Positions 1-64,000 of a DNA stretch of 64,000 bases are shown here, piece after piece (position 1 is the stretch's first letter; each line of letters opens with the position of its first letter). The notes under the pieces are model-generated. The model saw only the letters and a list, made by a program, of their open reading frames with translations. It was not told where the DNA came from and made no database searches. Origin of the DNA: Prochlorococcus sp. AG-347-J22 (GTDB lineage: Bacteria > Cyanobacteriota > Cyanobacteriia > PCC-6307 > Cyanobiaceae). Both the position numbers and the translations under genes were made by a program. Location: positions 1 through 64,000 of the forward strand of contig QCBY01000002.1 of the NCBI GenBank assembly GCA_003279005.1. Reading direction: 5' to 3'.

Positions 1-259
1 TAAGAAGAAGAGATTTGCCACTAATAATATTTTTATTTTCTTTTTTAAGATTAAATTTATAAAATGTAAACTTATTTAAAGAGTTTATGATTACAAAAAT
101 TGGACAAATTATTCCACTTAAATAATATAAAATTTTATAAATTGTGAAGTTAGTTATATCAAACAAATATAGATTCAGCCATTGTTTTTGTATCAATGGG
201 AATAGTATTACAAACAGAAAAAATATAGATAGCCTAACTAAGCTATATTTACTTATCAA
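1..259 (-). CDS. Partial membrane protein, C-terminus beyond left edge
   Basis: The reverse strand stays open from a TTG at 257-259 to the window edge, so only the first 86 or so residues of this gene are visible. An in-frame TGA lies two codons upstream, which limits the start to this TTG or an adjacent ATT. The visible part has two hydrophobic stretches (about residues 8-23 and 41-60) followed by a basic, Lys-rich segment, which suggests a small integral membrane protein. It follows the FtsH-like gene on the same strand after about 29 bp and is probably co-transcribed with it. I do not recognise a family. The ORF track misses it because its stop lies outside the window. Confidence 0.55.
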   Translation of the reverse strand, partial: MISKYSLVRLSIFFLFVILFPLIQKQWLNLYLFDITNFTIYKILYYLSGIICPIFVIINSLNKFTFYKFNLKKENKNIISGKSLLL

Positions 260-288
260 AATTCAAATTTTTAATTAAATATATTAAA

Positions 289-2043
289 TCACACTTTTAT
301 TAAATCATAAGTTATTTTCTTAAAAATATTATTCTCAATAGTTTCTTTAATTATCAAAATTTCAACTAATTTTTCTAATAATATTCTGTTATTACGTATT
401 ATTTTGATAGCATTATTTAGAGAAATCTTAGAAATATTTATGATTTCACTATCAATTTTGGAATAAGTATTATCTGCTATTGCTGATTTGTTCTGTAAGA
501 ATCCATCTCCCATTGAAAGTTGATTGGTATTTTCAAGAGATAAGGGTCCTATCAAAGAAAATCCATATTTAGTAACCATTTCTCTAACAATATTTGTTGC
601 ATAAGAAATGTCATTAATTGAGCATTGAGTAATTTCATTTTTACCAAAAACTATTGTTTCAGCTGCCCTTCCAGCCAAGGCTATCTCAATTTTAGATAAC
701 AAATGTTTCTTTGAAATTAATCCACTTGATACTATATCGTCGTCTGGATTAATTTTTGTATATCCACCTATATATCCTGATCTAGGAAGAATAGTTATTT
801 TATCAACTGAATCAATACCGTTCCTAACTGCAGATACAATTGCACGACCTACCTCATTATACGCAATAATTTTTTTCATATTAGGAGATGAAATAATTGA
901 AGTACGTAAACCTAGAGTTACTTTATCTAATGCATTTTCTATATGAGCATCGCTAATTAATTTAGATTCTGTTCTAGCACAATGAATAGCGCTTTCATTC
1001 ATTAAATTTGCCAATTCAGCTCCAGAAAACCCTACAGTTCTTGAAGCCCAATAAGACAAATCTACATTTTTTGAAAGTGGTTTTGATAATGAATGAACTG
1101 AAAGTATTTTCTTTCGTCCTTCTAAATCAGGCAACATAACTTCTATTTTTCTATCGAATCGTCCTGGCCTTAGAAGAGCTGTATCTAAAATATCTGGCCT
1201 ATTAGTAGCAGCAATAACTATAATTCCAGAATTATCTGTAAAACCATCTAATTCTGTCAATAGCTGATTAAGAGTTTGCTCTCTTTCGTCATTTCCACCT
1301 CCTATTCCAGAACCTCTTTGCCTCCCTATAGAATCAATTTCATCTATAAATATTATGCAGGGTGACTTTTCTTTTGCTTTTAAAAATAAGTCTCTAACTC
1401 TACTTGCTCCAACACCGACAAATAATTCAACAAATTCTGAAGCTGCTATAGAAAGAAAAGGAACACCAGATTCTCCTGCAATAGCTTTAGCTAGTAATGT
1501 TTTACCTGTTCCAGGAGGACCGATTAATAGAACTCCTTTAGGTACTTTTGCTCCAAGATCTGTAAATTTCTTTGGCTCATTTAAAAATTTGATTACTTCT
1601 TTTAATTCTTCAGCAGCTTCAGGGACTCCAGCAACATCATCAAATCGTGTTTCTACATCATCAATAGTAATAAATTTAGATTTATTTTTTCCAAATCCTA
1701 GAGCTCTTGAGGCTAGTTTTGAAGTACTTCTAAGTATTAAAACTATAGCTATTACAAAAATCAAAAAAAGACCAACTGTGGAGAAAGTAGTAGCTGCTGA
1801 AGATTCCTTACGACCGTTATTAATTGTTAGATCAACATTATTTTGAGATGCTTTTTCAATAATTAATTGATCATTATAGAGAATAGGTACTTTTTCTTTT
1901 TCTCCGTTCTTGTACAAAACATCAATTTCCCTTTTCCTGGGATAAAAATATATAGATTGTACGTTGCCAGAATCCAATTCTAATAAGAAATCAGAATAGC
2001 TTTTATTAGAATTAGAATAAGAAAAATTTGGTTTAAAGAACAC
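289..2043 (-). CDS. FtsH-family AAA+ protein, protease site apparently lost
   Basis: This 584-residue protein has the FtsH layout: an N-terminal extracytoplasmic-type region, one membrane helix (about 88-106), an AAA+ module and a C-terminal helical domain. The ATPase looks intact: Walker A GPPGTGKT (175-182), Walker B IIFIDEID (230-237), and the second region of homology with TNRPDILD and RPGRFDR. The zinc-protease motif, normally HEAGHA, reads NEVGRA (396-401), so both metal-binding His are replaced although Glu remains. The downstream Asp region (CSINDISYAT) is kept. The usual first N-terminal membrane helix is also absent: the GTG start is preceded immediately by TAA and TGA in frame. By analogy with plant FtsHi proteins I infer an ATP-driven unfoldase or assembly factor, possibly acting in hetero-oligomers with active FtsH at the thylakoid. 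Family confidence is high; the loss of protease activity is inference. Confidence 0.9.
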   Translation of the reverse strand: MFFKPNFSYSNSNKSYSDFLLELDSGNVQSIYFYPRKREIDVLYKNGEKEKVPILYNDQLIIEKASQNNVDLTINNGRKESSAATTFSTVGLFLIFVIAIVLILRSTSKLASRALGFGKNKSKFITIDDVETRFDDVAGVPEAAEELKEVIKFLNEPKKFTDLGAKVPKGVLLIGPPGTGKTLLAKAIAGESGVPFLSIAASEFVELFVGVGASRVRDLFLKAKEKSPCIIFIDEIDSIGRQRGSGIGGGNDEREQTLNQLLTELDGFTDNSGIIVIAATNRPDILDTALLRPGRFDRKIEVMLPDLEGRKKILSVHSLSKPLSKNVDLSYWASRTVGFSGAELANLMNESAIHCARTESKLISDAHIENALDKVTLGLRTSIISSPNMKKIIAYNEVGRAIVSAVRNGIDSVDKITILPRSGYIGGYTKINPDDDIVSSGLISKKHLLSKIEIALAGRAAETIVFGKNEITQCSINDISYATNIVREMVTKYGFSLIGPLSLENTNQLSMGDGFLQNKSAIADNTYSKIDSEIINISKISLNNAIKIIRNNRILLEKLVEILIIKETIENNIFKKITYDLIKV

Positions 2044-2175
2044 TTATTTTCAATTAAATATAATAAAAGCTTAAGAGCTCAGGTTAAGAATTGCAGTATT
2101 TAAATTAAATATACTCAAATATTTTGGAGAAAGCCATTGAAAGGTTATATTAATAGAAGGAAATAATAAAATAGT

Positions 2176-2352
2176 ATGGCTGTTCCCAAGAAGAAAAAAT
2201 CAAAAAGCAAGAGAAATCAGAGACATGCGGTATGGAAAGGTAAAGCAGCAATAGCTGCTCAAAGAGCGTTATCAATAGGTAAATCAGTTTTAACTGGTAA
2301 AGCACAAGGATTTGTTTATCCTATTGACGAGGCAGAAGATAGTGAGGAATAA
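2176..2352 (+). CDS. rpmF: 50S ribosomal protein L32
   Basis: This 58-residue basic protein begins [20 protein letters not shown], the typical N-terminus of bacterial L32, a structural protein of the large ribosomal subunit. The short acidic tail (EAEDSEE) is common in cyanobacterial versions. It is too short for the ORF track but has a clear ATG at 2176 preceded by a purine-rich AGAAGGAAAT. It is transcribed away from the FtsH-like gene on the opposite strand, with a 132-bp divergent intergenic region. Confidence 0.95.
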
Positions 2353-2357
2353 TTTTA

Positions 2358-2684
2358 TTATGAGCCTAATTTGAAAGCTTCAAGAATAATAGCGTAAGTG
2401 GCTCCTATTCGAACCTTATCAATTATTGACCAAAAATTAAATAAAGTAGATCTTGGAGATGGTCTAATTCTTATTATTAATTCAATAATAATTATTATAA
2501 TGGGAACCATTATTAATTCATTTCGACCTTCTGAAATGAATTTAGTAACAAAATTTGCAAATAAAAAATAACCTGTCAAAACAGAAATTATATTAATGGA
2601 TTTTGATTTCCAGGATGAACTTAAAAAACCAAACAATAAATTATTAAATTGATCATTGATTCTAGAAAATTTTGTTTTTTGCAT
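2358..2684 (-). CDS. ycf20: Ycf20 / DUF565 family membrane protein
   Basis: This 108-residue protein has two or three hydrophobic segments (about 32-50, 59-72 and 90-104) and ends LEAFKLGS, a hallmark of the Ycf20/DUF565 family found in cyanobacteria and plastids. In algae and plants Ycf20-like proteins have been linked to non-photochemical quenching, but the biochemical role is not settled. The ATG at 2684 lies 5 bp downstream of the HAD hydrolase stop on the same strand, so the two are probably one transcript. It converges on rpmF with only 5 bp between the stops. Confidence 0.8.
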   Translation of the reverse strand: MQKTKFSRINDQFNNLLFGFLSSSWKSKSINIISVLTGYFLFANFVTKFISEGRNELIMVPIIIIIIELIIRIRPSPRSTLFNFWSIIDKVRIGATYAIILEAFKLGS

Positions 2685-2689
2685 ATTAA

Positions 2690-3439
2690 TTAAGTTGTCA
2701 TTAAAAATTTTTCAAGATAAAAATAGTCAACATAATGAGTATCTAGCCTTGGTCCTTTAATAACAGTTGCCTTACAACTATCATTACCAAGATTATCAAC
2801 AATACATTTTAAATCTATATCATCATCAATTACAGAGGGTATATTTGAAGGAACGTAAATTGTTGGGAGTTTAGCAGCCAATGATGACCTAATGCCTGGA
2901 TTAGAATCTTCAAAAACTATAGATTTATTTGCGTTTATTCCGCTTAATTTCATAGCTTTTAAGTAAGGTAATGGACTAGGTTTATTGAATTTAACATCAT
3001 CACTTGAAATAATGAATTCAAATGGATTTAATTCTTTAAATAATTGATTAGTTATTAATTTTGCTTGTTTCTTAGAACTTGAAGTTACTATAAATTGTCT
3101 TACATCTTTTTTGTGTAGTTCTCTTGTTAACCTATTAACGCCTGCTTTAAGTGATAAAACATCATTTTTTCTAACATGATTAATATAATGATGTTGTTTT
3201 CGCGCATGAATATTTTCAATTTCTTTACTATTCATTGAATTATTTATTAATTTTGAATAATAAGCAATTCTATTTTTACCTCCATTTATTTTTAACAGAT
3301 TTATATATGTAGATTTATCCCATTTCCATTTAAGATTAAAATCTTTAAAAGCTTTATTAAAAGCAGGTAAATGAGCTTCTAATTCAGTATTTGCAATTGT
3401 TCCATCTAAGTCCCAATAGACACCCTCAAGGTAAGTCAC
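2690..3439 (-). CDS. HAD-superfamily hydrolase, CbbY/phosphoglycolate-phosphatase-like
   Basis: This 249-residue protein carries the HAD motif I DLDGT near its N-terminus (nucleophile Asp at about 10, acid/base Asp at about 12), motif II VTSSS (about 118-122), a Lys in the PSPLPY region and the motif IV acidic pair in FEDSNPGI. The helical cap after motif I is the CbbY or beta-phosphoglucomutase type. The substrate cannot be read from sequence; a sugar-phosphate or phosphoglycolate is likely. The start is GTG (3437-3439); no upstream ATG fits. It precedes ycf20 in what looks like a two- or three-gene reverse-strand transcript that begins with the small photosystem peptide. Confidence 0.8.
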   Translation of the reverse strand: MTYLEGVYWDLDGTIANTELEAHLPAFNKAFKDFNLKWKWDKSTYINLLKINGGKNRIAYYSKLINNSMNSKEIENIHARKQHHYINHVRKNDVLSLKAGVNRLTRELHKKDVRQFIVTSSSKKQAKLITNQLFKELNPFEFIISSDDVKFNKPSPLPYLKAMKLSGINANKSIVFEDSNPGIRSSLAAKLPTIYVPSNIPSVIDDDIDLKCIVDNLGNDSCKATVIKGPRLDTHYVDYFYLEKFLMTT

Positions 3440-3460
3440 TATGAGTCTATAAAATAAATT

Positions 3461-3538
3461 TTATTTGCGAAAGAAAACGAGAGCAATTATTGCTGGTCCA
3501 GCCAAAGCTACTACGGCTAAGGGAATAAGAGTTGCCAT
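3461..3538 (-). CDS. psb30: Single-helix photosystem peptide, probable Psb30 (Ycf12)
   Basis: This is a 25-residue ORF, too short for the ORF track, with sequence of the form MATLIPLAVVALAGPAI... ending in FFRK. One membrane helix with the central LAGPAIIAL motif and a basic C-terminus is what I expect of Psb30/Ycf12, a peripheral low-molecular-weight subunit of photosystem II. It has a clean ATG and TAA. It sits 21 bp upstream of the HAD gene on the same strand. Other tiny photosystem or cytochrome b6f subunits (PsbM, PetN, PetL, PsaM) fit the motif less well. The identification rests on a short motif only. Confidence 0.55.
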   Translation of the reverse strand: MATLIPLAVVALAGPAIIALVFFRK

Positions 3539-3619
3539 TTAATTTACATTGTTATGTGATACTATTTTTACAAATAAATCATTCAACTGTTCTAATTCGT
3601 AACAAGATTGAATTAAATT

Positions 3620-3967
3620 ATGTATTCATGGAATTGTATAGAAAATTGTGGGGCTTGTTGTCGCTTTGATTTAACTGAGAGAGATGATTTATCAAGAGCA
3701 CTAACTAATAAAGATATAACTTTAATAAATTCCATGACTGGGAAAGATGGTTGGTGCAAATATTTTGATAAATCAAACAAAAAGTGCATGATTTATGAGT
3801 CAAGACCTCATTTTTGTCGTGTTACTGAATTCTCAAAATCGTTCAAAGCGTATTTAAAAAATGGCGATAAATTCCTTATTGATTGTTGTAAGCAACATAT
3901 ATCATCAATTTATGGAAGAAAAAGTAGACAAATGAAGTCTTTTAAGTCGGCTGTCTCAAAAAAATGA
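3620..3967 (+). CDS. YkgJ-type CxxCxxCC cluster protein
   Basis: This 115-residue protein opens with a Cys cluster, CIENCGACCRF (residues 6-16), and has further Cys in CKYF, KKCMIYESRPHFCR and DCCKQH. This is the pattern of the YkgJ/UPF0153 family, thought to bind zinc or an Fe-S cluster. The motif ESRPxxCR is typical of the family. Its function is unknown. Its stop overlaps the start of the first GDT1-type transporter gene by 4 bp (ATGA), so the three genes are probably co-translated. Confidence 0.8.
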   Translation: MYSWNCIENCGACCRFDLTERDDLSRALTNKDITLINSMTGKDGWCKYFDKSNKKCMIYESRPHFCRVTEFSKSFKAYLKNGDKFLIDCCKQHISSIYGRKSRQMKSFKSAVSKK

Positions 3968-4290
3968 ATATTAATTCAGAAAAAGAAGAAAAAGATGTAG
4001 AGAAAAATTTTGCATCTATTTTTTTCACAACATTTACTACGATATTTATTGCTGAACTGGGTGATAAAACTCAATTAGCCACTCTAATGTTATCTGCAGA
4101 ATCAGGGAAGCCAATTATTGTATTCATAGGAAGTTCTTTAGCATTAATAAGTTCAAGCCTTGTAGGTGTTTTAATTGGCAAATGGTTGTCTGATAAAATA
4201 TCCCCTAATAGATTTGCCTTTTTTACAGGTTTTCTAATGATAATTATTAGTGTATTTTTAGCCTATGACATCATAAAACCTTATATATAA
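3964..4290 (+). CDS. Half-size GDT1/UPF0016 cation transporter, copy A
   Basis: This 108-residue membrane protein carries the UPF0016 signature ELGDKTQLATLML (about residues 31-43), in which the acidic residue and the GDKT block line the cation path. There are three hydrophobic segments. Full-length family members have two such repeats in one chain; this protein has one and the next gene supplies the other. Cyanobacterial relatives (Mnx of Synechocystis, PAM71 in plants) move manganese, and some family members also move calcium. The N-terminal extension is charged (EKEEKDVEKN). A 4-bp overlap joins it to the YkgJ-like gene, and it ends one base before copy B begins. Manganese export supporting photosystem II is inference from the family. 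Confidence 0.85.
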   Translation: MNINSEKEEKDVEKNFASIFFTTFTTIFIAELGDKTQLATLMLSAESGKPIIVFIGSSLALISSSLVGVLIGKWLSDKISPNRFAFFTGFLMIIISVFLAYDIIKPYI

Positions 4291-4590
4291 ATGATTTTAA
4301 GTTTACTTTTATCGACATTTCTAACCATATTTATAGCTGAACTAGGAGACAAAACCCAGCTCGCTACATTAACAATGAGTGGCACATCCAATAGACCTTT
4401 AGCTGTATTTTTTGGTTCCTCAACTGCTCTTGTATTAGCAAGTTTAATTGGAGCATTAGCAGGTGGGTCTATCTCTAATTTCCTACCTGAAATAATATTA
4501 AAATCAATAGCATCTATAACTTTTTTTATTATTGGTATAAAACTATTTATAAATTCATTTTCTTCCAATAAAACTGATATTAATGAATGA
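4291..4590 (+). CDS. Half-size GDT1/UPF0016 cation transporter, copy B
   Basis: This 99-residue protein has the second copy of the motif, ELGDKTQLATLTM (about residues 16-28), and three membrane segments. It starts directly after the TAA of copy A (TAAATG), so the pair is surely co-expressed and most likely assembles as a heterodimer equivalent to the fused two-repeat transporter. Both halves keep the acidic and GDKT residues, so neither looks degenerate. Manganese or another divalent cation is the probable substrate. Confidence 0.85.
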   Translation: MILSLLLSTFLTIFIAELGDKTQLATLTMSGTSNRPLAVFFGSSTALVLASLIGALAGGSISNFLPEIILKSIASITFFIIGIKLFINSFSSNKTDINE

Positions 4591-4665
4591 GAAATTAAAT
4601 AGTTTTTTGATTCAATAGATAGATATAATATTAATATATTTACTTGTTTAATATTTCAAGAAATT

Positions 4666-6885
4666 ATGTTTTCAACTTCATCAATAATTGAAAAGTTAAA
4701 CAAGGAAGAGGGACTGGAATATAAAAAATTGTGCCGATTATTAAAATTATCAAAGAAAAATGATAAGGACAAATTAGATATTGCTTTACATGCATTAGAA
4801 GCACTAGAAATAATTAATAAAAATAATAATAATGAATATTTCAGCGTAAAAGAAAGTAATCATTTAGTTGCAAAGATAAGATGCAGCAGCAAAGGTTATT
4901 GTTTTGCAGTTAGAGATAACACTAAAGAAGATATTTACATTAGAGAAAATTTACTTAATTATGCATGGAATGGAGATAAAGTTCTTGTCAGGATAATAAA
5001 AGAGGGTGTGAGAAAAAGATCACCTGAAGGAATAGTAGATTGCATACTGGAAAGAACAAATCAAATACTATTAGCAAAAGTTGAAATAATTAAGAATGAG
5101 GTATATGGGATACCTATAGATGACAGAATCCTATCTAAAATAAAGCTTCCTAAAGAAGATGAAAAATATAAATATATTCCAGATGATAAAAATATTGTAA
5201 AAATAGAAATTGACTTATTCCCAATTGGTCAACAAGAAGGAATTGGTCATGTCATAAAACAATTGCATTTAAATAATAACGAGAAACTAGATATGGATTT
5301 CGTATTATCTAAAAGTAATATTAATAAAATAGTTAAACTACAAGATCCAAAACTTGCTTCTATAAATCAACAACCAAGACTAGATCTAACGAATAAAAAC
5401 GCATTTATGTTTAAAAGTTGGAATGCTAAAAATTCACCAACACTTCCAATTTTCCAAATAGAAAAAAATAAGGATAATTCATACAAACTTTGGATTCACA
5501 CAAATTCAATTGCAGAACGATTAGATCTAAGTAGTAAGAAAAGTATAGAAATATTTTTTGATAGTTTTGAATCATTTCCCCTACTAGAAAAATGGCAACC
5601 ATACCTAAGCGATGAAATTTGTAACTCTTCAAGATTTAATGTAGGCGAAGCCAATGAAGCTATAAGTTTATGTATAGAATTCGATTCTGATAATGAAATA
5701 ATAAATTGGTCATTTCAATTAACAAAGGTAAAGTGTTCCTTTTTAGTTGAAAGTAAACATTTAGATGCTCTTTTAACGAGGAAAAGTGGTTCTAGAATTA
5801 CGTCAAGAATACTAAAACCTATAAAGGACTATATAGAGGATTTAGATAAAATAATTGAAATTTCTAAATTATTCAGAAGAAAACAAATAGATCAAGGAAA
5901 AATTGAAATACCTAAGCCAAATACCAATATTGATTCTTTAAAAGAATTATTAGTACATAATCCTGGTGACTATTCAAAAGAATATTTTGAACCATTAGAC
6001 AAAAATGATATTCAAACATATATATCGCCTTTGCTGTATTTGGCAAATTCAATATGGTTTAGACATTCAAATAATTATGGATTAGACAGTGCATCATACA
6101 TTCCCCAAGAATTAGATTATATAAATGTAAGTGAAATAGTTAAAAATTCAGAATTAATTGATAGTAAGATCGAACTTAATGAAAACGGGACATTGACGTT
6201 TAAGCAATTAATTGAATTATGCAGCGATGAAAATAGGAAGAGAATTTTACATAAACTATTAATTAATCTATTAAGAGATAACGAAGTAAAATTAATAACA
6301 AATGAATTAAATATTATAGATTCAGAAAAATTTGTATCACCATGGACATTACCAGCATTTGATTTCACTAATTTAATTAATCAATATAATATTTACCATA
6401 TGATTATCAATGGTAAAAGAAGTAAAAATATTAATGGGAATATTATAAATATTATGGAAAAAGATTCCTGGAATGATGTTAATTGGGGTATTTATAATTC
6501 ATCAATTTTAAAAAATATGCATTTATTATTTAATCAGCAAATTATTGAAAAAGTTAATGATTATAAAAATAAAATAAAACAATACCGCTTAAATATGATT
6601 AATATAAAACAAGTTAGAAAAGCAGAAAAGCTAGTAGGTAATGATTACAGTGGATTAATTACTTCAGTGCAAAGTTATGGGTTTTTTGTTGAGATAAAAG
6701 AATTATTTGTAGAAGGTTTAGTACACGTAAGTACCCTTAGTAATGATTGGTATGAATACAGAACTAGACAAAATCTTTTAATTGGAAGAAAGTCAAAAAA
6801 ATCCTACAAAATTGGAGATACTATTAGTATCAAAATTATTAAAGTTGATATTCTTAAATATCAAATAGATCTTGAACTTGTTTAA
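4666..6885 (+). CDS. RNase II/R-family protein with S1 domain, catalytic Asp cluster absent
   Basis: This 739-residue protein has the overall layout of RNB-family exoribonucleases: N-terminal cold-shock-like RNA-binding regions (about 60-240), an RNB-like core (about 245-600) and a C-terminal S1 domain (about 655-739; GLITSVQSYGFFVEI). In active enzymes the first RNB motif carries several Asp that bind catalytic magnesium (of the form DSxxxxDxDDAL). At the equivalent place, about 249-262, this protein reads FKSWNAKNSPTLPI with no Asp. Neighbouring landmarks persist, such as LWIHTNS for the VHIAD strand and LSDEICN for LSxxLCS. I infer an RNA-binding protein that has lost or strongly altered nuclease activity, perhaps akin to the cyanobacterial Zam-type RNase II homologues. 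It stands alone on the plus strand, 75 bp after the transporter pair. Confidence 0.75.
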   Translation: MFSTSSIIEKLNKEEGLEYKKLCRLLKLSKKNDKDKLDIALHALEALEIINKNNNNEYFSVKESNHLVAKIRCSSKGYCFAVRDNTKEDIYIRENLLNYAWNGDKVLVRIIKEGVRKRSPEGIVDCILERTNQILLAKVEIIKNEVYGIPIDDRILSKIKLPKEDEKYKYIPDDKNIVKIEIDLFPIGQQEGIGHVIKQLHLNNNEKLDMDFVLSKSNINKIVKLQDPKLASINQQPRLDLTNKNAFMFKSWNAKNSPTLPIFQIEKNKDNSYKLWIHTNSIAERLDLSSKKSIEIFFDSFESFPLLEKWQPYLSDEICNSSRFNVGEANEAISLCIEFDSDNEIINWSFQLTKVKCSFLVESKHLDALLTRKSGSRITSRILKPIKDYIEDLDKIIEISKLFRRKQIDQGKIEIPKPNTNIDSLKELLVHNPGDYSKEYFEPLDKNDIQTYISPLLYLANSIWFRHSNNYGLDSASYIPQELDYINVSEIVKNSELIDSKIELNENGTLTFKQLIELCSDENRKRILHKLLINLLRDNEVKLITNELNIIDSEKFVSPWTLPAFDFTNLINQYNIYHMIINGKRSKNINGNIINIMEKDSWNDVNWGIYNSSILKNMHLLFNQQIIEKVNDYKNKIKQYRLNMINIKQVRKAEKLVGNDYSGLITSVQSYGFFVEIKELFVEGLVHVSTLSNDWYEYRTRQNLLIGRKSKKSYKIGDTISIKIIKVDILKYQIDLELV

Positions 6886-6948
6886 AGATCTTTAGCCATT
6901 AAGTTTTCAAATTTAATTTAAACAATTCCCAGTACGATTTAATTAAAA

Positions 6949-7407
6949 ATGAGCTTTAAAAAAAAGAGTATAATAGTTAGTATTTTTTTTATATTATCTA
7001 TTCAAATTTTATTATTAATAAACAACAGGCAAAAAACTTCCTTTAGATATTTTATTTGGAATGTTGAGGAGGTCAGTATTGGTAGATTGGTATTTATATC
7101 ATTTATGTCAGGTTTATTAATAAGTTCTTTTTTAAACAAAACAATTAATAGTGAATTTATAGTTTATGAAAAAAATGATGAAGAAAATAAAACAACTTCA
7201 GAAAATGACAATTCATTAGAAAAAGAAAACAGCGATGAATTCAATGAAGTTCCTCCAGAGAGAGATTTACGAGATACACAACCAACAATTTCTGTTAATT
7301 ACAGAGTTATTAAAGATTATGGGGAAAATGAAATCTCCAATAGTAAAAAGACACCAACAAAAAGCCAATACCAGGACGATTGGAACAATGAAGAAATAGA
7401 TTGGTGA
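6949..7407 (+). CDS. LapA-like (DUF1049-type) two-helix membrane protein
   Basis: This 152-residue protein has two membrane helices (about residues 8-23 and 45-62) joined by NNRQKTSFRYFIWNVEEVSIGR. That spacing and the W-N-V-E pattern resemble the LapA/DUF1049 domain. The rest (about 70-152) is a soluble, strongly acidic and Ser/Asn-rich tail without evident fold. It probably sits in a membrane with the tail in the cytoplasm. The role is unknown; the DUF1049 assignment is by pattern only. It follows the RNase II-like gene after 63 bp on the same strand. Confidence 0.5.
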   Translation: MSFKKKSIIVSIFFILSIQILLLINNRQKTSFRYFIWNVEEVSIGRLVFISFMSGLLISSFLNKTINSEFIVYEKNDEENKTTSENDNSLEKENSDEFNEVPPERDLRDTQPTISVNYRVIKDYGENEISNSKKTPTKSQYQDDWNNEEIDW

Positions 7408-7483
7408 AATTTAATTAGTTATAAATATGAGAATTAATAGCTATTATTATACCTATAGTAACTTTTTATCTTTTGTCTAATTT

Positions 7484-8083
7484 ATGGAAGAATATATAGA
7501 TCCTATAAATGAAAATATAAGTAATGAAGGAAAACCTTTAAAAAATGTGACTGAAGGAACTAATAAAAAAGATCAATCAAATTTAACTAATAAGGTTTCA
7601 TCGGAAAATGTTGTAAATTCAAATAATCAGAAAGTAAATAATGTTATAAGTAATGATATTAGTAAAGACAAAGTAATCTCAACTAATTCAAAAGATATAA
7701 ATATAAAGCCTAAAAAGGAAATCCCTATTGAAAAAAAACCTTTTAATGAATTTATTAACGACCATTTATTACCATCCATAACTCATGAATTTAAAGAGAG
7801 AGGATTTGAAGTTAATGAAATCAATCTTAAAAACACCTTTAGGCCAATTGCAGGAGACAAATGCTGGGTTATTTATTGTGAGATAAAAGACATATGTAAT
7901 TTTTGGTTATCTTTTGAGAAAGATGATATAAGCTCAATAAAAAGCATTTCTCTATGCAAATCTAATCAAAACCCAAGTGTTATTGAATCATTTTTAATTG
8001 ATGAAAAAAGAATTACCTTAAAACTAATAATTTCTAGAATTCTGCAAAGATTGAACGGACAAAAATTAATAGGAGTAAATTAA
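7484..8083 (+). CDS. DUF2996 family cyanobacterial protein
   Basis: This 199-residue protein has a low-complexity Asn/Lys/Ser-rich first half (about 1-85) and a folded C-terminal half starting FNEFINDHLLPSITHEF. This half matches my memory of the cyanobacteria-specific DUF2996 family, with features such as CWVIYCEIKD and a final basic helix ending LNGQKLIG. There are no membrane segments. Function is unknown. It sits between the LapA-like gene and acsF on the plus strand, with an 81-bp gap before acsF. Confidence 0.7.
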   Translation: MEEYIDPINENISNEGKPLKNVTEGTNKKDQSNLTNKVSSENVVNSNNQKVNNVISNDISKDKVISTNSKDINIKPKKEIPIEKKPFNEFINDHLLPSITHEFKERGFEVNEINLKNTFRPIAGDKCWVIYCEIKDICNFWLSFEKDDISSIKSISLCKSNQNPSVIESFLIDEKRITLKLIISRILQRLNGQKLIGVN

Positions 8084-8164
8084 AAATTAGAAAGAATAAC
8101 ACCTAGTTAACTTTTTCCTCGAAAATAGAGATAATGATAAATAATAGTAATAACAAACAAAATT

Positions 8165-9340
8165 ATGATGTCTCAATCAACAGTTGAATCTAAAAATAAA
8201 AAAGATATTAACAATGGGAAGGTTCCAGCAAAGGAAACAATTCTATCCCCAAGATTTTATACAACAGATTTTGAGGCAATGGAAAATATGGATTTAACTA
8301 TTAATGAGGAGGAATTAGAAGCCATTTGTGAAGAATTCAGAAAGGACTATAACAGACATCATTTTGTAAGAAATAGTGAATTTGAAGGTGCTGCAGATAA
8401 ATTAGATCCTGAGACAAGAGAACTTTTTGTTGATTTTCTTGAAGGAAGTTGTACTTCAGAATTCTCTGGTTTCCTGCTTTACAAAGAGTTGAGTAAAAGA
8501 ATTAAAGAAAAAAACCCACTTCTTGCAGAATGCTTTGCACATATGGCCAGAGACGAAGCTCGTCATGCAGGTTTCTTGAATAAATCAATGAATGATTTTG
8601 GATTACAATTAGATTTAGGTTTCTTAACAGCGAATAAAGATTATACTTATTTTCCACCAAGAAGTATTTTTTACGCTACCTATTTATCTGAAAAGATTGG
8701 CTATTGGAGATACATAGCAATTTATAAACACCTCGAGAAAAATCCAGATAGTAAAATATTTCCACTCTTTAATTACTTTGAAAATTGGTGTCAAGATGAA
8801 AATAGACATGGCGATTTCTTTGATGCACTAATGAAAGCGCAACCAAAAACAGTTAAATCTTTAAGTAATAAAATTACTATAGGTGGGACTACCTTTACAC
8901 ATCCACTATTCGATTATTTCCATAGGTTTAGATATTTTTTAAACAACCTTCCCTTAACTTCTAAATTATGGTCAAGATTCTTTCTACTAGCTGTTTTTGC
9001 AACTATGTATGCAAGAGATCTTGGAATAAAAAAAGATTTCTACAGTTCATTAGGGTTAGATGCGAGAGAATATGATCAATACGTTATTAATAAAACAAAT
9101 GAAACTTCTGCAAGAGTGTTTCCTGTAGTTTTAAATGTTTATGATAAGTCTTTTTATGGAAGATTAGATAAAATAGTTGAAAATAATAAGGTACTTACTC
9201 AAATTGAGAACAGCAAAACTAATAAAATTTCTAAGACTTTAAAAAAATTTCCTACTTATTTAGCTAACGGTTATGAGTTGTTGAGACTATACTTATTAAA
9301 ACCTCTTGAAAGCAAAGATTTTCAACCATCAATTAGATAA
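8165..9340 (+). CDS. acsF: Mg-protoporphyrin IX monomethyl ester (oxidative) cyclase
   Basis: This 391-residue protein is the oxygen-dependent cyclase that builds the fifth ring of chlorophyll, converting Mg-protoporphyrin monomethyl ester to divinyl protochlorophyllide on the thylakoid or envelope membrane. The ferritin-like di-iron ligand motifs are present: [18 protein letters not shown] and DENRHGDF, giving the two ExxH-type pairs. Its length is typical. It depends on oxygen and iron. Two ATG codons are adjacent at the start (8165 and 8168). tldD follows after 18 bp on the same strand. chlH, another chlorophyll gene, lies 13 kb downstream. Confidence 0.95.
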
Positions 9341-9358
9341 TCACTTTTATAGGGAGTA

Positions 9359-10798
9359 ATGTTATTGAGTAAAATGGTAACAAGCAGTATCAAAACAGAT
9401 GAAATTAAGTTTGGTGAGTGCAATAAAAAACTTTTAGAAGAGCTTATATTTTATGGGATTTCATTAGGTGCAGATTTTATAGAATTATTTATTGAGAATA
9501 CCGATAATTCAAATATTCTTGCAGAAGAAGATTACATTACTAACGTTAGTCCATCATTCAGCAAAGGAGCCGGCATAAGAATTTTTAAAGATAAAAGAGA
9601 TGGATTTGTAAGTACAAATGATTTATCAAAAGATGGTTTGATGAGATCAGTATCTCAGGCTATTGAGATGCTAGACATAACTGACAAAAATAATAGAGAA
9701 AAATTTAACGGTTTAAATAAACATAAAAATTATACTTTATCCAAGAAAACATGGATTGACGAAGTTCCATCTATTCATGAGATAAGTGAAAAACTATTAG
9801 TCAGCACAAAGTTACTTAAAAAAAATAGCAAAATAATAACTAGAAAAGGAAGTTACTCAAGAAATTTGCAAGAAGTAATAATCGCCTCCAGCGATGGAAC
9901 ATATGCCTCTGATATTAGATTGCATCAAACAGTTGGTCTAAACGTAATTGCTAGTGATGCCCAATATAGATCTAATGGAAGTAGAAGATTTGGATCATCG
10001 GGAATGCCTAATGAATTCAGATTCTGGGATCATGAAAAAGCAGCAAATGATGTATTTGAAAGTTCAATGAATATGTTGTATGCAGATTATGTTGATGCTG
10101 GTCAAATGCCTGTTGTATTATCTAATAAATTTGGTGGTGTTATTTTTCATGAAGCCTGTGGACATTTGCTTGAAACAACTCAAATAGAGAGGGGGACAAC
10201 ACCTTTTGAGAATAAATTGAATGAAAAAATAGCACATGAATCAGTAACAGCAATTGATGAAGGGATATCAGAAGGATCCTTTGGTTCATTATCAGTAGAT
10301 GATGAAGGTATGGAACCAGAGAAATCAGTCCTTATAAAAGATGGAATTTTAAAAAAATTCATTTCCGACAGGGCAGGTGAACTAAGAACTGGTCATAAAA
10401 GAACAGGGAGTGGGAGAAGACAAAATTATTCTTTTGCAGCAGCCTCGAGAATGAGAAATACTTATATTGCAAAAGGTGAATTCACAAAAGAAGACTTAAT
10501 AAATAGTATTAGCGATGGTCTTTACTGCAGATCAATGGGCGGTGGTAGTGTAGGAGCTACAGGGCAATTTAATTTTTCGGTAGAAGAGGGATATCTAATT
10601 AAAAATGGAAAATTAACAACGCCAGTTAAAGGTGCAACTTTGATTGGTGATGCTAAAGAAGTTATGCCAAAAATATCAATGTGCGGAAATGACTTAGAAT
10701 TAGCGCCTGGATTTTGTGGATCTATTAGTGGAAGTGTTAACGTTACGGTTGGCCAACCTCATATTAAGGTTGATTCAATAACTGTTGGTGGAAGATAA
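9359..10798 (+). CDS. tldD: TldD metalloprotease subunit
   Basis: This 479-residue protein contains the HExxxH zinc-protease motif as HEACGH (about residues 264-269) and the conserved C-terminal block DAKEVMPKISMCGNDL with the Gly-rich end GQPHIKVDSITVGG. TldD forms a heterodimer with TldE/PmbA that threads and degrades unfolded peptides; in other bacteria it also matures ribosomal peptides. The pmbA gene begins 3 bp after the stop, which fits an obligate pair. An alternative ATG five codons in (MVTSSIK) is possible. Confidence 0.93.
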   Translation: MLLSKMVTSSIKTDEIKFGECNKKLLEELIFYGISLGADFIELFIENTDNSNILAEEDYITNVSPSFSKGAGIRIFKDKRDGFVSTNDLSKDGLMRSVSQAIEMLDITDKNNREKFNGLNKHKNYTLSKKTWIDEVPSIHEISEKLLVSTKLLKKNSKIITRKGSYSRNLQEVIIASSDGTYASDIRLHQTVGLNVIASDAQYRSNGSRRFGSSGMPNEFRFWDHEKAANDVFESSMNMLYADYVDAGQMPVVLSNKFGGVIFHEACGHLLETTQIERGTTPFENKLNEKIAHESVTAIDEGISEGSFGSLSVDDEGMEPEKSVLIKDGILKKFISDRAGELRTGHKRTGSGRRQNYSFAAASRMRNTYIAKGEFTKEDLINSISDGLYCRSMGGGSVGATGQFNFSVEEGYLIKNGKLTTPVKGATLIGDAKEVMPKISMCGNDLELAPGFCGSISGSVNVTVGQPHIKVDSITVGGR

Positions 10799-10801
10799 GA
10801 T

Positions 10802-12154
10802 ATGAATTCAAGAGAAATAACAACTCAAATATCCAAAGCTGCAAATTCTCTAAATGTTAAAAAATGGGATTATGGAGCAAGCTTTTCTAATGATTTTTCT
10901 GTGCAAGTTGATAAGGGTGATGCTAAACAATTGAAAGCATCACAAAAACAAGTTTTAACTATAAGAGTTTGGAACGAATCTAATCTTGTTGGTATTACTA
11001 CAACAAGCGACATTAGTAAATCTGGTATTAAGAAGGCTCTAAATCAAGCAAACATAGCTTCTGATTTCGGTAATAAGAATGAATGTACTGAATTTTCACC
11101 ACTAGCGAAAGATCCTATCAAAGTTGAGGAAGTAAAAAAAAGAAATCCTGTTGGAATAAAAAAATTATTAACGCTTTTAAGAGAAGCAGAAGTAAAACTA
11201 ATAAAAAGTCATGAATCTATAAAATCTGTTCCATATAATGGTCTTTCCGAAAGTTTCTTTGAGAGAGTTTATGCAAACAGTGATGGTGCTTTTAGAAGCT
11301 ATACCAAAAGTCAAGCTACACTTTATTTATATGCAAGGGCTGAAGAGGAAGATAAGAAACCTCGAAGCTCGGGCTCTGTAAAACTTGGATACGGAGTTGA
11401 TGATATTGATATAGAAAAGTGTGTTGAAGAGGCATCAAATAAAACATTATCTCATCTAAATTATTTACCTATTAAAACGGATAAATATCTTATATGTTTT
11501 TCCCCAGAATCATTTTTAACGATTATTAATGCCTTTAGCTCAATGTTTAATGCTAGGAGCATTTTAGATGGTATCAGTTTATCTAAGAAAAACTCTATAG
11601 GAGAGAAACTATCTACAGAAGCTCTTAATATTTACGATGATGGGCTTCACGAAAAGAATATTTCTTCATCTCCATTTGATGGAGAGGGCACCCCTACCAA
11701 AAGAATATGTTTAATTAATAAAGGGAAAATTCAAAATTTCATACATTCTGAATCAACTGCAAGAATTTTTAAAACAAATCCAACTGGCCACGCTGGACTT
11801 GGATCAAAAGTTTCAGTATCTCCTGATTGGATAGTAGTAGAGAAATCAACGGGAAATTATAATCTAAAAACATCTCTAGATCACTCTAAATATGAAGGGG
11901 AATTTGTATATATTGAAGAATTAAATGCAATACATGCAGGAGTAAGAGCAAGTCAAGGATCATTTTCTCTTCCATTTGATGGATGGCTTTATAAAAACGG
12001 ATCAAAAATATCAATAGAATCTGCTACTGTTGCAGGAGATATAAAATATCTTTTGAAAAATATCGTAAATATTGAATCAAACCAAGAGGTAACACCAAGT
12101 GGGATTTCTCCACATATATGGGTAGATGAATTATCAATAACTGGTGACGCGTGA
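10802..12154 (+). CDS. pmbA: TldE/PmbA subunit of the TldD-TldE protease
   Basis: This 450-residue protein is the TldD paralogue that lacks the HExxxH motif and provides the non-catalytic half of the heterodimer. Recognisable parts are DKGDAKQLKASQKQ near the N-terminus, the central SSPFDGEGTPTKR turn, and the C-terminal IWVDELSITGD. It is in tight operon order with tldD (3-bp gap) and fmt (4-bp overlap, GTGA). Expression and stability are probably coupled to TldD. Confidence 0.9.
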   Translation: MNSREITTQISKAANSLNVKKWDYGASFSNDFSVQVDKGDAKQLKASQKQVLTIRVWNESNLVGITTTSDISKSGIKKALNQANIASDFGNKNECTEFSPLAKDPIKVEEVKKRNPVGIKKLLTLLREAEVKLIKSHESIKSVPYNGLSESFFERVYANSDGAFRSYTKSQATLYLYARAEEEDKKPRSSGSVKLGYGVDDIDIEKCVEEASNKTLSHLNYLPIKTDKYLICFSPESFLTIINAFSSMFNARSILDGISLSKKNSIGEKLSTEALNIYDDGLHEKNISSSPFDGEGTPTKRICLINKGKIQNFIHSESTARIFKTNPTGHAGLGSKVSVSPDWIVVEKSTGNYNLKTSLDHSKYEGEFVYIEELNAIHAGVRASQGSFSLPFDGWLYKNGSKISIESATVAGDIKYLLKNIVNIESNQEVTPSGISPHIWVDELSITGDA

Positions 12155-13137
12155 GAATTATATTCTGGGGGACACCTGAATATTCACTTGCGAGCCTTGA
12201 TATATTTATTAAATCTAAGCATGAGATAATTGCAGTAGTAAGCCAACCAGATAGGAAAAGATCTAGGGGAAATAAATTAATCTCTTCACCTGTTAAAAGC
12301 TTTGCTCAAAAAGAGGATATAAAAATTTATACTCCGAAGACTATCAGAGGAAATATACCTTTTATGAATGAACTTAAATCACTATCTTGTGATTTATTTA
12401 TTGTTATAGCTTATGGGAAAATTTTACCTAAAGAGATATTAGAGATCCCAAAATTAGGCTGTTGGAACGCACATGCTTCATTACTTCCAAGATGGCGTGG
12501 AGCGGCTCCAATACAATGGTCCATAATTAAAGGTGATGAATTTACTGGGGTAGGAATTATGAAAATGAATGAGGAACTTGATACAGGCGACATATTATTG
12601 GAAGAAAAAATTAAGATTGACAATAATGATAATTTAAATACACTTACGAAAAAACTTAGCATTTTATCAGCAAAATTATTTTTAAATGCTATATCTTTAC
12701 TCGAAGAAAATTTAAATAAAAAAACCATTGCTCAATTAACAAAACAAAATACTCTTAGAAGAAAAATCACGTACGCCAGAATGATTGATAAATCAGACTA
12801 TAAAGTGGATTGGGATAATGAGGCAATAGAAATTAATCGAAAAATAAAAGGATTATACCCACGAGCAAATACAACTTTTAGAGGTAAGAACCTAAAGATA
12901 ATTAAAATTAAAATTTTGAGAATTGATGAAATTAATAAAGAAAAATACTGTTTAATGAGCATTAATACAAAACCAGGTATTATTCTTGCTCTCATAGAAA
13001 ATGAAGGAATATTAATTTCAACTAAAACTGATCCGATTGTTTTATTAGAAGCTAAACTTGAAGGCAAAAACATTACTAGCAAAAAGCAAATGATACAACA
13101 ATTAAAGCCATCAGTAGGTGAATATTTCTCGGATTAA
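12151..13137 (+). CDS. fmt: Methionyl-tRNA formyltransferase
   Basis: This 328-residue enzyme formylates the methionine on initiator tRNA using 10-formyl-tetrahydrofolate. The formyl-folate-binding domain shows FWGTPEYSL at the start, the active-site region LGCWNAHASLLPRWRGAAPI (about 104-123), and GVGIMKMNEELDTGDIL. The C-terminal OB-like domain is shorter on motifs but present. The start is GTG, overlapping the pmbA stop as GTGA. Its tRNA substrate is encoded at 36.0 kb in this window. It converges on terC with a 4-bp overlap of the 3' ends. Confidence 0.95.
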   Translation: MRIIFWGTPEYSLASLDIFIKSKHEIIAVVSQPDRKRSRGNKLISSPVKSFAQKEDIKIYTPKTIRGNIPFMNELKSLSCDLFIVIAYGKILPKEILEIPKLGCWNAHASLLPRWRGAAPIQWSIIKGDEFTGVGIMKMNEELDTGDILLEEKIKIDNNDNLNTLTKKLSILSAKLFLNAISLLEENLNKKTIAQLTKQNTLRRKITYARMIDKSDYKVDWDNEAIEINRKIKGLYPRANTTFRGKNLKIIKIKILRIDEINKEKYCLMSINTKPGIILALIENEGILISTKTDPIVLLEAKLEGKNITSKKQMIQQLKPSVGEYFSD

Positions 13138-13841
13138 GTTTTGGATTCTTTTTTAGAGAATCCCCAAATGAACGCAAAAATAATCAATATATAAAAATAG
13201 TAGTCTGGAAGTATAGATTCTTTAATTAACGTATTTATTAAAAGTTTTATTCCAACAATTAAAATTGCTATGTAACCAGCTGTTTCTAATCTTGAAAATA
13301 TATCCAGTAGTTTTAGAAAAATCCCCGATGTAAATCTTAAGGCTAATACACCGATTACTGCTCCAATTATTATTAATATGTATTGATCGCTTATCGCTAC
13401 TGCAGTAGTGATACTGTCTATGGAAAATGCAAAATCGGTAATTGAAAGAAGTGCTACAACTCTTAAGAACCTAAAATTATTTTTATTATCTGTGACATCT
13501 GCGGAGTTCTCTATTTCAGAATTTAAAAAAATATTAGAGAAATATAAATATATTAAATAAAAACCAGCAAAAATTCTAATAAGAATAAACTTTAGAAGAA
13601 AATTAGATAATATTATGAGAATTATTCTAAATAATAATGATATTGTTATACCAATATTCAAGGCTCTTGACCTTAATTCCGAACTCTTGAGAGATTTAGT
13701 GAGAGAAGCCAGCGCGACAGCATTATCCGCCGATAATAATAATTCTAGTGCAATTAATATAGGCAAAAGTGTAATGATTTCGTACCAACTGTCTACCTGG
13801 TCTAGTGTTGGTATGAATGAATTTATTGCGACTGAGTCCAT
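13134..13841 (-). CDS. TerC-family integral membrane protein
   Basis: This 235-residue protein has about seven hydrophobic segments and the TerC hallmarks LELLLSADNAVALASL (about 33-48) and SITDFAFSIDSI (about 134-145), where the paired Asp residues are thought to contact a metal ion. TerC proteins export or meter metals, often manganese, and the Arabidopsis homologue is needed for thylakoid formation. Which metal is moved here is unknown, though a second manganese-type system (the GDT1 pair) lies nearby. It is transcribed divergently from mfd with 74 bp between the starts. Confidence 0.85.
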   Translation of the reverse strand: MDSVAINSFIPTLDQVDSWYEIITLLPILIALELLLSADNAVALASLTKSLKSSELRSRALNIGITISLLFRIILIILSNFLLKFILIRIFAGFYLIYLYFSNIFLNSEIENSADVTDNKNNFRFLRVVALLSITDFAFSIDSITTAVAISDQYILIIIGAVIGVLALRFTSGIFLKLLDIFSRLETAGYIAILIVGIKLLINTLIKESILPDYYFYILIIFAFIWGFSKKESKT

Positions 13842-13915
13842 ATAATATTATTCGCAATTCGTATAAAATCTAATATAATATTACAGTTAAGAGTAATCAA
13901 GATTGATAGTTATAA

Positions 13916-16900
13916 ATGAGTTTAAATACTTTAGTAAATTATATTTCAAACACTCAAATTACTTCTGAATTAATAAAAAGAATTTTTAAAAATAAAGGTT
14001 TAAATATTGTTGGATCAAGTAGATATGCAAAATCAATAATCTTAGATAGCATCGCAAAAAAAGAAAATAAAAATGTATTATTAATTTGTCCTAATATAGA
14101 AATTGCCTATAAATGGATCGGTTATTTTGAAAGTATAAATGATAAGGAAGTTTTATATTATCCACCTACAGAACATTTGCCATACGCATCAATTAATAAA
14201 TCCAAAGAGATTGAATTTACTCAGCTTACGGTTTTATCCAAATTACTAAAAAAAGAGAAAAAAGAACCTAATATTGTTATATCAACAGAGAGATCACTAC
14301 AACCTCATTTAATAAATAAAAACTTATTAATTGAAAATAAGTTAGATTTGCAAAAAGGGGTTCAAATTGAGATTCAAGAATTAGCAAATAAACTTACGCT
14401 GCTTGGCTATACAAAGGAAAATGTAACTTCTACAGAAGGATTCTGGAGTAGGAGGGGGGAAATAATTGATATTTTTCCTGTTAATAATGAATTACCTATA
14501 AGATTAGAATTTTTTGATAATGTAATTGATAAAATGAGAGAATATGATCCATATACGCAAAAGACATTAGAAAGTATCAATAATATTGAAATAATACAAG
14601 CTGGATTTGATTTACTTATAAAAGATAAGTTAAATAATTTATCTAAGAACAGTATTTTTAATTCAGGAGATATAAATATAAATAATCTTGACCGTTATGT
14701 AGGAATAATTGAAAAAAAGCCTTCAAACATAATAGATTTTATAAATAAGGAAACAATTCTTGTAATTGATGAATTAGAAGATTGTAAAAAATTTGCGAAT
14801 AATTGGTTTCTAGATTCAGAAAGTAATTTTGATAATTGTGCGTGTGAATTAAATAAAAACCTCAAAAATAATGATATTAATTTAATGGCTAAGCCTAATT
14901 TACATTTAAGGTTTGACGATATATTAAATTCACTGGGAAATTTTAATTTAATAAAATTATATGAATTTGAATCTAAAGACAATGTTGATAATAGGTTTTT
15001 ATTAAACGATAAAAGATTAAATTCATACTCTAAAAATATTGGAAAATTATCCAGCGATATAAATAAAAATATAAAAAATAAAGAAAAAGTATGGATATTA
15101 TCAGCACAGCCATTAAGAACTAGAACTTTACTTTTTGAACATGAATGTAATACAAACTTTTTAAATAATCCTAATGACATTGATGAGGCATTTAAATCAA
15201 TTCATAATTCAACTCCTTTGATTCTAAAAAATAAGAATAATTATGAAATCGAGGGGTTTTATCTTCCGATATGGAAAGTTCTTCTCGTAACTGATAAAGA
15301 ATTATTTTCGCAGCAATCTCTTTTTAATAATGTATTCATAAGAAGAAAGAAAAGAAGTGTCAATTCAAATATAAATTTGAATAAGATTAGTCCAGGTGAT
15401 TTTATAGTTCATAAGAATCATGGAATAGGACAATTTATAAAAATAGAAAAAATAAATATAACTGGAGATTCAAGAGATTATTTAGTAATACAGTATCAAG
15501 ATGGGAAGATAAGTGTTGCTGCAGATCAACTTGGTAGTGTCAACAGATATAGATCAAGCGGAAATATAAAGCCAAAAATAAATAAATTAGGAGGTACAGA
15601 ATGGGAAAGAATAAAAGATAAAAATAAGAAACAAATCAAAAAAGTTGCTGTCGATATCTTAAAACTATATGCAAAGAGAGAAAAGTTAAAAGGTCACATA
15701 TTCCCAGAAGACGGTCCTTGGCAATATGAATTAGAAGAATCATTCCCTTATCAACCAACACCAGATCAAATTACTGCAGTAAAAGAAATAAAATCTGATA
15801 TGGAAAGCGATAAGCCAATGGATAGGCTAGTTTGCGGCGATGTAGGATTTGGCAAAACAGAGGTCGCTGTTCGGGCTATTTTTAAGGCTATTACATCAGG
15901 AAAGCAGGTAATATTACTAGCACCTACAACAATCCTAGCTCAGCAACATTGGAGAACAATAAAAAATAGATTTTCACCTTACCCAATTAAAATTTCATTA
16001 CTCAATAGATTCAAAACCCTTAATGAGAGAAAGGAGATCTATAAAGGATTAAAAAATAACAATATTGATTTAGTAGTAGCAACGCACCAAATTTTAGGAA
16101 AAGAAATTGAAATAGAAAATTTAGGCCTACTTGTTATTGATGAAGAACAAAGATTTGGAGTAAGGCAAAAGGAGAAAATAAAAAAAATCAAAAATAACAT
16201 AGACGTTTTAACTCTTTCAGCAACACCAATTCCAAGAACTCTTCATATGAGCTTATCTGGACTTAGACAAATGAGCTTATTAAATACTCCTCCTCCATCA
16301 AGAAGATCAATAAAAACTTATTTATCTGAAATAGATATGGATGTTATAAGAACTGCAATTAATCAAGAACTTGATAGAGGAGGTCAAATATTTTATGTAC
16401 TCCCAAGAATTTCTGATATTGATGAAGCTGTAAATAAATTAAAAAACATGTTTCCTAGCTTAAATTTTATTATTGCTCATGGACAAATGAACGAATCAGA
16501 GCTTGAAAATGCAATGATTGCTTTTAATAATGGAGAAGTAGATTTGATGATATGCACAACGATAATTGAAAGTGGATTAGACATACCTAAAGTAAATACA
16601 ATTATTATTGAAGATTCTCACAAGTTTGGACTTTCTCAACTTTATCAACTCAGAGGAAGAGTTGGTAGAAGTGGCATTCAAGCTCATGCATGGTTATTTT
16701 ATCCAAATATAAATAAAATTAATGACGCTGCAAAACAAAGATTGAAAGCGATAAAAGACTTTTCGGAGCTAGGGAGTGGATACCAACTTGCAATGAAAGA
16801 TATGGAAATAAGAGGTGTTGGAAGTTTACTTGGAGAAGAACAAAGTGGAAGGGTTAATGCTATTGGATATGATTTATATATAGAAATGCTTCATGAGGCT

Positions 16901-17428
16901 ATTTCAGAAATCAGTGGACAAGAAATACCAGAAGTTAGCGACACACAAATTGATCTCCCAATAAATGCTTTTATACCTTCAACATGGATATCAAACAAGG
17001 AAGAAAAGCTTGAGGCTTATAAAACTGCTACTGAATGTTCAAATAATTATGAATTAACTGATCTAGCTACAGACTGGGTGAATAGATATGGAACTTTACC
17101 CAGACCTGTTGAGTCCTTAATTATGATAATGAGACTGAAATTACTTGCTAAAAAATGTGGTTTTAATAAGATCAAACTCAAAAAGCCAAATATAGTTATA
17201 GAGACCAAATTAAAAAAATCTACTTTTAAAATTCTTAGAAATTCCTTAGCAAGTAGTCTTCAAAATAAATTTAATTTTGAAGAAGGTCAACAATGGTCCT
17301 TTATAACCATAAGAGGTTTAGGAGTTACTGAAGTTCAAAATCAAATAGATCAATTAATTGACTGCTTAGCCTTATTTGCAAAAGAAATAAACAATTTTGA
17401 TAAAACTACAGTTGCCAAAAAAATTTAA
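13916..17428 (+). CDS. mfd: Transcription-repair coupling factor
   Basis: This 1170-residue protein is Mfd, which removes RNA polymerase stalled at DNA lesions and recruits UvrA. Domain order is typical: a UvrB-like N-terminal part (FWSRRGEIIDIFP near 175), a CarD-like RNA-polymerase-interaction domain beginning SPGDFIVHKNHGIGQF (about 492), superfamily 2 helicase motor with Walker A GDVGFGKT (about 642), DEEQRFG (about 742) and motif VI RGRVGRSG (about 914), and a C-terminal regulatory domain. The length matches the family and no frameshift is seen. Confidence 0.96.
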   Translation: MSLNTLVNYISNTQITSELIKRIFKNKGLNIVGSSRYAKSIILDSIAKKENKNVLLICPNIEIAYKWIGYFESINDKEVLYYPPTEHLPYASINKSKEIEFTQLTVLSKLLKKEKKEPNIVISTERSLQPHLINKNLLIENKLDLQKGVQIEIQELANKLTLLGYTKENVTSTEGFWSRRGEIIDIFPVNNELPIRLEFFDNVIDKMREYDPYTQKTLESINNIEIIQAGFDLLIKDKLNNLSKNSIFNSGDININNLDRYVGIIEKKPSNIIDFINKETILVIDELEDCKKFANNWFLDSESNFDNCACELNKNLKNNDINLMAKPNLHLRFDDILNSLGNFNLIKLYEFESKDNVDNRFLLNDKRLNSYSKNIGKLSSDINKNIKNKEKVWILSAQPLRTRTLLFEHECNTNFLNNPNDIDEAFKSIHNSTPLILKNKNNYEIEGFYLPIWKVLLVTDKELFSQQSLFNNVFIRRKKRSVNSNINLNKISPGDFIVHKNHGIGQFIKIEKINITGDSRDYLVIQYQDGKISVAADQLGSVNRYRSSGNIKPKINKLGGTEWERIKDKNKKQIKKVAVDILKLYAKREKLKGHIFPEDGPWQYELEESFPYQPTPDQITAVKEIKSDMESDKPMDRLVCGDVGFGKTEVAVRAIFKAITSGKQVILLAPTTILAQQHWRTIKNRFSPYPIKISLLNRFKTLNERKEIYKGLKNNNIDLVVATHQILGKEIEIENLGLLVIDEEQRFGVRQKEKIKKIKNNIDVLTLSATPIPRTLHMSLSGLRQMSLLNTPPPSRRSIKTYLSEIDMDVIRTAINQELDRGGQIFYVLPRISDIDEAVNKLKNMFPSLNFIIAHGQMNESELENAMIAFNNGEVDLMICTTIIESGLDIPKVNTIIIEDSHKFGLSQLYQLRGRVGRSGIQAHAWLFYPNINKINDAAKQRLKAIKDFSELGSGYQLAMKDMEIRGVGSLLGEEQSGRVNAIGYDLYIEMLHEAISEISGQEIPEVSDTQIDLPINAFIPSTWISNKEEKLEAYKTATECSNNYELTDLATDWVNRYGTLPRPVESLIMIMRLKLLAKKCGFNKIKLKKPNIVIETKLKKSTFKILRNSLASSLQNKFNFEEGQQWSFITIRGLGVTEVQNQIDQLIDCLALFAKEINNFDKTTVAKKI

Positions 17429-17500
17429 AATATTAAATAAATATTTAATCATCGCGAAAATGTCTAATTTCGGTTAGGTTTAGAAAAATTTTTTTATTGC

Positions 17501-17662
17501 ATGGGCGAATACATAGATGTCGGCATTCAAAGTTCGATATTACCTTTTACATTATTGCTCTCCTCAGTAGTTGTAGGAATATATGCACTTTTTGGTTTTG
17601 AGACTGAGAATGATGATGATGATTCAGATTCTGGAAGTGGTGGATTAATGAACCCAATTTAA
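17501..17662 (+). CDS. Small single-helix protein with acidic tail
   Basis: This 53-residue ORF (below the track cutoff) reads MGEYIDVGIQ, then a hydrophobic helix (about residues 13-32), then a run of Glu/Asp/Ser and Gly ending NPI. The Gly/Asp-rich tail and single helix resemble small thylakoid subunits such as those of NDH-1 or photosystems, but I do not recognise a specific family. The GCATGGGC context and 72-bp leader after mfd suggest its own promoter. It converges on the next reverse-strand gene with 2 bp between stops. Confidence 0.6.
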   Translation: MGEYIDVGIQSSILPFTLLLSSVVVGIYALFGFETENDDDDSDSGSGGLMNPI

Positions 17663-17664
17663 TT

Positions 17665-18033
17665 TCATCTAAACGAAATCTCTTTTGATCTCCTTTTAGT
17701 TATTTTCATTAATCTTGAGATAACCCCTACAATAAGAATAAAAGCAATAATTAATGAGAAAACTACAAATATTGCCAAAAAAATTTCATACATATAAGCT
17801 ATTGAATCAGAAATATTAGCTATTAGCTTTGCTAGATTATTTAAAAAATTATCGAAAATAGTTAATTTATTTGGAATTATATAAAAAAGATAAATAAAAA
17901 AGATACTTAGAGATGACATAAGGAATGATTCTTTCATTAGTATTCCTTTTGATTTCCTTCTTAAACTTAACTTTTTTTTAAACAAAAATTTATCGGAATT
18001 ATTATTCAAACTGGGTATTTTTAAATCAGCCAT
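17665..18033 (-). CDS. Hypothetical two-helix membrane protein
   Basis: This 122-residue protein has a basic N-terminal part (KKKLSLRRKSKG), two clear membrane segments (about 38-54 and 85-107) and a basic C-terminus (KITKRRSKEISFR). A positively charged start and end flanking two helices suggests both termini are cytoplasmic. I recognise no family. It lies 55 bp downstream of the DUF4335 gene on the same strand. Confidence 0.5.
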   Translation of the reverse strand: MADLKIPSLNNNSDKFLFKKKLSLRRKSKGILMKESFLMSSLSIFFIYLFYIIPNKLTIFDNFLNNLAKLIANISDSIAYMYEIFLAIFVVFSLIIAFILIVGVISRLMKITKRRSKEISFR

Positions 18034-18088
18034 TTAAAAAAAATTAAGCAATTTAAATAAAGAATTAATCTTCGAAAAGAAATTTTTT

Positions 18089-18709
18089 TTATAGTATCTT
18101 GTTTATGTGATTAATGCTAATAAGTTTGTTTTTATTATTTGATAATGAGCGATTATCATTGTTATCGTAAACATAAATAAATACGGTTGAAATTAGAAAA
18201 ATTGAGCATATCGAAACTAGTGGAGGCAAAAGAAAATTTAAAATATTTTTTTTGTCTAATAAAAATAAAAACTTTTTATTATTTAAACTTTTAAATTCTT
18301 TTGAATAAATATTTTTAACTTTATTTGAAGAGCCTAATTGATCAAAGCAATTTATAATATCTGCCAAAACTGAATTTCCTATTTTAATACTTAAAGGCTT
18401 AACCTCAGGTTTAGTACTTTTCAAAAGAAGAATATGTGAATAATAATTCTCGGGCTTAATATCAATTAGATTTGATTCAAATAATGCAATTTCATTATTA
18501 AGTAGGGAATTAGAGTAACAATAAAAAGCTCGTATTATAGTCTTTAGATGATCTATATTTCCCTCAATAGGAGGCTTATCAATAATCATAAGTTTCCATT
18601 GAGAAATAATTGATATATTATCTTCATCTTCATTATTTGAGTAATCAGGCAATCCAACAATTTCGAGTGTTACCGATGATTGATTAAATAAAAATTTATT
18701 TTGCAACAT
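18089..18709 (-). CDS. DUF4335 family protein
   Basis: This 206-residue protein has a soluble N-terminal domain (about 1-155; VTLEIVGLPDYSN, then LKTIIRAFYCYSN and KPLSIKIGNSVLADIINCFDQL) and one membrane helix near the C-terminus (about 164-186). This agrees with my memory of cyanobacterial DUF4335, which is usually encoded next to DUF3038, as here: its start lies 1 bp from the DUF3038 stop. Function is unknown. The pairing suggests a shared complex. Confidence 0.7.
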   Translation of the reverse strand: MLQNKFLFNQSSVTLEIVGLPDYSNNEDEDNISIISQWKLMIIDKPPIEGNIDHLKTIIRAFYCYSNSLLNNEIALFESNLIDIKPENYYSHILLLKSTKPEVKPLSIKIGNSVLADIINCFDQLGSSNKVKNIYSKEFKSLNNKKFLFLLDKKNILNFLLPPLVSICSIFLISTVFIYVYDNNDNRSLSNNKNKLISINHINKIL

Positions 18710-18710
18710 A

Positions 18711-19229
18711 TCAATAACTAAGTAAGGTAGCTTTTAACTTTTGAAAGCCATCATCCGAAATACAAAACGCCAATGTAAGTAGGATTTTTATAAAAGCCTC
18801 ATCATTAGATCTGGGATCAAGCAGACGTTTAACCCTCATACTATTAGTATTAAATCTTTCACTTATTAATTCAATATACCTATTCTTAAATTCACTCCAA
18901 GCTTTTGGAATCCTTATGAAATCATCCCTGGATTGTAATATTTGTCTTATATAAGGATACAAAAATTTTGCCATTTCAGCAGTTAATTTAATCAATGCTT
19001 CGAATTCCTCCACTTTAATATCATTATTATTAAAAGAGTTCCTCATTGGATTGTTATTCCTTAATTTCCAAATAGTAACTTTATTGGGTAAAACCTCATT
19101 TAAATTAAGTTTACCTGATAAAGAATATAGAGATTCTGCACCGTTTAAATCAATAGTTTCTAATGCTAATAAAAGTAAATCAAGTCTTTGAATAGATTCT
19201 CTTGATACCCGTTTGCCTTTAGATAAAAT
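18711..19229 (-). CDS. DUF3038 family protein with no standard start codon
   Basis: The ORF track begins at an internal ATG (19046), but the same frame stays open upstream to a TAG at 19242-19244, and that extension reads like the conserved start of DUF3038 (SRESIQRLDLLLLALETIDL). Every codon from 19241 to 19047 was read: none is ATG, GTG or TTG. The best candidates are ATT codons at 19227-19229, 19233-19235 or 19236-19238; I give the first of these as a working start, for 172 residues. A TATAAT hexamer at 19261-19266 on the same strand puts a start site around 19253, which leaves a short leader and no room for an upstream start. The body is helical and soluble, ending LKATLLSY. DUF4335 follows after 1 bp. 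Function is unknown. Confidence 0.65.
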   Translation of the reverse strand: MLSKGKRVSRESIQRLDLLLLALETIDLNGAESLYSLSGKLNLNEVLPNKVTIWKLRNNNPMRNSFNNNDIKVEEFEALIKLTAEMAKFLYPYIRQILQSRDDFIRIPKAWSEFKNRYIELISERFNTNSMRVKRLLDPRSNDEAFIKILLTLAFCISDDGFQKLKATLLSY

Positions 19230-19260
19230 AGTAATAATTAACTATGAAAGCTATATGGAT

Positions 19261-19266
19261 ATTATA
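19261..19266 (-). promoter_or_regulatory. Candidate -10 hexamer for the DUF3038-DUF4335 genes
   Basis: On the reverse strand this reads TATAAT exactly, and is followed after about 7 bases by a likely transcript start and then by the DUF3038 reading frame. No good -35 is visible at the right distance, which is common in low-GC picocyanobacteria. It lies between the DUF2949 stop and the DUF3038 frame, so the downstream genes can be transcribed separately from DUF2949. Confidence 0.4.
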
Positions 19267-19277
19267 ACAGAGAATTT

Positions 19278-19472
19278 TTATATTCTTTTAGATAAAAATG
19301 TATATAAATCATCAAGTTCTTCAATTGTCAATATTCCATAATTCCAAAGAATGATGGGGAGTGGGGTATTACTTTTAGTTGACAATCTTATTCCTAGCTC
19401 AACTGAAGCCTGTTTCAAACCAATATCATTAATGAGAAAAGATATTATTTTTATATTTGAATAATTAATCAT
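19278..19472 (-). CDS. DUF2949 family protein
   Basis: This 64-residue protein is a single small helical domain with the pattern ...LKQASVELGIRLSTKSNTPLPIILWNYGILTIEELDDLY. The LP-hydrophobic-LWxYGxLTxxxL block is what I recall for cyanobacterial DUF2949. There is no membrane segment. Function is unknown. It starts 5 bp after the stop of the UbiH-like gene on the same strand. Confidence 0.7.
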   Translation of the reverse strand: MINYSNIKIISFLINDIGLKQASVELGIRLSTKSNTPLPIILWNYGILTIEELDDLYTFLSKRI

Positions 19473-19477
19473 AAATA

Positions 19478-20632
19478 TTATTTAATAGATGAAAATATTA
19501 AAGACTTAGTCATATGATTTAAAATTATTCTTCTTATTAAAAGAAACTTATTTAAAAATAAAAATGAAATTTTTCTCAAAGGTAATAATAGTTGATTATT
19601 ATTAGCGAATATTTTAATTAAAGAGTCTGTAATGATCATGGTTGAAAAAATATCAAAAAATCTATAAAAATAAAATCTATATTTGAATACAATCAATCCC
19701 TTTTTACTTTTAGATACATTACTTTTTAAAATATCATAAATAACATTAACGTCTCTCCAGCAAGTGTTTAATCCTTGGCCACCCACTGGATGAAATGTAT
19801 GTAATGAATCTCCTACAAACAATTCCTTACTGAAGTCAAAAATTGGTAGACATAACGAAAGAGAAACGGGAAAGATATTAATTTCGCTATTTATCTGATC
19901 TAACTGAAAGTATTCAGGGATTATTGTTGACAGATTATCTAATAAAAAGCTTTTACTTGAATTCAATCTATCAATAGATTTTGATGTGCTTGCTGTCCAA
20001 ATTATTTGATATCTGTTTGCATCTAATGGTAATAGTGCAAGTGGACCTTCCTTCCTGAAAATTTCATAAGCTCTTCGAGGAATATTACCTCTTACTAAAA
20101 CCTCAAAAGTTAAGCAGGATTGATTATAGGATTTTTTTAAATCAATATACTTAGGATATTTTTTGTAGTTTGAATTTGCGCCAGTTGATATAAATTTATA
20201 ATCAAAATTAATATTTTCAAAAGATGAATCGAAAGATGATTTAAAAAATACATTATCCATTTTGTCTATTTCATGGAAAAATACATTCATAAGATCAGAA
20301 TGTTTTACTATCCATCCAATTGAATCTAAAGAACTTATATCTCTATCTAAATCTGAGGTTGTTAAGATCGTAAAGTCTGAAGTTACGCTGTCAGAGATTG
20401 AGAGAGAATCAAATTTATAAAGATAAGGTTTTAATTTATACCAGAGATTGAATTTTGAAAGTATTTTTCTAGTTGAATGAGTAATAGCATATGTTTTATC
20501 TTTGTTTATCAGTTTCTCTCTTGTCAGCAAATCCGTGAGATAAATATTAAAGTTTAATTTTGATAGAGTTATTGCCAAAAGTAATCCTGTAGGGCCAGAA
20601 CCAACAATTTTAAAATTTAAAAAATTATTCAT
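19478..20632 (-). CDS. FAD-dependent aromatic hydroxylase, UbiH/VisC-like
   Basis: I start this at the internal ATG (20632, MNNFLNFKIVGSGPTG) because the FAD-binding GxGxxG motif (VGSGPTGLLLA) should lie close to the N-terminus and because the track start would overlap the upstream gene. This gives 384 residues. The second FAD motif GDSLHTFHPVGGQGLN (about residues 273-288 from this start) is the classical GD...P..GQG.N signature of the UbiH/F/COQ6 monooxygenases. The family hydroxylates quinone-ring precursors; in a cyanobacterium the substrate may be a plastoquinone or tocopherol precursor or another aromatic. A C-terminal hydrophobic and basic region suggests membrane contact. Confidence 0.8.
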   Translation of the reverse strand: MNNFLNFKIVGSGPTGLLLAITLSKLNFNIYLTDLLTREKLINKDKTYAITHSTRKILSKFNLWYKLKPYLYKFDSLSISDSVTSDFTILTTSDLDRDISSLDSIGWIVKHSDLMNVFFHEIDKMDNVFFKSSFDSSFENINFDYKFISTGANSNYKKYPKYIDLKKSYNQSCLTFEVLVRGNIPRRAYEIFRKEGPLALLPLDANRYQIIWTASTSKSIDRLNSSKSFLLDNLSTIIPEYFQLDQINSEINIFPVSLSLCLPIFDFSKELFVGDSLHTFHPVGGQGLNTCWRDVNVIYDILKSNVSKSKKGLIVFKYRFYFYRFFDIFSTMIITDSLIKIFANNNQLLLPLRKISFLFLNKFLLIRRIILNHMTKSLIFSSIK

Positions 20633-20655
20633 TAATGAATAGATATAACTGCAAT

Positions 20656-21300
20656 TTATTTCAAATAAATATAGCAAATTTCCTTGAATGCTGGTCTAAG
20701 TAGATATGGGTACTCTCCGATCCAAATATTTGCATCAGGTAACCAGGCATCAGTTAAATAGATCTCTCTATTGAAATTACGATAATTAGATGAAACTAAA
20801 CATCTAATTTTAGAACCAATTCTAATTTGACTATGCTTATTTTCCATAGGAAAACTTATCTTATCGAGATAACCATCCTCATCCTCTAATTCAATAACAA
20901 GCCAAGTTCTTTTTTTTTCAATCAACTCCAAACGACCTTGTCTATTAGATTGCTCACGAGTACTTTCAATTTTTTCAATTTTATAAATATCTGAAATAAA
21001 ACCATCAAAAAGTGAAAAAAACTTTGATTTTTTATAATTGGAATTTATCCTACTTGATTCAAGTATTGGTCCCCAAATTATATACAGAAAGAAAATTACA
21101 CATAATAATAACCAAAGATTTTCTGTCTGAGTTGATGATTGACTAATAAAAAGCAAAAGATTTAAAACTCCCCCAATGGAGGAAATTATTAATCTCTGTA
21201 AAACTTTTCTAGGGTCTCCAAGAGCATACCTAAACTGACTCCCTGTTCCAACAGAGGGGATTAGTTTAGTAATTTGATTTTGCTTTATAGGAATAAGCAT
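20656..21300 (-). CDS. Conserved cyanobacterial membrane protein
   Basis: This 214-residue protein begins with a basic segment and GDPRKVLQR, has two membrane helices (about 37-53 and 63-79), then a soluble C-terminal domain (about 95-214) that contains ERKRTW-like charged stretches and ends in a hydrophobic strand. I recall homologues across cyanobacteria, sometimes carrying unreliable names such as phosphate permease. The actual role is unknown. It abuts dapB exactly (dapB stop at 21301) and precedes the UbiH-like gene by 23 bp, so it belongs to the dapB transcript. Confidence 0.6.
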   Translation of the reverse strand: MLIPIKQNQITKLIPSVGTGSQFRYALGDPRKVLQRLIISSIGGVLNLLLFISQSSTQTENLWLLLCVIFFLYIIWGPILESSRINSNYKKSKFFSLFDGFISDIYKIEKIESTREQSNRQGRLELIEKKRTWLVIELEDEDGYLDKISFPMENKHSQIRIGSKIRCLVSSNYRNFNREIYLTDAWLPDANIWIGEYPYLLRPAFKEICYIYLK

Positions 21301-22149
21301 TTAAAATATTAACTTTTCAAGTCCATAAACTAATCCTTTAAAATTACCTATTTTTCGTATTGCTTGTAAAACTCCAGGCATATAAGCTTTCCTATCTATA
21401 GTGTCATGTCTTATCGTGTATGTCTCTCCAGGTGAACCCATAATAACAACTTGATGTGCTAACAGCCCAGGCAATCTTATTGAATGAATATTTAAACCTG
21501 AATCTCTTACTCCACCTCTAACTCCTTTTAAAGATTCAGATTCTTTAACTAAGTCTTCATTATATTTTTTTGGATATTCTTCAATCATTTCAGCAGTTTT
21601 AATACAAGTTCCACTTGGAGAATCCGCCTTTTGATTATGATGCATTTCTATTAATTCAATATTATCGTAAAACTTTGCTGCCACAGAAGCAGCCTGTTGA
21701 AGAAGTACCATTCCTATTGAGAAATTTGGAATAATTGCACAACCAACTTCAGCTTTCTGCGCAAAAATAGATAAATCATTTATTTGCGAAGGAGAAAGAC
21801 CAGTAGTCCCAATAATTGGTGATATACCATAGGCTATAGCGGATCTAGTATTTTCAAAAACTGAATCTGGATGTGTAAAATCGATTAAAACAGGTTTAAT
21901 ATTTTGGTTTCTATAGTTCTGGCTGATTGAACATAGAGTTCCCTCAAGATCATTTGAAACAAAAACTTCGCTACTTTTTAAATTCAATAATTGTGAAATA
22001 TTTTTACCATTATTTTTTTTATTTATATCAATTGCTGCTACAAGTTTACATTCTGTGGAATTTAGAATGGAATTCACAACTTCACTTCCCATTCTGCCTA
22101 AAGCACCAGAAACAAGTACAGGTATGGTTTTTTTAGAAATTTCTGTCAT
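21301..22149 (-). CDS. dapB: 4-hydroxy-tetrahydrodipicolinate reductase
   Basis: This 282-residue enzyme catalyses the second committed step of lysine and meso-diaminopimelate synthesis. It shows the nucleotide-binding [11 protein letters not shown] near the N-terminus, PIIGTTGLS (about 131-139) and the catalytic block [17 protein letters not shown] (about 162-178). Its length is normal for the family. It is the first gene of the reverse-strand cluster and is divergent from chlH, with 102 bp between the starts. Confidence 0.95.
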
Positions 22150-22251
22150 TTGAAATAAAAAATAAATTTTAAAGGTTGTTACACGCTATTGATAATGCAC
22201 ACAATAACGGCAATTCACTCGTAGGCTGGTAAAAATACTTAAAGAGAATCA

Positions 22252-25200
22252 ATGTTTACGCAGGTCCGCTCAGCAAATCGCAGAGTATCTCCTGTTGAGG
22301 ATAACAAACATAAAATTGTTATAAAAGCAGTTTATGTTGTCCTTGAGCCACAATACCAAAATTCCTTAACCGAAGCTGCAAAATCAATAAATGAAATGAA
22401 TGGCCCATTAGGGATAGATCTTTGTGGATATCTCATTGAAGAATTAAGGAATGAGAAGAATTATGCAGATTTTAAGAATGACATCGCAAAAGCGGACATA
22501 TTTGTTGCTTCATTGATATTTATTGAAGATTTAGCCCAAAAAGTAGTTGATGCAGTCGCCCCATACAAAGAGAATCTTAAGGCTTCAATTATATTTCCCT
22601 CAATGCCTGAGGTGATGAGATTAAATAAATTGGGTTCTTTTAGTATGGCTCAACTGGGACAGTCTAAAAGCATTATTGGGGATCTTATTAAAAAGAAAAA
22701 AGAATCTGATGGAGCAAGCTTCCAAGATTCTATGTTGAAGTTGCTTAATACATTACCTTCAATTCTAAAATATTTACCAGTTGAGAAAGCTCAAGATGCG
22801 AGAACATTTATCTTAAGTTTTCAGTATTGGCTTGGAGGAACTACAGAGAATCTTAAAAATTTCTTATTAATGATTTCAGAAAAATATGTAGTTGAAGAAA
22901 ACATAAAAGATCAAATAGAAGAATTTAAGATACAAGACCCTGAAACATTTCCAGATTTAGGTATTTGGCATCCCCTAGCGCCTTGTATGTTTGAAAGTCT
23001 TAATGAATATAAGAATTGGGAAAGTAATAGGAAAGATCTAAACCTAAAAGATGACAAATCTCCAATAATAGGATTAGTGCTTCAAAGGAGTCATATAGTT
23101 ACAGGAGATGATGCTCATTATGTTGCTGTTATTCAAGAATTAGAATATAGAGGAGCAAGAGTTCTTCCTATTTTCTGTGGAGGTTTAGATTTCTCTAAGC
23201 CAGTTAATGAATTTTATTACGATTCAATCAATAAAGATATACCTATTGTAGATGGAGTTGTATCTTTAACGGGTTTTGCACTAGTTGGAGGACCCGCAAG
23301 ACAAGATCACCCTAAAGCTATTGAAGCTTTGAAAAGACTTAATAGACCGTACATGGTTGCACTTCCATTAGTTTTTCAGACAACTCAAGAATGGGAAGAT
23401 AGCGACTTAGGATTACACCCAGTTCAAGTAGCACTTCAAATTGCAATTCCAGAGCTTGATGGTGCAATTGAACCTATTATCCTCTCAGGTCGTGACGATG
23501 CAACAGGAAAGGCTCATACTCTCCAAGATAGAGTTGATGTAATCGCGGAAAGAGCAATAAAATGGTCAACATTAAGAGTAAAGCAAAGAAAAGACAAAAA
23601 ACTAGCTATTACAGTATTTAGTTTTCCTCCAGACAAAGGAAATGTTGGTACAGCAGCATATTTGAATGTTTTTGGTTCAATTTACAGGGTACTTCTTGAA
23701 ATGAAATCAAAAGGCTATCAAATAGATGAACTTCCAAATAATTCAAAAGAATTAATGGAAAAAGTCATTAACAACCCTGAGGCAATGGATGGTTCGCCCG
23801 AATTAAATATTGCTCACAAAATGTCAGTAAAAGAATACGAAGAGTTCACACCATACTCACAAAGGCTTGAAGAGAATTGGGGTAAACCCCCTGGAAATTT
23901 AAATAGTGATGGACAGAATTTACTAATCTATGGAAAACATTTTGGAAATGTATTTATAGGAGTACAACCAACATTCGGTTATGAAGGTGATCCAATGAGA
24001 TTACTATATTCAAGAAGCGCAAGCCCTCATCATGGTTTTGCTGCTTATTACACCTATGTAGAAAAAATCTGGGGTGCTGATGCTGTTCTTCATTTTGGAA
24101 CTCACGGTTCACTTGAATTTATGCCAGGTAAACAGATGGGTATGAGTGAAACATGCTATCCGGATTCTCTGATTGGATCATTGCCAAATTTGTATTACTA
24201 TGCAGCTAATAATCCTTCTGAAGCAACAATTGCGAAGAGAAGGGGATACGCTTCAACTATTAGCTATCTGACACCTCCAGCAGAAAATGCAGGACTTTAT
24301 AAAGGTTTAAAAGAATTAAGTGAACTTGTTGGTTCTTATCAACAGTTAAGAGAAAATAGTAGAGGTATACAAATTGTTAATGCAATAATTGAGACTTCTA
24401 AGCAATGTAATCTTGATAAAGATGTTGAACTACCTTCAAAAGATGTAGAAGAACTTTCAATAGAAGAAAGAGATTTATTTGTGGGTAATATCTATAAACA
24501 ATTAATGGAAATAGAGAGCAGACTATTACCATGTGGTCTACATACGATTGGAGAAGCACCAACTTCAGAAGAAGCTGTAGCTACCCTCGTTAACATTGCA
24601 TCTTTAGAAAGAGAACAAGAGGGATTAAGATCTCTTCCTGGACTACTCGCAGAATCCATGGATTTAACTATCGACCAAATTTATGATGGAAATAATAAAG
24701 GTGAACTCAAATTTGTAGAGTTAAATGAAAAAATAATAAAGACAGCAAGAGAGTCTATTTTTGCTATGGTTAACTCTTTAAAAATTGTTGATGGAAGAGT
24801 TTATTTAGAGAAATCACTTCTTTCCAAACTATTTGACTTTCTTAAAGTATTTGGTATAAATTTTCCTACACCATGGCTAAGAGCATGTAGATATAATGGA
24901 TTTAATGGAGTAAACCAAAAAGAATTAAATAAATTGTTTGATTATTTACTTTTCTGCTTGGAACAAGTATGTGCTGACAAAGAGATGGATAGTCTTATTA
25001 AAGCGTTAGATGGCAACTATGTTTTACCTGGACCAGGAGGAGATCCTATAAGAAACCCAGGTGTTTTGCCTAGTGGTAAAAACATCCATGCACTTGATCC
25101 TCAATCAATCCCCACTACAGCAGCAGTCGCTGCAGCAAAGTCTGTTGTAGATAAATTAATACAAAGGCAAAAGGAGGAACAAGGTACTTGGCCTGAAACA

Positions 25201-26262
25201 ATTGCTTGTGTTTTATGGGGCACCGATAACATCAAAACATATGGAGAATCACTTGCACAAATCTTATGGTTTGTTGGGGTAAAACCTAAACCAGATTCTG
25301 TTGGGAGAATCAATAAATTAGAATTAATCCCTTTAAAAGAATTAGGTAGACCAAGAATAGATGTAGTAGTTAACTGCTCAGGCGTATTCAGAGATCTATT
25401 TATCAATCAAATGGCCTTAATAGATCAGGCAGTAAAATTAGCTGCTGAGGCTGATGAGCCTTTGGAATCAAATTTTGTAAGAAAACATTCATTAGAACAA
25501 GCTGAAAAAGAAGGCACTTCTATCAGAGAGGCTTCAGCGAGAGTATTCTCCAATGCAAGCGGTAGTTACAGTTCAAATGTAAATTTAGCTGTAGAAAATT
25601 CAACTTGGGAGGAAGAAAATGAATTACAAGAAATGTATTTATCACGTAAAACATATGCTTTTAATGCTGATAATCCAGGTGAAATGAATCAAAAGAGAGA
25701 AGTATTTGAATCTGTAATGAAAACAGCAGATGTCACATTTCAAAACCTTGATTCCTCAGAGATTTCCCTAACTGATGTAAGTCATTATTTCGATTCAGAT
25801 CCAACCAAATTAATTAAAACTCTAAGAGATGACGGTAAAGAACCGAGTAGCTACATTGCAGACACTACCACTTCTAATGCTCAAGTTAGAACACTTGGAG
25901 AGACTATCAGATTAGACTCAAGGACAAAACTTTTAAATCCCAAGTGGTATGAAGGTATGCTCAAATCAGGTTATGAGGGAGTAAGAGAGCTTTCTAACAG
26001 ACTAAATTACACTTTAGGATGGAGTGCGACAAGTGGCCAAGTAGATAATTTTGTATATGAAGAAACAAATGAAACATTTATAAATGACGAAGAGATGAGG
26101 AAAAGGTTAATGGATTTAAATCCTAATAGTTTTAGAAGAATAGTAGGGACTTTGCTAGAGGTAAATGGTAGAGGATATTGGGAAACCTCAGAAGAAAATA
26201 TAGAACAGTTGAAAGAACTATACCAAGAGGTAGAGGATAAAATCGAGGGTGTTAAAGAATAA
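22252..26262 (+). CDS. chlH: Magnesium chelatase subunit H
   Basis: This 1336-residue protein is the large porphyrin-binding subunit of Mg-chelatase, which inserts Mg into protoporphyrin IX at the branch from heme to chlorophyll. It shows the CobN/ChlH motifs [39 protein letters not shown] and [15 protein letters not shown]. The length is as expected for the light-dependent ChlH of cyanobacteria. It is monocistronic here. The divergent promoter region to dapB includes AT-rich boxes but no operator that I can name. Confidence 0.96.
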
Positions 26263-26270
26263 TTTTATTA

Positions 26271-27125
26271 TTATTTCCTATATAACTTATCAGCAACTTT
26301 TAGAATTTGGTAATTCAATTTCACATTGTGAACTCGCACAATATCAATATTAAATTGTGAGCAAAGGCAACTTATTGCAAGTGTTCCAATATCCCTTTCT
26401 TTAGGATTTTCCTCATTCAATATTTCTCCTATAAATCTTTTCCTTGATGCACCAATTAAGATTGGCAAATTTAAGTTCTTAAAAACATTCAAGTTTTTTA
26501 GAATTTCCAAATTTTGATTAATATCCTTTGAAAAACCTATTCCAGGATCAACAATTATATTTCTTTTAGATATATTCTTTTCTATGGCATTTTTTATTAA
26601 ACTATCGATAGAGCACTTAACCTCACTCAACAAATTATCATATTTAGAAAGTTCATTCATATTTTGACTATTTCCTCGACTGTGAGTTATGACATATGGG
26701 CAGTTGAATTTTGAAACAACATCCAAAATTTCTCTATCTCTTCTTCCTCCCGTGACATCATTTATCCAATCAGCGCCATTTAAAAGAGCTTCGTATGCTA
26801 CCTCAGAATTAAAAGTATCAATAGAAACTAAAGCATGAGGATATTCAGATTTTATTAATTTCAGATATGGGATCAGTCTTTTAATTTCTATATTGGAACC
26901 AACTTCTTCAGCCCCAGGCCTAGTGCTCTGCGCACCAAGATCAATAACATCCACACCATTATTTAAAAAATGATTAACTTGATTTAAAACTTTTTTTGGA
27001 GAATTTAATTCCCCCCCATCACTAAAGGAATCAGGAGTTAAATTAATAACCCCCATAATTGAAGTTTTTTGTCCCCAACCTTTAGGCCATGGATTTGTAT
27101 TATTGATAATTTGCAATTCTTGCAA
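26271..27125 (-). CDS. folP: Dihydropteroate synthase
   Basis: This 284-residue enzyme joins para-aminobenzoate and a pterin diphosphate in folate synthesis. Conserved blocks are [16 protein letters not shown] (about 24-39), [11 protein letters not shown] (about 61-71), [20 protein letters not shown] and GASRKRFIG. The start lies within the 3' end of tpiA (26-bp overlap on the same strand), so the two are co-transcribed. It converges on chlH with 8 bp between the stops. Confidence 0.95.
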
Positions 27126-27825
27126 AACTATTTGGATCTAATGAAGCCCCTCCAACTAAGACTCCATCTATATCACTCATTGACATTATTTCGTCAATAT
27201 TATTAGGTTTAACTGATCCTCCATATTGAATAATTACATCTTCGAAACCTATTAATTTTCGAATCAAAGAACATATCTTATTAGCATCTTTGGCCTCACA
27301 TGTTTTTCCTGTCCCAATAGCCCAAATTGGTTCATACGCAACAATTAAATTTGATGGATCTGTTTTTTCCAACCCTTGTTCAACCTGTCTAGTAATAACT
27401 CTATCGGCTTCTCCTCTTTCTCTTTGCTCTAATGTTTCTCCAACACAAACAATTGGGGTAAGTCCATTAGATTGCGCAAAAACTGCTCTTTTGTTGATTT
27501 GTTCATCACTTTCACTAAAATATTTCCTAGGTTCACTATGTCCAACAATGGCATATTTTACATTGTGTTCAATAAGCATATTGGAAGAAATTTCTGCTGT
27601 AAAAGCTCCCTGTTCTTCCCAGTGAATATTTTGACTTGAAATATTTAAATAATCAAAATCAGAAAAACTTGCAAATGTAGAAATAGCAGTAAATGGAGGA
27701 GCGATTATAATTTTTCTATCATTTGGAATATTCTTAATGAGAGGAATAAAGTCTTCCAAGAAACGTTTCGTTTCTGCACAAGTCATGTGCATTTTCCAAT
27801 TACCAGCGATTACAGATTTTCTCAA
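27100..27825 (-). CDS. tpiA: Triose-phosphate isomerase
   Basis: This 241-residue TIM-barrel enzyme interconverts dihydroxyacetone phosphate and glyceraldehyde 3-phosphate in glycolysis and the Calvin cycle. It shows AGNWKMH (catalytic Lys near 11), [10 protein letters not shown] (catalytic His near 96) and the catalytic Glu in [12 protein letters not shown] (about 164-175), followed by YGGSVKPNN. The usual SERR motif reads SEPR, which I believe is common in marine picocyanobacteria. It overlaps folP by 26 bp. Confidence 0.95.
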
Positions 27826-27877
27826 AATATAATGTCCAAGAAAAATATATTAATATAAGCTGAGGATAATAAGTTAA

Positions 27878-28054
27878 TTATTCAAAAAATAATTCATTTT
27901 TTAGAAACATAACTTTATCTCCTCTAACCAGTTTTCTTCCTCTTTTTGTTTCTATTTGCCCATTAACTTTAACATGACCTGCTTTTATGAAGATTTTTGC
28001 TTCACCTCCAGAAGAAACAAGGTTACGCCATTTTAAAAATTGATCTAGTTTCAT
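27878..28054 (-). CDS. S4-domain RNA-binding protein, YbcJ-like
   Basis: I start this at the internal ATG (28054, MKLDQFLKW), because the track start would run into the divergent ABC transporter gene and the S4 fold begins here. The 58-residue protein is a stand-alone S4 domain: LDQFLKW, SGGEAKIFIKAGHVKVNG, and GRKLVRGDKV. Such proteins bind structured RNA, probably rRNA. It is divergent from the ABC transporter with 56 bp between the starts and lies 52 bp upstream of tpiA on the same strand. Confidence 0.85.
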   Translation of the reverse strand: MKLDQFLKWRNLVSSGGEAKIFIKAGHVKVNGQIETKRGRKLVRGDKVMFLKNELFFE

Positions 28055-28110
28055 GGTTTTAATAAACCACAGCAATTGATAAAGTAAAAGAAATACTTTA
28101 AAAAAATATT

Positions 28111-29817
28111 TTGCAATTAATTCCTCCAATCACTCCCTATATTAATAGATTTTTAAAAGGATTTATATGCATGATTATATATGTAAGTTGTTGGCCAATA
28201 TTAGCTTTTGTGGCGGGTAAATTAATTCCTGCAATTGGCTCAGGAGATATTTCAAGAGTTTCTAAAATAATAACTAGCACCCTTGTTATTTTCCTAATTC
28301 AAAAAATTGCTCAATTTGGTCAAGATGTTTATATTGCAAAACCATCACTAGAAATTAGTGAGGTAATGAGACAAAAATTATTTAGCAATATTCACAAAAT
28401 AAAAATGAATTTTATAAGTAAAATCTCTGCGGGTGATTTTACTTATAGACTAACTGAAGACGCTGACAGAGTAAGTGAAGTAATTTATAAAACTTTTCAA
28501 GGTACATTACCATCTCTTTTGCAATTATTAGCAGTAATTATTTATATGTTTTATTTAGATTGGTCATTAACATTATCCGCTTTCGTCATAGCTCCAATTA
28601 TTATCATTTCAGTAAATACCTTTGGAAAAAGAGTTTTAAAAGCCTCTGAAAAAAGTCAAGAATCAACAAGTGATTTAGCAGGTTTAATAGGAGAATCTAT
28701 TAATGGCATGTCAACCATAAGAGCATTTGCAGCAGAAAAATGGATAAAAGGTAGATTTAATAAAAGGTTGAGGAATAATAAAAATGCAAAATACAAAACT
28801 CTTAAATTACTTGCCTTCCAGCATCCTGTTGTAGGATTTATTGAAGCATTTGGAATATTAGCAATCTTAGGTTTAGGAACATTAAGAATAAGCCAAGGAC
28901 TATTAACGAGTGAAGAATTCAGCAGTTTTTTTGCAGCAATCCTTATGCTTATTGACCCGATTAGCCAAATTAGTGCAAACTTTAACGATTTTAAGCAAGC
29001 AGAAGCTTCTTTGAAAAGATTAAAAAAGATAAATTTAGAACCTTTAGAACAAGATGAGAAAGATTTGAAGAATTTATCAAAAATTGATGGGAAAATAGAG
29101 TTCAAAAATGTTAGTTTTGAATATAAGAAGGGTAACAAAGTCTTAAAAGACATAACTTTAGAAATTGCAAAAGGAAAGGTTATCGCATTCGTTGGATCTT
29201 CAGGTGCTGGTAAAAGTACAATGATGGCTTTGATACTAAAATTTATATCTCCTATGACAGGCAAAATTTATATAGACGATAAAGAAATAAATACTATAAG
29301 CTCAGTAGATTTAAGAAAAAACATAGCTTTAGTGCAACAACAACCTTTTTTATTCTCTGGTCAAATTAATGAAGTAATAAAAATGGGACGTGATTTCAGC
29401 GAAGAAGAGGTAATTGAGTCAGCCAAAATTGCAAATGCCCATAAATTCATTCAAAAGCTCCCCAGCAAATACGAAACAGTAATAAGCGAAAGAGGTACAA
29501 ACTTATCAGGAGGTCAGATTCAGAGGATAGCTATTGCTAGAGCAATATTGGGAAATCCATCAATACTTTTATTGGATGAGGCTACAAGTGCATTAGATGC
29601 TGAATCAGAAGCAGAGGTTCAAAAAGGGTTAAATCAAGCAATGAATAATAGAACAGTTATTATTATTGCTCATAGATTATCAACTACTCAGGGTGCAGAT
29701 AAAATTGTTCTTTTTGATAAAGGTAAAATTATGGATACTGGGAAACACATCGATTTATTTAATAAAAATGGCATTTATAAAGAATTATGTGAAAAACAGT
29801 TCATTAAGATAATATGA
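28111..29817 (+). CDS. ABC exporter, fused permease and ATPase (MsbA-like)
   Basis: This 568-residue half-transporter has an N-terminal membrane domain (about 1-310, roughly five or six helices) and a C-terminal ATPase with Walker A GSSGAGKST (about 362-370), Q-loop LVQQQPFLFSG, signature LSGGQIQRIAIARA (about 463-476), Walker B ILLLDEATSALD and switch His in IIAHRLST. It should act as a homodimer exporting a lipid or other hydrophobic compound; the substrate is unknown. The start is TTG at 28111 with no better in-frame ATG nearby before INRFLKG. A small DUF6447 gene follows. Confidence 0.88.
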   Translation: MQLIPPITPYINRFLKGFICMIIYVSCWPILAFVAGKLIPAIGSGDISRVSKIITSTLVIFLIQKIAQFGQDVYIAKPSLEISEVMRQKLFSNIHKIKMNFISKISAGDFTYRLTEDADRVSEVIYKTFQGTLPSLLQLLAVIIYMFYLDWSLTLSAFVIAPIIIISVNTFGKRVLKASEKSQESTSDLAGLIGESINGMSTIRAFAAEKWIKGRFNKRLRNNKNAKYKTLKLLAFQHPVVGFIEAFGILAILGLGTLRISQGLLTSEEFSSFFAAILMLIDPISQISANFNDFKQAEASLKRLKKINLEPLEQDEKDLKNLSKIDGKIEFKNVSFEYKKGNKVLKDITLEIAKGKVIAFVGSSGAGKSTMMALILKFISPMTGKIYIDDKEINTISSVDLRKNIALVQQQPFLFSGQINEVIKMGRDFSEEEVIESAKIANAHKFIQKLPSKYETVISERGTNLSGGQIQRIAIARAILGNPSILLLDEATSALDAESEAEVQKGLNQAMNNRTVIIIAHRLSTTQGADKIVLFDKGKIMDTGKHIDLFNKNGIYKELCEKQFIKII

Positions 29818-29847
29818 TTATGTTTTATTTATTAAAAAATAAAAATC

Positions 29848-30066
29848 ATGATTGAGAAAAACATTGAAAATAGTAGTCCAGTATTAACATTTGAGGGGAA
29901 AAAGTATAATGTTAATGATTTATCAAATGATACGAAAGAAATAATTAAAGGATTACAAATAGCAGAAACACAACTTAAAATACATGAAGACACTCTCAAA
30001 TTATTATCTATTGGTAGAAAATCTCTAGCTAACCAATTAAGAGAGAAACTTAAAAATTATGAGTAA
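29848..30066 (+). CDS. DUF6447 family small protein
   Basis: This 72-residue protein has the pattern VLTFEGKKYNVNDLS followed by a helix EIIKGLQIAETQLKIHEDTLKLL and GRKSLANQLREKL. I recall this as a small picocyanobacterial family (DUF6447). It is probably a helical hairpin with no membrane segment. It lies 30 bp after the ABC exporter and converges on carB with 3 bp between the stops. Function is unknown. Confidence 0.6.
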   Translation: MIEKNIENSSPVLTFEGKKYNVNDLSNDTKEIIKGLQIAETQLKIHEDTLKLLSIGRKSLANQLREKLKNYE

Positions 30067-30069
30067 TTT

Positions 30070-33000
30070 CTAGTAATTGTGCATTTCCTGAAGGGATAGT
30101 GTATCAATTTTATTTATCTGCAAAGATTTAATTGCTTGCAAAGCTGCTTTTGCAGCAGGAATAGTAGTAAATGTCGGTATATTGTATTCTAAAGCTGCTC
30201 TCCTTAGATAGGTATCATCATGAAAGGCTTGAGAACCAACTGGTGTATTTATAACTAATTGGATAAGACCTGAACGAATTAAATCTTCAATATTAGGCCT
30301 TCCTTCATGTACTTTCAAAACTTCATCTACTTCAATCCCTAAATCTAACAAATATCTAGCAGTACCCTTGGTTGCAATTAATTTAAAATCTAAAATTATA
30401 AGTTCTCTCGCGATCTCCTCTAGTTGATCTTTATCTAAATCATTTGTAGATAAAAAAGCAACACCCTCAGAAGGAACACCATTCCCTGCAGATAATTCAG
30501 ACTTAGCATAAGCCAAACCAAAATTCTCAGCTAAACCCATCACTTCACCAGTTGAACGCATCTCAGGTCCAAGTAAAGTATCAGAACCTGGAAACCTTTT
30601 GAATGGCAAAACTGCTTCTTTAACAGCTTGATATTTTGGAATTATTTCCTCAGTAAAATTTATATCTTTTAAAGAACTTCCTTGCATTAGTTGTGTAGCT
30701 AATTTCGCAACAGGCTTACCTATAGCTTTAGAAACAAAAGGAATTGTTCTTGAAGCTCTTGGATTAGCCTCAAGAATAAATACTTCATTTTCTTGATTAT
30801 TTATGTTTGTAACTGCGAATTGTAGATTTATTAACCCAACAACATTTAATCTGTTAGCAATTAATTTTGTCCATTCTTTTACAGTCTCTAATGTTTGTTT
30901 GGATAAAGAAATTGAAGGCAGGCAACAAGCTGAATCACCGGAATGGATCCCGGCAGGTTCTACATGTTCCATAAGTCCTGCTATTACAACCGAACCGGTA
31001 TCATCACATAATGCATCCACGTCAATCTCTATTGCATTACTTAAAAATTGATCCAAAAGGATTGGATGATCGGGTGAAACTTTAACAGCCTCTGATACAT
31101 AACGAGTTAATTCAATTTTATCTTTAACTATTTCCATAGCCCTTCCACCTAAGACATAAGAAGGTCTAACAACTAGTGGGAAACCTATATCTTTTGAAAC
31201 TGATAATGCCTCTTGTTGATTACTCGCTATTCCATTGAGAGGTTGTTTGATTTTTAATTCTTCTAGAATCTTTGTAAATTCTTTTCTATCTTCTGCAATA
31301 TCAATAGATAAGGGCGATGTCCCAAGAATTTTCGAATTACATTTAACACCTTCTTTTGATTTCAACCAATTGAATAGTGGTAATGATAACTTAAGAGGGG
31401 TTTGCCCACCAAATTGGACTATTAATCCAAAGGGATTTTCAGCCTCGATAATATTGAGAACATCTTCTAAAGTAACAGGCTCAAAATATAATATATCACT
31501 AGTATCATAATCAGTTGAAACAGTTTCAGGATTACTATTTACCATTATGGTTTGGTATCCATTACTTGATGATTGAAAAGAAGCATGGCAACAACAGTAA
31601 TCAAATTCAATGCCTTGACCAATTCTGTTAGGTCCACCGCCTAAAATCATAATTTTTTTTGATGAAATCTCATGATTAGAAGAAACTTCATTGTCAGTTA
31701 ACTGAAAACTTTTATTCGAAAAAGATTCTTCATAAGTTGAATAATGGTAGGGCGTATCTGATGAAAACTCAGCGGAACAAGTATCTACTGTTTTATAAAG
31801 AGGTATTATATTTAATTTTTTTCTATAATTTCTTAATTCAAAAAAGTCCGAGTTAGTTAGTTTTGCAATCTGCTGATCTGAAAAACCAAATTGTTTAGCA
31901 CATAGCATTAAATCTCTATCAATTCCATTAAGCTGCTTACCTTTCAAAAATTGATTCTCAAAGTTGAATATATTTCGTAATTTCTCAATAAACCACAGAT
32001 CTATATTAGTTATTTCATTTATATAAGCATCGGTCTTACCAGCTTCCATAGCTTTTTTAACAATTAGTATTCTCTCAGAAGTAGGATTTCTTAAATTGTT
32101 TTTTAAATCATTTTCGTTATTGAAATCTTCAATAGAATCACATTCCCAACCATAGATATCAATTTCCAAGGATCTCAAGGCTTTTTGAAAAGATTCTTCA
32201 AATGAACGACCAATTGCCATTGATTCCCCTACAGATTTCATTGCTGTATTCAAAATATTTGACGAGCCTTTAAATTTTTCAAAAGCAAATCTAGGAACTT
32301 TAGTTACGACATAATCAATGGAAGGTTCAAAACATGCAGGAGTTTTTTTGGTAATATCATTAATTATTTCATCAAGGGTATATCCAACAGACAACAAAGC
32401 TGCAATTTTAGCAATTGGAAATCCTGTAGCTTTACTAGCTAATGCAGATGATCTACTTACTCTTGGATTCATCTCAATAACGATTACATCTCCATTTTTT
32501 GGATTTACAGCAAATTGGATATTACTTCCTCCTGTTTCAACTCCAACTTCCCTTATGATTTTTAATGCTAAGTCTCTAAGTCTCTGATATTCTTTATCAG
32601 TTAATGTTTGAGCTGGAGCAACAGTTATTGAGTCGCCAGTGTGCACCCCCATAGGGTCTAGATTTTCAATACTACAAATAATCACTACGTTATCAGCTTT
32701 ATCTCTCATAACCTCTAATTCAAATTCTTTCCAACCAATTAAAGATTTCTCAATAAGTATTTGATTACTAGGACTTTCATCTAAACCAGATTTACAAAGA
32801 TCGTTAAATTCTTCAAGATTATATGCTATGCCTCCTCCAACTCCGCCTAATGTAAAAGCGGGTCTAATGATTAATGGATATGAATTTATTTGTTTAGATA
32901 CTTTCATTGCTTCAACTAAATCAGAAGCAATACCAGAGGGACAAACATTTACATTTATTTTTTCCATCGATTCTTTAAACAACTTTCTATCTTCAGCTTT

Positions 33001-33372
33001 ATTAATAGCTTTTAGATCGGCCCCTATTAATTCAACATTATTATTTTTCAAGAAATCAGTTTCAGAGAGTTTTACAACTAAATTAAGAGCTGTCTGACCA
33101 CCCATTGTAGGAAGTATCGCATCGGGTTTTTCCTTTAAAATTATTTGAGAAACTATTTCAGGAGTTAATGGCTCAATGTACGTTTTATTTGCTATGTCAG
33201 GATCGGTCATTATAGATGCTGGATTCGAATTAATTAAAATAATTTCATAGCCAGCGTTTCTTAAAGCTTTACAAGCCTGAGTTCCTGAATAATCAAATTC
33301 ACAAGCTTGACCAATTACAATTGGACCTGAACCAAGAATAAGTATTCTTTTAAGATCACCTCTTTGAGGCAT
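30070..33372 (-). CDS. carB: Carbamoyl-phosphate synthase, large subunit
   Basis: This 1100-residue enzyme makes carbamoyl phosphate for arginine and pyrimidine synthesis. It has the two homologous ATP-grasp halves: [21 protein letters not shown] at the N-terminus and [20 protein letters not shown] near 570, each followed by [11 protein letters not shown] or [10 protein letters not shown] and an EMNPR- or EANPR-type block ([18 protein letters not shown]). The C-terminal allosteric domain ends with [12 protein letters not shown]. The region between the halves is longer and more divergent than usual. It is divergent from the DUF3318 gene with 108 bp between the starts. Confidence 0.97.
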
Positions 33373-33480
33373 AATTTGAAATCTTCATTTATCTAATGCT
33401 ACTTATAAATCATCAGATGTTAATCAAGTGACTTGAAAAGCAACATTTGTTTCTATAGTATTGGTAGTAAAAAATAATTT

Positions 33481-34119
33481 ATGAGCGAACTTCAGCGACT
33501 TAAGAGTTTGTTGCCTCCGGAGAATGAAAGTTGGGTTTTTATCGAAGCAGCCGCCGCTATAAGCCCCCCATTGATAACATTGGAAGAAATTGGTCGTGAC
33601 GAAGTTGAAATTCAAATAGATTTAGAAGAATGGGAAAATTTTGCAATAGACCATAGAAATTTATTGTTTTGGCATGAAGTTGGGAAAATACAAAATGATG
33701 CAATTCCAAGAGACGGTTGGGAAATGGCAGCATTAGCAATAGGATTAGGTGGGGCAATAGGTGAACTATGGGTACAAGATGGATTACTTTTATTGCTGGC
33801 ACTTGGTTTATCAGGTTTTGCAGGATATAGACTATACATAAAAAACAATTCCGAAAAAAAACTACAAGATGCAATTTTTGCAGATGAAAGAGCAATAGAC
33901 CTTGCTTGCAGATTCGGATATAGTATTCCTAATGCCTATAAAAGTCTTGGTGGGGCACTAAAAGAGCTAATAGAAAAGACAAGAAAGAAGAAAAAAAGGA
34001 GTTTTTTTGAAGATAGATTAGAAGCATTAAGGAAAAGTGCAGAAAAAGCTAGATCAGAATTGTCACAACAAGAAGGTTCGGAAAGATCAGTTTCAAGCGA
34101 AAACGTCTATGGACAGTAA
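33481..34119 (+). CDS. DUF3318 family protein
   Basis: This 212-residue protein begins MSELQRLKSLLPPENESWVF and includes FWHEVGKIQNDAIPRDGWEMAALAIGLGGAIGE, which I recognise as cyanobacterial DUF3318. It has two membrane segments (about 81-118) and a basic, helical C-terminal half. Function is unknown. It leads a plus-strand cluster: its stop overlaps the start of rsfS by 11 bp, and CGLD27 and the asparaginase gene follow. Its promoter region is shared with the divergent carB. Confidence 0.8.
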   Translation: MSELQRLKSLLPPENESWVFIEAAAAISPPLITLEEIGRDEVEIQIDLEEWENFAIDHRNLLFWHEVGKIQNDAIPRDGWEMAALAIGLGGAIGELWVQDGLLLLLALGLSGFAGYRLYIKNNSEKKLQDAIFADERAIDLACRFGYSIPNAYKSLGGALKELIEKTRKKKKRSFFEDRLEALRKSAEKARSELSQQEGSERSVSSENVYGQ

Positions 34120-34453
34120 ATTTTTAGTTCTAATGGCAGCAAAAGCCTGTGATCAAAAAAAGGCCCAAGAGATAAGATTGATTAATATTAATAAAGTCTC
34201 GTTCATTAGTGAATGGATACTTATAGCTGAAGGCCTATCAGATGTACAAGTTAGGTCAATTTCTAATTCTGTAGAGGTTGAATTAAGAGAAAATGCAAAT
34301 ATTGAACCAATTAGAAAAGAAGGAGTTAACGAAGCAAAATGGGCCTTGCTTGATTATGGAGATTTAATAATAAATATTTTTCAACCTGAAATAAGAAAAT
34401 TTTATGATCTTGAATCTTTTTGGAGCAATGGCGATAATTTAAAATTCCCATAA
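34109..34453 (+). CDS. rsfS: Ribosome silencing factor RsfS (Iojap)
   Basis: The track start (34037) lies inside the DUF3318 gene; I use the ATG at 34109 (MDSKFLVLMAAKACDQKKA), which gives 114 residues and the usual N-terminus. Family marks are AAKACDQKKAQEI, WILIAEGLSDVQVRSI, and WALLDYGDLIINIF near the C-terminus, which matches the W.L.D.GD...H.F block. RsfS binds L14 on the 50S subunit and blocks subunit joining when nutrients are scarce. The His of the usual DVVVHIF is Asn here (DLIINIF). Confidence 0.88.
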   Translation: MDSKFLVLMAAKACDQKKAQEIRLININKVSFISEWILIAEGLSDVQVRSISNSVEVELRENANIEPIRKEGVNEAKWALLDYGDLIINIFQPEIRKFYDLESFWSNGDNLKFP

Positions 34454-34459
34454 GCAATA

Positions 34460-34957
34460 ATGATGAACCCATCTAATTGTCCTGTTCCAAAAAACCAACA
34501 ACCCACTAATGAATTTATTGAATTATCCAAATCCAAGATATTTTCATGGCCTAAATCAAAGATATCCTTTTTATTTATATTACTTAAGTTTTGGCTAGGT
34601 ACTTTTATTTTCTTTATTATTATTTCATCGGGAAGTGTCTATTTCGAAACTGCAACGTTAAAGTACATTTTAATAAGCTTTTTTGGTAGTTTATCTTTGC
34701 CTTTACTTTTATCTATTAGGTTATATCTTGGTTGGAATCATATATTTAAAAGATTAACTTCAGAAAAAGTGGAATATGAAGAATCCGGGTGGTATGACGG
34801 ACAAATATGGATAAAACCAGTTGATTTAAAAGAGAAAGAATCATTAATAGCTAATTTAGAAGTAAAGCCGATATTAAAAAATTTAATACAAACTTTATCT
34901 CTTATTATAATATTTGCCTTAATTGGAATTTTATTATTCCAATATAATCATTTCTAA
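34460..34957 (+). CDS. CGLD27 / Ycf36 family membrane protein
   Basis: This 165-residue protein begins near NCPVPKNQQPTNEF, the typical N-terminus of the CGLD27/Ycf36 (DUF1230) family, and continues with three membrane helices (about 32-55, 63-82 and 143-160) and the WYDGQIW motif (about 113-119). Homologues are conserved in green algae, plants and cyanobacteria and are linked to photosynthesis or iron-deficiency phenotypes in plants and algae; the molecular role is uncertain. It follows rsfS by 6 bp and precedes the asparaginase start by 1 bp. Confidence 0.8.
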   Translation: MMNPSNCPVPKNQQPTNEFIELSKSKIFSWPKSKISFLFILLKFWLGTFIFFIIISSGSVYFETATLKYILISFFGSLSLPLLLSIRLYLGWNHIFKRLTSEKVEYEESGWYDGQIWIKPVDLKEKESLIANLEVKPILKNLIQTLSLIIIFALIGILLFQYNHF

Positions 34958-34958
34958 A

Positions 34959-35924
34959 ATGAGTTCTAATTTTAAAAATTTATACACATCAAACAATCCT
35001 CCATTAGAGGCGATCTTAATGAGAGGTTCCAAACTTGAATCAATACACAAAGTACATGCAGTAATTAGTGATAAAAAAGGTAGAGTTTTAATGTGCGCTG
35101 GCAATCCCGAATATAAAAGCTTTATAAGATCAGCATTAAAACCATTTCAGGCAATACCGTTTGTAAGTAGTGGAGCTTCATCAAAATTCAAAAATCCATC
35201 AAGGTCAATAGCCTTATCCTGTGGATCTCATAGTGGGTCCATATTACATACTAGAGAAGCTTTCAAAATATTATGGGAATACGATATAGATATCAATAAT
35301 CTTAAATGTCCTTTGAAAATAACAAGCCCTTTAGAACATAATTGTTCAGGTAAGCATTCAGCATTTCTTGCAACATGTAAAAAATTAAATTGGCCTTTAG
35401 AAAGTTATTTAAAAGGAGATCATCCACTTCAGAAAGAAATATTTAGAATAATTTCCGAACTTCTTGAAATTCCTTTAAAGCACATATACGCAGAGAGAGA
35501 TGACTGTGGGGCACCAACTCTTTATATGAAGTTAATAGAAATGGCAAAATTATATTCACTATTAAGTAGTTCGGACAATGCTGAGTTAGAGCAAATAAGT
35601 AGAGCTATGACGACCGATCCAGCAATGATTAGCGACTACAATAGATTTGATACCGAAGTAATACAGTCCTCACATGGGCAAGTTATTAGTAAAGGAGGAG
35701 CAGAAGGAATACAATGTCTTTGTAAGGTAAATGAAGGAATGGGTTTAGCCTTAAAAGTTGAGGACGGTTCAAAAAGAGCAAAACAAGCTGTAGGTTTACA
35801 TTTATTAAAACAACTAGAATGGATTTCAGATTTAAGGATACAAGACATTAAGGAAAAGATCTTAAAATTGTCTGAAGGCGTTCAAATAGAAGTAAAAGGT
35901 CAATTAAAATTCCAGGAATCATAA
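34959..35924 (+). CDS. L-asparaginase II family protein
   Basis: The start is set at ATG 34959 (MSSNFKNLY) because the track start overlaps CGLD27; this gives 321 residues. The pattern MRGSKLESIHKVHAVISD, IRSALKPFQAIPFVSSGA, LSCGSHSG, HNCSGKHSAFLATCK, DDCGAPTLYM and SKGGAEGIQCL is that of the asparaginase II (PF06089-type) family, distinct from the E. coli AnsA/AnsB fold. It probably hydrolyses asparagine to aspartate and ammonia, which fits nitrogen scavenging in an oligotroph. It is the last gene of the DUF3318-rsfS-CGLD27 cluster, directly before the tRNA. Confidence 0.85.
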   Translation: MSSNFKNLYTSNNPPLEAILMRGSKLESIHKVHAVISDKKGRVLMCAGNPEYKSFIRSALKPFQAIPFVSSGASSKFKNPSRSIALSCGSHSGSILHTREAFKILWEYDIDINNLKCPLKITSPLEHNCSGKHSAFLATCKKLNWPLESYLKGDHPLQKEIFRIISELLEIPLKHIYAERDDCGAPTLYMKLIEMAKLYSLLSSSDNAELEQISRAMTTDPAMISDYNRFDTEVIQSSHGQVISKGGAEGIQCLCKVNEGMGLALKVEDGSKRAKQAVGLHLLKQLEWISDLRIQDIKEKILKLSEGVQIEVKGQLKFQES

Positions 35925-35968
35925 AAAAAGAAAAAAAGATCCCTTTCAGATGTATGCTATGTATATGT

Positions 35969-36045
<77 letters not shown>

Positions 36046-36537
36046 ATAAGCGGATATGTATGCCAATCTATATAATGGCTATTCTTCCAAGAGATCTTTT
36101 ATCTCATAATCTTTAGATAAAAAATTTTAAGCCATTTAAAACATTTATAAAATATTAAAATTAAAGCTCAATTTCAAGAGATAATATTTTATAAATATTT
36201 CAATTAAATATGTAATGAGGCTTTGCTTGCCACTTTAATATTCCTTTGCTAAAAAGATAGAGCGGACTAAAGTCCAATACTCCACGAGGATTTAGTCCGC
36301 TCTTGATTCGTTTACCTGATTAATTTATTTTTTAAAAGTTCATAAACAATTGATTTAAACTGAAATTTATAATGTAATTAATATCTGCTGGCTCTGATTC
36401 AAGGTTAATCTTTTTTAGAAGTTATTAATAGAGATAGGCAATCAAAAGGTTTAAACAAGATAAAATTTTTTATAAAGGGTTTTTGATTTTGTATCAATTG
36501 TACGGTTTAGAATTGAACCATTTGTTATCAATAAATT
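36046..36537. other. Intergenic region after the tRNA, no gene seen except a hairpin
   Basis: About 490 bp separate the tRNA from the next small ORF. I found no reading frame longer than about 25 codons with credible coding character on either strand. The region is AT-rich apart from one strong inverted repeat at 36259-36303 (listed separately). It could hold a small RNA gene on either strand. I see no attachment-site repeat of the tRNA 3' end. Confidence 0.5.
36259..36303 (-). terminator. 13-bp perfect inverted repeat, possible reverse-strand terminator or small RNA end
   Basis: AGAGCGGACTAAA at 36259-36271 is exactly complementary to TTTAGTCCGCTCT at 36291-36303, with a 19-nt loop. Read on the reverse strand, the stem is followed by ATCTTTTTAG, a T-rich tail, whereas the forward-strand tail is TCTTGATTCG. 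This favours a Rho-independent terminator for a reverse-strand transcript, either a read-through from the 111-aa gene or an unannotated small RNA in 36304-36537. The 5' arm also contains an alternative palindrome, GGACTAAAGTCC, so the RNA could switch folds. Confidence 0.5.
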
Positions 36538-36717
36538 ATGAGTTACTATGCAGAACCAAATTACATAGAATATGACGAATGGTTTGACGCAAATATAGAT
36601 CCCATTGACTTAATTGACTATACAAACGAAGCTGAGTTTACTGACTCTATTCATTCAAAATTTTATCAAATTTCAGCTCAGAATTTAAATATCGGGTCTT
36701 CAAATAATATGCTCTGA
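36538..36717 (+). CDS. Small acidic hypothetical protein
   Basis: This 59-residue ORF (below the track cutoff) reads MSYYAEPNYIEYDEWFDANI and continues with many Asp, Glu, Asn and Tyr, then a Ser/Asn-rich end. There is no membrane segment or known motif. The clean ATG after an AT-rich leader, and the rarity of Lys in so AT-rich a sequence, suggest it is a real protein and not a chance ORF. It is the first gene after the tRNA. Function is unknown. Confidence 0.45.
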   Translation: MSYYAEPNYIEYDEWFDANIDPIDLIDYTNEAEFTDSIHSKFYQISAQNLNIGSSNNML

Positions 36718-36742
36718 CTATAACTTAACTTTTTATTAATTA

Positions 36743-37078
36743 TTATTTAATTTTAGTTTTTTTAGTTAAATTTGTAAGCTGAAAATAACCATTCTTGTTT
36801 AAGGAATATTTATCGAACCAAAGGTTTAATAAATTATCGAGACCTATTCCTACTAAATATTTTTTATTTAAAATTTTATAGTCTGATAAAGCAAGTAATA
36901 AATAGGGAAAGATCATATCTAAAAGACCAGGAGGCAGATTTTTCAAAGGGACACAGTGACCCTTTGCCCATATAATCTGCATATCTTGAGAAAATAAAGA
37001 ACTCCAATAATTAAAATCACAATATAATTTTTCTGGAGGTAGGAGATTAAGCTTTAATACCTGCGTTGAAGAATTCAT
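36743..37078 (-). CDS. Hypothetical protein, candidate member of the RHH regulon
   Basis: This 111-residue protein has a mixed composition with several Trp, Pro and Leu (LLPPEKLYCDFNYWSSLF, LKNLPPGLLDMIFPYLLLAL). One stretch (about 53-66) is hydrophobic but rich in Pro before it, so a globular protein is more likely than a membrane protein. I recognise no family. Its upstream region on the reverse strand holds the second copy of the AGTGCAACACT site (37208-37218), about 130 bp before its ATG, so it may be controlled by the neighbouring RHH protein. That control is inference. Confidence 0.5.
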   Translation of the reverse strand: MNSSTQVLKLNLLPPEKLYCDFNYWSSLFSQDMQIIWAKGHCVPLKNLPPGLLDMIFPYLLLALSDYKILNKKYLVGIGLDNLLNLWFDKYSLNKNGYFQLTNLTKKTKIK

Positions 37079-37201
37079 AGTAGAAGGTCATAAAAAATTA
37101 ATTTCCAAATTATTAATTACATTTTTATTATCTGCAAAAAAAATATTAAAAATGTATTCTTAGTAATCAAAGAAATATTATTAAATTAGTAACACAAAGT
37201 A

Positions 37202-37221
37202 TTGCACAGTGCAACACTTAT
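37202..37221. promoter_or_regulatory. Second copy of the RHH-associated operator-like repeat
   Basis: The sequence TTGCACAGTGCAACACTTAT contains AGTGCAACACT (37208-37218), identical in reverse complement to the site in the divergent promoter at 37634-37644, and the shared match extends to 13 bp (GTGCAACACTTAT). It also contains an overlapping odd palindrome TTGCAC-A-GTGCAA. It lies directly after the RHH stop codon and upstream of the 111-aa gene on the reverse strand. An operator role is inference from the repeat pattern. Confidence 0.5.
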
Positions 37222-37222
37222 C

Positions 37223-37606
37223 TTAGGAATTCCTCTTTTTCATTCTTTCCTGGAATTGAAGGAAGATTAAAAATTTTGAGTAAATTTCATTATCAAAAGG
37301 TTCTTCTTTTACTTCCTTTAAATTGAGATTTTCGTCATTTAATAATTTTTTTTTAAAATTATAATTAAATTCTTTATTAATAATTTTTTTTGTTTCAAGG
37401 CTTTCATTATTTAAATTATTTTCTCCATAATTGTTTAGTGATTTGTCTTTACCTAAATCGAAAAGTCCTCTTTTATACAAGGCCTCCTCAACTAAAATAT
37501 TAATTACTTTCGCATTACTCAGATTGTTTTCAAAGCTTATTTTATTAATTAAATCTAATACGTCTCTTCTAGGTATAAAACCTACTCTCCTTTTTTTTGT
37601 AGGCAT
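37223..37606 (-). CDS. Ribbon-helix-helix-type regulator
   Basis: The start is set at ATG 37606 (MPTKKRRVGFIPRRDVLDLI), giving 127 residues. The N-terminal 50 residues fit a ribbon-helix-helix DNA-binding fold: a basic strand KRRVGFIP, then two helices RRDVLDLINKISFENNL and NAKVINILVEEAL. The rest is Asn/Lys/Glu-rich, probably disordered or coiled, and ends in FLQFQERMKKRNS. The gene is divergent from a 52-aa membrane peptide, and a palindromic site lies between the -35 and -10 elements of the shared promoter region. Such an arrangement is typical of autoregulated RHH repressors. An antitoxin role was considered but no toxin-like partner is evident. Confidence 0.6.
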   Translation of the reverse strand: MPTKKRRVGFIPRRDVLDLINKISFENNLSNAKVINILVEEALYKRGLFDLGKDKSLNNYGENNLNNESLETKKIINKEFNYNFKKKLLNDENLNLKEVKEEPFDNEIYSKFLIFLQFQERMKKRNS

Positions 37607-37621
37607 AAAATAGTTCTGCAC

Positions 37622-37649
37622 TTGACTATAATAAGTGTTGCACTATATT
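37622..37649 (+). promoter_or_regulatory. Divergent promoter with embedded operator-like palindrome
   Basis: On the plus strand TTGACT (37622-37627), a 16-bp spacer and TATATT (37644-37649) form a good promoter for the 52-aa gene at 37672. The spacer holds AGTGTTGCACT (37634-37644), a 4+3+4 near-palindrome. On the reverse strand the same site lies just upstream of TATTAT-like sequences that could serve as the -10 for the RHH gene. A half-site variant, AAGTGCAG, lies on the reverse strand nearby (about 37616-37623). Repressor binding here would block both promoters; this is inference from the layout. Confidence 0.55.
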
Positions 37650-37671
37650 AAAAGCAAGTCAACGTTTTTTT

Positions 37672-37830
37672 ATGATTATTCCAATTACCATTTTGTTCGG
37701 AGCATTAGGATATCTTTATTACAAATCAAAGGACGAAGTACCTTTGATTGAATTTGAACAATCAGATATCACTAACGAAAAACTAAAAGAAGACGATTTA
37801 TACAAAGATTTGGAAGACCTTTTTATTTAA
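37672..37830 (+). CDS. 52-aa membrane-anchored peptide, partner of the RHH gene
   Basis: This ORF, below the track cutoff, encodes one short N-terminal membrane segment (MIIPITILFGALGYLYY) followed by a charged cytoplasmic-type tail rich in Asp, Glu and Lys and ending LEDLFI. It has a strong promoter (TTGACT, 16 bp, TATATT) with the RHH-type site inside it. The layout, regulator divergent from a small single-helix protein, is reminiscent of stress or toxin-like membrane peptides, but I see no family match and claim no toxicity. Confidence 0.55.
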   Translation: MIIPITILFGALGYLYYKSKDEVPLIEFEQSDITNEKLKEDDLYKDLEDLFI

Positions 37831-37859
37831 TGAAAAAATATTTAAATTATCTTTTATTA

Positions 37860-38039
37860 TTATTTACTAAAACCCATATAGTAGGAATGCAAGCTAAGTA
37901 ATAATAGTATCGAAGAACCAAAATACCAAATAAGGATCCATGTAATGAAGTCAACACCACTAGATTTCTTATTTTGAAATTTCTCAAATATTTTTGAAAA
38001 ATCATTAAAGTTGTATGTGGAGATTCTTAAAGTTTTCAT
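37860..38039 (-). CDS. Small single-helix hypothetical protein
   Basis: This 59-residue reverse-strand ORF is below the track cutoff. It has a soluble, basic N-terminal half (MKTLRISTYNFNDFSKIFEK) and a C-terminal membrane helix (about 31-50; FITWILIWYFGSSILLLL) ending HSYYMGFSK. The ATG and TAA are clean. It converges on the 52-aa gene with 29 bp between the stops. No family recognised. Confidence 0.45.
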   Translation of the reverse strand: MKTLRISTYNFNDFSKIFEKFQNKKSSGVDFITWILIWYFGSSILLLLSLHSYYMGFSK

Positions 38040-38250
38040 AATTATTTGTTTTTTTTAATCAAGCAAAAAAAATATATCTGTGCAAGTTTTTTTCAGTTTT
38101 CTTAAGATCAATACAAAATTTAATTTAATAAATCTTAAAATGAGAGTTATTGATAAGCATAAATTCTTTAACCGAACAAGTTCGTTTCATAACCGAACCA
38201 TTAAATATATTTTTTAGTAATTAAAATTATTTTAATTAAAGTTTGCAGCT

Positions 38251-38547
38251 ATGACTGTACATCAAGATTATGAAATAAAGATCAACATCAATGAGTTGAT
38301 CGAAAAAAGAATTCCTTGTTGTGATTTATTACATCCTGATCACTGCTTAACAGAAGAACAAGTTTCTGAAATTGCACATGATATTAGAATGGATCTAAAT
38401 CTTCATGACTTATATAAGCAAGTTGATCAACACATAATGAATTATGTGAATGCTGCTGGGATAGATAATAAGGAGCACTGGGTTGAACCAAATCTTCCGG
38501 ATTTAGATAGAGATTTTAAAGAAGAAGTTGGAATAGATTTTGATTAA
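38251..38547 (+). CDS. Conserved hypothetical protein, acidic
   Basis: This 98-residue soluble protein contains a short Cys/His-bearing segment, IPCCDLLHPDHCLTEEQV (about 21-38), that could bind a metal, then amphipathic helices and an acidic C-terminus (DRDFKEEVGIDFD). I recall similar proteins in many Prochlorococcus genomes, but no function. The 211-bp leader upstream includes CGAACAAGTTCG (38173-38184) and a second CCGAAC, which I do not assign. Confidence 0.55.
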   Translation: MTVHQDYEIKININELIEKRIPCCDLLHPDHCLTEEQVSEIAHDIRMDLNLHDLYKQVDQHIMNYVNAAGIDNKEHWVEPNLPDLDRDFKEEVGIDFD

Positions 38548-38606
38548 CTACTTTTTATACGCAGAAATTAATTTTTATAGTTCTACGTAGATATTTTCAA
38601 TAATAA

Positions 38607-38765
38607 TCACCCTATTGAATTTAATTTTTTTTCTAAATCATAAATTAAATTATAAATACTTTCAGCAGATCTTTTCCTTCTTTTAAAGAAGAAATTAATC
38701 AGGACTAAGCAACCCATTAATATAGATATTACTTCTATAAAAACTACAAGTGAATTAAAAGCCAT
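38607..38765 (-). CDS. Small single-helix membrane protein
   Basis: This 52-residue reverse-strand ORF is below the track cutoff. One N-terminal membrane helix (about 5-26; VVFIEVISILMGCLVLINF) is followed by a strongly basic stretch FKRRKRS and an amphipathic helix. The start (MAFNSL) and TGA stop are clean. No family recognised. It is one of five small genes in the region after the tRNA. Confidence 0.45.
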   Translation of the reverse strand: MAFNSLVVFIEVISILMGCLVLINFFFKRRKRSAESIYNLIYDLEKKLNSIG

Positions 38766-38923
38766 TCATTCATCATCTCTTTATTTAAGTTATTTAAATA
38801 TAGAGTTTAATCCAATAGGTACTTAATACATAATTTAAAATTAATTTTTTTGACTATAAATTTCAAGATGGACTATGGTTTGTAAACTATCATAAACTAC
38901 GAATTTGATCAAAAATTCAAAAA

Positions 38924-39106
38924 ATGTTCAATTTTTTTGCTTTAACATTAACTGAAATCGGAATAGGAAAGTTAGAAATACTTGTGATAGTGATAGTATC
39001 ATTATTATTTCCAATATTATTCATAATTGCATCGAAGAATCTAGATGCAAAGGGTGTATTTGACTGGATGATGGAAAAGCCAAATGACTGGATTGGGAGA
39101 AAATAG
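38924..39106 (+). CDS. Small single-helix hypothetical protein
   Basis: This 60-residue protein has one strong membrane helix (about 17-37; LEILVIVIVSLLFPILFII) followed by SKNLDAKGVFDWMMEKPNDWIGRK. A helix with a conserved-looking Trp-rich tail resembles small thylakoid proteins, but I do not recognise it. It converges on the secreted 114-aa protein with 12 bp between the stops. Confidence 0.5.
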   Translation: MFNFFALTLTEIGIGKLEILVIVIVSLLFPILFIIASKNLDAKGVFDWMMEKPNDWIGRK

Positions 39107-39118
39107 AGTTTTTAATAT

Positions 39119-39463
39119 TTAGTTTCTGAATGATAAATTTTCTAATTCATTCTCAGGGAAGTCAAATATCTGGCAATTATTCTCGAGACTTAAAAGAATA
39201 TTTTTTTTAAGAAATTCATTGTCAATAAATTTGTTTAATTTATTTTTTGCAAATTCTTTATTTGTCTCGCCAATTGAAAATTTTAAAGCCCCAACATCTG
39301 AAATACCAAATTTAATTGAATTACAGTATGTATTTGAAAATTTTCTAGAAATCTTTAGTGTATAGTTTTCAACTGTTTTTGCTGAAAAATCAATAGAATA
39401 AACTGGGCTATCTAATGTAATTAAAATTAATGATAAAAGAATATTTAAAATATTTCTAATCAT
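39119..39463 (-). CDS. Secreted hypothetical protein
   Basis: This 114-residue protein starts with a signal-peptide-like segment (MIRNILNILLSLILITLDSPVYS, cleavage plausible after VYS). The mature part has two Cys (in NTYCNSIKF and NNCQIF) that could form a disulfide, and is otherwise mixed. It should act in the periplasm or lumen. No family recognised. It is isolated: a 587-bp gap lies upstream. Confidence 0.5.
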   Translation of the reverse strand: MIRNILNILLSLILITLDSPVYSIDFSAKTVENYTLKISRKFSNTYCNSIKFGISDVGALKFSIGETNKEFAKNKLNKFIDNEFLKKNILLSLENNCQIFDFPENELENLSFRN

Positions 39464-40050
39464 TGGGTTTCAAAAATTAATAATTAATTTACATTAAAGT
39501 ATTCAAATAAAAAAAAGGTTTAAAGGATCGATATAAAATCTGTTTGAAATGAAATATTTAACATCCAAATAAGAACTCTGTTTTTGCATATTGAAAAAAT
39601 TTATTTTTTTTTCTAGGATTTGTTGATACAACGAAAAAAAGTCTATATAAAAATATATGTATTTAAATGAATAAAACTATTAAAAACAAAATTCAAAAAA
39701 GTATTGGCTTTTTACTTTTGATGTAAACTAAATTACTAAAATATTATTCTAAAAAAATTTTTAGAGGTAAAACAGAATTTATTAGATTGAAAAATGATAT
39801 CTATCAAATTATGAATAATTTAAATATAGTAAAATCTTCTACTTAAGAAAAAAAACCGCAAACATACAATCAAATAATGCCCATCACATCAAATAATAGA
39901 TATAGAATTTTGAAATGAACTGGTGATTAAATCTTTTCTCTTAAAATATTGCTACAAATGATAGAGAAATTTTCTTTTATCTGATTTTAATTATTCACTT
40001 GGGTTATAGTTCCGGAAGATAACTAGTTAATTAAAAAAAGATATTAGTTT
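39464..40050. other. 587-bp AT-rich gap without a recognisable gene
   Basis: No ORF with coding character is seen on either strand; the longest plausible small frame on the plus strand, starting at an ATG in this gap, is about 19 codons. The base composition is even more AT-rich than the surroundings, with many A and T runs. It could contain promoters for the Rieske oxygenase gene (start 40051) and the secreted protein (start 39463), a small RNA, or decayed coding sequence. Nothing specific can be supported. Confidence 0.5.
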
Positions 40051-41373
40051 ATGGAAAATAAGCAAATTAATTTTTTTAAAGTTAAAGACATTAACACGGT
40101 TTTAAAACCTTTTAAGAAGGGTTCTGTTATAAGTATCGATAATGTTGATATTAGAGAAAAGCCAAAACAATTAGAAATAGGTTTATATGGTTGGTATGCA
40201 ATTTGTCCATCAAGTGAGCTTAAAAACAATAAGATACATTATTTCTCATTGTTTGATGAACCCCTTCTTTTGTTTAGAGACGAGAAGAATAATGTAAGAT
40301 GTATCAAAAATATTTGTCCTCATAGAGGTGCCTCTTTTTATGGAGGCTCAATTTCAAATGGTAAATTAACATGCCCATACCATGGGGCAAGATTCAGTGC
40401 TGAAGGTAATTGCCAGAATCTTGATAGAATTACCTGTAGTCATATAGTTGATAATAATTATGATAATTACGCAAAAAGAATTCATTTATCTCAATATAAA
40501 GCAGTAGAGAAGGACAGCTATATTTACGTTTATTTTTCCGACCACTCTGAAACAGATTTAAATAATATTAATGAGAAGTCTTTAATTAATAATTATGAAT
40601 TAATTTCTAATGGTTTTAATCTTCATGATTCTGTATCGGAAGAAGTTTTAGTTGACTTTAAATGTGACTGGTCAAGAATTATCGAAAATCATTTAGATAT
40701 ACTTCATATTTTCTGGGTTCACGGAGATACAATCCCCGATAAAGAAGTTAATAAAAATGTATTAGTAAGTTTTAATCAAAAAATAAATATCAATCAAAAG
40801 TTTATTGAAAGCATATATTATTATAAAAATAATCCTACGAAAGAATTCATAAGAATAAAGTATATCCCTCCTGGGAGAGTTTTAATATATAAAGGTGATC
40901 CATCAGTTTCTAAATATGTGCAAGTTTTAGATCACATACCATTAGGAGAAAACAAATCAAGAGTAATTGTTAGACATTACAGGAAATTCCTTAAAAACAA
41001 ATTGCTAAATAACTTAATATTATTTAAGGAGATTCAAAAAAAGATTTTTTATAAGATTTTTGATGAAGATTATATGATTCTTAAAACTCAAACTTATAAT
41101 CACAAATTAGGCCTAATAAAAAATGACGAGATAAAATTATTAGGAGAAGATAGAATAATAAATTATTTCTGGAACTGGTATAAAAAATCAGAAGAGAAGG
41201 ATAATCCTTGGAAATTAATAAGCAAAAATAAAGAACTAAATGTTTATGATGAAATAATATTTAAATACCCACCAGAAATTAAAAAATTAGAAATTATTAA
41301 TAATCTAAGCATAATAAGAAAAACATTTACAAGATATGCAGCCCCTCTTATCTTTTTGTTGCTAATAATATAA
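40051..41373 (+). CDS. Rieske-type oxygenase, pheophorbide a oxygenase/VanA-like
   Basis: This 440-residue protein has a Rieske [2Fe-2S] domain with CPHRGASFYGG (about 89-99) and CPYHGARF (about 109-116), and a catalytic domain with a mononuclear-iron motif of the form ENHLDILHIFWVH (about 211-223). A hydrophobic C-terminal helix (about 429-440) suggests a membrane anchor. The combination resembles the chloroplast PaO/Tic55 group. Substrates in that group include chlorophyll breakdown products; the substrate here is unknown. A 33-aa membrane peptide follows after 4 bp and an ABC ATPase overlaps that peptide by 1 bp, so the three genes are probably one transcript. Confidence 0.82.
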   Translation: MENKQINFFKVKDINTVLKPFKKGSVISIDNVDIREKPKQLEIGLYGWYAICPSSELKNNKIHYFSLFDEPLLLFRDEKNNVRCIKNICPHRGASFYGGSISNGKLTCPYHGARFSAEGNCQNLDRITCSHIVDNNYDNYAKRIHLSQYKAVEKDSYIYVYFSDHSETDLNNINEKSLINNYELISNGFNLHDSVSEEVLVDFKCDWSRIIENHLDILHIFWVHGDTIPDKEVNKNVLVSFNQKININQKFIESIYYYKNNPTKEFIRIKYIPPGRVLIYKGDPSVSKYVQVLDHIPLGENKSRVIVRHYRKFLKNKLLNNLILFKEIQKKIFYKIFDEDYMILKTQTYNHKLGLIKNDEIKLLGEDRIINYFWNWYKKSEEKDNPWKLISKNKELNVYDEIIFKYPPEIKKLEIINNLSIIRKTFTRYAAPLIFLLLII

Positions 41374-41377
41374 TTAA

Positions 41378-41479
41378 ATGAAGAAAGTTAATAGACCTGC
41401 TTGGCTTAATTGGCTTTATCTATCAATATTCATAATAAGCTCGATACAATTATTCATATTTTGGAGTAGCAAATTTTAG
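41378..41479 (+). CDS. 33-aa membrane peptide between the oxygenase and ABC ATPase genes
   Basis: This ORF is far below the track cutoff but well placed: it starts 4 bp after the oxygenase stop and its TAG overlaps the GTG of the ABC gene by one base. It encodes MKKVNRPAWLNWLYLSIFII and on to WSSKF: a short basic start, one membrane helix and a basic end. Tight spacing on both sides argues that it is translated. It could be a small partner of the oxygenase or of the transporter. No family recognised. Confidence 0.55.
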   Translation: MKKVNRPAWLNWLYLSIFIISSIQLFIFWSSKF

Positions 41480-42264
41480 TGACTAAAGATTATTGGCTTG
41501 AAGCAAAAAATATTACTTGTTTAAAAAATAAATATGAGGTTATAAAAGATTTAAACTTAAAATTAAAATATGGTGAAAATGTAATTTTGATAGGACCAAA
41601 TGGTTCAGGGAAGTCATCGATTATAGATTTAATAAATAGGAATATATATCCAGTAATAAAGAAAGATACAGTATTTAAAATATTTAACAAAGAACTTATT
41701 AATATTTGGGAACTTAGAAAAAATATTAGTACAGTAAGTAATGATATAAAAACAAGAATAAATCCTAGGATAAAAGTTTTTGATTTAATTATTAGTGGTT
41801 TATATGGTAAGTATTGCAAAATCTCCGATATATCTGAGGTGGATGTCTCATTAGGAGAAGATCTAATCAAAAAAATGTTATTAACAAATTTATCTCAAAA
41901 ATATTTTGCACATTTATCTGAAGGAGAAAAACAAATTGTACTTATTGCGAGAGCTTTAATTAGAAAGCCAAAGATTTTAATTCTAGATGAGCCAATTTGT
42001 AATTTAGATTTGAAATCTAAATTTCAAGTAATAGATCAAATTAATGAATTAAATAATTTAAATACGAAAATAATATGCATAACTCATGATATTTCAATGA
42101 TCACAGAAATATACCATAGGATCATTTTTTTAAAGAACAGGATAATAATTGCAGATGGAAAGCAAAATGAAACTATAAATAATAAAAATATAAATAAATT
42201 ATTTGATATTAATATCGATGTAATAAAGCATAATGGAAACTGGCATATTTACAGGAAAAACTAA
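41479..42264 (+). CDS. ABC transporter ATPase without an adjacent permease
   Basis: This 261-residue ATPase has Walker A GPNGSGKSS (about 39-47), signature HLSEGEKQIVLIARAL (about 146-161; LSEGE in place of LSGGQ), Walker B ILILDEPICNLD and the switch His in CITHDIS. The domain type resembles import ATPases of the iron-siderophore/molybdate class (ModF/YlmA-like), but no permease or binding protein is encoded nearby. It starts with GTG overlapping the 33-aa peptide stop. It converges on the zinc-ribbon gene with a 4-bp overlap. Confidence 0.8.
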   Translation: MTKDYWLEAKNITCLKNKYEVIKDLNLKLKYGENVILIGPNGSGKSSIIDLINRNIYPVIKKDTVFKIFNKELINIWELRKNISTVSNDIKTRINPRIKVFDLIISGLYGKYCKISDISEVDVSLGEDLIKKMLLTNLSQKYFAHLSEGEKQIVLIARALIRKPKILILDEPICNLDLKSKFQVIDQINELNNLNTKIICITHDISMITEIYHRIIFLKNRIIIADGKQNETINNKNINKLFDINIDVIKHNGNWHIYRKN

Positions 42265-42452
42265 ATAATAATTATCAACAAAATAATAAAAGCAATAAAT
42301 AAATAAATATTTTTTTTGTTTCCAAGAGGTTTAAAATTCTTATTTCTGAATGAAGATGAACCACAATTAAAACAAACCATCTTTCCTCCTAAGGATCTAT
42401 CAGAGACAAGATTAGAACTACCGCAATTTAAGCAGATTATTTTTGAATTCAT
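42261..42452 (-). CDS. Small zinc-ribbon membrane protein
   Basis: This 63-residue protein has two CxxC knuckles, CLNCGSSNL (about 7-15) and CFNCGSSSF (about 27-35), spaced as in a zinc ribbon, followed by a C-terminal membrane helix (about 47-63; YLFIAFIILLIIII). The knuckles should bind one zinc or iron ion at the membrane surface. No precise family is recognised. Its start faces the CRP-family gene 158 bp away, so the Fur-like box at 42533-42551 lies about 80 bp upstream of it and could also affect it. Confidence 0.65.
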   Translation of the reverse strand: MNSKIICLNCGSSNLVSDRSLGGKMVCFNCGSSSFRNKNFKPLGNKKNIYLFIAFIILLIIII

Positions 42453-42532
42453 TCTTAATTTTAAATTTATTTCATCTCATATAAATTATATTAAAAATTT
42501 CATATGTTAAGAAAAATAGATAAAACTAGACT

Positions 42533-42551
42533 GATAATGAGAATCTATTGC
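42533..42551 (+). promoter_or_regulatory. Fur-like box 1, upstream of the CRP-family gene
   Basis: GATAATGAGAATCTATTGC matches the classical 19-bp Fur consensus (GATAATGATAATCATTATC) at 14 of 19 positions by eye. Its first 12 bases (with the preceding T) are the exact inverse of part of box 2. It overlaps the candidate -35 (TTGCAA at 42548-42553) of the promoter TTGCAA, 17 bp, CATAAT (42571-42576). Occupation by iron-loaded Fur would therefore block the promoter. Confidence 0.6.
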
Positions 42552-42570
42552 AATAAGATCAGTTTTGATG

Positions 42571-42576
42571 CATAAT
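42571..42576 (+). promoter_or_regulatory. Candidate -10 of the CRP-family gene promoter
   Basis: CATAAT lies exactly 17 bp after TTGCAA (42548-42553), giving a well-spaced sigma-70-type promoter whose start point would fall near 42583, within Fur-like box 2. The leader to the ATG at 42610 would then be about 27 nt. The promoter is thus bracketed by the two Fur-like boxes. Confidence 0.45.
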
Positions 42577-42577
42577 T

Positions 42578-42596
42578 GACAATAATTCTCATTATC
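42578..42596 (-). promoter_or_regulatory. Fur-like box 2, over the CRP-family gene start point
   Basis: Read on the reverse strand, GATAATGAGAATTATTGTC matches the Fur consensus at 16 of 19 positions by eye, the best of the three boxes in this window. Together with box 1 it forms a 13-bp perfect inverted repeat (TGATAATGAGAAT with ATTCTCATTATCA) around the promoter. It ends 13 bp before the ATG. Confidence 0.65.
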
Positions 42597-42609
42597 ATAT
42601 TTTACTCGA

Positions 42610-43197
42610 ATGAATTTCCACAGTTATGGAGATTTTGCACTTAACTCAGTCAAGATAATAACCGGTCAGTCTGTTCTTATAGACCCATCGTCAAGACCAA
42701 AGGGTACCTGTCTTGAAGTTGAAAATGGTATTGCAAGGGTATATTGTCCTTGTGAAGAAACTGAAGGTATGACTCTTGCTTTTCTTCAGTCAGGTGATCA
42801 ATTAAGAACTGACTTATTATGCAGCGAAGGCGTTTGTGTAGAGGCTTTAACTGATTTATCCTTTCATAGTAATGTTAACATTGCTGAAAGCTCTGGATTC
42901 GATGCTGTTAATGAATGGACTCTACAACTATTAAGAATCAGGCATCTAGGTAATGCGGAACAAAGATTGCAAGCTCTTTTTTCAATATTAGTCAACCGTC
43001 TAGGAAGAAGATGCGGTCAGTGGTGCGAATTACCTTTTAGGCTTACTCATGAAAGGATAGGTGAACTAATAGGTTCCACAAGAGTAACATCAACTAGATT
43101 AATTTCGAAATTAAGAGCATCAGAGTTGTTAATTGCTCCCCTTGGAACACAAACAGTAAGCGTAGCTCCTTCTTTTATTGAATCCTCACCTTTATAG
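42610..43197 (+). CDS. CRP/FNR-family regulator, probably iron-regulated
   Basis: This 195-residue protein has an N-terminal cyclic-nucleotide-like jelly-roll (about 1-90), a dimer helix (about 100-130) and a C-terminal winged helix-turn-helix LTHERIGELIGSTRVTSTRLISKLR (about 145-169). Seven Cys occur, most as close pairs: CPC (46, 48), CSEGVC (71, 76) and CGQWC (135, 139). This could serve redox or metal sensing, though the spacing is not that of FNR. It is shorter than NtcA. Two Fur-like boxes flank its promoter, and ferritin and futC lie just downstream, which points to a role in iron homeostasis. This role is inference. Confidence 0.8.
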   Translation: MNFHSYGDFALNSVKIITGQSVLIDPSSRPKGTCLEVENGIARVYCPCEETEGMTLAFLQSGDQLRTDLLCSEGVCVEALTDLSFHSNVNIAESSGFDAVNEWTLQLLRIRHLGNAEQRLQALFSILVNRLGRRCGQWCELPFRLTHERIGELIGSTRVTSTRLISKLRASELLIAPLGTQTVSVAPSFIESSPL

Positions 43198-43204
43198 ACG
43201 AAAT

Positions 43205-43495
43205 ATGTATAGATCTGAATCCATAATCAACAACTTATTGAGAGAAGTTGATTTGTTAAGTTGCAGGATTATGAATATTAAGAGAGATTACTGCAACACT
43301 GCTCATGTTGGTTTACGTATGAGATTAATTTATGAAAATAAAAATATCTCTCAGAGATTAAGCGAGATATTTTCAATAGCTTTATTTTTAAAAGATAGAA
43401 CAAATGAAAAAATAAGTTATTCAGCTTTATTACTAGAAAAATGTGAAAGAACAATTTCTCTAGAAAGAATGGAATGGAATTTATTTTTTCTTTAA
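43205..43495 (+). CDS. Hypothetical helical protein after the CRP-family gene
   Basis: I start this at ATG 43205 (MYRSESIINNLLREVDLLS), 7 bp after the CRP-family stop, giving 96 residues. The track start lies inside the upstream gene. The protein is mostly helical and charged, with three Cys, and has no membrane segment. It is probably co-transcribed with the CRP-family gene and so shares its Fur-like control. Its 3' end overlaps the convergent ferritin gene by 15 bp. No family recognised. Confidence 0.55.
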   Translation: MYRSESIINNLLREVDLLSCRIMNIKRDYCNTAHVGLRMRLIYENKNISQRLSEIFSIALFLKDRTNEKISYSALLLEKCERTISLERMEWNLFFL

Positions 43496-44035
43496 ATCAC
43501 TATTAATCAATAGTATTGCAGAGGGCTGATTGGCAGCAAATTTTACTTTTCCTAATAGGTGAGCAAATTCATCTTCTGATTTTGTTTGAGCATCAATAAT
43601 AGGGTCCAAAAAAACATTAGTTCTAGTGTCTGAAATTCTCTCTGAAATTGAATATAATTGTTGTAAAGAGGAAGTTAAATCTGCTTCCATATTGAATGAA
43701 TAGGATATTAAATCTTCAATAGAATCCCATGATTGAACTGGAGCAGGTATTTCATTAAGTTTTACAGTTTGTCCACGAGCTACAAAATAATTTGCAAATT
43801 TATACGCATGTTCCATTTCTCCTTGAGATTCATTAAGAAAAAAAGAAGCAAATCCGTCTAAATCTCTTTCTTGGAACCATAAATAGATAGAAAAATATTG
43901 TACATTTGCATATCTTTCCATCGTTAGATGTTCATAAAAATTATCCAACAAGCCCTCATCCATTGGTTGAGCTACAGCCCTGCCAGAGGGGCCCAAACTA
44001 ATAATTTTTTTTGTTTTTAAATTATTCTCTGTCAT
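43481..44035 (-). CDS. Ferritin
   Basis: I use the ATG at 44035 (MTENNLKTKK) and not the track's TTG two codons upstream, giving 184 residues. The four-helix ferritin fold shows the di-iron ligands: Glu in HLTMERYANVQYFSIYLWF, the GEMEHAYKFANYFVARG block (ExxH) and Glu in the later KSEDEFAHLL region. The FtnA-type ferritins of marine picocyanobacteria and diatoms are similar. It stores iron as a ferric mineral and helps survive iron fluctuation. A Fur-like box lies 86 bp upstream, nearer to the divergent small ORF. It converges on the plus-strand helical protein gene with a 15-bp overlap. Confidence 0.9.
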   Translation of the reverse strand: MTENNLKTKKIISLGPSGRAVAQPMDEGLLDNFYEHLTMERYANVQYFSIYLWFQERDLDGFASFFLNESQGEMEHAYKFANYFVARGQTVKLNEIPAPVQSWDSIEDLISYSFNMEADLTSSLQQLYSISERISDTRTNVFLDPIIDAQTKSEDEFAHLLGKVKFAANQPSAILLINSDLKKK

Positions 44036-44120
44036 TGTCAATTTAAGAAGATGTCTAAATAATACAACATTTTGTATAAATAAGTAATTACAAAAAGAAT
44101 TAAAATATAATAATTTATAT

Positions 44121-44139
44121 GATAATGAATATCAATAGC
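44121..44139 (+). promoter_or_regulatory. Fur-like box 3, between ferritin and the Cys-rich peptide gene
   Basis: GATAATGAATATCAATAGC matches the 19-bp Fur consensus at 15 of 19 positions by eye. It ends 12 bp before the ATG of the 40-aa Cys-rich ORF and starts 86 bp upstream of the divergent ferritin ATG. It is placed to repress the small ORF most directly, with possible effects on ferritin. Its function is inferred from sequence only. Confidence 0.55.
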
Positions 44140-44151
44140 AATATTAATTAA

Positions 44152-44274
44152 ATGGATTTTAATAAAGAATATTCAGAGTTGTTATTAGTTAAAAAATTAT
44201 ATGTAAATAAAAAAAAGAAATGTAAAAAGAAAAAGTGCTCAAACTGGAAAGGAGGCAAGTGTAATTGCCTATAA
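44152..44274 (+). CDS. 40-aa Cys/Lys-rich peptide behind a Fur-like box
   Basis: This ORF, below the track cutoff, encodes MDFNKEYSELLLVKKLYVNK followed by a Lys-rich tail with Cys at 24, 29, 37 and 39 (KKCKKKKCSNW, then KCNCL at the end). Four Cys among many Lys suggest metal or nucleic-acid binding. It is divergent from ferritin, converges on futC with 6 bp between the stops, and lies 12 bp after Fur-like box 3. Its coding status is supported by Cys spacing, position and context but not proven. No family recognised. Confidence 0.5.
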   Translation: MDFNKEYSELLLVKKLYVNKKKKCKKKKCSNWKGGKCNCL

Positions 44275-44280
44275 AATTAC

Positions 44281-45339
44281 CTAAATAAATATCTTATGTG
44301 CTCCTGGATATAGAAATAAAAAGCTATCCTTTGCAATATTTAAGATACAATAATCTCCTATATCAAAGTTATTTTTAATGTTAGTTCTAACCCTTAAAGA
44401 TTCTCCATTAAGAGATAATTTATAAATAAAAAATTCGCCAAGAAATTCTTTCGAAACTATTATTGCTTTCCCATCTTTAGATCTTTTAATAGAAATATAA
44501 CTTGGAGAAATAGAAATAAATTTGATATTAATTTTATCTTTTAAATAAGAATTTTTTATTTTGCCTAAACAACATGAGTAAGAGTTCTCCCCTTTTTTTA
44601 AATTAAGAATATTGTTACCAAGAATAAAACTACTTACAAAGAGTGATTGAGGGTTTTCTAAAAGTTTTATAGGAGTATCAACTTGATGAATTTTCCCTTC
44701 ATTCATTACAGCAACCTTATTACAGATAGACATTGCTTCTTCTGGATCATGGGTAACCATTAATCCACTTGCATTACAATTTCTAAGAATATTTGGAAGT
44801 TCGCTTCTCAGTTTTAATTTTACGTGTATATCTAGACTACAAAAAGGTTCATCAAACAATATAAAGTTAGTTCCTGGAGCTAAAGCTCTAGCAATGGCAA
44901 GCCTCTGTTTTTGTCCTCCTGATAATTCATGAGGATATCTATTTATGAATTTATCAAGACCAACTATATTTATTAAAAAATCTAATCTAGATTTATTCTT
45001 TTTATCTTTTAAACCAAACATTGCATTTTCTAAAACAGTTAAATGTGGGAAAAGAGCATAATCCTGAAAAACCATTCCAATTTTTCTTTTTTCTGGAGTT
45101 AATATTTTTTGTTTGGTTGAAATTTCAATGTTATTTAAAGTAATTTTTCCTTTGGAGGGGTATTCAAATCCAGCAATTAATCTTAAGAGAGTAGTTTTAC
45201 CACAACCAGAAGGACCAAGAAGTCCTAATAATTCTCCATCTTCAATTTTTAAATTAATTGCATTTAGTATCCAATTCGAATTTTTTTGATCATCGTACCT
45301 ATAAAATAAATCATCAATTATTAACGCCTCTTTTTCCAC
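44281..45339 (-). CDS. futC: Ferric-iron ABC transporter ATPase (FutC-like)
   Basis: This 352-residue ATPase is of the FbpC/FutC type: Walker A GPSGCGKTT (42-50), Q-loop VFQDYALFPHLTVLENAMFG, signature LSGGQKQRLAIARAL (about 139-153), Walker B FILFDEPFCSLD and switch His in VTHDPEEAM, then a C-terminal TOBE-like regulatory domain (about 240-352). It would power uptake of ferric iron across the inner membrane with FutA and FutB, which are not in this window. The CRP-family regulator, ferritin and Fur-like boxes nearby support the iron assignment. It is divergent from nth with 86 bp between the starts. Confidence 0.85.
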   Translation of the reverse strand: MEKEALIIDDLFYRYDDQKNSNWILNAINLKIEDGELLGLLGPSGCGKTTLLRLIAGFEYPSKGKITLNNIEISTKQKILTPEKRKIGMVFQDYALFPHLTVLENAMFGLKDKKNKSRLDFLINIVGLDKFINRYPHELSGGQKQRLAIARALAPGTNFILFDEPFCSLDIHVKLKLRSELPNILRNCNASGLMVTHDPEEAMSICNKVAVMNEGKIHQVDTPIKLLENPQSLFVSSFILGNNILNLKKGENSYSCCLGKIKNSYLKDKINIKFISISPSYISIKRSKDGKAIIVSKEFLGEFFIYKLSLNGESLRVRTNIKNNFDIGDYCILNIAKDSFLFLYPGAHKIFI

Positions 45340-45425
45340 AAAAACACTAATATTATTAGAATAATAAAGCTAGCAGAAAATATTCGCCTTAAATAATACT
45401 TGTATAATTTTATACACCACTCCAA

Positions 45426-46079
45426 ATGAAAAAAAGTGAAAGAGCAGAAATAATACTCAAAGAACTTAAAAGACTATATCCATCCCCTCCAATCCCTCTT
45501 GATCACACAAATGATTTTACACTCCTCGTTGCAGTTGTATTAAGCGCTCAGTCTACTGATAAAAAAGTTAATGAACTAACAAAGGATTTGTTCAAAGTCG
45601 CAGATAATCCAGAAAAAATGGTCTCACTTGGAATCACTAGAATTTATGGATACATAAAACAACTTGGTCTTTCTAACCAAAAATCTAAAAATATTTACCT
45701 CTTATCAAAATTAATAATTGAAAAATTTCATAGCCAAGTCCCAAATTCATTTGAAGAGCTCGAATCACTGCCAGGAGTCGGCCATAAAACAGCATCAGTT
45801 GTGATGTCGCAAGTATTCAATATTCCAAGTTTCCCTGTTGATACACATATTCATCGCTTATCTCAAAGATGGGGACTAACAAAAGGGGATAATGTTATTC
45901 AAACAGAGAAAGATCTTAAAAAATTATTTCCAAAATCAGAGTGGAATAAATTACATTTACAAATAATTTTTTACGGAAGAGAATTTTGCACGGCAAGAGG
46001 GTGTGACGGAACAAAATGCTTAATGTGCAGAACTCTATATCCAAATAGAAAAAAGAAATTCGTATCTAAAAAGCCTTGA
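45426..46079 (+). CDS. nth: Endonuclease III
   Basis: This 217-residue base-excision repair glycosylase/lyase removes oxidised pyrimidines. The helix-hairpin-helix LPGVGHKTASVV (catalytic Lys in GHK, near 121) and the catalytic Asp in FPVDTHIHRLSQRWG (near 139) are intact. The C-terminal Fe-S region reads FCTARGCDGTKCLMC, a spacing of CX4CX4CX2C, whereas the E. coli enzyme has CX6CX2CX5C. A modified cluster is therefore likely; I believe this variant occurs in related cyanobacteria. The gene is monocistronic or followed by the SDR gene after 36 bp. Confidence 0.92.
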   Translation: MKKSERAEIILKELKRLYPSPPIPLDHTNDFTLLVAVVLSAQSTDKKVNELTKDLFKVADNPEKMVSLGITRIYGYIKQLGLSNQKSKNIYLLSKLIIEKFHSQVPNSFEELESLPGVGHKTASVVMSQVFNIPSFPVDTHIHRLSQRWGLTKGDNVIQTEKDLKKLFPKSEWNKLHLQIIFYGREFCTARGCDGTKCLMCRTLYPNRKKKFVSKKP

Positions 46080-46115
46080 AAACTTCATATAATGTTTTAA
46101 CTACAAAATTAAATT

Positions 46116-46775
46116 ATGAAAGTAGCAATTACAGGAGCCTCAGGTAAAACAGGATTCAGAATAGCTGAAGAAGCAATTAAAAAAGGATTAAAAGTAAAGA
46201 AAATTGTTAGGAAGAATTCAAATGTTGTAGAAGACTCCAAAAATACAGAGACTTTTAGAGTTTCATTAGATAATAATGATGCCCTAGATAAAGCTCTAGA
46301 AAATGTAGACGCATTAATAATAGCAACTGGAGCAAGAGCCTCTTTAGATTTGACTGGACCTGCAAAAGTTGATGCTCTTGGTGTATATAGACAATTACAA
46401 AGTTGTAAAAGAGTTGGCATAAAGAGGATTATTTTAGTTAGCTCTTTGTGTACTGGTAAATTATTTCACCCATTAAACTTATTTGGATTAATTCTTATAT
46501 GGAAAAAGATAGGTGAAAATTTTCTTAGAAATCCAAGTTTTGAATGGACGATAATAAGGCCTGGAGGATTAAATGAAAGTGAAAAGATTGAATCTGAAAA
46601 CATCGATTACACAAAAGAAGACACACAATTTAAAGGCTCCATTCCAAGAAGATTAGTAGCAAAATGTTGTGTTGATGCTTTAAGTAATAAACAATCTATA
46701 AATAAAATAATAGAGGTCACAAGTTCAAGTGAGAATAAAAAAGTATCATTTAAAAAGGCTATGCAAAATATTTAA
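46116..46775 (+). CDS. Atypical short-chain dehydrogenase (NAD(P)-binding)
   Basis: This 219-residue Rossmann protein begins MKVAITGASGKTGFRIAEEA, the TGAxGxTG NAD(P)-binding motif of atypical SDRs, with LIIATGARASLD near 70, LVSSLC near 107 and IIRPGGLNE near 145. The YxxxK catalytic pair of classical SDRs is not evident. Relatives include the Tic62/HCF173/Ycf39-type proteins of photosynthetic organisms, which often act in photosystem assembly or redox sensing rather than as enzymes. The precise role is unknown. Confidence 0.8.
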   Translation: MKVAITGASGKTGFRIAEEAIKKGLKVKKIVRKNSNVVEDSKNTETFRVSLDNNDALDKALENVDALIIATGARASLDLTGPAKVDALGVYRQLQSCKRVGIKRIILVSSLCTGKLFHPLNLFGLILIWKKIGENFLRNPSFEWTIIRPGGLNESEKIESENIDYTKEDTQFKGSIPRRLVAKCCVDALSNKQSINKIIEVTSSSENKKVSFKKAMQNI

Positions 46776-46799
46776 AAGATGCAAAAATAAATAAAAACA

Positions 46800-46988
46800 A
46801 TGAAAATAAACCCAAAGATTGATGCATTACAATTGATGCTAACTGATTTAAGAACACGAAATGAACCTATTAGGCATAAAGCAGCGTTTAAAGGATGTCA
46901 ACCAGAATTTCAAAGTCTGGTTTCAAGATTAATAAAGCAGTTAGAGGATGAATTAAATTCAGAAAAAATATTAAATAGAAACAACTAA
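46800..46988 (+). CDS. Small conserved hypothetical protein
   Basis: This 62-residue soluble protein has the sequence pattern LQLMLTDLRTRNEPIRHKAAFKGCQPEFQSLVSRLIKQLEDEL: two amphipathic helices around a single Cys. I believe it is widespread in marine picocyanobacteria, but no function is known to me. It starts 24 bp after the SDR gene on the same strand and converges on the DUF296-glutaredoxin gene with 11 bp between the stops. Confidence 0.5.
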   Translation: MKINPKIDALQLMLTDLRTRNEPIRHKAAFKGCQPEFQSLVSRLIKQLEDELNSEKILNRNN

Positions 46989-46999
46989 GACGAAAATCA

Positions 47000-47611
47000 T
47001 TATCTAAAAGAATTTAAATTATCATTTTTAGCTTGTTTTGAAAGTTCATCATATCCACCAAAAAAAACATCATCTAAAAATATTTGTGGAAAAGTATTGT
47101 GATTACTTAAATAATTAACCTTTTGGAAGTCTTCGTCATTATCGATTAAAATGGCTTTATGGGGAACAGAAAACGAATCAAGCAACCTAACACTTCTCTT
47201 AGACCAAGGACAATTTTTAAGAATATATACTTTTACTCGCGATCGATTTTCTTTTAAGTTTTGTCTTGTTATATCAATAATATTATTTTCTAAAGAAACT
47301 AATAAGATATCAGTACCTTTTTTTACAATACATCCCTCCTCAAGATGCCCGCCAAAGACATTACATCCCTCATCTGCAAAACTCAAATGTAAATGAACAT
47401 CTCCTTTATTGAAATGTCCATTTAAAGAAACTATCTCTAGATTTCCATCAAATTTATTTATCTCTTTATTTCCTGGGCATTGAATACAAACTGTTCTTAG
47501 ATTACCAACCACTCCAGAAATATACCCATATATATTATTCGATAAAGAATATTCTTTAATTGAATTTATCAAATCAGATTCTGGAGATAGCTTTAGGCTA
47601 TGAGGCTGCAT
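47000..47611 (-). CDS. DUF296 (PPC) domain fused to a glutaredoxin-like domain
   Basis: I start at the ATG 47611 (MQPHSLKLSPESDLINS), giving 203 residues; the track start adds 13 residues of no family character. The N-terminal half (about 1-115) is a DUF296/PPC domain with HLHLSFADEGCNVFGGHLEEGC, including the His residues that bind metal in this fold. The C-terminal half (about 125-200) is glutaredoxin-like: VKVYILKNCPWSKRSVRLLDSF (CPWS active site, one Cys), TFPQIFLDD (cis-Pro) and FFGGYDEL. A monothiol site suggests glutathione or Fe-S binding. The fusion joins a putative DNA- or ligand-binding domain to a redox or Fe-S domain. The role is unknown. Confidence 0.8.
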   Translation of the reverse strand: MQPHSLKLSPESDLINSIKEYSLSNNIYGYISGVVGNLRTVCIQCPGNKEINKFDGNLEIVSLNGHFNKGDVHLHLSFADEGCNVFGGHLEEGCIVKKGTDILLVSLENNIIDITRQNLKENRSRVKVYILKNCPWSKRSVRLLDSFSVPHKAILIDNDEDFQKVNYLSNHNTFPQIFLDDVFFGGYDELSKQAKNDNLNSFR

Positions 47612-47829
47612 TAGATTTAAGGAATAATTTGTAATATAAAACATCATCAATCATAAAGAGAAGTTGAGTATATAATCTTTAGGATTCAGATTTACATTGA
47701 GTTTTAGAATCTAGAATTAAAAAAACCATTTAAAATTTTTATTAAAAATTTAAGCTTGTTGAGAGTGTAATATATTTTTATATGCAAAAACCAATTGGTT
47801 ATTAAGAAAAAAATTTTAAAAATTTAACA

Positions 47830-48336
47830 TTGAATATTCCCAACTTATTATCGATATCCCGCCTTTTCCTTGTATTCCCATTAATACTTTTTTTAGAAAT
47901 TAACAGACCTATTTATGTTTTTATATTGATTATTATTGGAGGTTTAACTGATTATTTTGACGGGTTAATTGCAAGGAAGTTTAATCTTAAAACCAGATTA
48001 GGAGCTATCCTTGATCCCTTAAGCGATAAAGTATTCTATTTAATTCCATTAACCTTCCTTTGTAAAAATAATTTAATACCTTTCTGGTCTTTATCATTAA
48101 TTTTATTTAGAGAATTAATTATCTCTAGCCTGAGGAACTCTACAAAAGACGGTTTGCCAGCATCTATGTTGGGTAAATTTAAAACATTTTTCTTTTTTAT
48201 TTCAGTAGTCACCTTCTTTACACCACTAAAAATAAGCTTATTGAATAATTTGGCATTAATTTTTTATTGGTTAGGATTCATTCTGACTTTTGTTACTTTA
48301 TTAGGCTATTTAAGAATTAAAAAGAATATGATCTGA
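47830..48336 (+). CDS. pgsA: CDP-alcohol phosphatidyltransferase (phosphatidylglycerophosphate synthase-like)
   Basis: This 168-residue membrane enzyme has the family motif DYFDGLIARKFNLKTRLGAI followed by LDPLSDK, matching D-x2-DG-x2-AR-x8-G-x3-D-x3-D (about residues 42-67). Several membrane helices surround it. It probably makes phosphatidylglycerophosphate, the precursor of phosphatidylglycerol, the only phospholipid of thylakoids. The start is TTG (47830). Its 3' end overlaps the convergent epimerase gene by 27 bp. Confidence 0.88.
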   Translation: MNIPNLLSISRLFLVFPLILFLEINRPIYVFILIIIGGLTDYFDGLIARKFNLKTRLGAILDPLSDKVFYLIPLTFLCKNNLIPFWSLSLILFRELIISSLRNSTKDGLPASMLGKFKTFFFFISVVTFFTPLKISLLNNLALIFYWLGFILTFVTLLGYLRIKKNMI

Positions 48337-49230
48337 ATTTTCATCAAACTCCTCACTCTTTTTATTATTAAAATCATTCACAAAACTATCCTTTAAACCA
48401 TTAAGTAAATCAAACGTTGGCGCCCACTCTAAATCACGTTTAATCTTGGAGATATCAGTCTGATAATGATTTAATCTTATTGGAAATCCCTTTCGAGATT
48501 TAAGATCTAATTTTTTATAATCAAATGTTTTTAGAGAAATCTCATTTTGGTTTAATCCAAGTACATTCGCACAGATATAAATTAAACCCCTTATTGTTAT
48601 AGCTTTTTCACCTGAACAGTTGTAGATATTATTTTTTGTATTTTCAAAATTCAAGCACCTAATCATTACATCAGTTAGATCTGAAACATGGCCTAGCTGA
48701 GTAATTAAAGACCCGTCACCAGGGATTGGTATTGATTTTTTAGTAAATAACCTTTCGAAAAACCAATTTTCAATTTTATTATAATTTCCTGGTCCATAAA
48801 TATAAGTAGGCCTAAAACTTGTAAAAGGAATTTTTTGGTTTTTTAACCAATTTTCTGTCTCAAACTTTCCTTTGTGCCTACTATTTGGATCAATTGGATC
48901 AACTTCTGTTAAGGGTAGTTCATAATTATCTTTATAAACACCTGCAGAGCTGACATATATATATCTCTGGAAAGAGTTATCTAAATTTCCTAAAAGAAGT
49001 TTAGTTTGTTCTAACTCTCGTCCAGAAATATCATAAACAACATCATACTTATTATTTCTTAGCATGACGATATCTTCTGAACTATTTCTATCACCCTTAA
49101 TTAAATTTGTTTTTTCAGGATTACTTTTATTACCTCTCGTGAAAATATCAATATCATGATTTTGACTTAATAACTTTCCAACCAAAGACTTGCCAACAAA
49201 TCTAGTGCCACCCATTACAAGAATTTTCAT
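48310..49230 (-). CDS. NAD-dependent epimerase/SDR, CSP41-like
   Basis: I use ATG 49230 (MKILVMGGTRFVGKSL), two codons after the track's TTG, giving 306 residues. The NAD-binding GGTRFVG, the VSSAGVYKD block with a Ser and Tyr, and the RPTYIYGPGNYNKIENWF region are typical of extended SDRs and close to the CSP41b group of cyanobacteria and plastids, which bind RNA and affect ribosome and RNA-polymerase function. A sugar-nucleotide epimerase activity cannot be excluded. It converges on pgsA with a 27-bp overlap and is divergent from hisA. Confidence 0.82.
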   Translation of the reverse strand: MKILVMGGTRFVGKSLVGKLLSQNHDIDIFTRGNKSNPEKTNLIKGDRNSSEDIVMLRNNKYDVVYDISGRELEQTKLLLGNLDNSFQRYIYVSSAGVYKDNYELPLTEVDPIDPNSRHKGKFETENWLKNQKIPFTSFRPTYIYGPGNYNKIENWFFERLFTKKSIPIPGDGSLITQLGHVSDLTDVMIRCLNFENTKNNIYNCSGEKAITIRGLIYICANVLGLNQNEISLKTFDYKKLDLKSRKGFPIRLNHYQTDISKIKRDLEWAPTFDLLNGLKDSFVNDFNNKKSEEFDENSDHILFNS

Positions 49231-49322
49231 ATTCAAAAAATATTTAACTGAAGTAGTAATCTTAAATAGAAATACATATTGAATAGTACTACTAATAAGT
49301 AATTAATGAAAAGGATGATTCT

Positions 49323-50108
49323 ATGGACCTAATACCAGCAATTGATTTAATGAATGGTAAGTGTGTAAGGCTTTATAAAGGCGACTTTAATAAAAGAAAA
49401 GACTTCACAAAAGAGCCTCATGAGCAGGCTAAATATTGGGAAAACGAAGGGGCAAAATATATACATATAGTTGATTTGGATGCTGCAAAAACTGGATCCC
49501 CAACAAACGATAAATCAATAAAAAAGATTGCAAAAACAGTTAATATACCAATTCAGATAGGTGGGGGAATAAGGTCTCAAGAAAGGATCGAACAATTATT
49601 TTCTTATGGTATTGAGAAAGTTATCATGGGAACCTCTGCAATAGAAAATAAAGAATTAGTTAAAGACTTATCAAATAAATTTCCTGGAAGGATAATTGTT
49701 GGCATAGATGCAAAAGATGGAAAAGTTAGTACAAGGGGTTGGCTTGAGCAATCTAATATTTTAGCTACAGATCTAATAAGGGAGTTTTCTTCATTCAAAA
49801 TTGCTAGTTTTATTGTTACAGATATAAATACAGATGGGACGTTGGAAGGAACAAATGAAGAATTCATAAAAAGCATACTTGAAATTACAGATATACCAGT
49901 AATAGCCTCAGGAGGTATTGGTACAATTTCTGATTTATTATCGTTAGTAAAATTTGAAAATTCTGGACTCCTTGGAGTAATTGTAGGTAAAGCTCTATAT
50001 GAAAATAAATTCACGATAAACGAAGCGAATAATGTATTGTCATCAGAGAGATTAAATGACTTTGATCTAAACAAAAAATTACTACGCTTAAAAGAGTATA
50101 AAAATTGA
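49323..50108 (+). CDS. hisA: ProFAR isomerase (histidine biosynthesis)
   Basis: This 261-residue TIM-barrel enzyme converts ProFAR to PRFAR in histidine synthesis. The catalytic Asp pair is in PAIDLMNGKCVRL (Asp 8) and VTDINTDGTL (near 130), and the phosphate-binding loops are IGGGIRS and ASGGIGTISD. Length and motifs are normal. It is separated from the upstream epimerase by 92 bp and from the DUF3685 gene by 61 bp. Confidence 0.95.
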   Translation: MDLIPAIDLMNGKCVRLYKGDFNKRKDFTKEPHEQAKYWENEGAKYIHIVDLDAAKTGSPTNDKSIKKIAKTVNIPIQIGGGIRSQERIEQLFSYGIEKVIMGTSAIENKELVKDLSNKFPGRIIVGIDAKDGKVSTRGWLEQSNILATDLIREFSSFKIASFIVTDINTDGTLEGTNEEFIKSILEITDIPVIASGGIGTISDLLSLVKFENSGLLGVIVGKALYENKFTINEANNVLSSERLNDFDLNKKLLRLKEYKN

Positions 50109-50169
50109 TTTAAGGCTGGTATTTGCCGTAATTGTTAGTTAATTTGAATAAGAGATAAGAAATCTAGTC

Positions 50170-51786
50170 TTGGAATTAATTTCAAAAAAATCGATATTGA
50201 TTATTGCTCCAAGCTTGATAGCAGAATCTTTATCGCTTAAGTTAACATCACTAGACCAAAATTTAGACATTAATTTTAATAATGGAACGGGTGATAAAAT
50301 TCCAGATTTAGTTATATGGAATGTTCTTAATTTCCAATCAGAAGATCTTATTAGGTTAGAATTATTAAAATTAAGAGAAAGATATGATGAGTCAAAGTTT
50401 CTTATAATTCTGTCTGGCGAACTTGTTTATGAAGCAAATACCCCTCCATCTTTAAATGCTGAAGGTTTTCTTTTAAACCCTAGTCCAGAAAAAGTTCTTG
50501 AATCTATTGATACCATTTTAAATGGAGGAAGGGTATTTGATATTGAAAATAGTTCTAAGGTTCAAATAAAAAAAGATAAGTCTCTCTCTTTTAGTCAAAA
50601 AATTCTAACTTCAGGTCTTAAACAAATTGATTCTGAAATAAACTATATATTCAAATATGTCAACTCTGATTCAACTCCAGAATTTTATAAATTCATTTTA
50701 AAAGGAAGATTAAGAGAACTTATTACTGCAAAATCTTTTCTAATTTTCTTATGGGGTAATTCACTAGAACTTTATACTGAGGCAGTTTACACTGACAATA
50801 AAATTAATCTTGAAAACAAGAGCACTGTATTCATTAAAGATAAAAACACTACAGAAATATGGAACTTAATTTTAGATAGACTAAAAGAAAGGTATAGCTC
50901 AACTAACTTACAGGTTGAATTTAATAATTCATCAATAATTCTCTCTGGGATAAAAAAAGAATTCATTTCACGCCTAATTTGCAAAATGTTAGATGAGTTA
51001 GATAATTTAGTAAAAAATATTAAGGAAAACTATAAAGAGAAAGATTTTAAAGATGATTTAAATTCTCTCATAAAAGAGCTTAAAGTTAATACAATTTCAA
51101 ATATCACAGACAGCTATTTTCGATTAAAAAAAGGAAGCGAATCTATTTCAATAAATGATTTTATTTACAGTGAGGTAAGTTGCGAAGAGATAGATAGAGA
51201 ATCACATGAATCAATAATGTTTATTGAGCCAATTATTAAAAATGAAGCTCTTGACTATGATGGGAAATTACTCCCTCTATATGAAACAGAATCGTTTTTG
51301 ATCCTTGAAAATATAATTTCAAATTGGATAATAAGAAACTGTAATTTATTAGCTTCTGAAATCTTTAATATTTGTTCCTCTTGGCCCGAATTAAGGACTG
51401 TACTTATAAATCCTGAATTACAATCGACAAGAAATTTTGAAAGATTTAGAAATAATATTAATAACTACAATCGCTGGCATGACTATATTTATAAGCCTAT
51501 CTACTTGTATGAGAGTAAACGAGAATATATTGATATTATCGATAAAAAATTTACTCGTTACTTTAAAAATGAAAATAGGGAGAAAGAATTAGAGAATCTC
51601 GAATGGCTACAGAAACAAGTTACATTGTTAGTTGAGATAAGAGATGCCGTAGCACCGCAGTTAGAAGTTGCGGTAAAATATATCGGTAATCTTTTCGTAA
51701 CTTTCCTTACAAAGGTCGTTGGCAAAGCTATTGGATTAGTGGGGAAAGGAATCCTTCAAGGATTAGGAAGATCAAATTCAAAGTAA
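50170..51786 (+). CDS. DUF3685 / Ycf55-like protein
   Basis: This 538-residue protein has an N-terminal response-regulator-like region (about 8-125; ILIIAPSLIAESL, LVIWNVLNF, GFLLNPSPEKVLESIDTIL) without an obvious phospho-acceptor Asp, and a long helical remainder. This arrangement is what I recall for DUF3685, homologous to plastid Ycf55. The C-terminal end has a hydrophobic region (VTFLTKVVGKAIGLVGKGILQGL) that may contact membrane. The start is TTG (50170). The molecular role is unknown. A thioredoxin-fold lumenal protein follows after 14 bp. Confidence 0.7.
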   Translation: MELISKKSILIIAPSLIAESLSLKLTSLDQNLDINFNNGTGDKIPDLVIWNVLNFQSEDLIRLELLKLRERYDESKFLIILSGELVYEANTPPSLNAEGFLLNPSPEKVLESIDTILNGGRVFDIENSSKVQIKKDKSLSFSQKILTSGLKQIDSEINYIFKYVNSDSTPEFYKFILKGRLRELITAKSFLIFLWGNSLELYTEAVYTDNKINLENKSTVFIKDKNTTEIWNLILDRLKERYSSTNLQVEFNNSSIILSGIKKEFISRLICKMLDELDNLVKNIKENYKEKDFKDDLNSLIKELKVNTISNITDSYFRLKKGSESISINDFIYSEVSCEEIDRESHESIMFIEPIIKNEALDYDGKLLPLYETESFLILENIISNWIIRNCNLLASEIFNICSSWPELRTVLINPELQSTRNFERFRNNINNYNRWHDYIYKPIYLYESKREYIDIIDKKFTRYFKNENREKELENLEWLQKQVTLLVEIRDAVAPQLEVAVKYIGNLFVTFLTKVVGKAIGLVGKGILQGLGRSNSK

Positions 51787-51800
51787 GTTTTTAAACTTTA

Positions 51801-52355
51801 ATGAAAATAATTCAATGGGTCCTAATAGCATTAATTTTCTTAAGTTCATATAAAGCAAATGCCTATAGAGATTCTAATAGTTACGATGGCAACATCTTTC
51901 CTATATATGCAGGTAATGGGGCTATAGTTCCTCCCCAGACAACTCTTCAGGAATCATTAAAAAATAAAAGAGTCGCAGTTTTATTTTTTTATCTTGACGA
52001 TAGCTCAGACAGTAAAGCTATGGCGCCGATAATATCTGGTTTAGATTTGATATGGAGAAATAATATAGATATCATTGCTCTAACTACCGATGAATTACAA
52101 AATAAAGAAAAGTCTGATCTCAGAAATGAACCTAATTACTATTGGAACGGTTTAATTCCACAAACAATCATTTTAAACACTGATGGTGAAATTAAATATG
52201 ATCAAAATGGAATTATTAATATCGATGAATTAAATAAAGTTATAGGAGAGTTAAAAGGAATTGATATAAATGATACGGAATTTTCTGTAGAAAGTTTTAA
52301 TGAATACAACAGTATCATTTCTGAAAAAAAAGATAAAAACAAAAAAATTAATTAA
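51801..52355 (+). CDS. Exported thioredoxin-fold protein without CxxC
   Basis: This 184-residue protein has a signal peptide (MKIIQWVLIALIFLSSYKANA; likely cleavage after ANA) and a thioredoxin-like domain, with RVAVLFFYLDDSSDSKAMAPI in the place of the usual CxxC region and LIPQTIILNTDGEI carrying the cis-Pro region. It has no Cys, so it cannot act as a disulfide exchanger. The layout resembles the Slr1796-type cyanobacterial proteins linked to photosystem I accumulation; that assignment is from memory. It follows DUF3685 by 14 bp. Confidence 0.6.
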   Translation: MKIIQWVLIALIFLSSYKANAYRDSNSYDGNIFPIYAGNGAIVPPQTTLQESLKNKRVAVLFFYLDDSSDSKAMAPIISGLDLIWRNNIDIIALTTDELQNKEKSDLRNEPNYYWNGLIPQTIILNTDGEIKYDQNGIINIDELNKVIGELKGIDINDTEFSVESFNEYNSIISEKKDKNKKIN

Positions 52356-52363
52356 TTACAAAA

Positions 52364-53531
52364 ATGATATTAATAAATATCCTCTTAGTTCTTTTAATTT
52401 TTTTAATTATTTCTGATTTATATATTAAAAACTCACCCAAATCAAAGTTAAATCTTGTACCTATAAATTACAAAATCAAAAAAAAAAGATGGTTTCAACG
52501 AATTAATTATTGATTTAAAAATAACTAATACAAGTAAAACCAAAGAGACGATGGTATCAAATATAAATTTTGAATTAGATTTTTTTAAAAGTAAAGATAA
52601 CGAATATTGCAAAGATTTAAATTATCAAGAAGATATTTATATACACCATAATAATAAAATTAAGAATTTAAATAATTACTGGCCAACAACAATTATTAAG
52701 TCAAATTCAGAATTATTTGTAAGAATAATATATAAATTTAGCAATAATAACTTTAGAAAAAAAATAAAATATCTATGGTTAAAAGTATTTTGGGAGAACT
52801 ATGGGCATTTTGGTATTTCAAATAATAAGGATTGTTTGTTAATTAATTTAGATGGTCAAAAACAAAAACCTCCAGAAGTTTTTGAAATTCCTTTAAATAA
52901 TAAATATAAAGCTTTTGCTATTAAAACTGATTTACTTGGTTGCTTTGATAATCCAGTAAATACTGTGATTGAATACTGTAAAGGAATTGTAAAAGAAAAT
53001 GATATTCTAACAATCGGAGAGAGTCCCCTAGCGATTATGCAAAATAGATATATTTCCCCTCAAAATTTAGAATATAGTTTATTTTCGAAAGCTTTATGTT
53101 ATTTTTTTCACCCTACAAGCAGTCTCGCAACAGCCTGCGGCATGCAACTATTAATAAATAGAATCGGAGTCACAAGAATAGCCTTTGCACTATTTGTTGG
53201 AATTCTCTTCAAATTATTTGGTATTAAAGGTATGTTTTATAGGTTAACTGGTTCTGAATCGTCTCTCATTGATGATATAAGCGGTACAGTTCCACCTTAC
53301 GACAAGAGTATAGTTATGGGTCCTCTAAATGCGGATTTATTTTGTAAGGAGGTCTCGAGCTATCTGAATATAGATGTTGCTGTAGTCGATGTTAATGATC
53401 TTGGAGGTGTGAAAGTCTTAGCAAGTTCAAATAAAACAGTAAATAAAATACTCAAAAGAAACTTAATATCTAATCCGGCTGGCAATGGAGATGAAAAAAC
53501 CCCTATAGTATTAATAAGAGAAAAAAAGTAA
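52364..53531 (+). pseudogene. F420-0:gamma-glutamyl ligase-like protein, frameshifted at a run of ten A
   Basis: The ORF track begins at 52551, but a 49-codon ORF starting at 52364 encodes the expected membrane-anchored N-terminus (MILINILLVLLIFLIISDLY, then KLNLVPINYKIKKK). Its frame ends in TGA shortly after a run of ten A (52478-52487). In the frame of the main ORF, the sequence after the run reads DGFNELIIDLKITNTSKT and joins the track ORF without a stop. Nine A would fuse both into one 389-residue protein. The main part has SIVMGPLNADLF and DVNDLGGVKVL blocks and GNGDEKTPIVLI, fitting the CofE-like family known in cyanobacteria. It may be a decayed gene, a sequencing or assembly error at the homopolymer, or a gene expressed by slippage. 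Confidence 0.7.
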
Positions 53532-54587
53532 ATGAAAAAAGATACCTCTTATTCTTTTCAATCTAAAAAAGAAATGGAAGTATTTTTTAAAGAACTCCAT
53601 ATTAGACACATTAATCTTTTAATAGATATTAAAAATAAGCAATTGAATAATTGGTTTTTAAAGATGGCAATTATAAATACCTTTGATGACTTAAAAATTT
53701 TTTTAAATAATCTTAAGAAAAATAAAAATAAATGCATAATTGCTATATATGGAAACGAAATTATTGGTTATTTGAATATTTTTCCTTTAAACAAAAAAGA
53801 GACTTGCTTAAAAATATCTAAGCCCAAGTTGATTAACAATAAGTGTTCTTTAACAGATAAACAATTAACTTTAGGATTGATAAAAAAATCTATCTCAATA
53901 AAAGACATAAATACTTCAAGTTGGATAATTAACTCTGATATAAATAATGTTGACCTCATTTCAACCTCAAGAGAATTAGGCTTTCAACCGTTAGGAGAGA
54001 TAATCCTTTGGGATGGTTCTAATCTAAATAAATCCATAAAGCAAAATACCAATTCCTATGGATTAAGTAATGAATTCCAAAACATTAATAAACAAAATAT
54101 AGTAAAAATAGTGAATTTCATAAGATCAAATCAATCCCCCTTAATTAGAAATATTTTAGATTTTGATCAAGACGACATTCTTAAAAGAAATAACTCTAAA
54201 AGCGCTGCCTTAATTTATGAAAATTCAGTTTTATGTACAATTTTAAAAGATATAAATTATCAAAACGAAGATATATATACTTTAACTATAAGTAGATATT
54301 GGGATAAGAGATTCAATTTTAATTTAAAAGAATTTATAAAAAGATTTTTTGAAAAATCTCCTGTTTCATATTTAAAAACCTATAAAGAAAATACTCAATT
54401 AAATCTTTTTCTCGAAGAATGTAATCTCAAAGAAAAAAATCAAGAAATAATTCTTATCAGGAACACAATAGTTAAGAATGAAGCCAAACAAGTGAATATA
54501 ATAAATCAATCTTTGGAATCAATCTTTGAAAAATTAGGTCCACAAGGTGATCCATATCCATCTCCTTTTCCATTAAAAACCAAGTGA
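53532..54587 (+). CDS. Conserved hypothetical protein with GNAT-like segments
   Basis: This 351-residue protein has segments that resemble two N-acetyltransferase-type halves, such as [19 protein letters not shown] (about 64-82) and [17 protein letters not shown] (about 143-159), but the acetyl-CoA loop is not clear. It ends with a Pro-rich tail [13 protein letters not shown] recall unnamed cyanobacterial homologues next to ruvX. It begins directly after the ligase-like gene and overlaps ruvX by 4 bp (GTGA), so it is part of that operon. Function is unknown. Confidence 0.55.
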
Positions 54588-55045
54588 AATTTTGCAAACC
54601 CAAACCTAAGTCAATTTTGAGTTTGGATATAGGTACCAAAAGAATAGGATTAGCTTATTGTGATCCCCTCTGTATAACATCAAATATACTTCCAGCAGTA
54701 AAACGGTTTGAAAATAATCAAGAGATTAAAATCATTAGAAATTATATAAATGAATTAAATTTGACTGGGTTTATTGTGGGTATACCACTAGATGAGGAAT
54801 GTAAAATGACAACTCAAGCTATTGACTGTAAAAATTACGGTCAATTACTTTCAAATGAATTAAAGCTTCCATTTTCTTACGTCAACGAACATAGTTCAAC
54901 TTGGGAATCTTCAAATAGATTTGGAATAAAAAAAGATAAATCCGGATTGATTGATAGTTTTGCAGCAAAAATAATACTTGAACAATGGATCGAAGAAGGT
55001 CCTGAATTAGAAGAATTAGCTGGTAAACGTCAGATAAAATATTAG
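54584..55045 (+). CDS. ruvX: Putative pre-16S rRNA nuclease YqgF/RuvX
   Basis: This 153-residue RNase H-fold protein begins [19 protein letters not shown] (catalytic Asp in the first strand), with GFIVGIPL near 64 and [11 protein letters not shown] near 103. The family trims the 5' end of 16S rRNA in E. coli and has also been proposed to resolve Holliday junctions. The start is GTG overlapping the upstream stop. The final catalytic Asp is in [15 protein letters not shown] near 125. Confidence 0.88.
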
Positions 55046-55070
55046 TATTAAAGAGGATTGATAATTTTAA

Positions 55071-55607
55071 ATGAAAGAAACTAACTCAAATAATAATTAT
55101 GATGCGCAGACACTAATATTAATTGACTCAAATGGGAACGAACTATTTTGTTATCTTGAACAATTAATAAGTGTTGAAGGAAAAGAATATGCTTTATTAA
55201 CACCAGTTGATACTCCAGTAAGTCTTTTCAAGATAGATGAAAAAAATGAACCTGAACTAATTGAGAAAATAGATAAAAATGAACAAATACTTAAAAATGC
55301 TGAAGCGGTTCTTCAAGAACATGATTTAAGACTTATCAGATCAGCAGTAACATTAACAGTATCAGGAGAACTTGAAGAACCAATTTACGATGAATTAGAA
55401 GAAGATTACGTCGATGATGATAGTGAGAGTTATGAATTGCTTGTTAACTTTAATCTTTTTGATCAAGAATATGGCTTATATATTCCACTAGATCCTTTTT
55501 TTATTGTGGGTAAATTAAATGACAAAGGTGCCTTATTAGTTGAAGATGATGAGTTCGATAAAATTCAACCTTTGATTGAAACTGAGCTTGAAAAAAGTAA
55601 TTCTTAA
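55071..55607 (+). CDS. DUF3727 family protein
   Basis: This 178-residue acidic protein has an N-terminal DUF1292-like segment (ILIDSNGNELFCYLEQLISVEGKEYALLTPVDTPV) and a C-terminal beta-rich part (YELLVNFNLFDQEYGLYIPLDPFFIVGK). This pattern is what I recall for DUF3727, shared by cyanobacteria and plants. No catalytic motif or membrane segment is visible. Function is unknown. It lies between ruvX (25 bp) and the YqeG phosphatase (5 bp) in one plus-strand run. Confidence 0.75.
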   Translation: MKETNSNNNYDAQTLILIDSNGNELFCYLEQLISVEGKEYALLTPVDTPVSLFKIDEKNEPELIEKIDKNEQILKNAEAVLQEHDLRLIRSAVTLTVSGELEEPIYDELEEDYVDDDSESYELLVNFNLFDQEYGLYIPLDPFFIVGKLNDKGALLVEDDEFDKIQPLIETELEKSNS

Positions 55608-55612
55608 AATAA

Positions 55613-56107
55613 ATGAGATCTATCCTAAAAGTCAATTGGGATTCAAAATTACCAATATATGCGATTTCTCAATCTGAGTTACAAAAAAAAGGCATTCATT
55701 CTTTATTACTAGACGTGGATGGAACTCTGGTAAATAGAAAGTCAAATATAATCCCAAAAGCTGTAAAAAATTGGATCAGAGAATCTAAAAAACTTTTCTC
55801 CTTGTATCTTATAAGTAATAATCCATCAAAAAAAAGGATCGCGAAAATAGCGAAAGAATTAAATTTAAAATACAAATACAATGCATCAAAACCAAGAAAA
55901 AATTTAACTTTGTCTGCCATCAAAGAAATTGGCAGTGAACCAAAGAATATAGCCATTATTGGTGACAGGATTTTTACAGATATTATTGTTGGGAATAGAT
56001 GTAATATAAAAACAATTTTAGTTAAGCGATTAAAGAGAGATGGCTTGCCTATAAAATTTAATTTAACTTTGACAATAGAAAAATTCATTTCTCATTTTGT
56101 AATATGA
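55613..56107 (+). CDS. YqeG-family HAD phosphatase
   Basis: This 164-residue HAD enzyme has [11 protein letters not shown] (nucleophile Asp near 33), LISNNPS for motif II, a Lys in ASKPRKN and the motif IV acidic region IGDRIFTDI. Family III-A HAD phosphatases of this kind lack a cap and may act on phosphatidylglycerophosphate (as plant and fungal PTPMT-like/GEP4 relatives do), which would complement the PgsA product encoded 8 kb upstream. This substrate is inference. It overlaps proB by 4 bp. Confidence 0.85.
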
Positions 56108-57186
56108 AAACTTGGGTTATAAAAATTGGTACTAGTATTTTAAGAGGAACAGAGGGTACATCTACTGAAGAAGTTATTGAAACCCTTTGTAGATCCTTTA
56201 AAAATTTTCTTTCAAAAGGAAATAAATTAATTTTAGTCACTAGTGGAGCAGTTGGATTAGGTTGCCAAAAATTAAATATTAAAACTAGACCAAATGATTT
56301 AAGTACCCTTCAAGCTACTGCTGCAGTAGGCCAAGTTAATTTAATGACTTTGTACGATAAAGTATTCAATAAATTAGGTCACAATATCGCTCAAATTTTA
56401 ATCACGAAAGCTGATTTCAATTCACGAGAATCATTTAACAACGCTTCAAAAACTTTAAAAAAATTAATCGATTTGAATGTTATTCCAATAGTGAATGAAA
56501 ATGATACGGTAGCAAATGAAGAGCTAAAATATGGGGATAATGATACCCTCTCTGCCTTAGTAGCATTAGCTATTAATGCTAACAAGCTTATTTTATTAAC
56601 CGATATTGAAAATCTATACTCAAAAGATCCACGTAATAATAAAGATGCGCATCCTATTAAAGAGGTTCATAATAGTGAATTAAAAGAAATTAAAAATAAA
56701 AACATTCAAAACTCACATAATGAATGGGGAACTGGAGGAATTTCTACAAAACTAATTTCTGCAGAAATAGCAACAAAAGGAGGAGTTCAAGTCCAACTAG
56801 TAGATGGAACTAATAAAAGAAACTTAATTGAAATTTTTAATGATAATAAAATTGGAACTTTATTTTATCCAGTGGAAAAACCTATTGGGAACAAAAAAAG
56901 TTGGCTTTCACATGCAATTCACACAGTAGGGAAAATCACCTTAGATGATGGGGCTTCTTTTGCAATTAAAAAAAAAGGTGCCTCACTTTTAGCTGTGGGT
57001 GTAAAAAATGTAGAAGGAAACTTTACGGTTAATCAAGCAGTTAAAATCGTAAATACAAATGATAAAGAAGTTGCAAAAGGTTTAGTATCAATAAGTAGCG
57101 ACAAATTAAGAAGTATCCTAAATAATAAAGAAAATAACTATTCCTCGATAATTGTCGTACACAGAGATGTTCTTGCTCTCTCTTAG
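56104..57186 (+). CDS. proB: Glutamate 5-kinase
   Basis: This 360-residue enzyme phosphorylates glutamate, the first step in proline synthesis. The amino-acid kinase domain shows [11 protein letters not shown] at the start, [10 protein letters not shown] near 44, [21 protein letters not shown] (about 134-154) and GTGGISTKL near 208. A C-terminal PUA domain (about 275-355; [11 protein letters not shown]) is present. The gene starts inside the YqeG stop (ATGA overlap). Feedback inhibition by proline is expected from the family. Confidence 0.95.
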
Positions 57187-57206
57187 AAAATAATTTAAAC
57201 TGACAA

Positions 57207-58241
57207 ATGCTTTTAAGTGATTTAGTTGATCTAATAAAAAAAGGAAATTCAAATTTTATTAGTGCCAATATTTTTGAAAATTTAAATATAGATGATGCTG
57301 CCTCATTAGATGCTGCAGATAACCATCAAATATCTTTTTTAGAAGAAAAAAATATCCTTAAAGAAAAATTAGATCAAACTAAAGCTTCAGCAATAATAAC
57401 TTCAAACAACGATGAAATTGTTAGTGCCCTAAAAAAACTCAATATATCAAACATTATCGTTAAAAATCCTAGAATTGCATTTGCAGAAGTATTGGATTGC
57501 TTATATAAACCTATCAACTTTAAACCAGGAATTCACGCATCAGCCGTCATACACAAAACAGCAATAATTGGAGCAGATTGCCATATTGGACCTAATGTCT
57601 ATATTGGAGAAAATACTGTTATTGGTGAAAATAATCATATTTTTCCTGGAACATCAATTTTAGGAAATGTTCGAATAGGAGATAATAATTTAATCCATTC
57701 AAATTGTGTTATTTACGAAAATACTACTCTAAAAAATAATTGTGTAATTAATTCAAATTCTGTTATTGGTTCAGAAGGATTTGGTTTTATTCCTAAAGAT
57801 GGCAAATGGGTAAAGATGCCTCAAAAAGGTGGTGTGAAAATAATGAGTTTTGTAGAAATTGGAACAAATTGCTGTATTGATAGACCCGCAGTAGGGTTTA
57901 CATTTATTGACGAGGGAACAAAGTTGGATAATTTAATACAAATAGGTCATGGAGTTAAAATCGGTAAGAATTGCGCATTTGCAGCTCAGGTTGGTATTGC
58001 TGGAGGAGCAAAAATTGGAAATGGTGTTATTTTGGCGGGACAAGTAGGTGTAAACAATAGAGTAAAAGTTGGGAATAATGTCATAGCGAGTTCAAAATGT
58101 GGGATTCATTGCGACATTGAAGATGGCAGGGTAATTAGTGGTTTCCCAGCAATGGATAATAAATCATGGCTAAGGAGTTCAAGTATTTTTAAAAAATTAC
58201 CAGAATTGGCAAAAAAACTTAGACAATTAGACAAGCAATAA
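57207..58241 (+). CDS. lpxD: UDP-3-O-acylglucosamine N-acyltransferase
   Basis: This 344-residue protein adds the N-linked acyl chain in lipid A synthesis. It has a left-handed beta-helix of hexapeptide repeats (about 110-310; IGADCHIGPNVYIGENTVIG and QIGHGVKIGKN, with the catalytic His likely in the latter), preceded by a uridine-binding N-terminal domain and followed by a helical tail. The presence of lpxD fits an LPS-bearing outer membrane. It follows proB by 20 bp and precedes leuB by 28 bp. Confidence 0.93.
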   Translation: MLLSDLVDLIKKGNSNFISANIFENLNIDDAASLDAADNHQISFLEEKNILKEKLDQTKASAIITSNNDEIVSALKKLNISNIIVKNPRIAFAEVLDCLYKPINFKPGIHASAVIHKTAIIGADCHIGPNVYIGENTVIGENNHIFPGTSILGNVRIGDNNLIHSNCVIYENTTLKNNCVINSNSVIGSEGFGFIPKDGKWVKMPQKGGVKIMSFVEIGTNCCIDRPAVGFTFIDEGTKLDNLIQIGHGVKIGKNCAFAAQVGIAGGAKIGNGVILAGQVGVNNRVKVGNNVIASSKCGIHCDIEDGRVISGFPAMDNKSWLRSSSIFKKLPELAKKLRQLDKQ

Positions 58242-58269
58242 TTTATTGTTCTATTAAACAGAAATTTAA

Positions 58270-59343
58270 ATGAAGAAATATAGGATTGTTTTATTGTCAG
58301 GAGACGGAATTGGACCAGAGATTTCAGAAGTTTCAAAAAAAATTTTAAAAAAGCTCTCAAAAAATCATAATTTCGATATTGAGATTACTGAAAAATTATT
58401 TGGAGGGATAGCTTATGAAAAATATGGTACTCCTGCTCCAGATGAGACACTAGATCAATGCAAAAAAAGTGATGCTGTACTTCTTGCATGTGTTGGAGAT
58501 ACTAAATATGACTCTCTTGCAAGAGAATTAAGACCAGAAAGTGGGTTACTCAAGTTAAGATCTGCCCTAAACCTTTTTGCAAATATCAGGCCTGTCAAAA
58601 TAAGAAAATCTCTCTTAGATGCAAGTACATTAAAAAAAGAAATCGTTGAGAATGTAGATCTTATTGTTGTAAGAGAATTAATAGGGGGTATTTATTTTGG
58701 AAAACCAAGAGGAAATATAACAAATACAAAAATTCCAAAAGCCTTTAATACAATGGTTTATGATTCAGCCGAAATAGTGAGAATAACTGAAATAGCAATA
58801 AAAATTGCTAACCAAAGAAATAAAAAAATATGTTCTGTTGATAAATCAAATGTTCTTGAGGTTAGTCAATTGTGGAGAGATACAGTTTTTAATATCACCT
58901 CAAAAGATAAAAATATATCTCTAAGCAATATGTACGTTGACAATGCAGCAATGCAATTAGTTAGAGATCCTAGTCAATTTGATGTTATTTTAACTAGTAA
59001 TTTATTTGGTGATATTTTAAGCGATTTAGCCGCAATGTTAACTGGTTCTATTGGTATGCTTCCATCTGCTTCTCTAAACAATAATGGCCCAGGAGTTTTT
59101 GAACCTGTTCATGGTTCGGCTCCTGATATAGCAGGTAAAAACATTGCAAATCCTATTGCTATGCTTTTATCCGCTTCGATGATGTTAAAAATTGGATTAA
59201 ATGAAGAAGAAGCCGCAGAAAATATAGAAAATGCTGTTGATAGAGTTTTATCAAACGGATTTAGAACAGCTGATTTAGCCGATGGGTTCTCTGAAGTTTT
59301 ATCTTGCAGTGAAATGGGAGATAAAATAATAGATGAAATTTAA
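58270..59343 (+). CDS. leuB: 3-isopropylmalate dehydrogenase
   Basis: This 357-residue NAD-dependent enzyme acts in leucine synthesis. The start reads RIVLLSGDGIGPEI; the substrate site includes LFANIRPVK, VVRELIGGIYFGKPRG and DKSNVLEVSQLW; the metal-binding Asp are in LFGDILSDLAAM; and the NAD loop is EPVHGSAPDIAGKNIANP. Length and motifs are typical. It is in the same plus-strand run as lpxD, with an 88-bp gap before prk that probably carries a promoter. Confidence 0.96.
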   Translation: MKKYRIVLLSGDGIGPEISEVSKKILKKLSKNHNFDIEITEKLFGGIAYEKYGTPAPDETLDQCKKSDAVLLACVGDTKYDSLARELRPESGLLKLRSALNLFANIRPVKIRKSLLDASTLKKEIVENVDLIVVRELIGGIYFGKPRGNITNTKIPKAFNTMVYDSAEIVRITEIAIKIANQRNKKICSVDKSNVLEVSQLWRDTVFNITSKDKNISLSNMYVDNAAMQLVRDPSQFDVILTSNLFGDILSDLAAMLTGSIGMLPSASLNNNGPGVFEPVHGSAPDIAGKNIANPIAMLLSASMMLKIGLNEEEAAENIENAVDRVLSNGFRTADLADGFSEVLSCSEMGDKIIDEI

Positions 59344-59431
59344 AAAAAAATTAAAAATTAAAAATTATCTTTAACTTGAACAAAAAGTTGGCATATGACC
59401 TGTCAGAATTATTAAATATTGTTTTAATTAA

Positions 59432-60331
59432 ATGTCTAAACGTCATCCAGTAGTTGCTGTAACAGGATCATCAGGAGCAGGAACAAGTACAGTAAAAAGA
59501 GCATTTGAGCATATTTTTGCAAGAGAAGATATAGTACCGGCTGTTGTAGAGGGTGATAGTTATCACAGGTTTGAGAGAATGCCTATGAAAAAGGCTATGG
59601 CTGAAGCACTTTCAAAAGGAGAAAATTTCTCTCACTTCGGTCCAGAAGCAAATCTTTTTGACAAATTAGAAGAACTTTTCAAAATTTATGGTGAAACAGG
59701 TGGAGGTAAAAAAAGATATTATCTTCACAGTCCTGAAGAAGCTCAGGAACATAATGCAAGACTTGGAACATCATTAGAGCCAGGCCAATTCACACCATGG
59801 GAAGATATCCCAAATGGAACAGATGTTCTTTTTTACGAAGGTTTACATGGTGGTGTTGAGGGAGAAGGATATAACGTTTCTTCCTATGCAGATTTGCTTG
59901 TTGGTGTTGTTCCGATTACAAACTTAGAGTGGATACAAAAAATCCATAGAGATAATGCGGAAAGAGGTTATTCAGCTGAAACTATAGTTGACACTATATT
60001 GAGAAGAATGCCTGATTATATAAATCATATTTGCCCACAATTTAGTAAAACAGATATAAATTTCCAGAGAATCCCAACTATTGATACCTCAAATCCTTTT
60101 ATATGTAGAAACATTCCCACACCGGATGAAAGTTTTGTCATAATACATTTCAGAAAAGGCGCAAGAGAAAAATGGGGAATTGATTTTCAATATCTCTTAG
60201 GTATGATTCATGATTCATTCATGTCTAGTCCAACTAGCATTGTTGTTAATGGGGGGAAAATGGGTTTTGCGATGGAATTAATTCTTACTCCAATCATCCA
60301 TAAGATGATAGAAGAAAAGAATCACTCATAA
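59432..60331 (+). CDS. prk: Phosphoribulokinase, short proteobacterial (class I) type
   Basis: This 299-residue Calvin-cycle kinase makes ribulose 1,5-bisphosphate from ribulose 5-phosphate. It starts PVVAVTGSSGAGTSTVKRAF (P-loop GSSGAGTS) and includes EGDSYHRF, HFGPEANLFD, TDVLFYEGLHGG and QFSKTDINFQRIPTIDTSNP. These match the short class I enzyme of proteobacteria (CbbP) and not the longer redox-regulated class II enzyme of most cyanobacteria and plants. The paired regulatory Cys of class II are not at the expected N-terminal place. This agrees with the proteobacterial-type RuBisCO and carboxysome of alpha-cyanobacteria. Confidence 0.93.
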   Translation: MSKRHPVVAVTGSSGAGTSTVKRAFEHIFAREDIVPAVVEGDSYHRFERMPMKKAMAEALSKGENFSHFGPEANLFDKLEELFKIYGETGGGKKRYYLHSPEEAQEHNARLGTSLEPGQFTPWEDIPNGTDVLFYEGLHGGVEGEGYNVSSYADLLVGVVPITNLEWIQKIHRDNAERGYSAETIVDTILRRMPDYINHICPQFSKTDINFQRIPTIDTSNPFICRNIPTPDESFVIIHFRKGAREKWGIDFQYLLGMIHDSFMSSPTSIVVNGGKMGFAMELILTPIIHKMIEEKNHS

Positions 60332-60507
60332 AACTTTTAAACTTTTATCAGAGTCATAAATTAAGTTTATTACCTGAAATATTCTCATAAATAAGGGTTT
60401 TTTTAAAAAAGGCGACTTAATTCTTAGTTTTTTTTTTAAAATTTTTATATATTTTCCTTGATAAAAGTGCCTTATTTAGACTTAAATATAAAAAAAGAGA
60501 GAATATT

Positions 60508-61389
60508 GTGTCTTTAATCGACTGGTTTGCCGCAAGGCGAAAAGATCAATTTGTTGGGAAGGTTTCTCAAGATACTGATGAAGGAGATGGATTGTGGGTT
60601 AAATGTTCAGAATGTGGGCAAGTTGCTTATAGAAAAGATTTGATATCGAATTTCAATGTATGTAGTAATTGTAGTCATCATAATAGGATTAATAGCGATG
60701 AAAGAATAAATATAATTGCTGACAAAAATTCATTCGAAGAGTTTGATAGTTCTCTAAGTCCTACAGATCCTTTAGGTTTTAAAGATAGAAGATCATATGC
60801 TGATCGAATTAAAGAAAGTCAAGCAGGCACAGGTTTAAGAGATGGAGTCGTAACAGGTATCTGTTCTGTAAATTCAATGCCTTTAGCATTAGCAGTTATG
60901 GATTTTAGATTTATGGGAGGATCCATGGGTTCAGTAGTTGGTGAAAAAATTACAAGGATAATTGAGAAAGCAACTTTTGAAAATTATCCAATTCTTATTG
61001 TTTGCGCATCAGGAGGAGCAAGAATGCAAGAAGGCATGTTAAGTCTGATGCAAATGGCAAAAATATCTGGAGCACTAAAAAAACATAAAGAAAAAAATCT
61101 TCTTTATATGCCTTTATTAACTCATCCAACCACTGGGGGGGTAACAGCAAGTTTTGCAATGTTAGGTGATTTAATTTTGGCGGAACCTAAAGCTCTTATT
61201 GGATTTGCTGGAAGAAGGGTTATAGAACAAACATTAAGAGAAAAATTACCCGATAATTTTCAAACAGCTGAATATCTGCTTGATCATGGTTTTGTAGATG
61301 TAATTGTTAAGAGAAAAGATCTCAAGGATACTCTGACTAAAATTTTAAAAATTCATGGTGTAAAAGAACTTGAAAAATCAAATATATAA
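60508..61389 (+). CDS. accD: Acetyl-CoA carboxylase, carboxyltransferase subunit beta
   Basis: This 293-residue subunit has the N-terminal zinc ribbon [20 protein letters not shown] followed by SNC (four Cys, about 33-55) and the carboxyltransferase fold with [18 protein letters not shown] (about 168-185) and [10 protein letters not shown] near 210. With AccA it transfers carboxyl from biotin to acetyl-CoA in fatty-acid synthesis. The start is GTG (60508). A 176-bp gap after prk has no gene. The secreted protein gene follows after 1 bp. Confidence 0.95.
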
Positions 61390-61390
61390 T

Positions 61391-61783
61391 ATGAGAATTA
61401 TTTCAAATTTCTTTTATTTTTCTTTAAGCCTTTTATTTTTTATTTTAAATTTTGCTCCATATTCTTATGGAATAGGAAATGTTGACTGGGTCCTACTAAA
61501 AGAGAATAATGAAGGGAAAGAATGGCTTGATAAAGGCAGTATTAAGCCTTTTCCAAATGGTGAAATAAGTGTTTTAACAAAGTTCTTTAAAAATCCAACT
61601 AATTCTGATGATGATGGAGAGTTATCCCTTTATGTAATGAGAATTAATTGCGATGATAAAAAGTTCAAAGATACTTCAATAAATGGAATACCTCAATTTA
61701 ATTCAAAATGGCAAACTTCTAATAATGATGAACTTATAGATGTTGTTATTGAAAATAGTTGTTCAGAATTTATTAATAGATAA
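61391..61783 (+). CDS. Secreted hypothetical protein
   Basis: I start at ATG 61391 (MRIISNFFYFSLSLLFFIL), because the track start lies within accD; this gives 130 residues. The signal peptide is clear and likely cleaved near the YSYG sequence. The mature domain has WVLLKENNEGKEWLDKGSIK and two Cys (in INCDDKK and NSCSEF) that could pair. The pattern resembles small beta-rich exported proteins; no family recognised. It lies 1 bp after accD and 2 bp before the MocA-type gene, so all three are co-transcribed. Confidence 0.6.
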   Translation: MRIISNFFYFSLSLLFFILNFAPYSYGIGNVDWVLLKENNEGKEWLDKGSIKPFPNGEISVLTKFFKNPTNSDDDGELSLYVMRINCDDKKFKDTSINGIPQFNSKWQTSNNDELIDVVIENSCSEFINR

Positions 61784-61785
61784 GA

Positions 61786-62883
61786 ATGAATACTAAAAAT
61801 AAAAAATTAAAAATAGCAATAGCTGGATTAGGGTTTGGTAAAAAAGTTCATTTAGAGGCATTAAAAGAGTCTGATTATTTAACTCCTGTAGCTATTTATC
61901 ATTATGAGACAAAGCAAAAATCGCTACTAGAAAAAGAAACTGGATTAGAATTCTTTAATAATTGGGAAGAATTAGTTAAATCTCCAAAAATTGATGGAAT
62001 TATTATTGCTACTCCTCCCGAATCAAGATTTAAATTAGCAAAACAAGCTCTCGAGAATAATAAAAATTTGTTTCTAGAAAAACCCGTTTCAATTTCCTCC
62101 TCAGAAATTGAAGAGCTTCAGAGAATATCTTTGATTAATAATTTAAGCGTATGTGTTGATTTTGAATATAGAGCAGTACCTCTTTTTCTTCAGACAAAAA
62201 AACTTCTTGATGAAAATATTTTAGGAGAAATATTTTTAGTCAAATTAGATTGGTTAATGGGGAGCAGATCCGATCCTAAAAGAGCTTGGAATTGGTATTC
62301 TTTGGAAGAAAAAGGTGGGGGAGTTATTGGCGCCTTGGGTACTCATGCATTCGACATGTTGAATTGGTTTTTTGGAGAATCAATAAATGTATCTGGTAAG
62401 TTAGCAACATCAATCAAAAAAAGACCTTTACCTAATTCATCTGATTTAAATGATGTTACTAGTGAGGATGTTTGTCTCGCTAATATAGAAATATCAAACT
62501 ACAACTCAAATCTTATTCCATGTCAGGTATCTTTATCATCGGTTTCTAAAAACGGTAGAGGATTTAGTTTAGAAATATATGGAAGCGAAGGTTCACTTAT
62601 TCTTAAAAGCGAGAATCAAAAAGATTATGTCCATGGTTTTAATTTGAAATATTCAAACAACAAAAATAAAATACAAAATCTAACAGCAGATTCAATTTTT
62701 AATTTTGAAAAAACATGGACTGATGGGAGAATAGCTCCAGTTTTGAAAATTCAAAATTTATGGGCTGAGAGTATTTTTAATAAAACACCTATCATTCCGG
62801 GCTTATGTGAGGGACTTGCTAGTCACAAAGTTTGTGAAGCTATAAGAGAATCTTCGAAAAGCGGATTAAGGATCAAAATTTAA
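61786..62883 (+). CDS. Gfo/Idh/MocA-family oxidoreductase
   Basis: This 365-residue protein has an N-terminal Rossmann domain (KIAIAGLGFGKKVHLEAL, GIIIATPPESRF, LFLEKPVSIS with the catalytic EKP) and a C-terminal substrate domain with VDFEYRAVPLF, GGGVIGALGTHAFDMLNWFFG and a final LAS HK-type helix. The family oxidises or reduces sugars and related polyols with NAD(P). The substrate is unknown. It precedes the class I aldolase gene by 103 bp. Confidence 0.85.
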   Translation: MNTKNKKLKIAIAGLGFGKKVHLEALKESDYLTPVAIYHYETKQKSLLEKETGLEFFNNWEELVKSPKIDGIIIATPPESRFKLAKQALENNKNLFLEKPVSISSSEIEELQRISLINNLSVCVDFEYRAVPLFLQTKKLLDENILGEIFLVKLDWLMGSRSDPKRAWNWYSLEEKGGGVIGALGTHAFDMLNWFFGESINVSGKLATSIKKRPLPNSSDLNDVTSEDVCLANIEISNYNSNLIPCQVSLSSVSKNGRGFSLEIYGSEGSLILKSENQKDYVHGFNLKYSNNKNKIQNLTADSIFNFEKTWTDGRIAPVLKIQNLWAESIFNKTPIIPGLCEGLASHKVCEAIRESSKSGLRIKI

Positions 62884-62986
62884 GGCTATACATTTATAAG
62901 TAGCATTTATCACCTGATAAAGTATTAGATTGATTTTATTTTTTCTTCATATTCTGGAAAAATCAATTGAACTGATTTATTAAAGA

Positions 62987-64000
62987 ATGGCTTTAAATTA
63001 TTACAAAAATGAGCTTAAAGAAAATGCTCAATTACTAGCTTCTAAGGGGAAAGGGATATTAGCAGTAGATGAATCCACTAAAACGGTAGGTAAAAGACTT
63101 GCTGGAATTGGCGTTGAGAATACTGAAGACAATAGGAAAGCATATAGAGGAATGCTTTTTACCACAGAAGGTCTTGGTAAATATATAAGTGGAGCAATCC
63201 TATTCGAAGAAACTCTTTATCAGAATCACCAAGATGGGGAGTCAATGGTTAAGAAACTAAATGATTTAGGTATTATTCCAGGTATAAAGGTCGATAAAGG
63301 TCTAAATCCACTTCCTGGAGGAGGAGATGTAGAAACTTTTTGCTCTGGCCTAGATGGATTAGTTGAAAGAGCCGCAAAATATTATGAACAAGGTGCAAGA
63401 TTTGCTAAGTGGAGAGCAGTTCTGCAAATTACAAAAGATGGTTGCCCTTCAAAACTATCAATTCAAGAGAATGCTTGGGGATTAGCAAGGTATGCAAGAT
63501 CAGTTCAAGAATCTGGTTTAGTACCAATTATTGAACCTGAAATCTTAATGGATGGCGATCATACTATTGAAAAAACTGCTGAAGTCCAAGAAGAGGTAAT
63601 AAAGCAGGTATATATTTCCTGTCAAGCAAATGGAGTTTTTCTGGAAGGAACTCTATTAAAACCTTCTATGACTGTCAATGGAGCAGATTGTCCAACAAAG
63701 GCTGATCCTAGTAAAGTTGCTGAAATGACAATCAGAACTATGGAAAGATGCGTTCCTGCATCTGTTCCTGGAATAGTTTTCTTATCAGGAGGGTTAAGCG
63801 AAGAAGCTGCTTCTGTTTATTTAAATAATATGAACACTCTTTACAGGAAAGCTTTATGGAATGTTTCATTCTCCTATGGAAGAGCATTACAGCATTCATG
63901 CTTAAAGGCTTGGAAAGGAAGCGACGTTGAAGGAGGTCAAAAAGCATTAATAGCAAGAGCTCAAGCAAACTCTGAAGCTTCAAAAGGGGCCTATGTAGCA
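62987..64000 (+). CDS. fba: Class I fructose-bisphosphate aldolase, 3' end beyond window
   Basis: The frame is open from ATG 62987 to the right edge (338 codons seen; the family has about 350-360 residues), so the track misses it. Motifs are those of the metal-independent class I enzyme: GILAVDESTKTVGKR (about 23-37), FAKWRAVLQI (about 143-152) and the Schiff-base Lys in LEGTLLKPSM (about 217-226), then FLSGGLSEEAA. It cleaves or forms fructose 1,6-bisphosphate in the Calvin cycle and glycolysis. Being metal-independent, it may be useful when iron or zinc is scarce, but that is inference. Confidence 0.95.
   Translation, partial: MALNYYKNELKENAQLLASKGKGILAVDESTKTVGKRLAGIGVENTEDNRKAYRGMLFTTEGLGKYISGAILFEETLYQNHQDGESMVKKLNDLGIIPGIKVDKGLNPLPGGGDVETFCSGLDGLVERAAKYYEQGARFAKWRAVLQITKDGCPSKLSIQENAWGLARYARSVQESGLVPIIEPEILMDGDHTIEKTAEVQEEVIKQVYISCQANGVFLEGTLLKPSMTVNGADCPTKADPSKVAEMTIRTMERCVPASVPGIVFLSGGLSEEAASVYLNNMNTLYRKALWNVSFSYGRALQHSCLKAWKGSDVEGGQKALIARAQANSEASKGAYVA

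Follow-up and report, generated by a model that had tools for sequence, protein, structure and literature searches.

A conserved module with putative operators joining a predicted RHH regulator and a membrane micro-peptide in Prochlorococcus

We found that a small predicted regulator of the RHH type, RHH-A, and a divergently encoded 52-aa membrane peptide are joined by a strictly conserved palindromic operator in a 64,000-nucleotide stretch of Prochlorococcus DNA (hereafter the window). RHH-A is probably (roughly 0.78) an Arc/CopG-like autorepressor of its own gene and of the divergent peptide, and a downstream gene of 111 aa is probably a further target in this copy of the module, judging from the placement of the sites. 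The module is real and strictly conserved, and the proposed mechanism is of a known kind; it is apparently undescribed, as our literature search turned up no paper about such RHH proteins in Prochlorococcus or about the MED4 tags that we guessed to belong to the locus, and the main text of papers on MED4 RNA does not mention it. No photosynthetic organism is more abundant than Prochlorococcus, and each near-complete genome of the genus usually has three paralogous, unnamed predicted regulators of this group, two of them with a dedicated membrane micro-peptide. Regulatory proteins have been described as very scarce in Prochlorococcus (PMC2518516). Because the operator is fixed and precise, a short oligonucleotide and a single purified protein would be enough to test the regulator, its site and the small regulon directly.

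The window comes from a draft genome of 1.41 Mb that is ~86% complete, and its closest protein relatives in named genomes were nearly all from Prochlorococcus. We determined how well sites and genes are conserved, where they lie and which occur together, and found an RHH-like topology in the regulator and purifying selection on all three genes; the features of the locus are listed in Table 1. Since relatives conserve MPTKK, the start of RHH-A was set at the ATG at 37606 (−) and not at the GTG at 37621 upstream of it; this gives a protein of 127 aa. The peptide promoter described in the first-pass annotation, with a palindrome in its spacer, is present in the sequence in all its parts. The RHH promoter has a poor −10 box, with two competing candidates for it. 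A second copy of the palindrome had been reported after the RHH stop codon, and this copy is exact, but the shared block measures 14 bp (ATAAGTGTTGCACT) and not 13 bp. Additional to that description are the second promoter site O1, a larger inverted repeat around the 3′ copy, and the 111-aa gene, whose candidate promoter overlaps this repeat. An Rfam search of the locus found a tRNA as the only structural RNA, and a 72-aa ORF at 35848–36066 (−) of the window overlaps tRNA-Met (GGEDLNFRPSGYEPDELPDCSTP), a typical false ORF from the antisense strand of a tRNA.

Table 1 Features of the RHH-A module, in window coordinates
Feature	Position	Strand	Description
RHH-A regulator gene	37223..37606	-	127 aa; begins MPTKKRRVGFIPRRDVLDLINKISFENNLSNAKVINILVEEALYKRG
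Divergent peptide ORF	37672..37830	+	52 aa; N-terminal hydrophobic segment, acidic C-terminal tail DDLYKDLEDLFI
Operator O2 AGTGTTGCACT (putative)	37634..37644	.	4+3+4 palindrome; fills most of the peptide-promoter spacer
Operator O1 AGTTCTGCACT (putative)	37612..37622	.	22 bp from O2, near the RHH start codon
Peptide promoter, -35-like hexamer TTGACT	37622..37627	+	Seen in the sequence; conserved in A; paralog B has TTGCAC in this position
Peptide promoter, -10-like hexamer TATATT	37644..37649	+	16-bp spacer after TTGACT; ACTATATT nearly invariant across A and B
RHH promoter, -35-like hexamer TTGACT (predicted)	37657..37662	-	Near-invariant on this strand in both A and B
RHH promoter, -10 candidates	37634-37639 or 37642-37647	-	AACACT (37634-37639; 17-bp spacer) or TATAGT (37642-37647); both overlap O2
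3′ operator array AAGTATTGCACAGTGCAACACTT (putative)	37197..37219	.	Larger inverted repeat; 4 bp past the RHH stop
Second exact AGTGTTGCACT copy	37208-37218	-	Within the 3′ array, 4 bp beyond the RHH stop codon
Candidate promoter of the 111-aa gene	37186..37214	-	TTGCAC (37214-37209, in the 3′ operator), 17-bp spacer, TACTAA (37191-37186)
111-aa downstream gene	36743..37078	-	Conserved; likely third target

The exact 11-mer AGTGTTGCACT occurred only twice in the whole 1.41-Mb draft, both times at the A module, and its presence there is therefore not a matter of chance. It was found in 55 of 61 same-genus genomes, including all 21 that were at least 90% complete, with ~100 matches compared to 6 for the reversed control. 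All 30 loci fetched with the bare 11-mer carried RHH-A or its paralog RHH-B, and, conversely, the operator was present at 24/24 RHH-A and 7/7 RHH-B loci found by protein; orthologs of RHH-A occurred in each of the 24 same-genus genomes searched and among 483 relatives. Among 77 distinct RHH-A genes gathered from named genomes by protein similarity alone, O2 was exact in 76, at 37–49 bp upstream, while the 77th carried the variant AGTGCTTCACT, with an altered centre and both palindrome arms kept. The peptide was intact in 71 of the 77 modules, a count that includes two (L152, L177) missed by the script pattern and intact by eye. The first-pass annotation had tied its proposal to conservation of the sites with the gene pair, and this is what we observed. 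O2 was invariant in 39 A and 17 B modules. Hardly any variation was seen in the adjoining ACTATATT or in a TTGACT on each strand. Synonymous sites in RHH differed by ~42–47% (RHH-A mean 0.42) while the operator columns did not vary, and RHH-A had an omega of 0.41; in these comparisons, the operator is conserved more strictly than the RHH protein.

Autoregulation through a short palindrome, as had been proposed at first pass, is strongly supported by these comparisons: a search with either the operator or the RHH protein leads to the other, and the same layout recurs in paralog B. RHH-A dimers would sit on O2, which lies between the two hexamers of the peptide promoter and also covers the likely −10 region of the opposing promoter, that of RHH, and a second dimer would occupy O1, 22 bp or two helical turns away, probably cooperatively. 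Bound RHH-A would block polymerase at both promoters and so keep regulator and peptide low at the same time, until some signal removed or inactivated RHH and released the two jointly. We infer from sequence that these sites are bound by the RHH protein and that the three genes belong to a single response; repression rather than activation we infer from the operator's position within both promoters. If the palindromes were instead bound by another, global regulator, with RHH merely one of its targets, this would suit a genus whose few regulators may each act on many genes (PMC2518516). We consider this unlikely: exact sites occur almost exclusively at RHH loci, unlike a global regulon, and both paralog C and a relative in another genus (L059) have related palindromes before their own RHH genes, which is simplest under autoregulation. 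Perfect AGTGNNNCACT palindromes outside the modules were no commoner than the reversed control and thus gave no sign of a wider regulon. Genome G095 had 12 of them, 5 in modules, vs. 8 controls (we take G095, G152 and G270 to be MIT9301, MED4 and MIT9515, respectively).

O1 scored above background in 76/76 modules having O2, and its counterpart in paralog B, at the same 22-bp spacing, was often the perfect palindrome AGTGTCACACT or else a close variant. Past the RHH stop codon, a degenerate array resembling repeats of ~10 bp followed in 74 of the 77 A modules fetched by RHH protein; scored with a weight matrix built from promoter sites only, the 3′ array lay above the 99th percentile of the background in 97% of the 39 A and 94% of the 17 B modules. 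The 111-aa gene was syntenic after the array in 77/77 A modules. A module of two genes had been proposed, which is too narrow: the 3′ site and the 111-aa gene have to be considered as well, and not every lineage has kept the peptide. The 111-aa gene was the most constrained of the three (omega 0.08); its protein had no Pfam or NCBIfam match, and its AlphaFold model (pLDDT 48) was unusable for fold. A regulated promoter for this gene is likely in copy A, because TTGCAC lies in the 3′ operator and is followed by a 17-bp spacer and TACTAA, and because the geometry recurs with TACTAT in L013 (MED4-like) and TATATT in L012; it was weaker in the other sub-clade. Through the 3′ array of copy A, the −35 region of the 111-aa gene would then also come under RHH-A.

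Paralog B has no 111-aa gene downstream, and there its 3′ site is perfect although a convergent tRNA-Met starts ~10–20 bp later (L078, L084); it is also intact in several unrelated downstream contexts. These observations speak for a 3′ site without a target gene of its own, which would serve looping with the promoter sites or buffer the RHH concentration. This view concerns the 3′ site only and is compatible with autorepression, and we hold it as a tentative, less favored possibility. Against it, the site is partly decayed in L044 (MIT9515-like, with a tRNA-Met neighbor), the distance from promoter to 3′ site in B varies over a full helical turn (411–421 bp) and thus shows no strict phasing, and in A, where the spacing signal is dominated by one sub-clade, the 3′ site coincides with a plausible −35 of the syntenic gene. 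In B the site may act in looping or in titration, or may be a leftover.

Assignment of the regulator to the RHH fold is supported by structure prediction. The model of RHH-A had helices at residues 14–27 and 31–45, with pLDDT > 90 there, after strand-like residues 5–12; the N-terminal strand itself cannot form in a monomer model. Of the top 14 Foldseek matches, almost every one was Arc or CopG (highest probability 0.97, E of at least 0.15). The best family match was to RHH_5, at E = 0.079 and in 4 of 25 members, with no match for the window protein itself and none passing the cut-off, and a search of the PDB found no credible sequence relative. The earlier assignment has support from the predicted topology and the Arc/CopG fold matches, with family matches below cut-off. 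Foldseek E values above 0.1, the lack of a family above cut-off and the poor −10 box of RHH count against the autorepressor reading, as do RHH relatives in genus g56, where we found the protein but no such operator site. Two residues that were invariant in paralogs A, B and C, R7 and G9, fall at the predicted DNA-reading strand, the register of which was taken from Arc and CopG. A separate conserved C-terminal helix follows a disordered linker in RHH-A.

Arc and CopG are small strand-helix-helix repressors with short promoter-overlapping operators and paired sites. The module is like Arc of phage P22 and CopG in predicted fold and in both of these operator traits. Unlike them, it is chromosomal and genus-wide, its 127-aa protein carries a C-terminal helix after a linker, its operator has another sequence with sites 22 bp apart, and it adds an array past the stop codon and a divergent membrane peptide. 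Omega of pSM19035 and other RHH proteins act on tandem repeats (PMC4803016), and arrays of short repeats are also what the A 3′ array resembles, but the Omega heptads (NATCACN) differ in sequence and spacing and the module has no epsilon-zeta toxin pair. TrcR (All0854) of Anabaena PCC 7120 is an RHH autorepressor whose site overlaps its own −10 and whose operator is conserved with the gene, and it is reported absent from Prochlorococcus (PMC10272220). It differs in its operator (ATACTACACTTGTATTAC), in its many translation targets and in having no detectable sequence relation to RHH-A, B or C, such that its −10-overlapping autoregulation is a functional parallel only. Identity with TrcR was rejected: when the proteins encoded downstream of its operator in other cyanobacteria were compared with the RHH-A/B/C profile, the hhalign probability was 0.2%, and the TrcR operator TACTACACTTGTATTA had no match in G000 or the same-genus G017. 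Classical divergent regulator–target pairs have, as here, one intergenic operator common to regulator and target; unlike them, the module has an uncharacterized micro-peptide as target, operators at both ends of the regulator gene, and a duplication of the whole module in a streamlined genome.

A profile of both peptides, searched against 201 genomes, found exactly two loci per near-complete same-genus genome, which were the A and B modules, and no credible match elsewhere across 59 genera. The peptide was found only beside RHH-A and RHH-B. The peptide is under purifying selection (omega 0.25 in A, and 0.17) and is thus a real gene. In 6 of the 77 A modules (L149, L190, L196, L200, L202, L222) it was broken, with RHH and operators intact; going by these sequences, the peptide is dispensable. 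It cannot then be the sole reason that the operators persist; part of the reason must lie in RHH autoregulation and in the 111-aa gene.

That the peptide is small, hydrophobic and lost in some lineages while RHH stays, and that RHH domains are common in antitoxins (PMC4803016), might suggest an RHH antitoxin and a toxic peptide, in a toxin-antitoxin or membrane-depolarizing system. We find this very unlikely, and the type II form was rejected: the genes are divergent and not co-transcribed in one operon, no toxin family was matched in Pfam, NCBIfam or PADLOC, regulator and operators persist genus-wide at fixed chromosomal loci, and the RHH genes of paralog C and L059 have no peptide. A stress or defense role, raised at first pass, was likewise not borne out, with no PADLOC match, no relatives in phages or viral contigs, and the same neighbors across the genus. 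The exact copies bracketing the RHH gene, and the position of B near tRNA-Met in several genomes, could also be read as ends of a mobile cassette or as recombination sites. This is hardly credible, because the promoter site is conserved base by base and in place, A keeps the same downstream gene in 77/77 modules, and the module has neither an integrase nor phage or viral relatives; we rejected a phage or mobile origin, since neither 50,697 phage records nor IMG/VR contained a relative of RHH.

The three RHH paralogs usually held by near-complete same-genus genomes each formed one well-supported clade (97/98 for B). Paralog B repeats the module, with its own RHH, the same O2, a second site at 22 bp, a 3′ site and a divergent membrane peptide of 50 aa, which has the N-terminal hydrophobic design of the A peptide and a different tail. 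It was not found in the window's own draft genome, likely owing to a gap, since A lies 37 kb from the contig end. Paralog C has AGTGTTACAAT in its upstream region, arranged as TTGACA-GA-AGTGTTACAAT-ATTGACA, and no divergent membrane peptide; its sequence (L127:5921-6295 (-); G000:C2:109937-110299 (+)) was more conserved than that of A or B. The L059 relative carries AGTGCTACACT 34 bp ahead of its RHH start, also without a divergent peptide, which suggests that operator and regulator predate the partnership with the peptide. In three g56 relatives (L056, L057, L058), a conserved block 3′ of RHH (GATGCAGAGATCAACAAAAATGACGCATAAAACAATC), not obviously coding, replaces the operator array.

Paralogs A and B probably cross-regulate, as expected from the identical O2 in both and the predicted DNA-reading residues common to A, B and C. 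A more speculative extension, which we think improbable, makes the peptide an input as well: its conserved tail, different in A and B, would bind the paralog-specific C-terminal helix of its own RHH and hold it at the membrane, and the shared DNA-reading strand and operator would couple A and B into a membrane-linked double switch. Lineages without the peptide would then keep a constitutively repressed remnant.

The downstream context of the B module varied by sub-clade (L081, L044, L084, L078), with tRNA-Met adjacent, tRNA-Met after ~250–300 bp, or a thioredoxin-like gene, which points to rearrangement right at the 3′ edge of the module. In L046, L048, L053 and other B loci, a strongly conserved stretch (CTAAATCCTCGTGGAGATATGAACCTTAGCCCG) lies ~150–200 bp past the RHH-B stop, before the thioredoxin-like gene, and could be a micro-peptide (SGLNPRGDMNLSP-like) or a small RNA; a peptide related to the former (SGLNPRGEMDFSPL) occurs near the A module in L121. 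L121 (10225-10837; G152) also has genes for high-light-inducible-type proteins and other small genes between the A module and tRNA-Met, an insert that the window genome does not have, its tRNA-Met being ~1.2 kb from the RHH gene. A Glutamine-II riboswitch lies near the B module of G152 (L124:8331-8390 (+)).

Follow-up and report, generated by a model that had tools for sequence, protein, structure and literature searches.

The window, by which we mean the whole 64,000-nucleotide stretch of Prochlorococcus sp. AG-347-J22 DNA analysed here, contains a gene that is divided between two reading frames at a long homopolymer (Table 1). Direct reading of the forward strand gives a run of exactly ten A (A10 hereafter), and a short ORF starts upstream, passes through the run and ends in a TGA 8 codons 3' of it. 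The shifted frame picks up at the GAT immediately after the run, reading DGFNELIIDLKITNTSKT, and then remains open to the end of the gene. When the two frames are joined, they encode 388 residues plus a stop, and the product aligns with the intact gene of the nearest relative at ~95% identity across all 388 residues, a similarity that, judged by alignment, is greater than chance would give. These data agree with the initial annotation as to the exact position of the run and the separation of a 49-codon ORF from an open frame that leads into the longer ORF. That annotation placed the TGA just after the run, whereas the stop is present but lies further downstream, and it expected nine A to yield one protein of 389 residues; the frames do join, albeit into a product one residue shorter. 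A search for repeats near the run returned AT-rich imperfect pairs only.

Table 1. Features at and around the divided CofE-like gene (positions in the window).
Feature	Coordinates	Strand	Basis
Upstream ORF, 184 aa, no Pfam match; stop 8 bases before the ATG at 52364	51801..52355	+	ORF list, Pfam
Short ORF for the N-terminal part, 49 codons, with a predicted membrane-anchor helix and 8 out-of-frame codons past A10	52364..52513	+	ORF list; helix 2-23 in the model of an intact orthologue
Run of ten A; relatives mostly have A8 then G, or A9, all in frame	52478..52487	+	Sequence and allele comparison
Rest of the gene, read in the shifted frame: predicted Ig-like beta-sandwich and CofE-like fold; without internal stop	52488..53531	+	ORF list, alignments, model, fold search
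ORF as a gene caller would give it, 326 aa from the first ATG of the shifted frame, an internal Met; Met63 invariant and internal in the orthologue alignment	52551..53531	+	ORF list, alignment
Downstream gene of 351 aa with no intervening base; nothing above the Pfam cut-off	53532..54587	+	ORF list, Pfam

A structure model (m5a97fec0d10f) was built on the orthologue L031:4815-5978, with a mean pLDDT of 77.5. In line with the membrane anchor previously proposed for the N-terminal ORF, the model of this intact orthologue predicts an N-terminal helix at residues 2-23. Between this membrane helix and the CofE-like fold lies a beta-sandwich (~29-161), for which the fold search returned ApaG-like and other beta-sandwich matches, and which appears as an addition to the CofE-like fold. 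The top Foldseek matches for the C-terminal region were the Archaeoglobus CofE structures 2phn, 2g9i and 7uld (best E 1e-5, prob 1.00), at TM-scores of only ~0.3 by query and ~0.5 by target for a model of this mean pLDDT. The Pfam F420_ligase family (PF01996) gave 12.8-12.9 bits for the window protein and its closest orthologue, below the cut-off of 25, and the best of the distant cyanobacterial homologues scanned reached 24.0 bits, again under the gathering cut-off of 25; a profile search of solved structures found no match. The label CofE-like, carried over from the initial annotation, is thus supported by the top fold matches, at the low TM-scores given, and only weakly by sequence (12.9 bits against 25), and we regard it as a fair description of the fold rather than a demonstrated membership. 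Compared with CofE itself, the F420-0:gamma-glutamyl ligase of COG1478, the window protein shares the C-terminal fold matches but differs in its score below the Pfam cut-off, its extra membrane helix and beta-sandwich, and its identity of ~11-13%, and its ligase activity is putative. Members of COG1478 can use other substrates, as illustrated by the chlamydial protein that replaces folC in E. coli (PMC1971073), and the cyanobacterial protein may therefore act on F420-0 or on another substrate. Homologues of the same layout are present across cyanobacteria, where they adjoin a second conserved gene; from Prochlorococcus to distant cyanobacteria, the CofE-like gene has a gene of 340-440 codons as its downstream neighbour (window 52364-54587; L210, L215, L222).

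The source assembly (G000) is a draft of a high-light-type Prochlorococcus, 1,411,991 bases in 36 contigs and 86% complete. Its nearest named relatives, AG-449-G23 among them, are single-cell amplified genomes, and we infer that G000 is one as well. We searched for the gene in 60 related genomes, in 266 genomes of the genus and in a named collection, and intact copies were found almost throughout. Of the 115 distinct alleles, 109 have an uninterrupted frame from end to end (381-389 codons), contig ends cut two, and four are broken, those of the window, G140, G079 and G203. The longest A run in the region is eight in 77 alleles and nine in 16; ten is found in the window alone, and every other allele is in frame at the run. 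The commonest state is AAA AAA AAG, and the A9 forms carry an A instead of this G or of the neighbouring 5' base. Of the A9 alleles among the 115, no other has shifted to A10. A pattern search for the exact A10 context in the 266 genus genomes gave 15 matches, only the window's falling inside the CofE-like gene, so that no other genome of this set carries the context in that gene. The initial annotation had suggested comparing run length in close strains and had counted the same split in relatives as evidence against its reading; the comparison makes A10 private to the window, and the relatives are without the split. Titles and abstracts on Prochlorococcus homopolymer frameshifts contain no report of the CofE-like gene.

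The remaining broken alleles each have a lesion elsewhere in the gene. G140 (L162/L171), a 64%-complete draft, has a private frame break near codon 166, where a short A run contains an indel, and G079 (L170/L172), a single-contig draft that is 90% complete, has a private break near codons 240-248. In G203 (C15 ~25434; L169) the gene joins, at about codon 180, sequence resembling the antisense strand of a pgsA-like gene (window 48036-48212), a junction that is perhaps an amplification chimera. Among the matches listed, no genome at least 99% complete has a broken copy, and the CofE-like gene had no match in 5 of 87 near-complete genomes.

These comparisons make it hardly credible that the locus holds two separate genes, one for a small membrane protein and one for a soluble CofE-like protein that starts at 52551. 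A start codon is indeed present in both frames, but the intact relatives all encode one gene of 381-389 codons over the site, and in distant cyanobacteria, whose gene is an undivided ORF, Met63 is a conserved internal residue. According to the model, a protein starting at 52551 would moreover lack its anchor as well as the initial strands of the sandwich.

We then considered whether the gene carries signs of decay, as had also been proposed. With the run masked, the terminal branch leading to the window allele has 13 nonsynonymous and 18 synonymous changes against 939:1128 for the remaining tips (rank 54 of 97; p = 0.72), and no stop or indel besides A10 was found in the gene. Because further lesions are absent and nonsynonymous changes stand in a normal proportion to synonymous ones, the sequence shows no sign of a gene in decay, and recent decay is unsupported. 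The undecayed remainder fits either an erroneous base in an intact gene or a mutation too recent for follow-on changes.

The same intact remainder bears on transcriptional slippage, under which the gene would truly be A10 and would be expressed as an anchored full-length protein together with a truncated product, as in Buchnera and Blochmannia. With ten A, the run is of a length at which RNA polymerase can slip (at least 8 A; PMC6260861), slippage by the bacterial enzyme is highly efficient in vivo on nine A or T (PMC5009743), and poly(A)-tract frameshifts in otherwise intact Blochmannia genes have been read as slippage-rescued (PMC3017870). An undecayed remainder is, however, expected equally from an error, and slippage-maintained frameshifts are recognised by their conservation between populations or species (PMC3017870), whereas such conservation is absent among the 115 alleles compared here. 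The window gene resembles the Buchnera and Blochmannia cases in its AT-rich genome, an A run of at least nine, a single indel and an otherwise intact coding sequence; it differs in that some of those frameshifts are conserved and some have transcript evidence (PMC3017870), while that of the window is private and known from DNA alone. The slippage-expressed gene envisaged by the initial annotation is thus not borne out, and we consider slippage a very improbable explanation.

Two other genes in the same draft bear more directly on the origin of the extra base. The rpoB gene of G000 (C1:22368-25659, minus strand; L181-L182) is split at codon 181 by a single additional A that turns A5 into A6. 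It is the sole match in a Pfam search and thus a single copy; in the other genomes, rpoB is uninterrupted wherever the match extends across it, and contig ends account for most of the partial matches (for G193, the first match was considered). The beta subunit of RNA polymerase, encoded by rpoB, is indispensable, and a cell without it cannot live. Nor would rescue by slippage be expected for this A6, since it falls below the threshold of E. coli RNA polymerase, which shows no detectable slippage on fewer than 8 A (PMC6260861). With a single-copy rpoB broken, its loss incompatible with life and its A6 below the slippage threshold, the draft must therefore hold at least one false +1 A insertion, and the rpoB split is evidently an assembly or amplification error. 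The second gene encodes a bioC-like methyltransferase (C1:7483-8137; L181), which is intact in relatives and is split in G000 by an extra A at an A8 run; an A10 at C1:7687 was ruled out as the lesion, the change of frame occurring at the A8 run shortly 3' of it. The best matches of this bioC (82-87% identity) are in genomes with a distant CofE-like gene (for example G015, G022 and G025), close relatives reaching only 65-69%, a pattern of sequence identity that suggests horizontal replacement of bioC in G000.

A survey of frame breaks covered ~751 kb of the 1.41 Mb of G000 and 960 kb of the near-complete draft G084, with ORFs aligned by gapped DNA alignment, and compared 459 ORFs over 392 kb of aligned coding sequence. 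Many of the changes of frame that it suggested proved to be compensated gaps or to come from indels lying 5' of the real start codon. Three clear internal frame breaks were found in G000, in the CofE-like gene, bioC and rpoB, and all three consist of a single extra A in an A-run, which corresponds to 0.77 breaks per 100 kb of coding sequence. The reverse comparison revealed no clear frame break in G084, and the same was true of G084 against G083. In 204 kb of G109, another single-cell draft, there was likewise no clear break, and judged from this draft, false +1 A errors of such kind are not frequent. A fourth candidate in G000, a +1 T in a Fur-like gene (C4:7721-8325), is ambiguous and does not enter the count, as its break falls within a 5' extension that may be non-coding; C6:7942-9872, C1:158716-159746 and C1:117448-118807 were dropped as frame breaks on the basis of one-frame protein matching.

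The coding samples also allowed A-runs to be compared with the numbers expected under codon shuffling. Coding runs of at least ten A number 2 against ~23 expected in G000, 2 against ~9 in G084 and 0 against ~10 in G083, while runs of A6-A8 are at or above expectation in all three genomes, which indicates a sharp threshold at about ten A.

A benchmark of the Prochlorococcus single-cell workflow reported an average of 3.0 indels per 100 kb (PMC6122165), a rate that would, by analogy, be ample to account for the three breaks in G000. The observed 0.77 per 100 kb lies below this average and counts against an artefact, and according to a companion benchmark paper, P. marinus single-cell assemblies had the fewest indels. 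The window lesion resembles the homopolymer indel errors of such assemblies (PMC6122165) in being a private +1 A in an A-run, in a fragmented and incomplete draft in which an indispensable gene has also been struck. It differs in that the single-cell status of G000 is deduced from its size, contig number and relatives and that G000 is known from a consensus assembly.

Taken together, the extra A is private to G000, the gene is otherwise undecayed, and a single-copy gene that the cell cannot do without also carries a +1 A in this draft. Of the three explanations offered by the initial annotation, a homopolymer error is the best supported, because rpoB and bioC of the same assembly carry +1 A insertions and no relative has A10; slippage gained no positive evidence, and decay fared no better. 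We therefore consider it probable, at about 0.72, that A10 is an artefact of amplification, sequencing or assembly and that the gene, whose product is membrane-anchored and has a CofE-like fold, is intact. Its false origin, most likely the same as that of the rpoB insertion, would lie in one of these steps. An A9 to A10 slip also occurs in cells, and this lesion could be real even though that of rpoB is not.

The main rival to an artefact is accordingly a real, very recent and private +1 slip on an A9 allele, which would remove the anchored protein and represent either the onset of gene loss or a short-lived deleterious mutant. One slip would be enough, given that an A9 precursor exists in the 16 alleles with that run length, and the depletion of coding runs of at least ten A in the genus suggests that such runs are mutable or harmful. 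The gene may also be dispensable, as the different private frame breaks of G140 and G079 and the near-complete genomes without a match would suggest. Against this stand the impossible +1 A in rpoB of the same draft, the failure of any other A9 allele to become A10 and the lack of a broken copy, among the matches listed, in any genome at least 99% complete. On balance, we regard a real private mutation as unlikely.

If A10 is an artefact, as we favour, the living cell would carry an ordinary intact gene for a 388-residue protein in which a single anchoring helix is followed by an Ig-like beta-sandwich and, at the C terminus, by a domain with a CofE-like fold, and the tenth A would be a false +1 insertion, made during DNA amplification, sequencing or assembly, on a naturally occurring A9 allele. 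The locus thus offers a caution: when a long A run seems to divide a gene in a draft or single-cell genome, the first check should be of an indispensable gene in that assembly, before slippage, decay or phase variation is invoked. It is highly improbable, more so even than slippage expression as such, that a real A10 acts as a slippery or phase-variable switch in this free-living marine cyanobacterium, giving a mix of membrane-anchored full-length and truncated CofE-like product. Were such a switch to exist, poly(A) slippage rescue would extend beyond endosymbionts, and a real and expressed A10 would be an instance of rescue by homopolymer slippage in a photosynthetic cell that ranks among the most abundant in the ocean.
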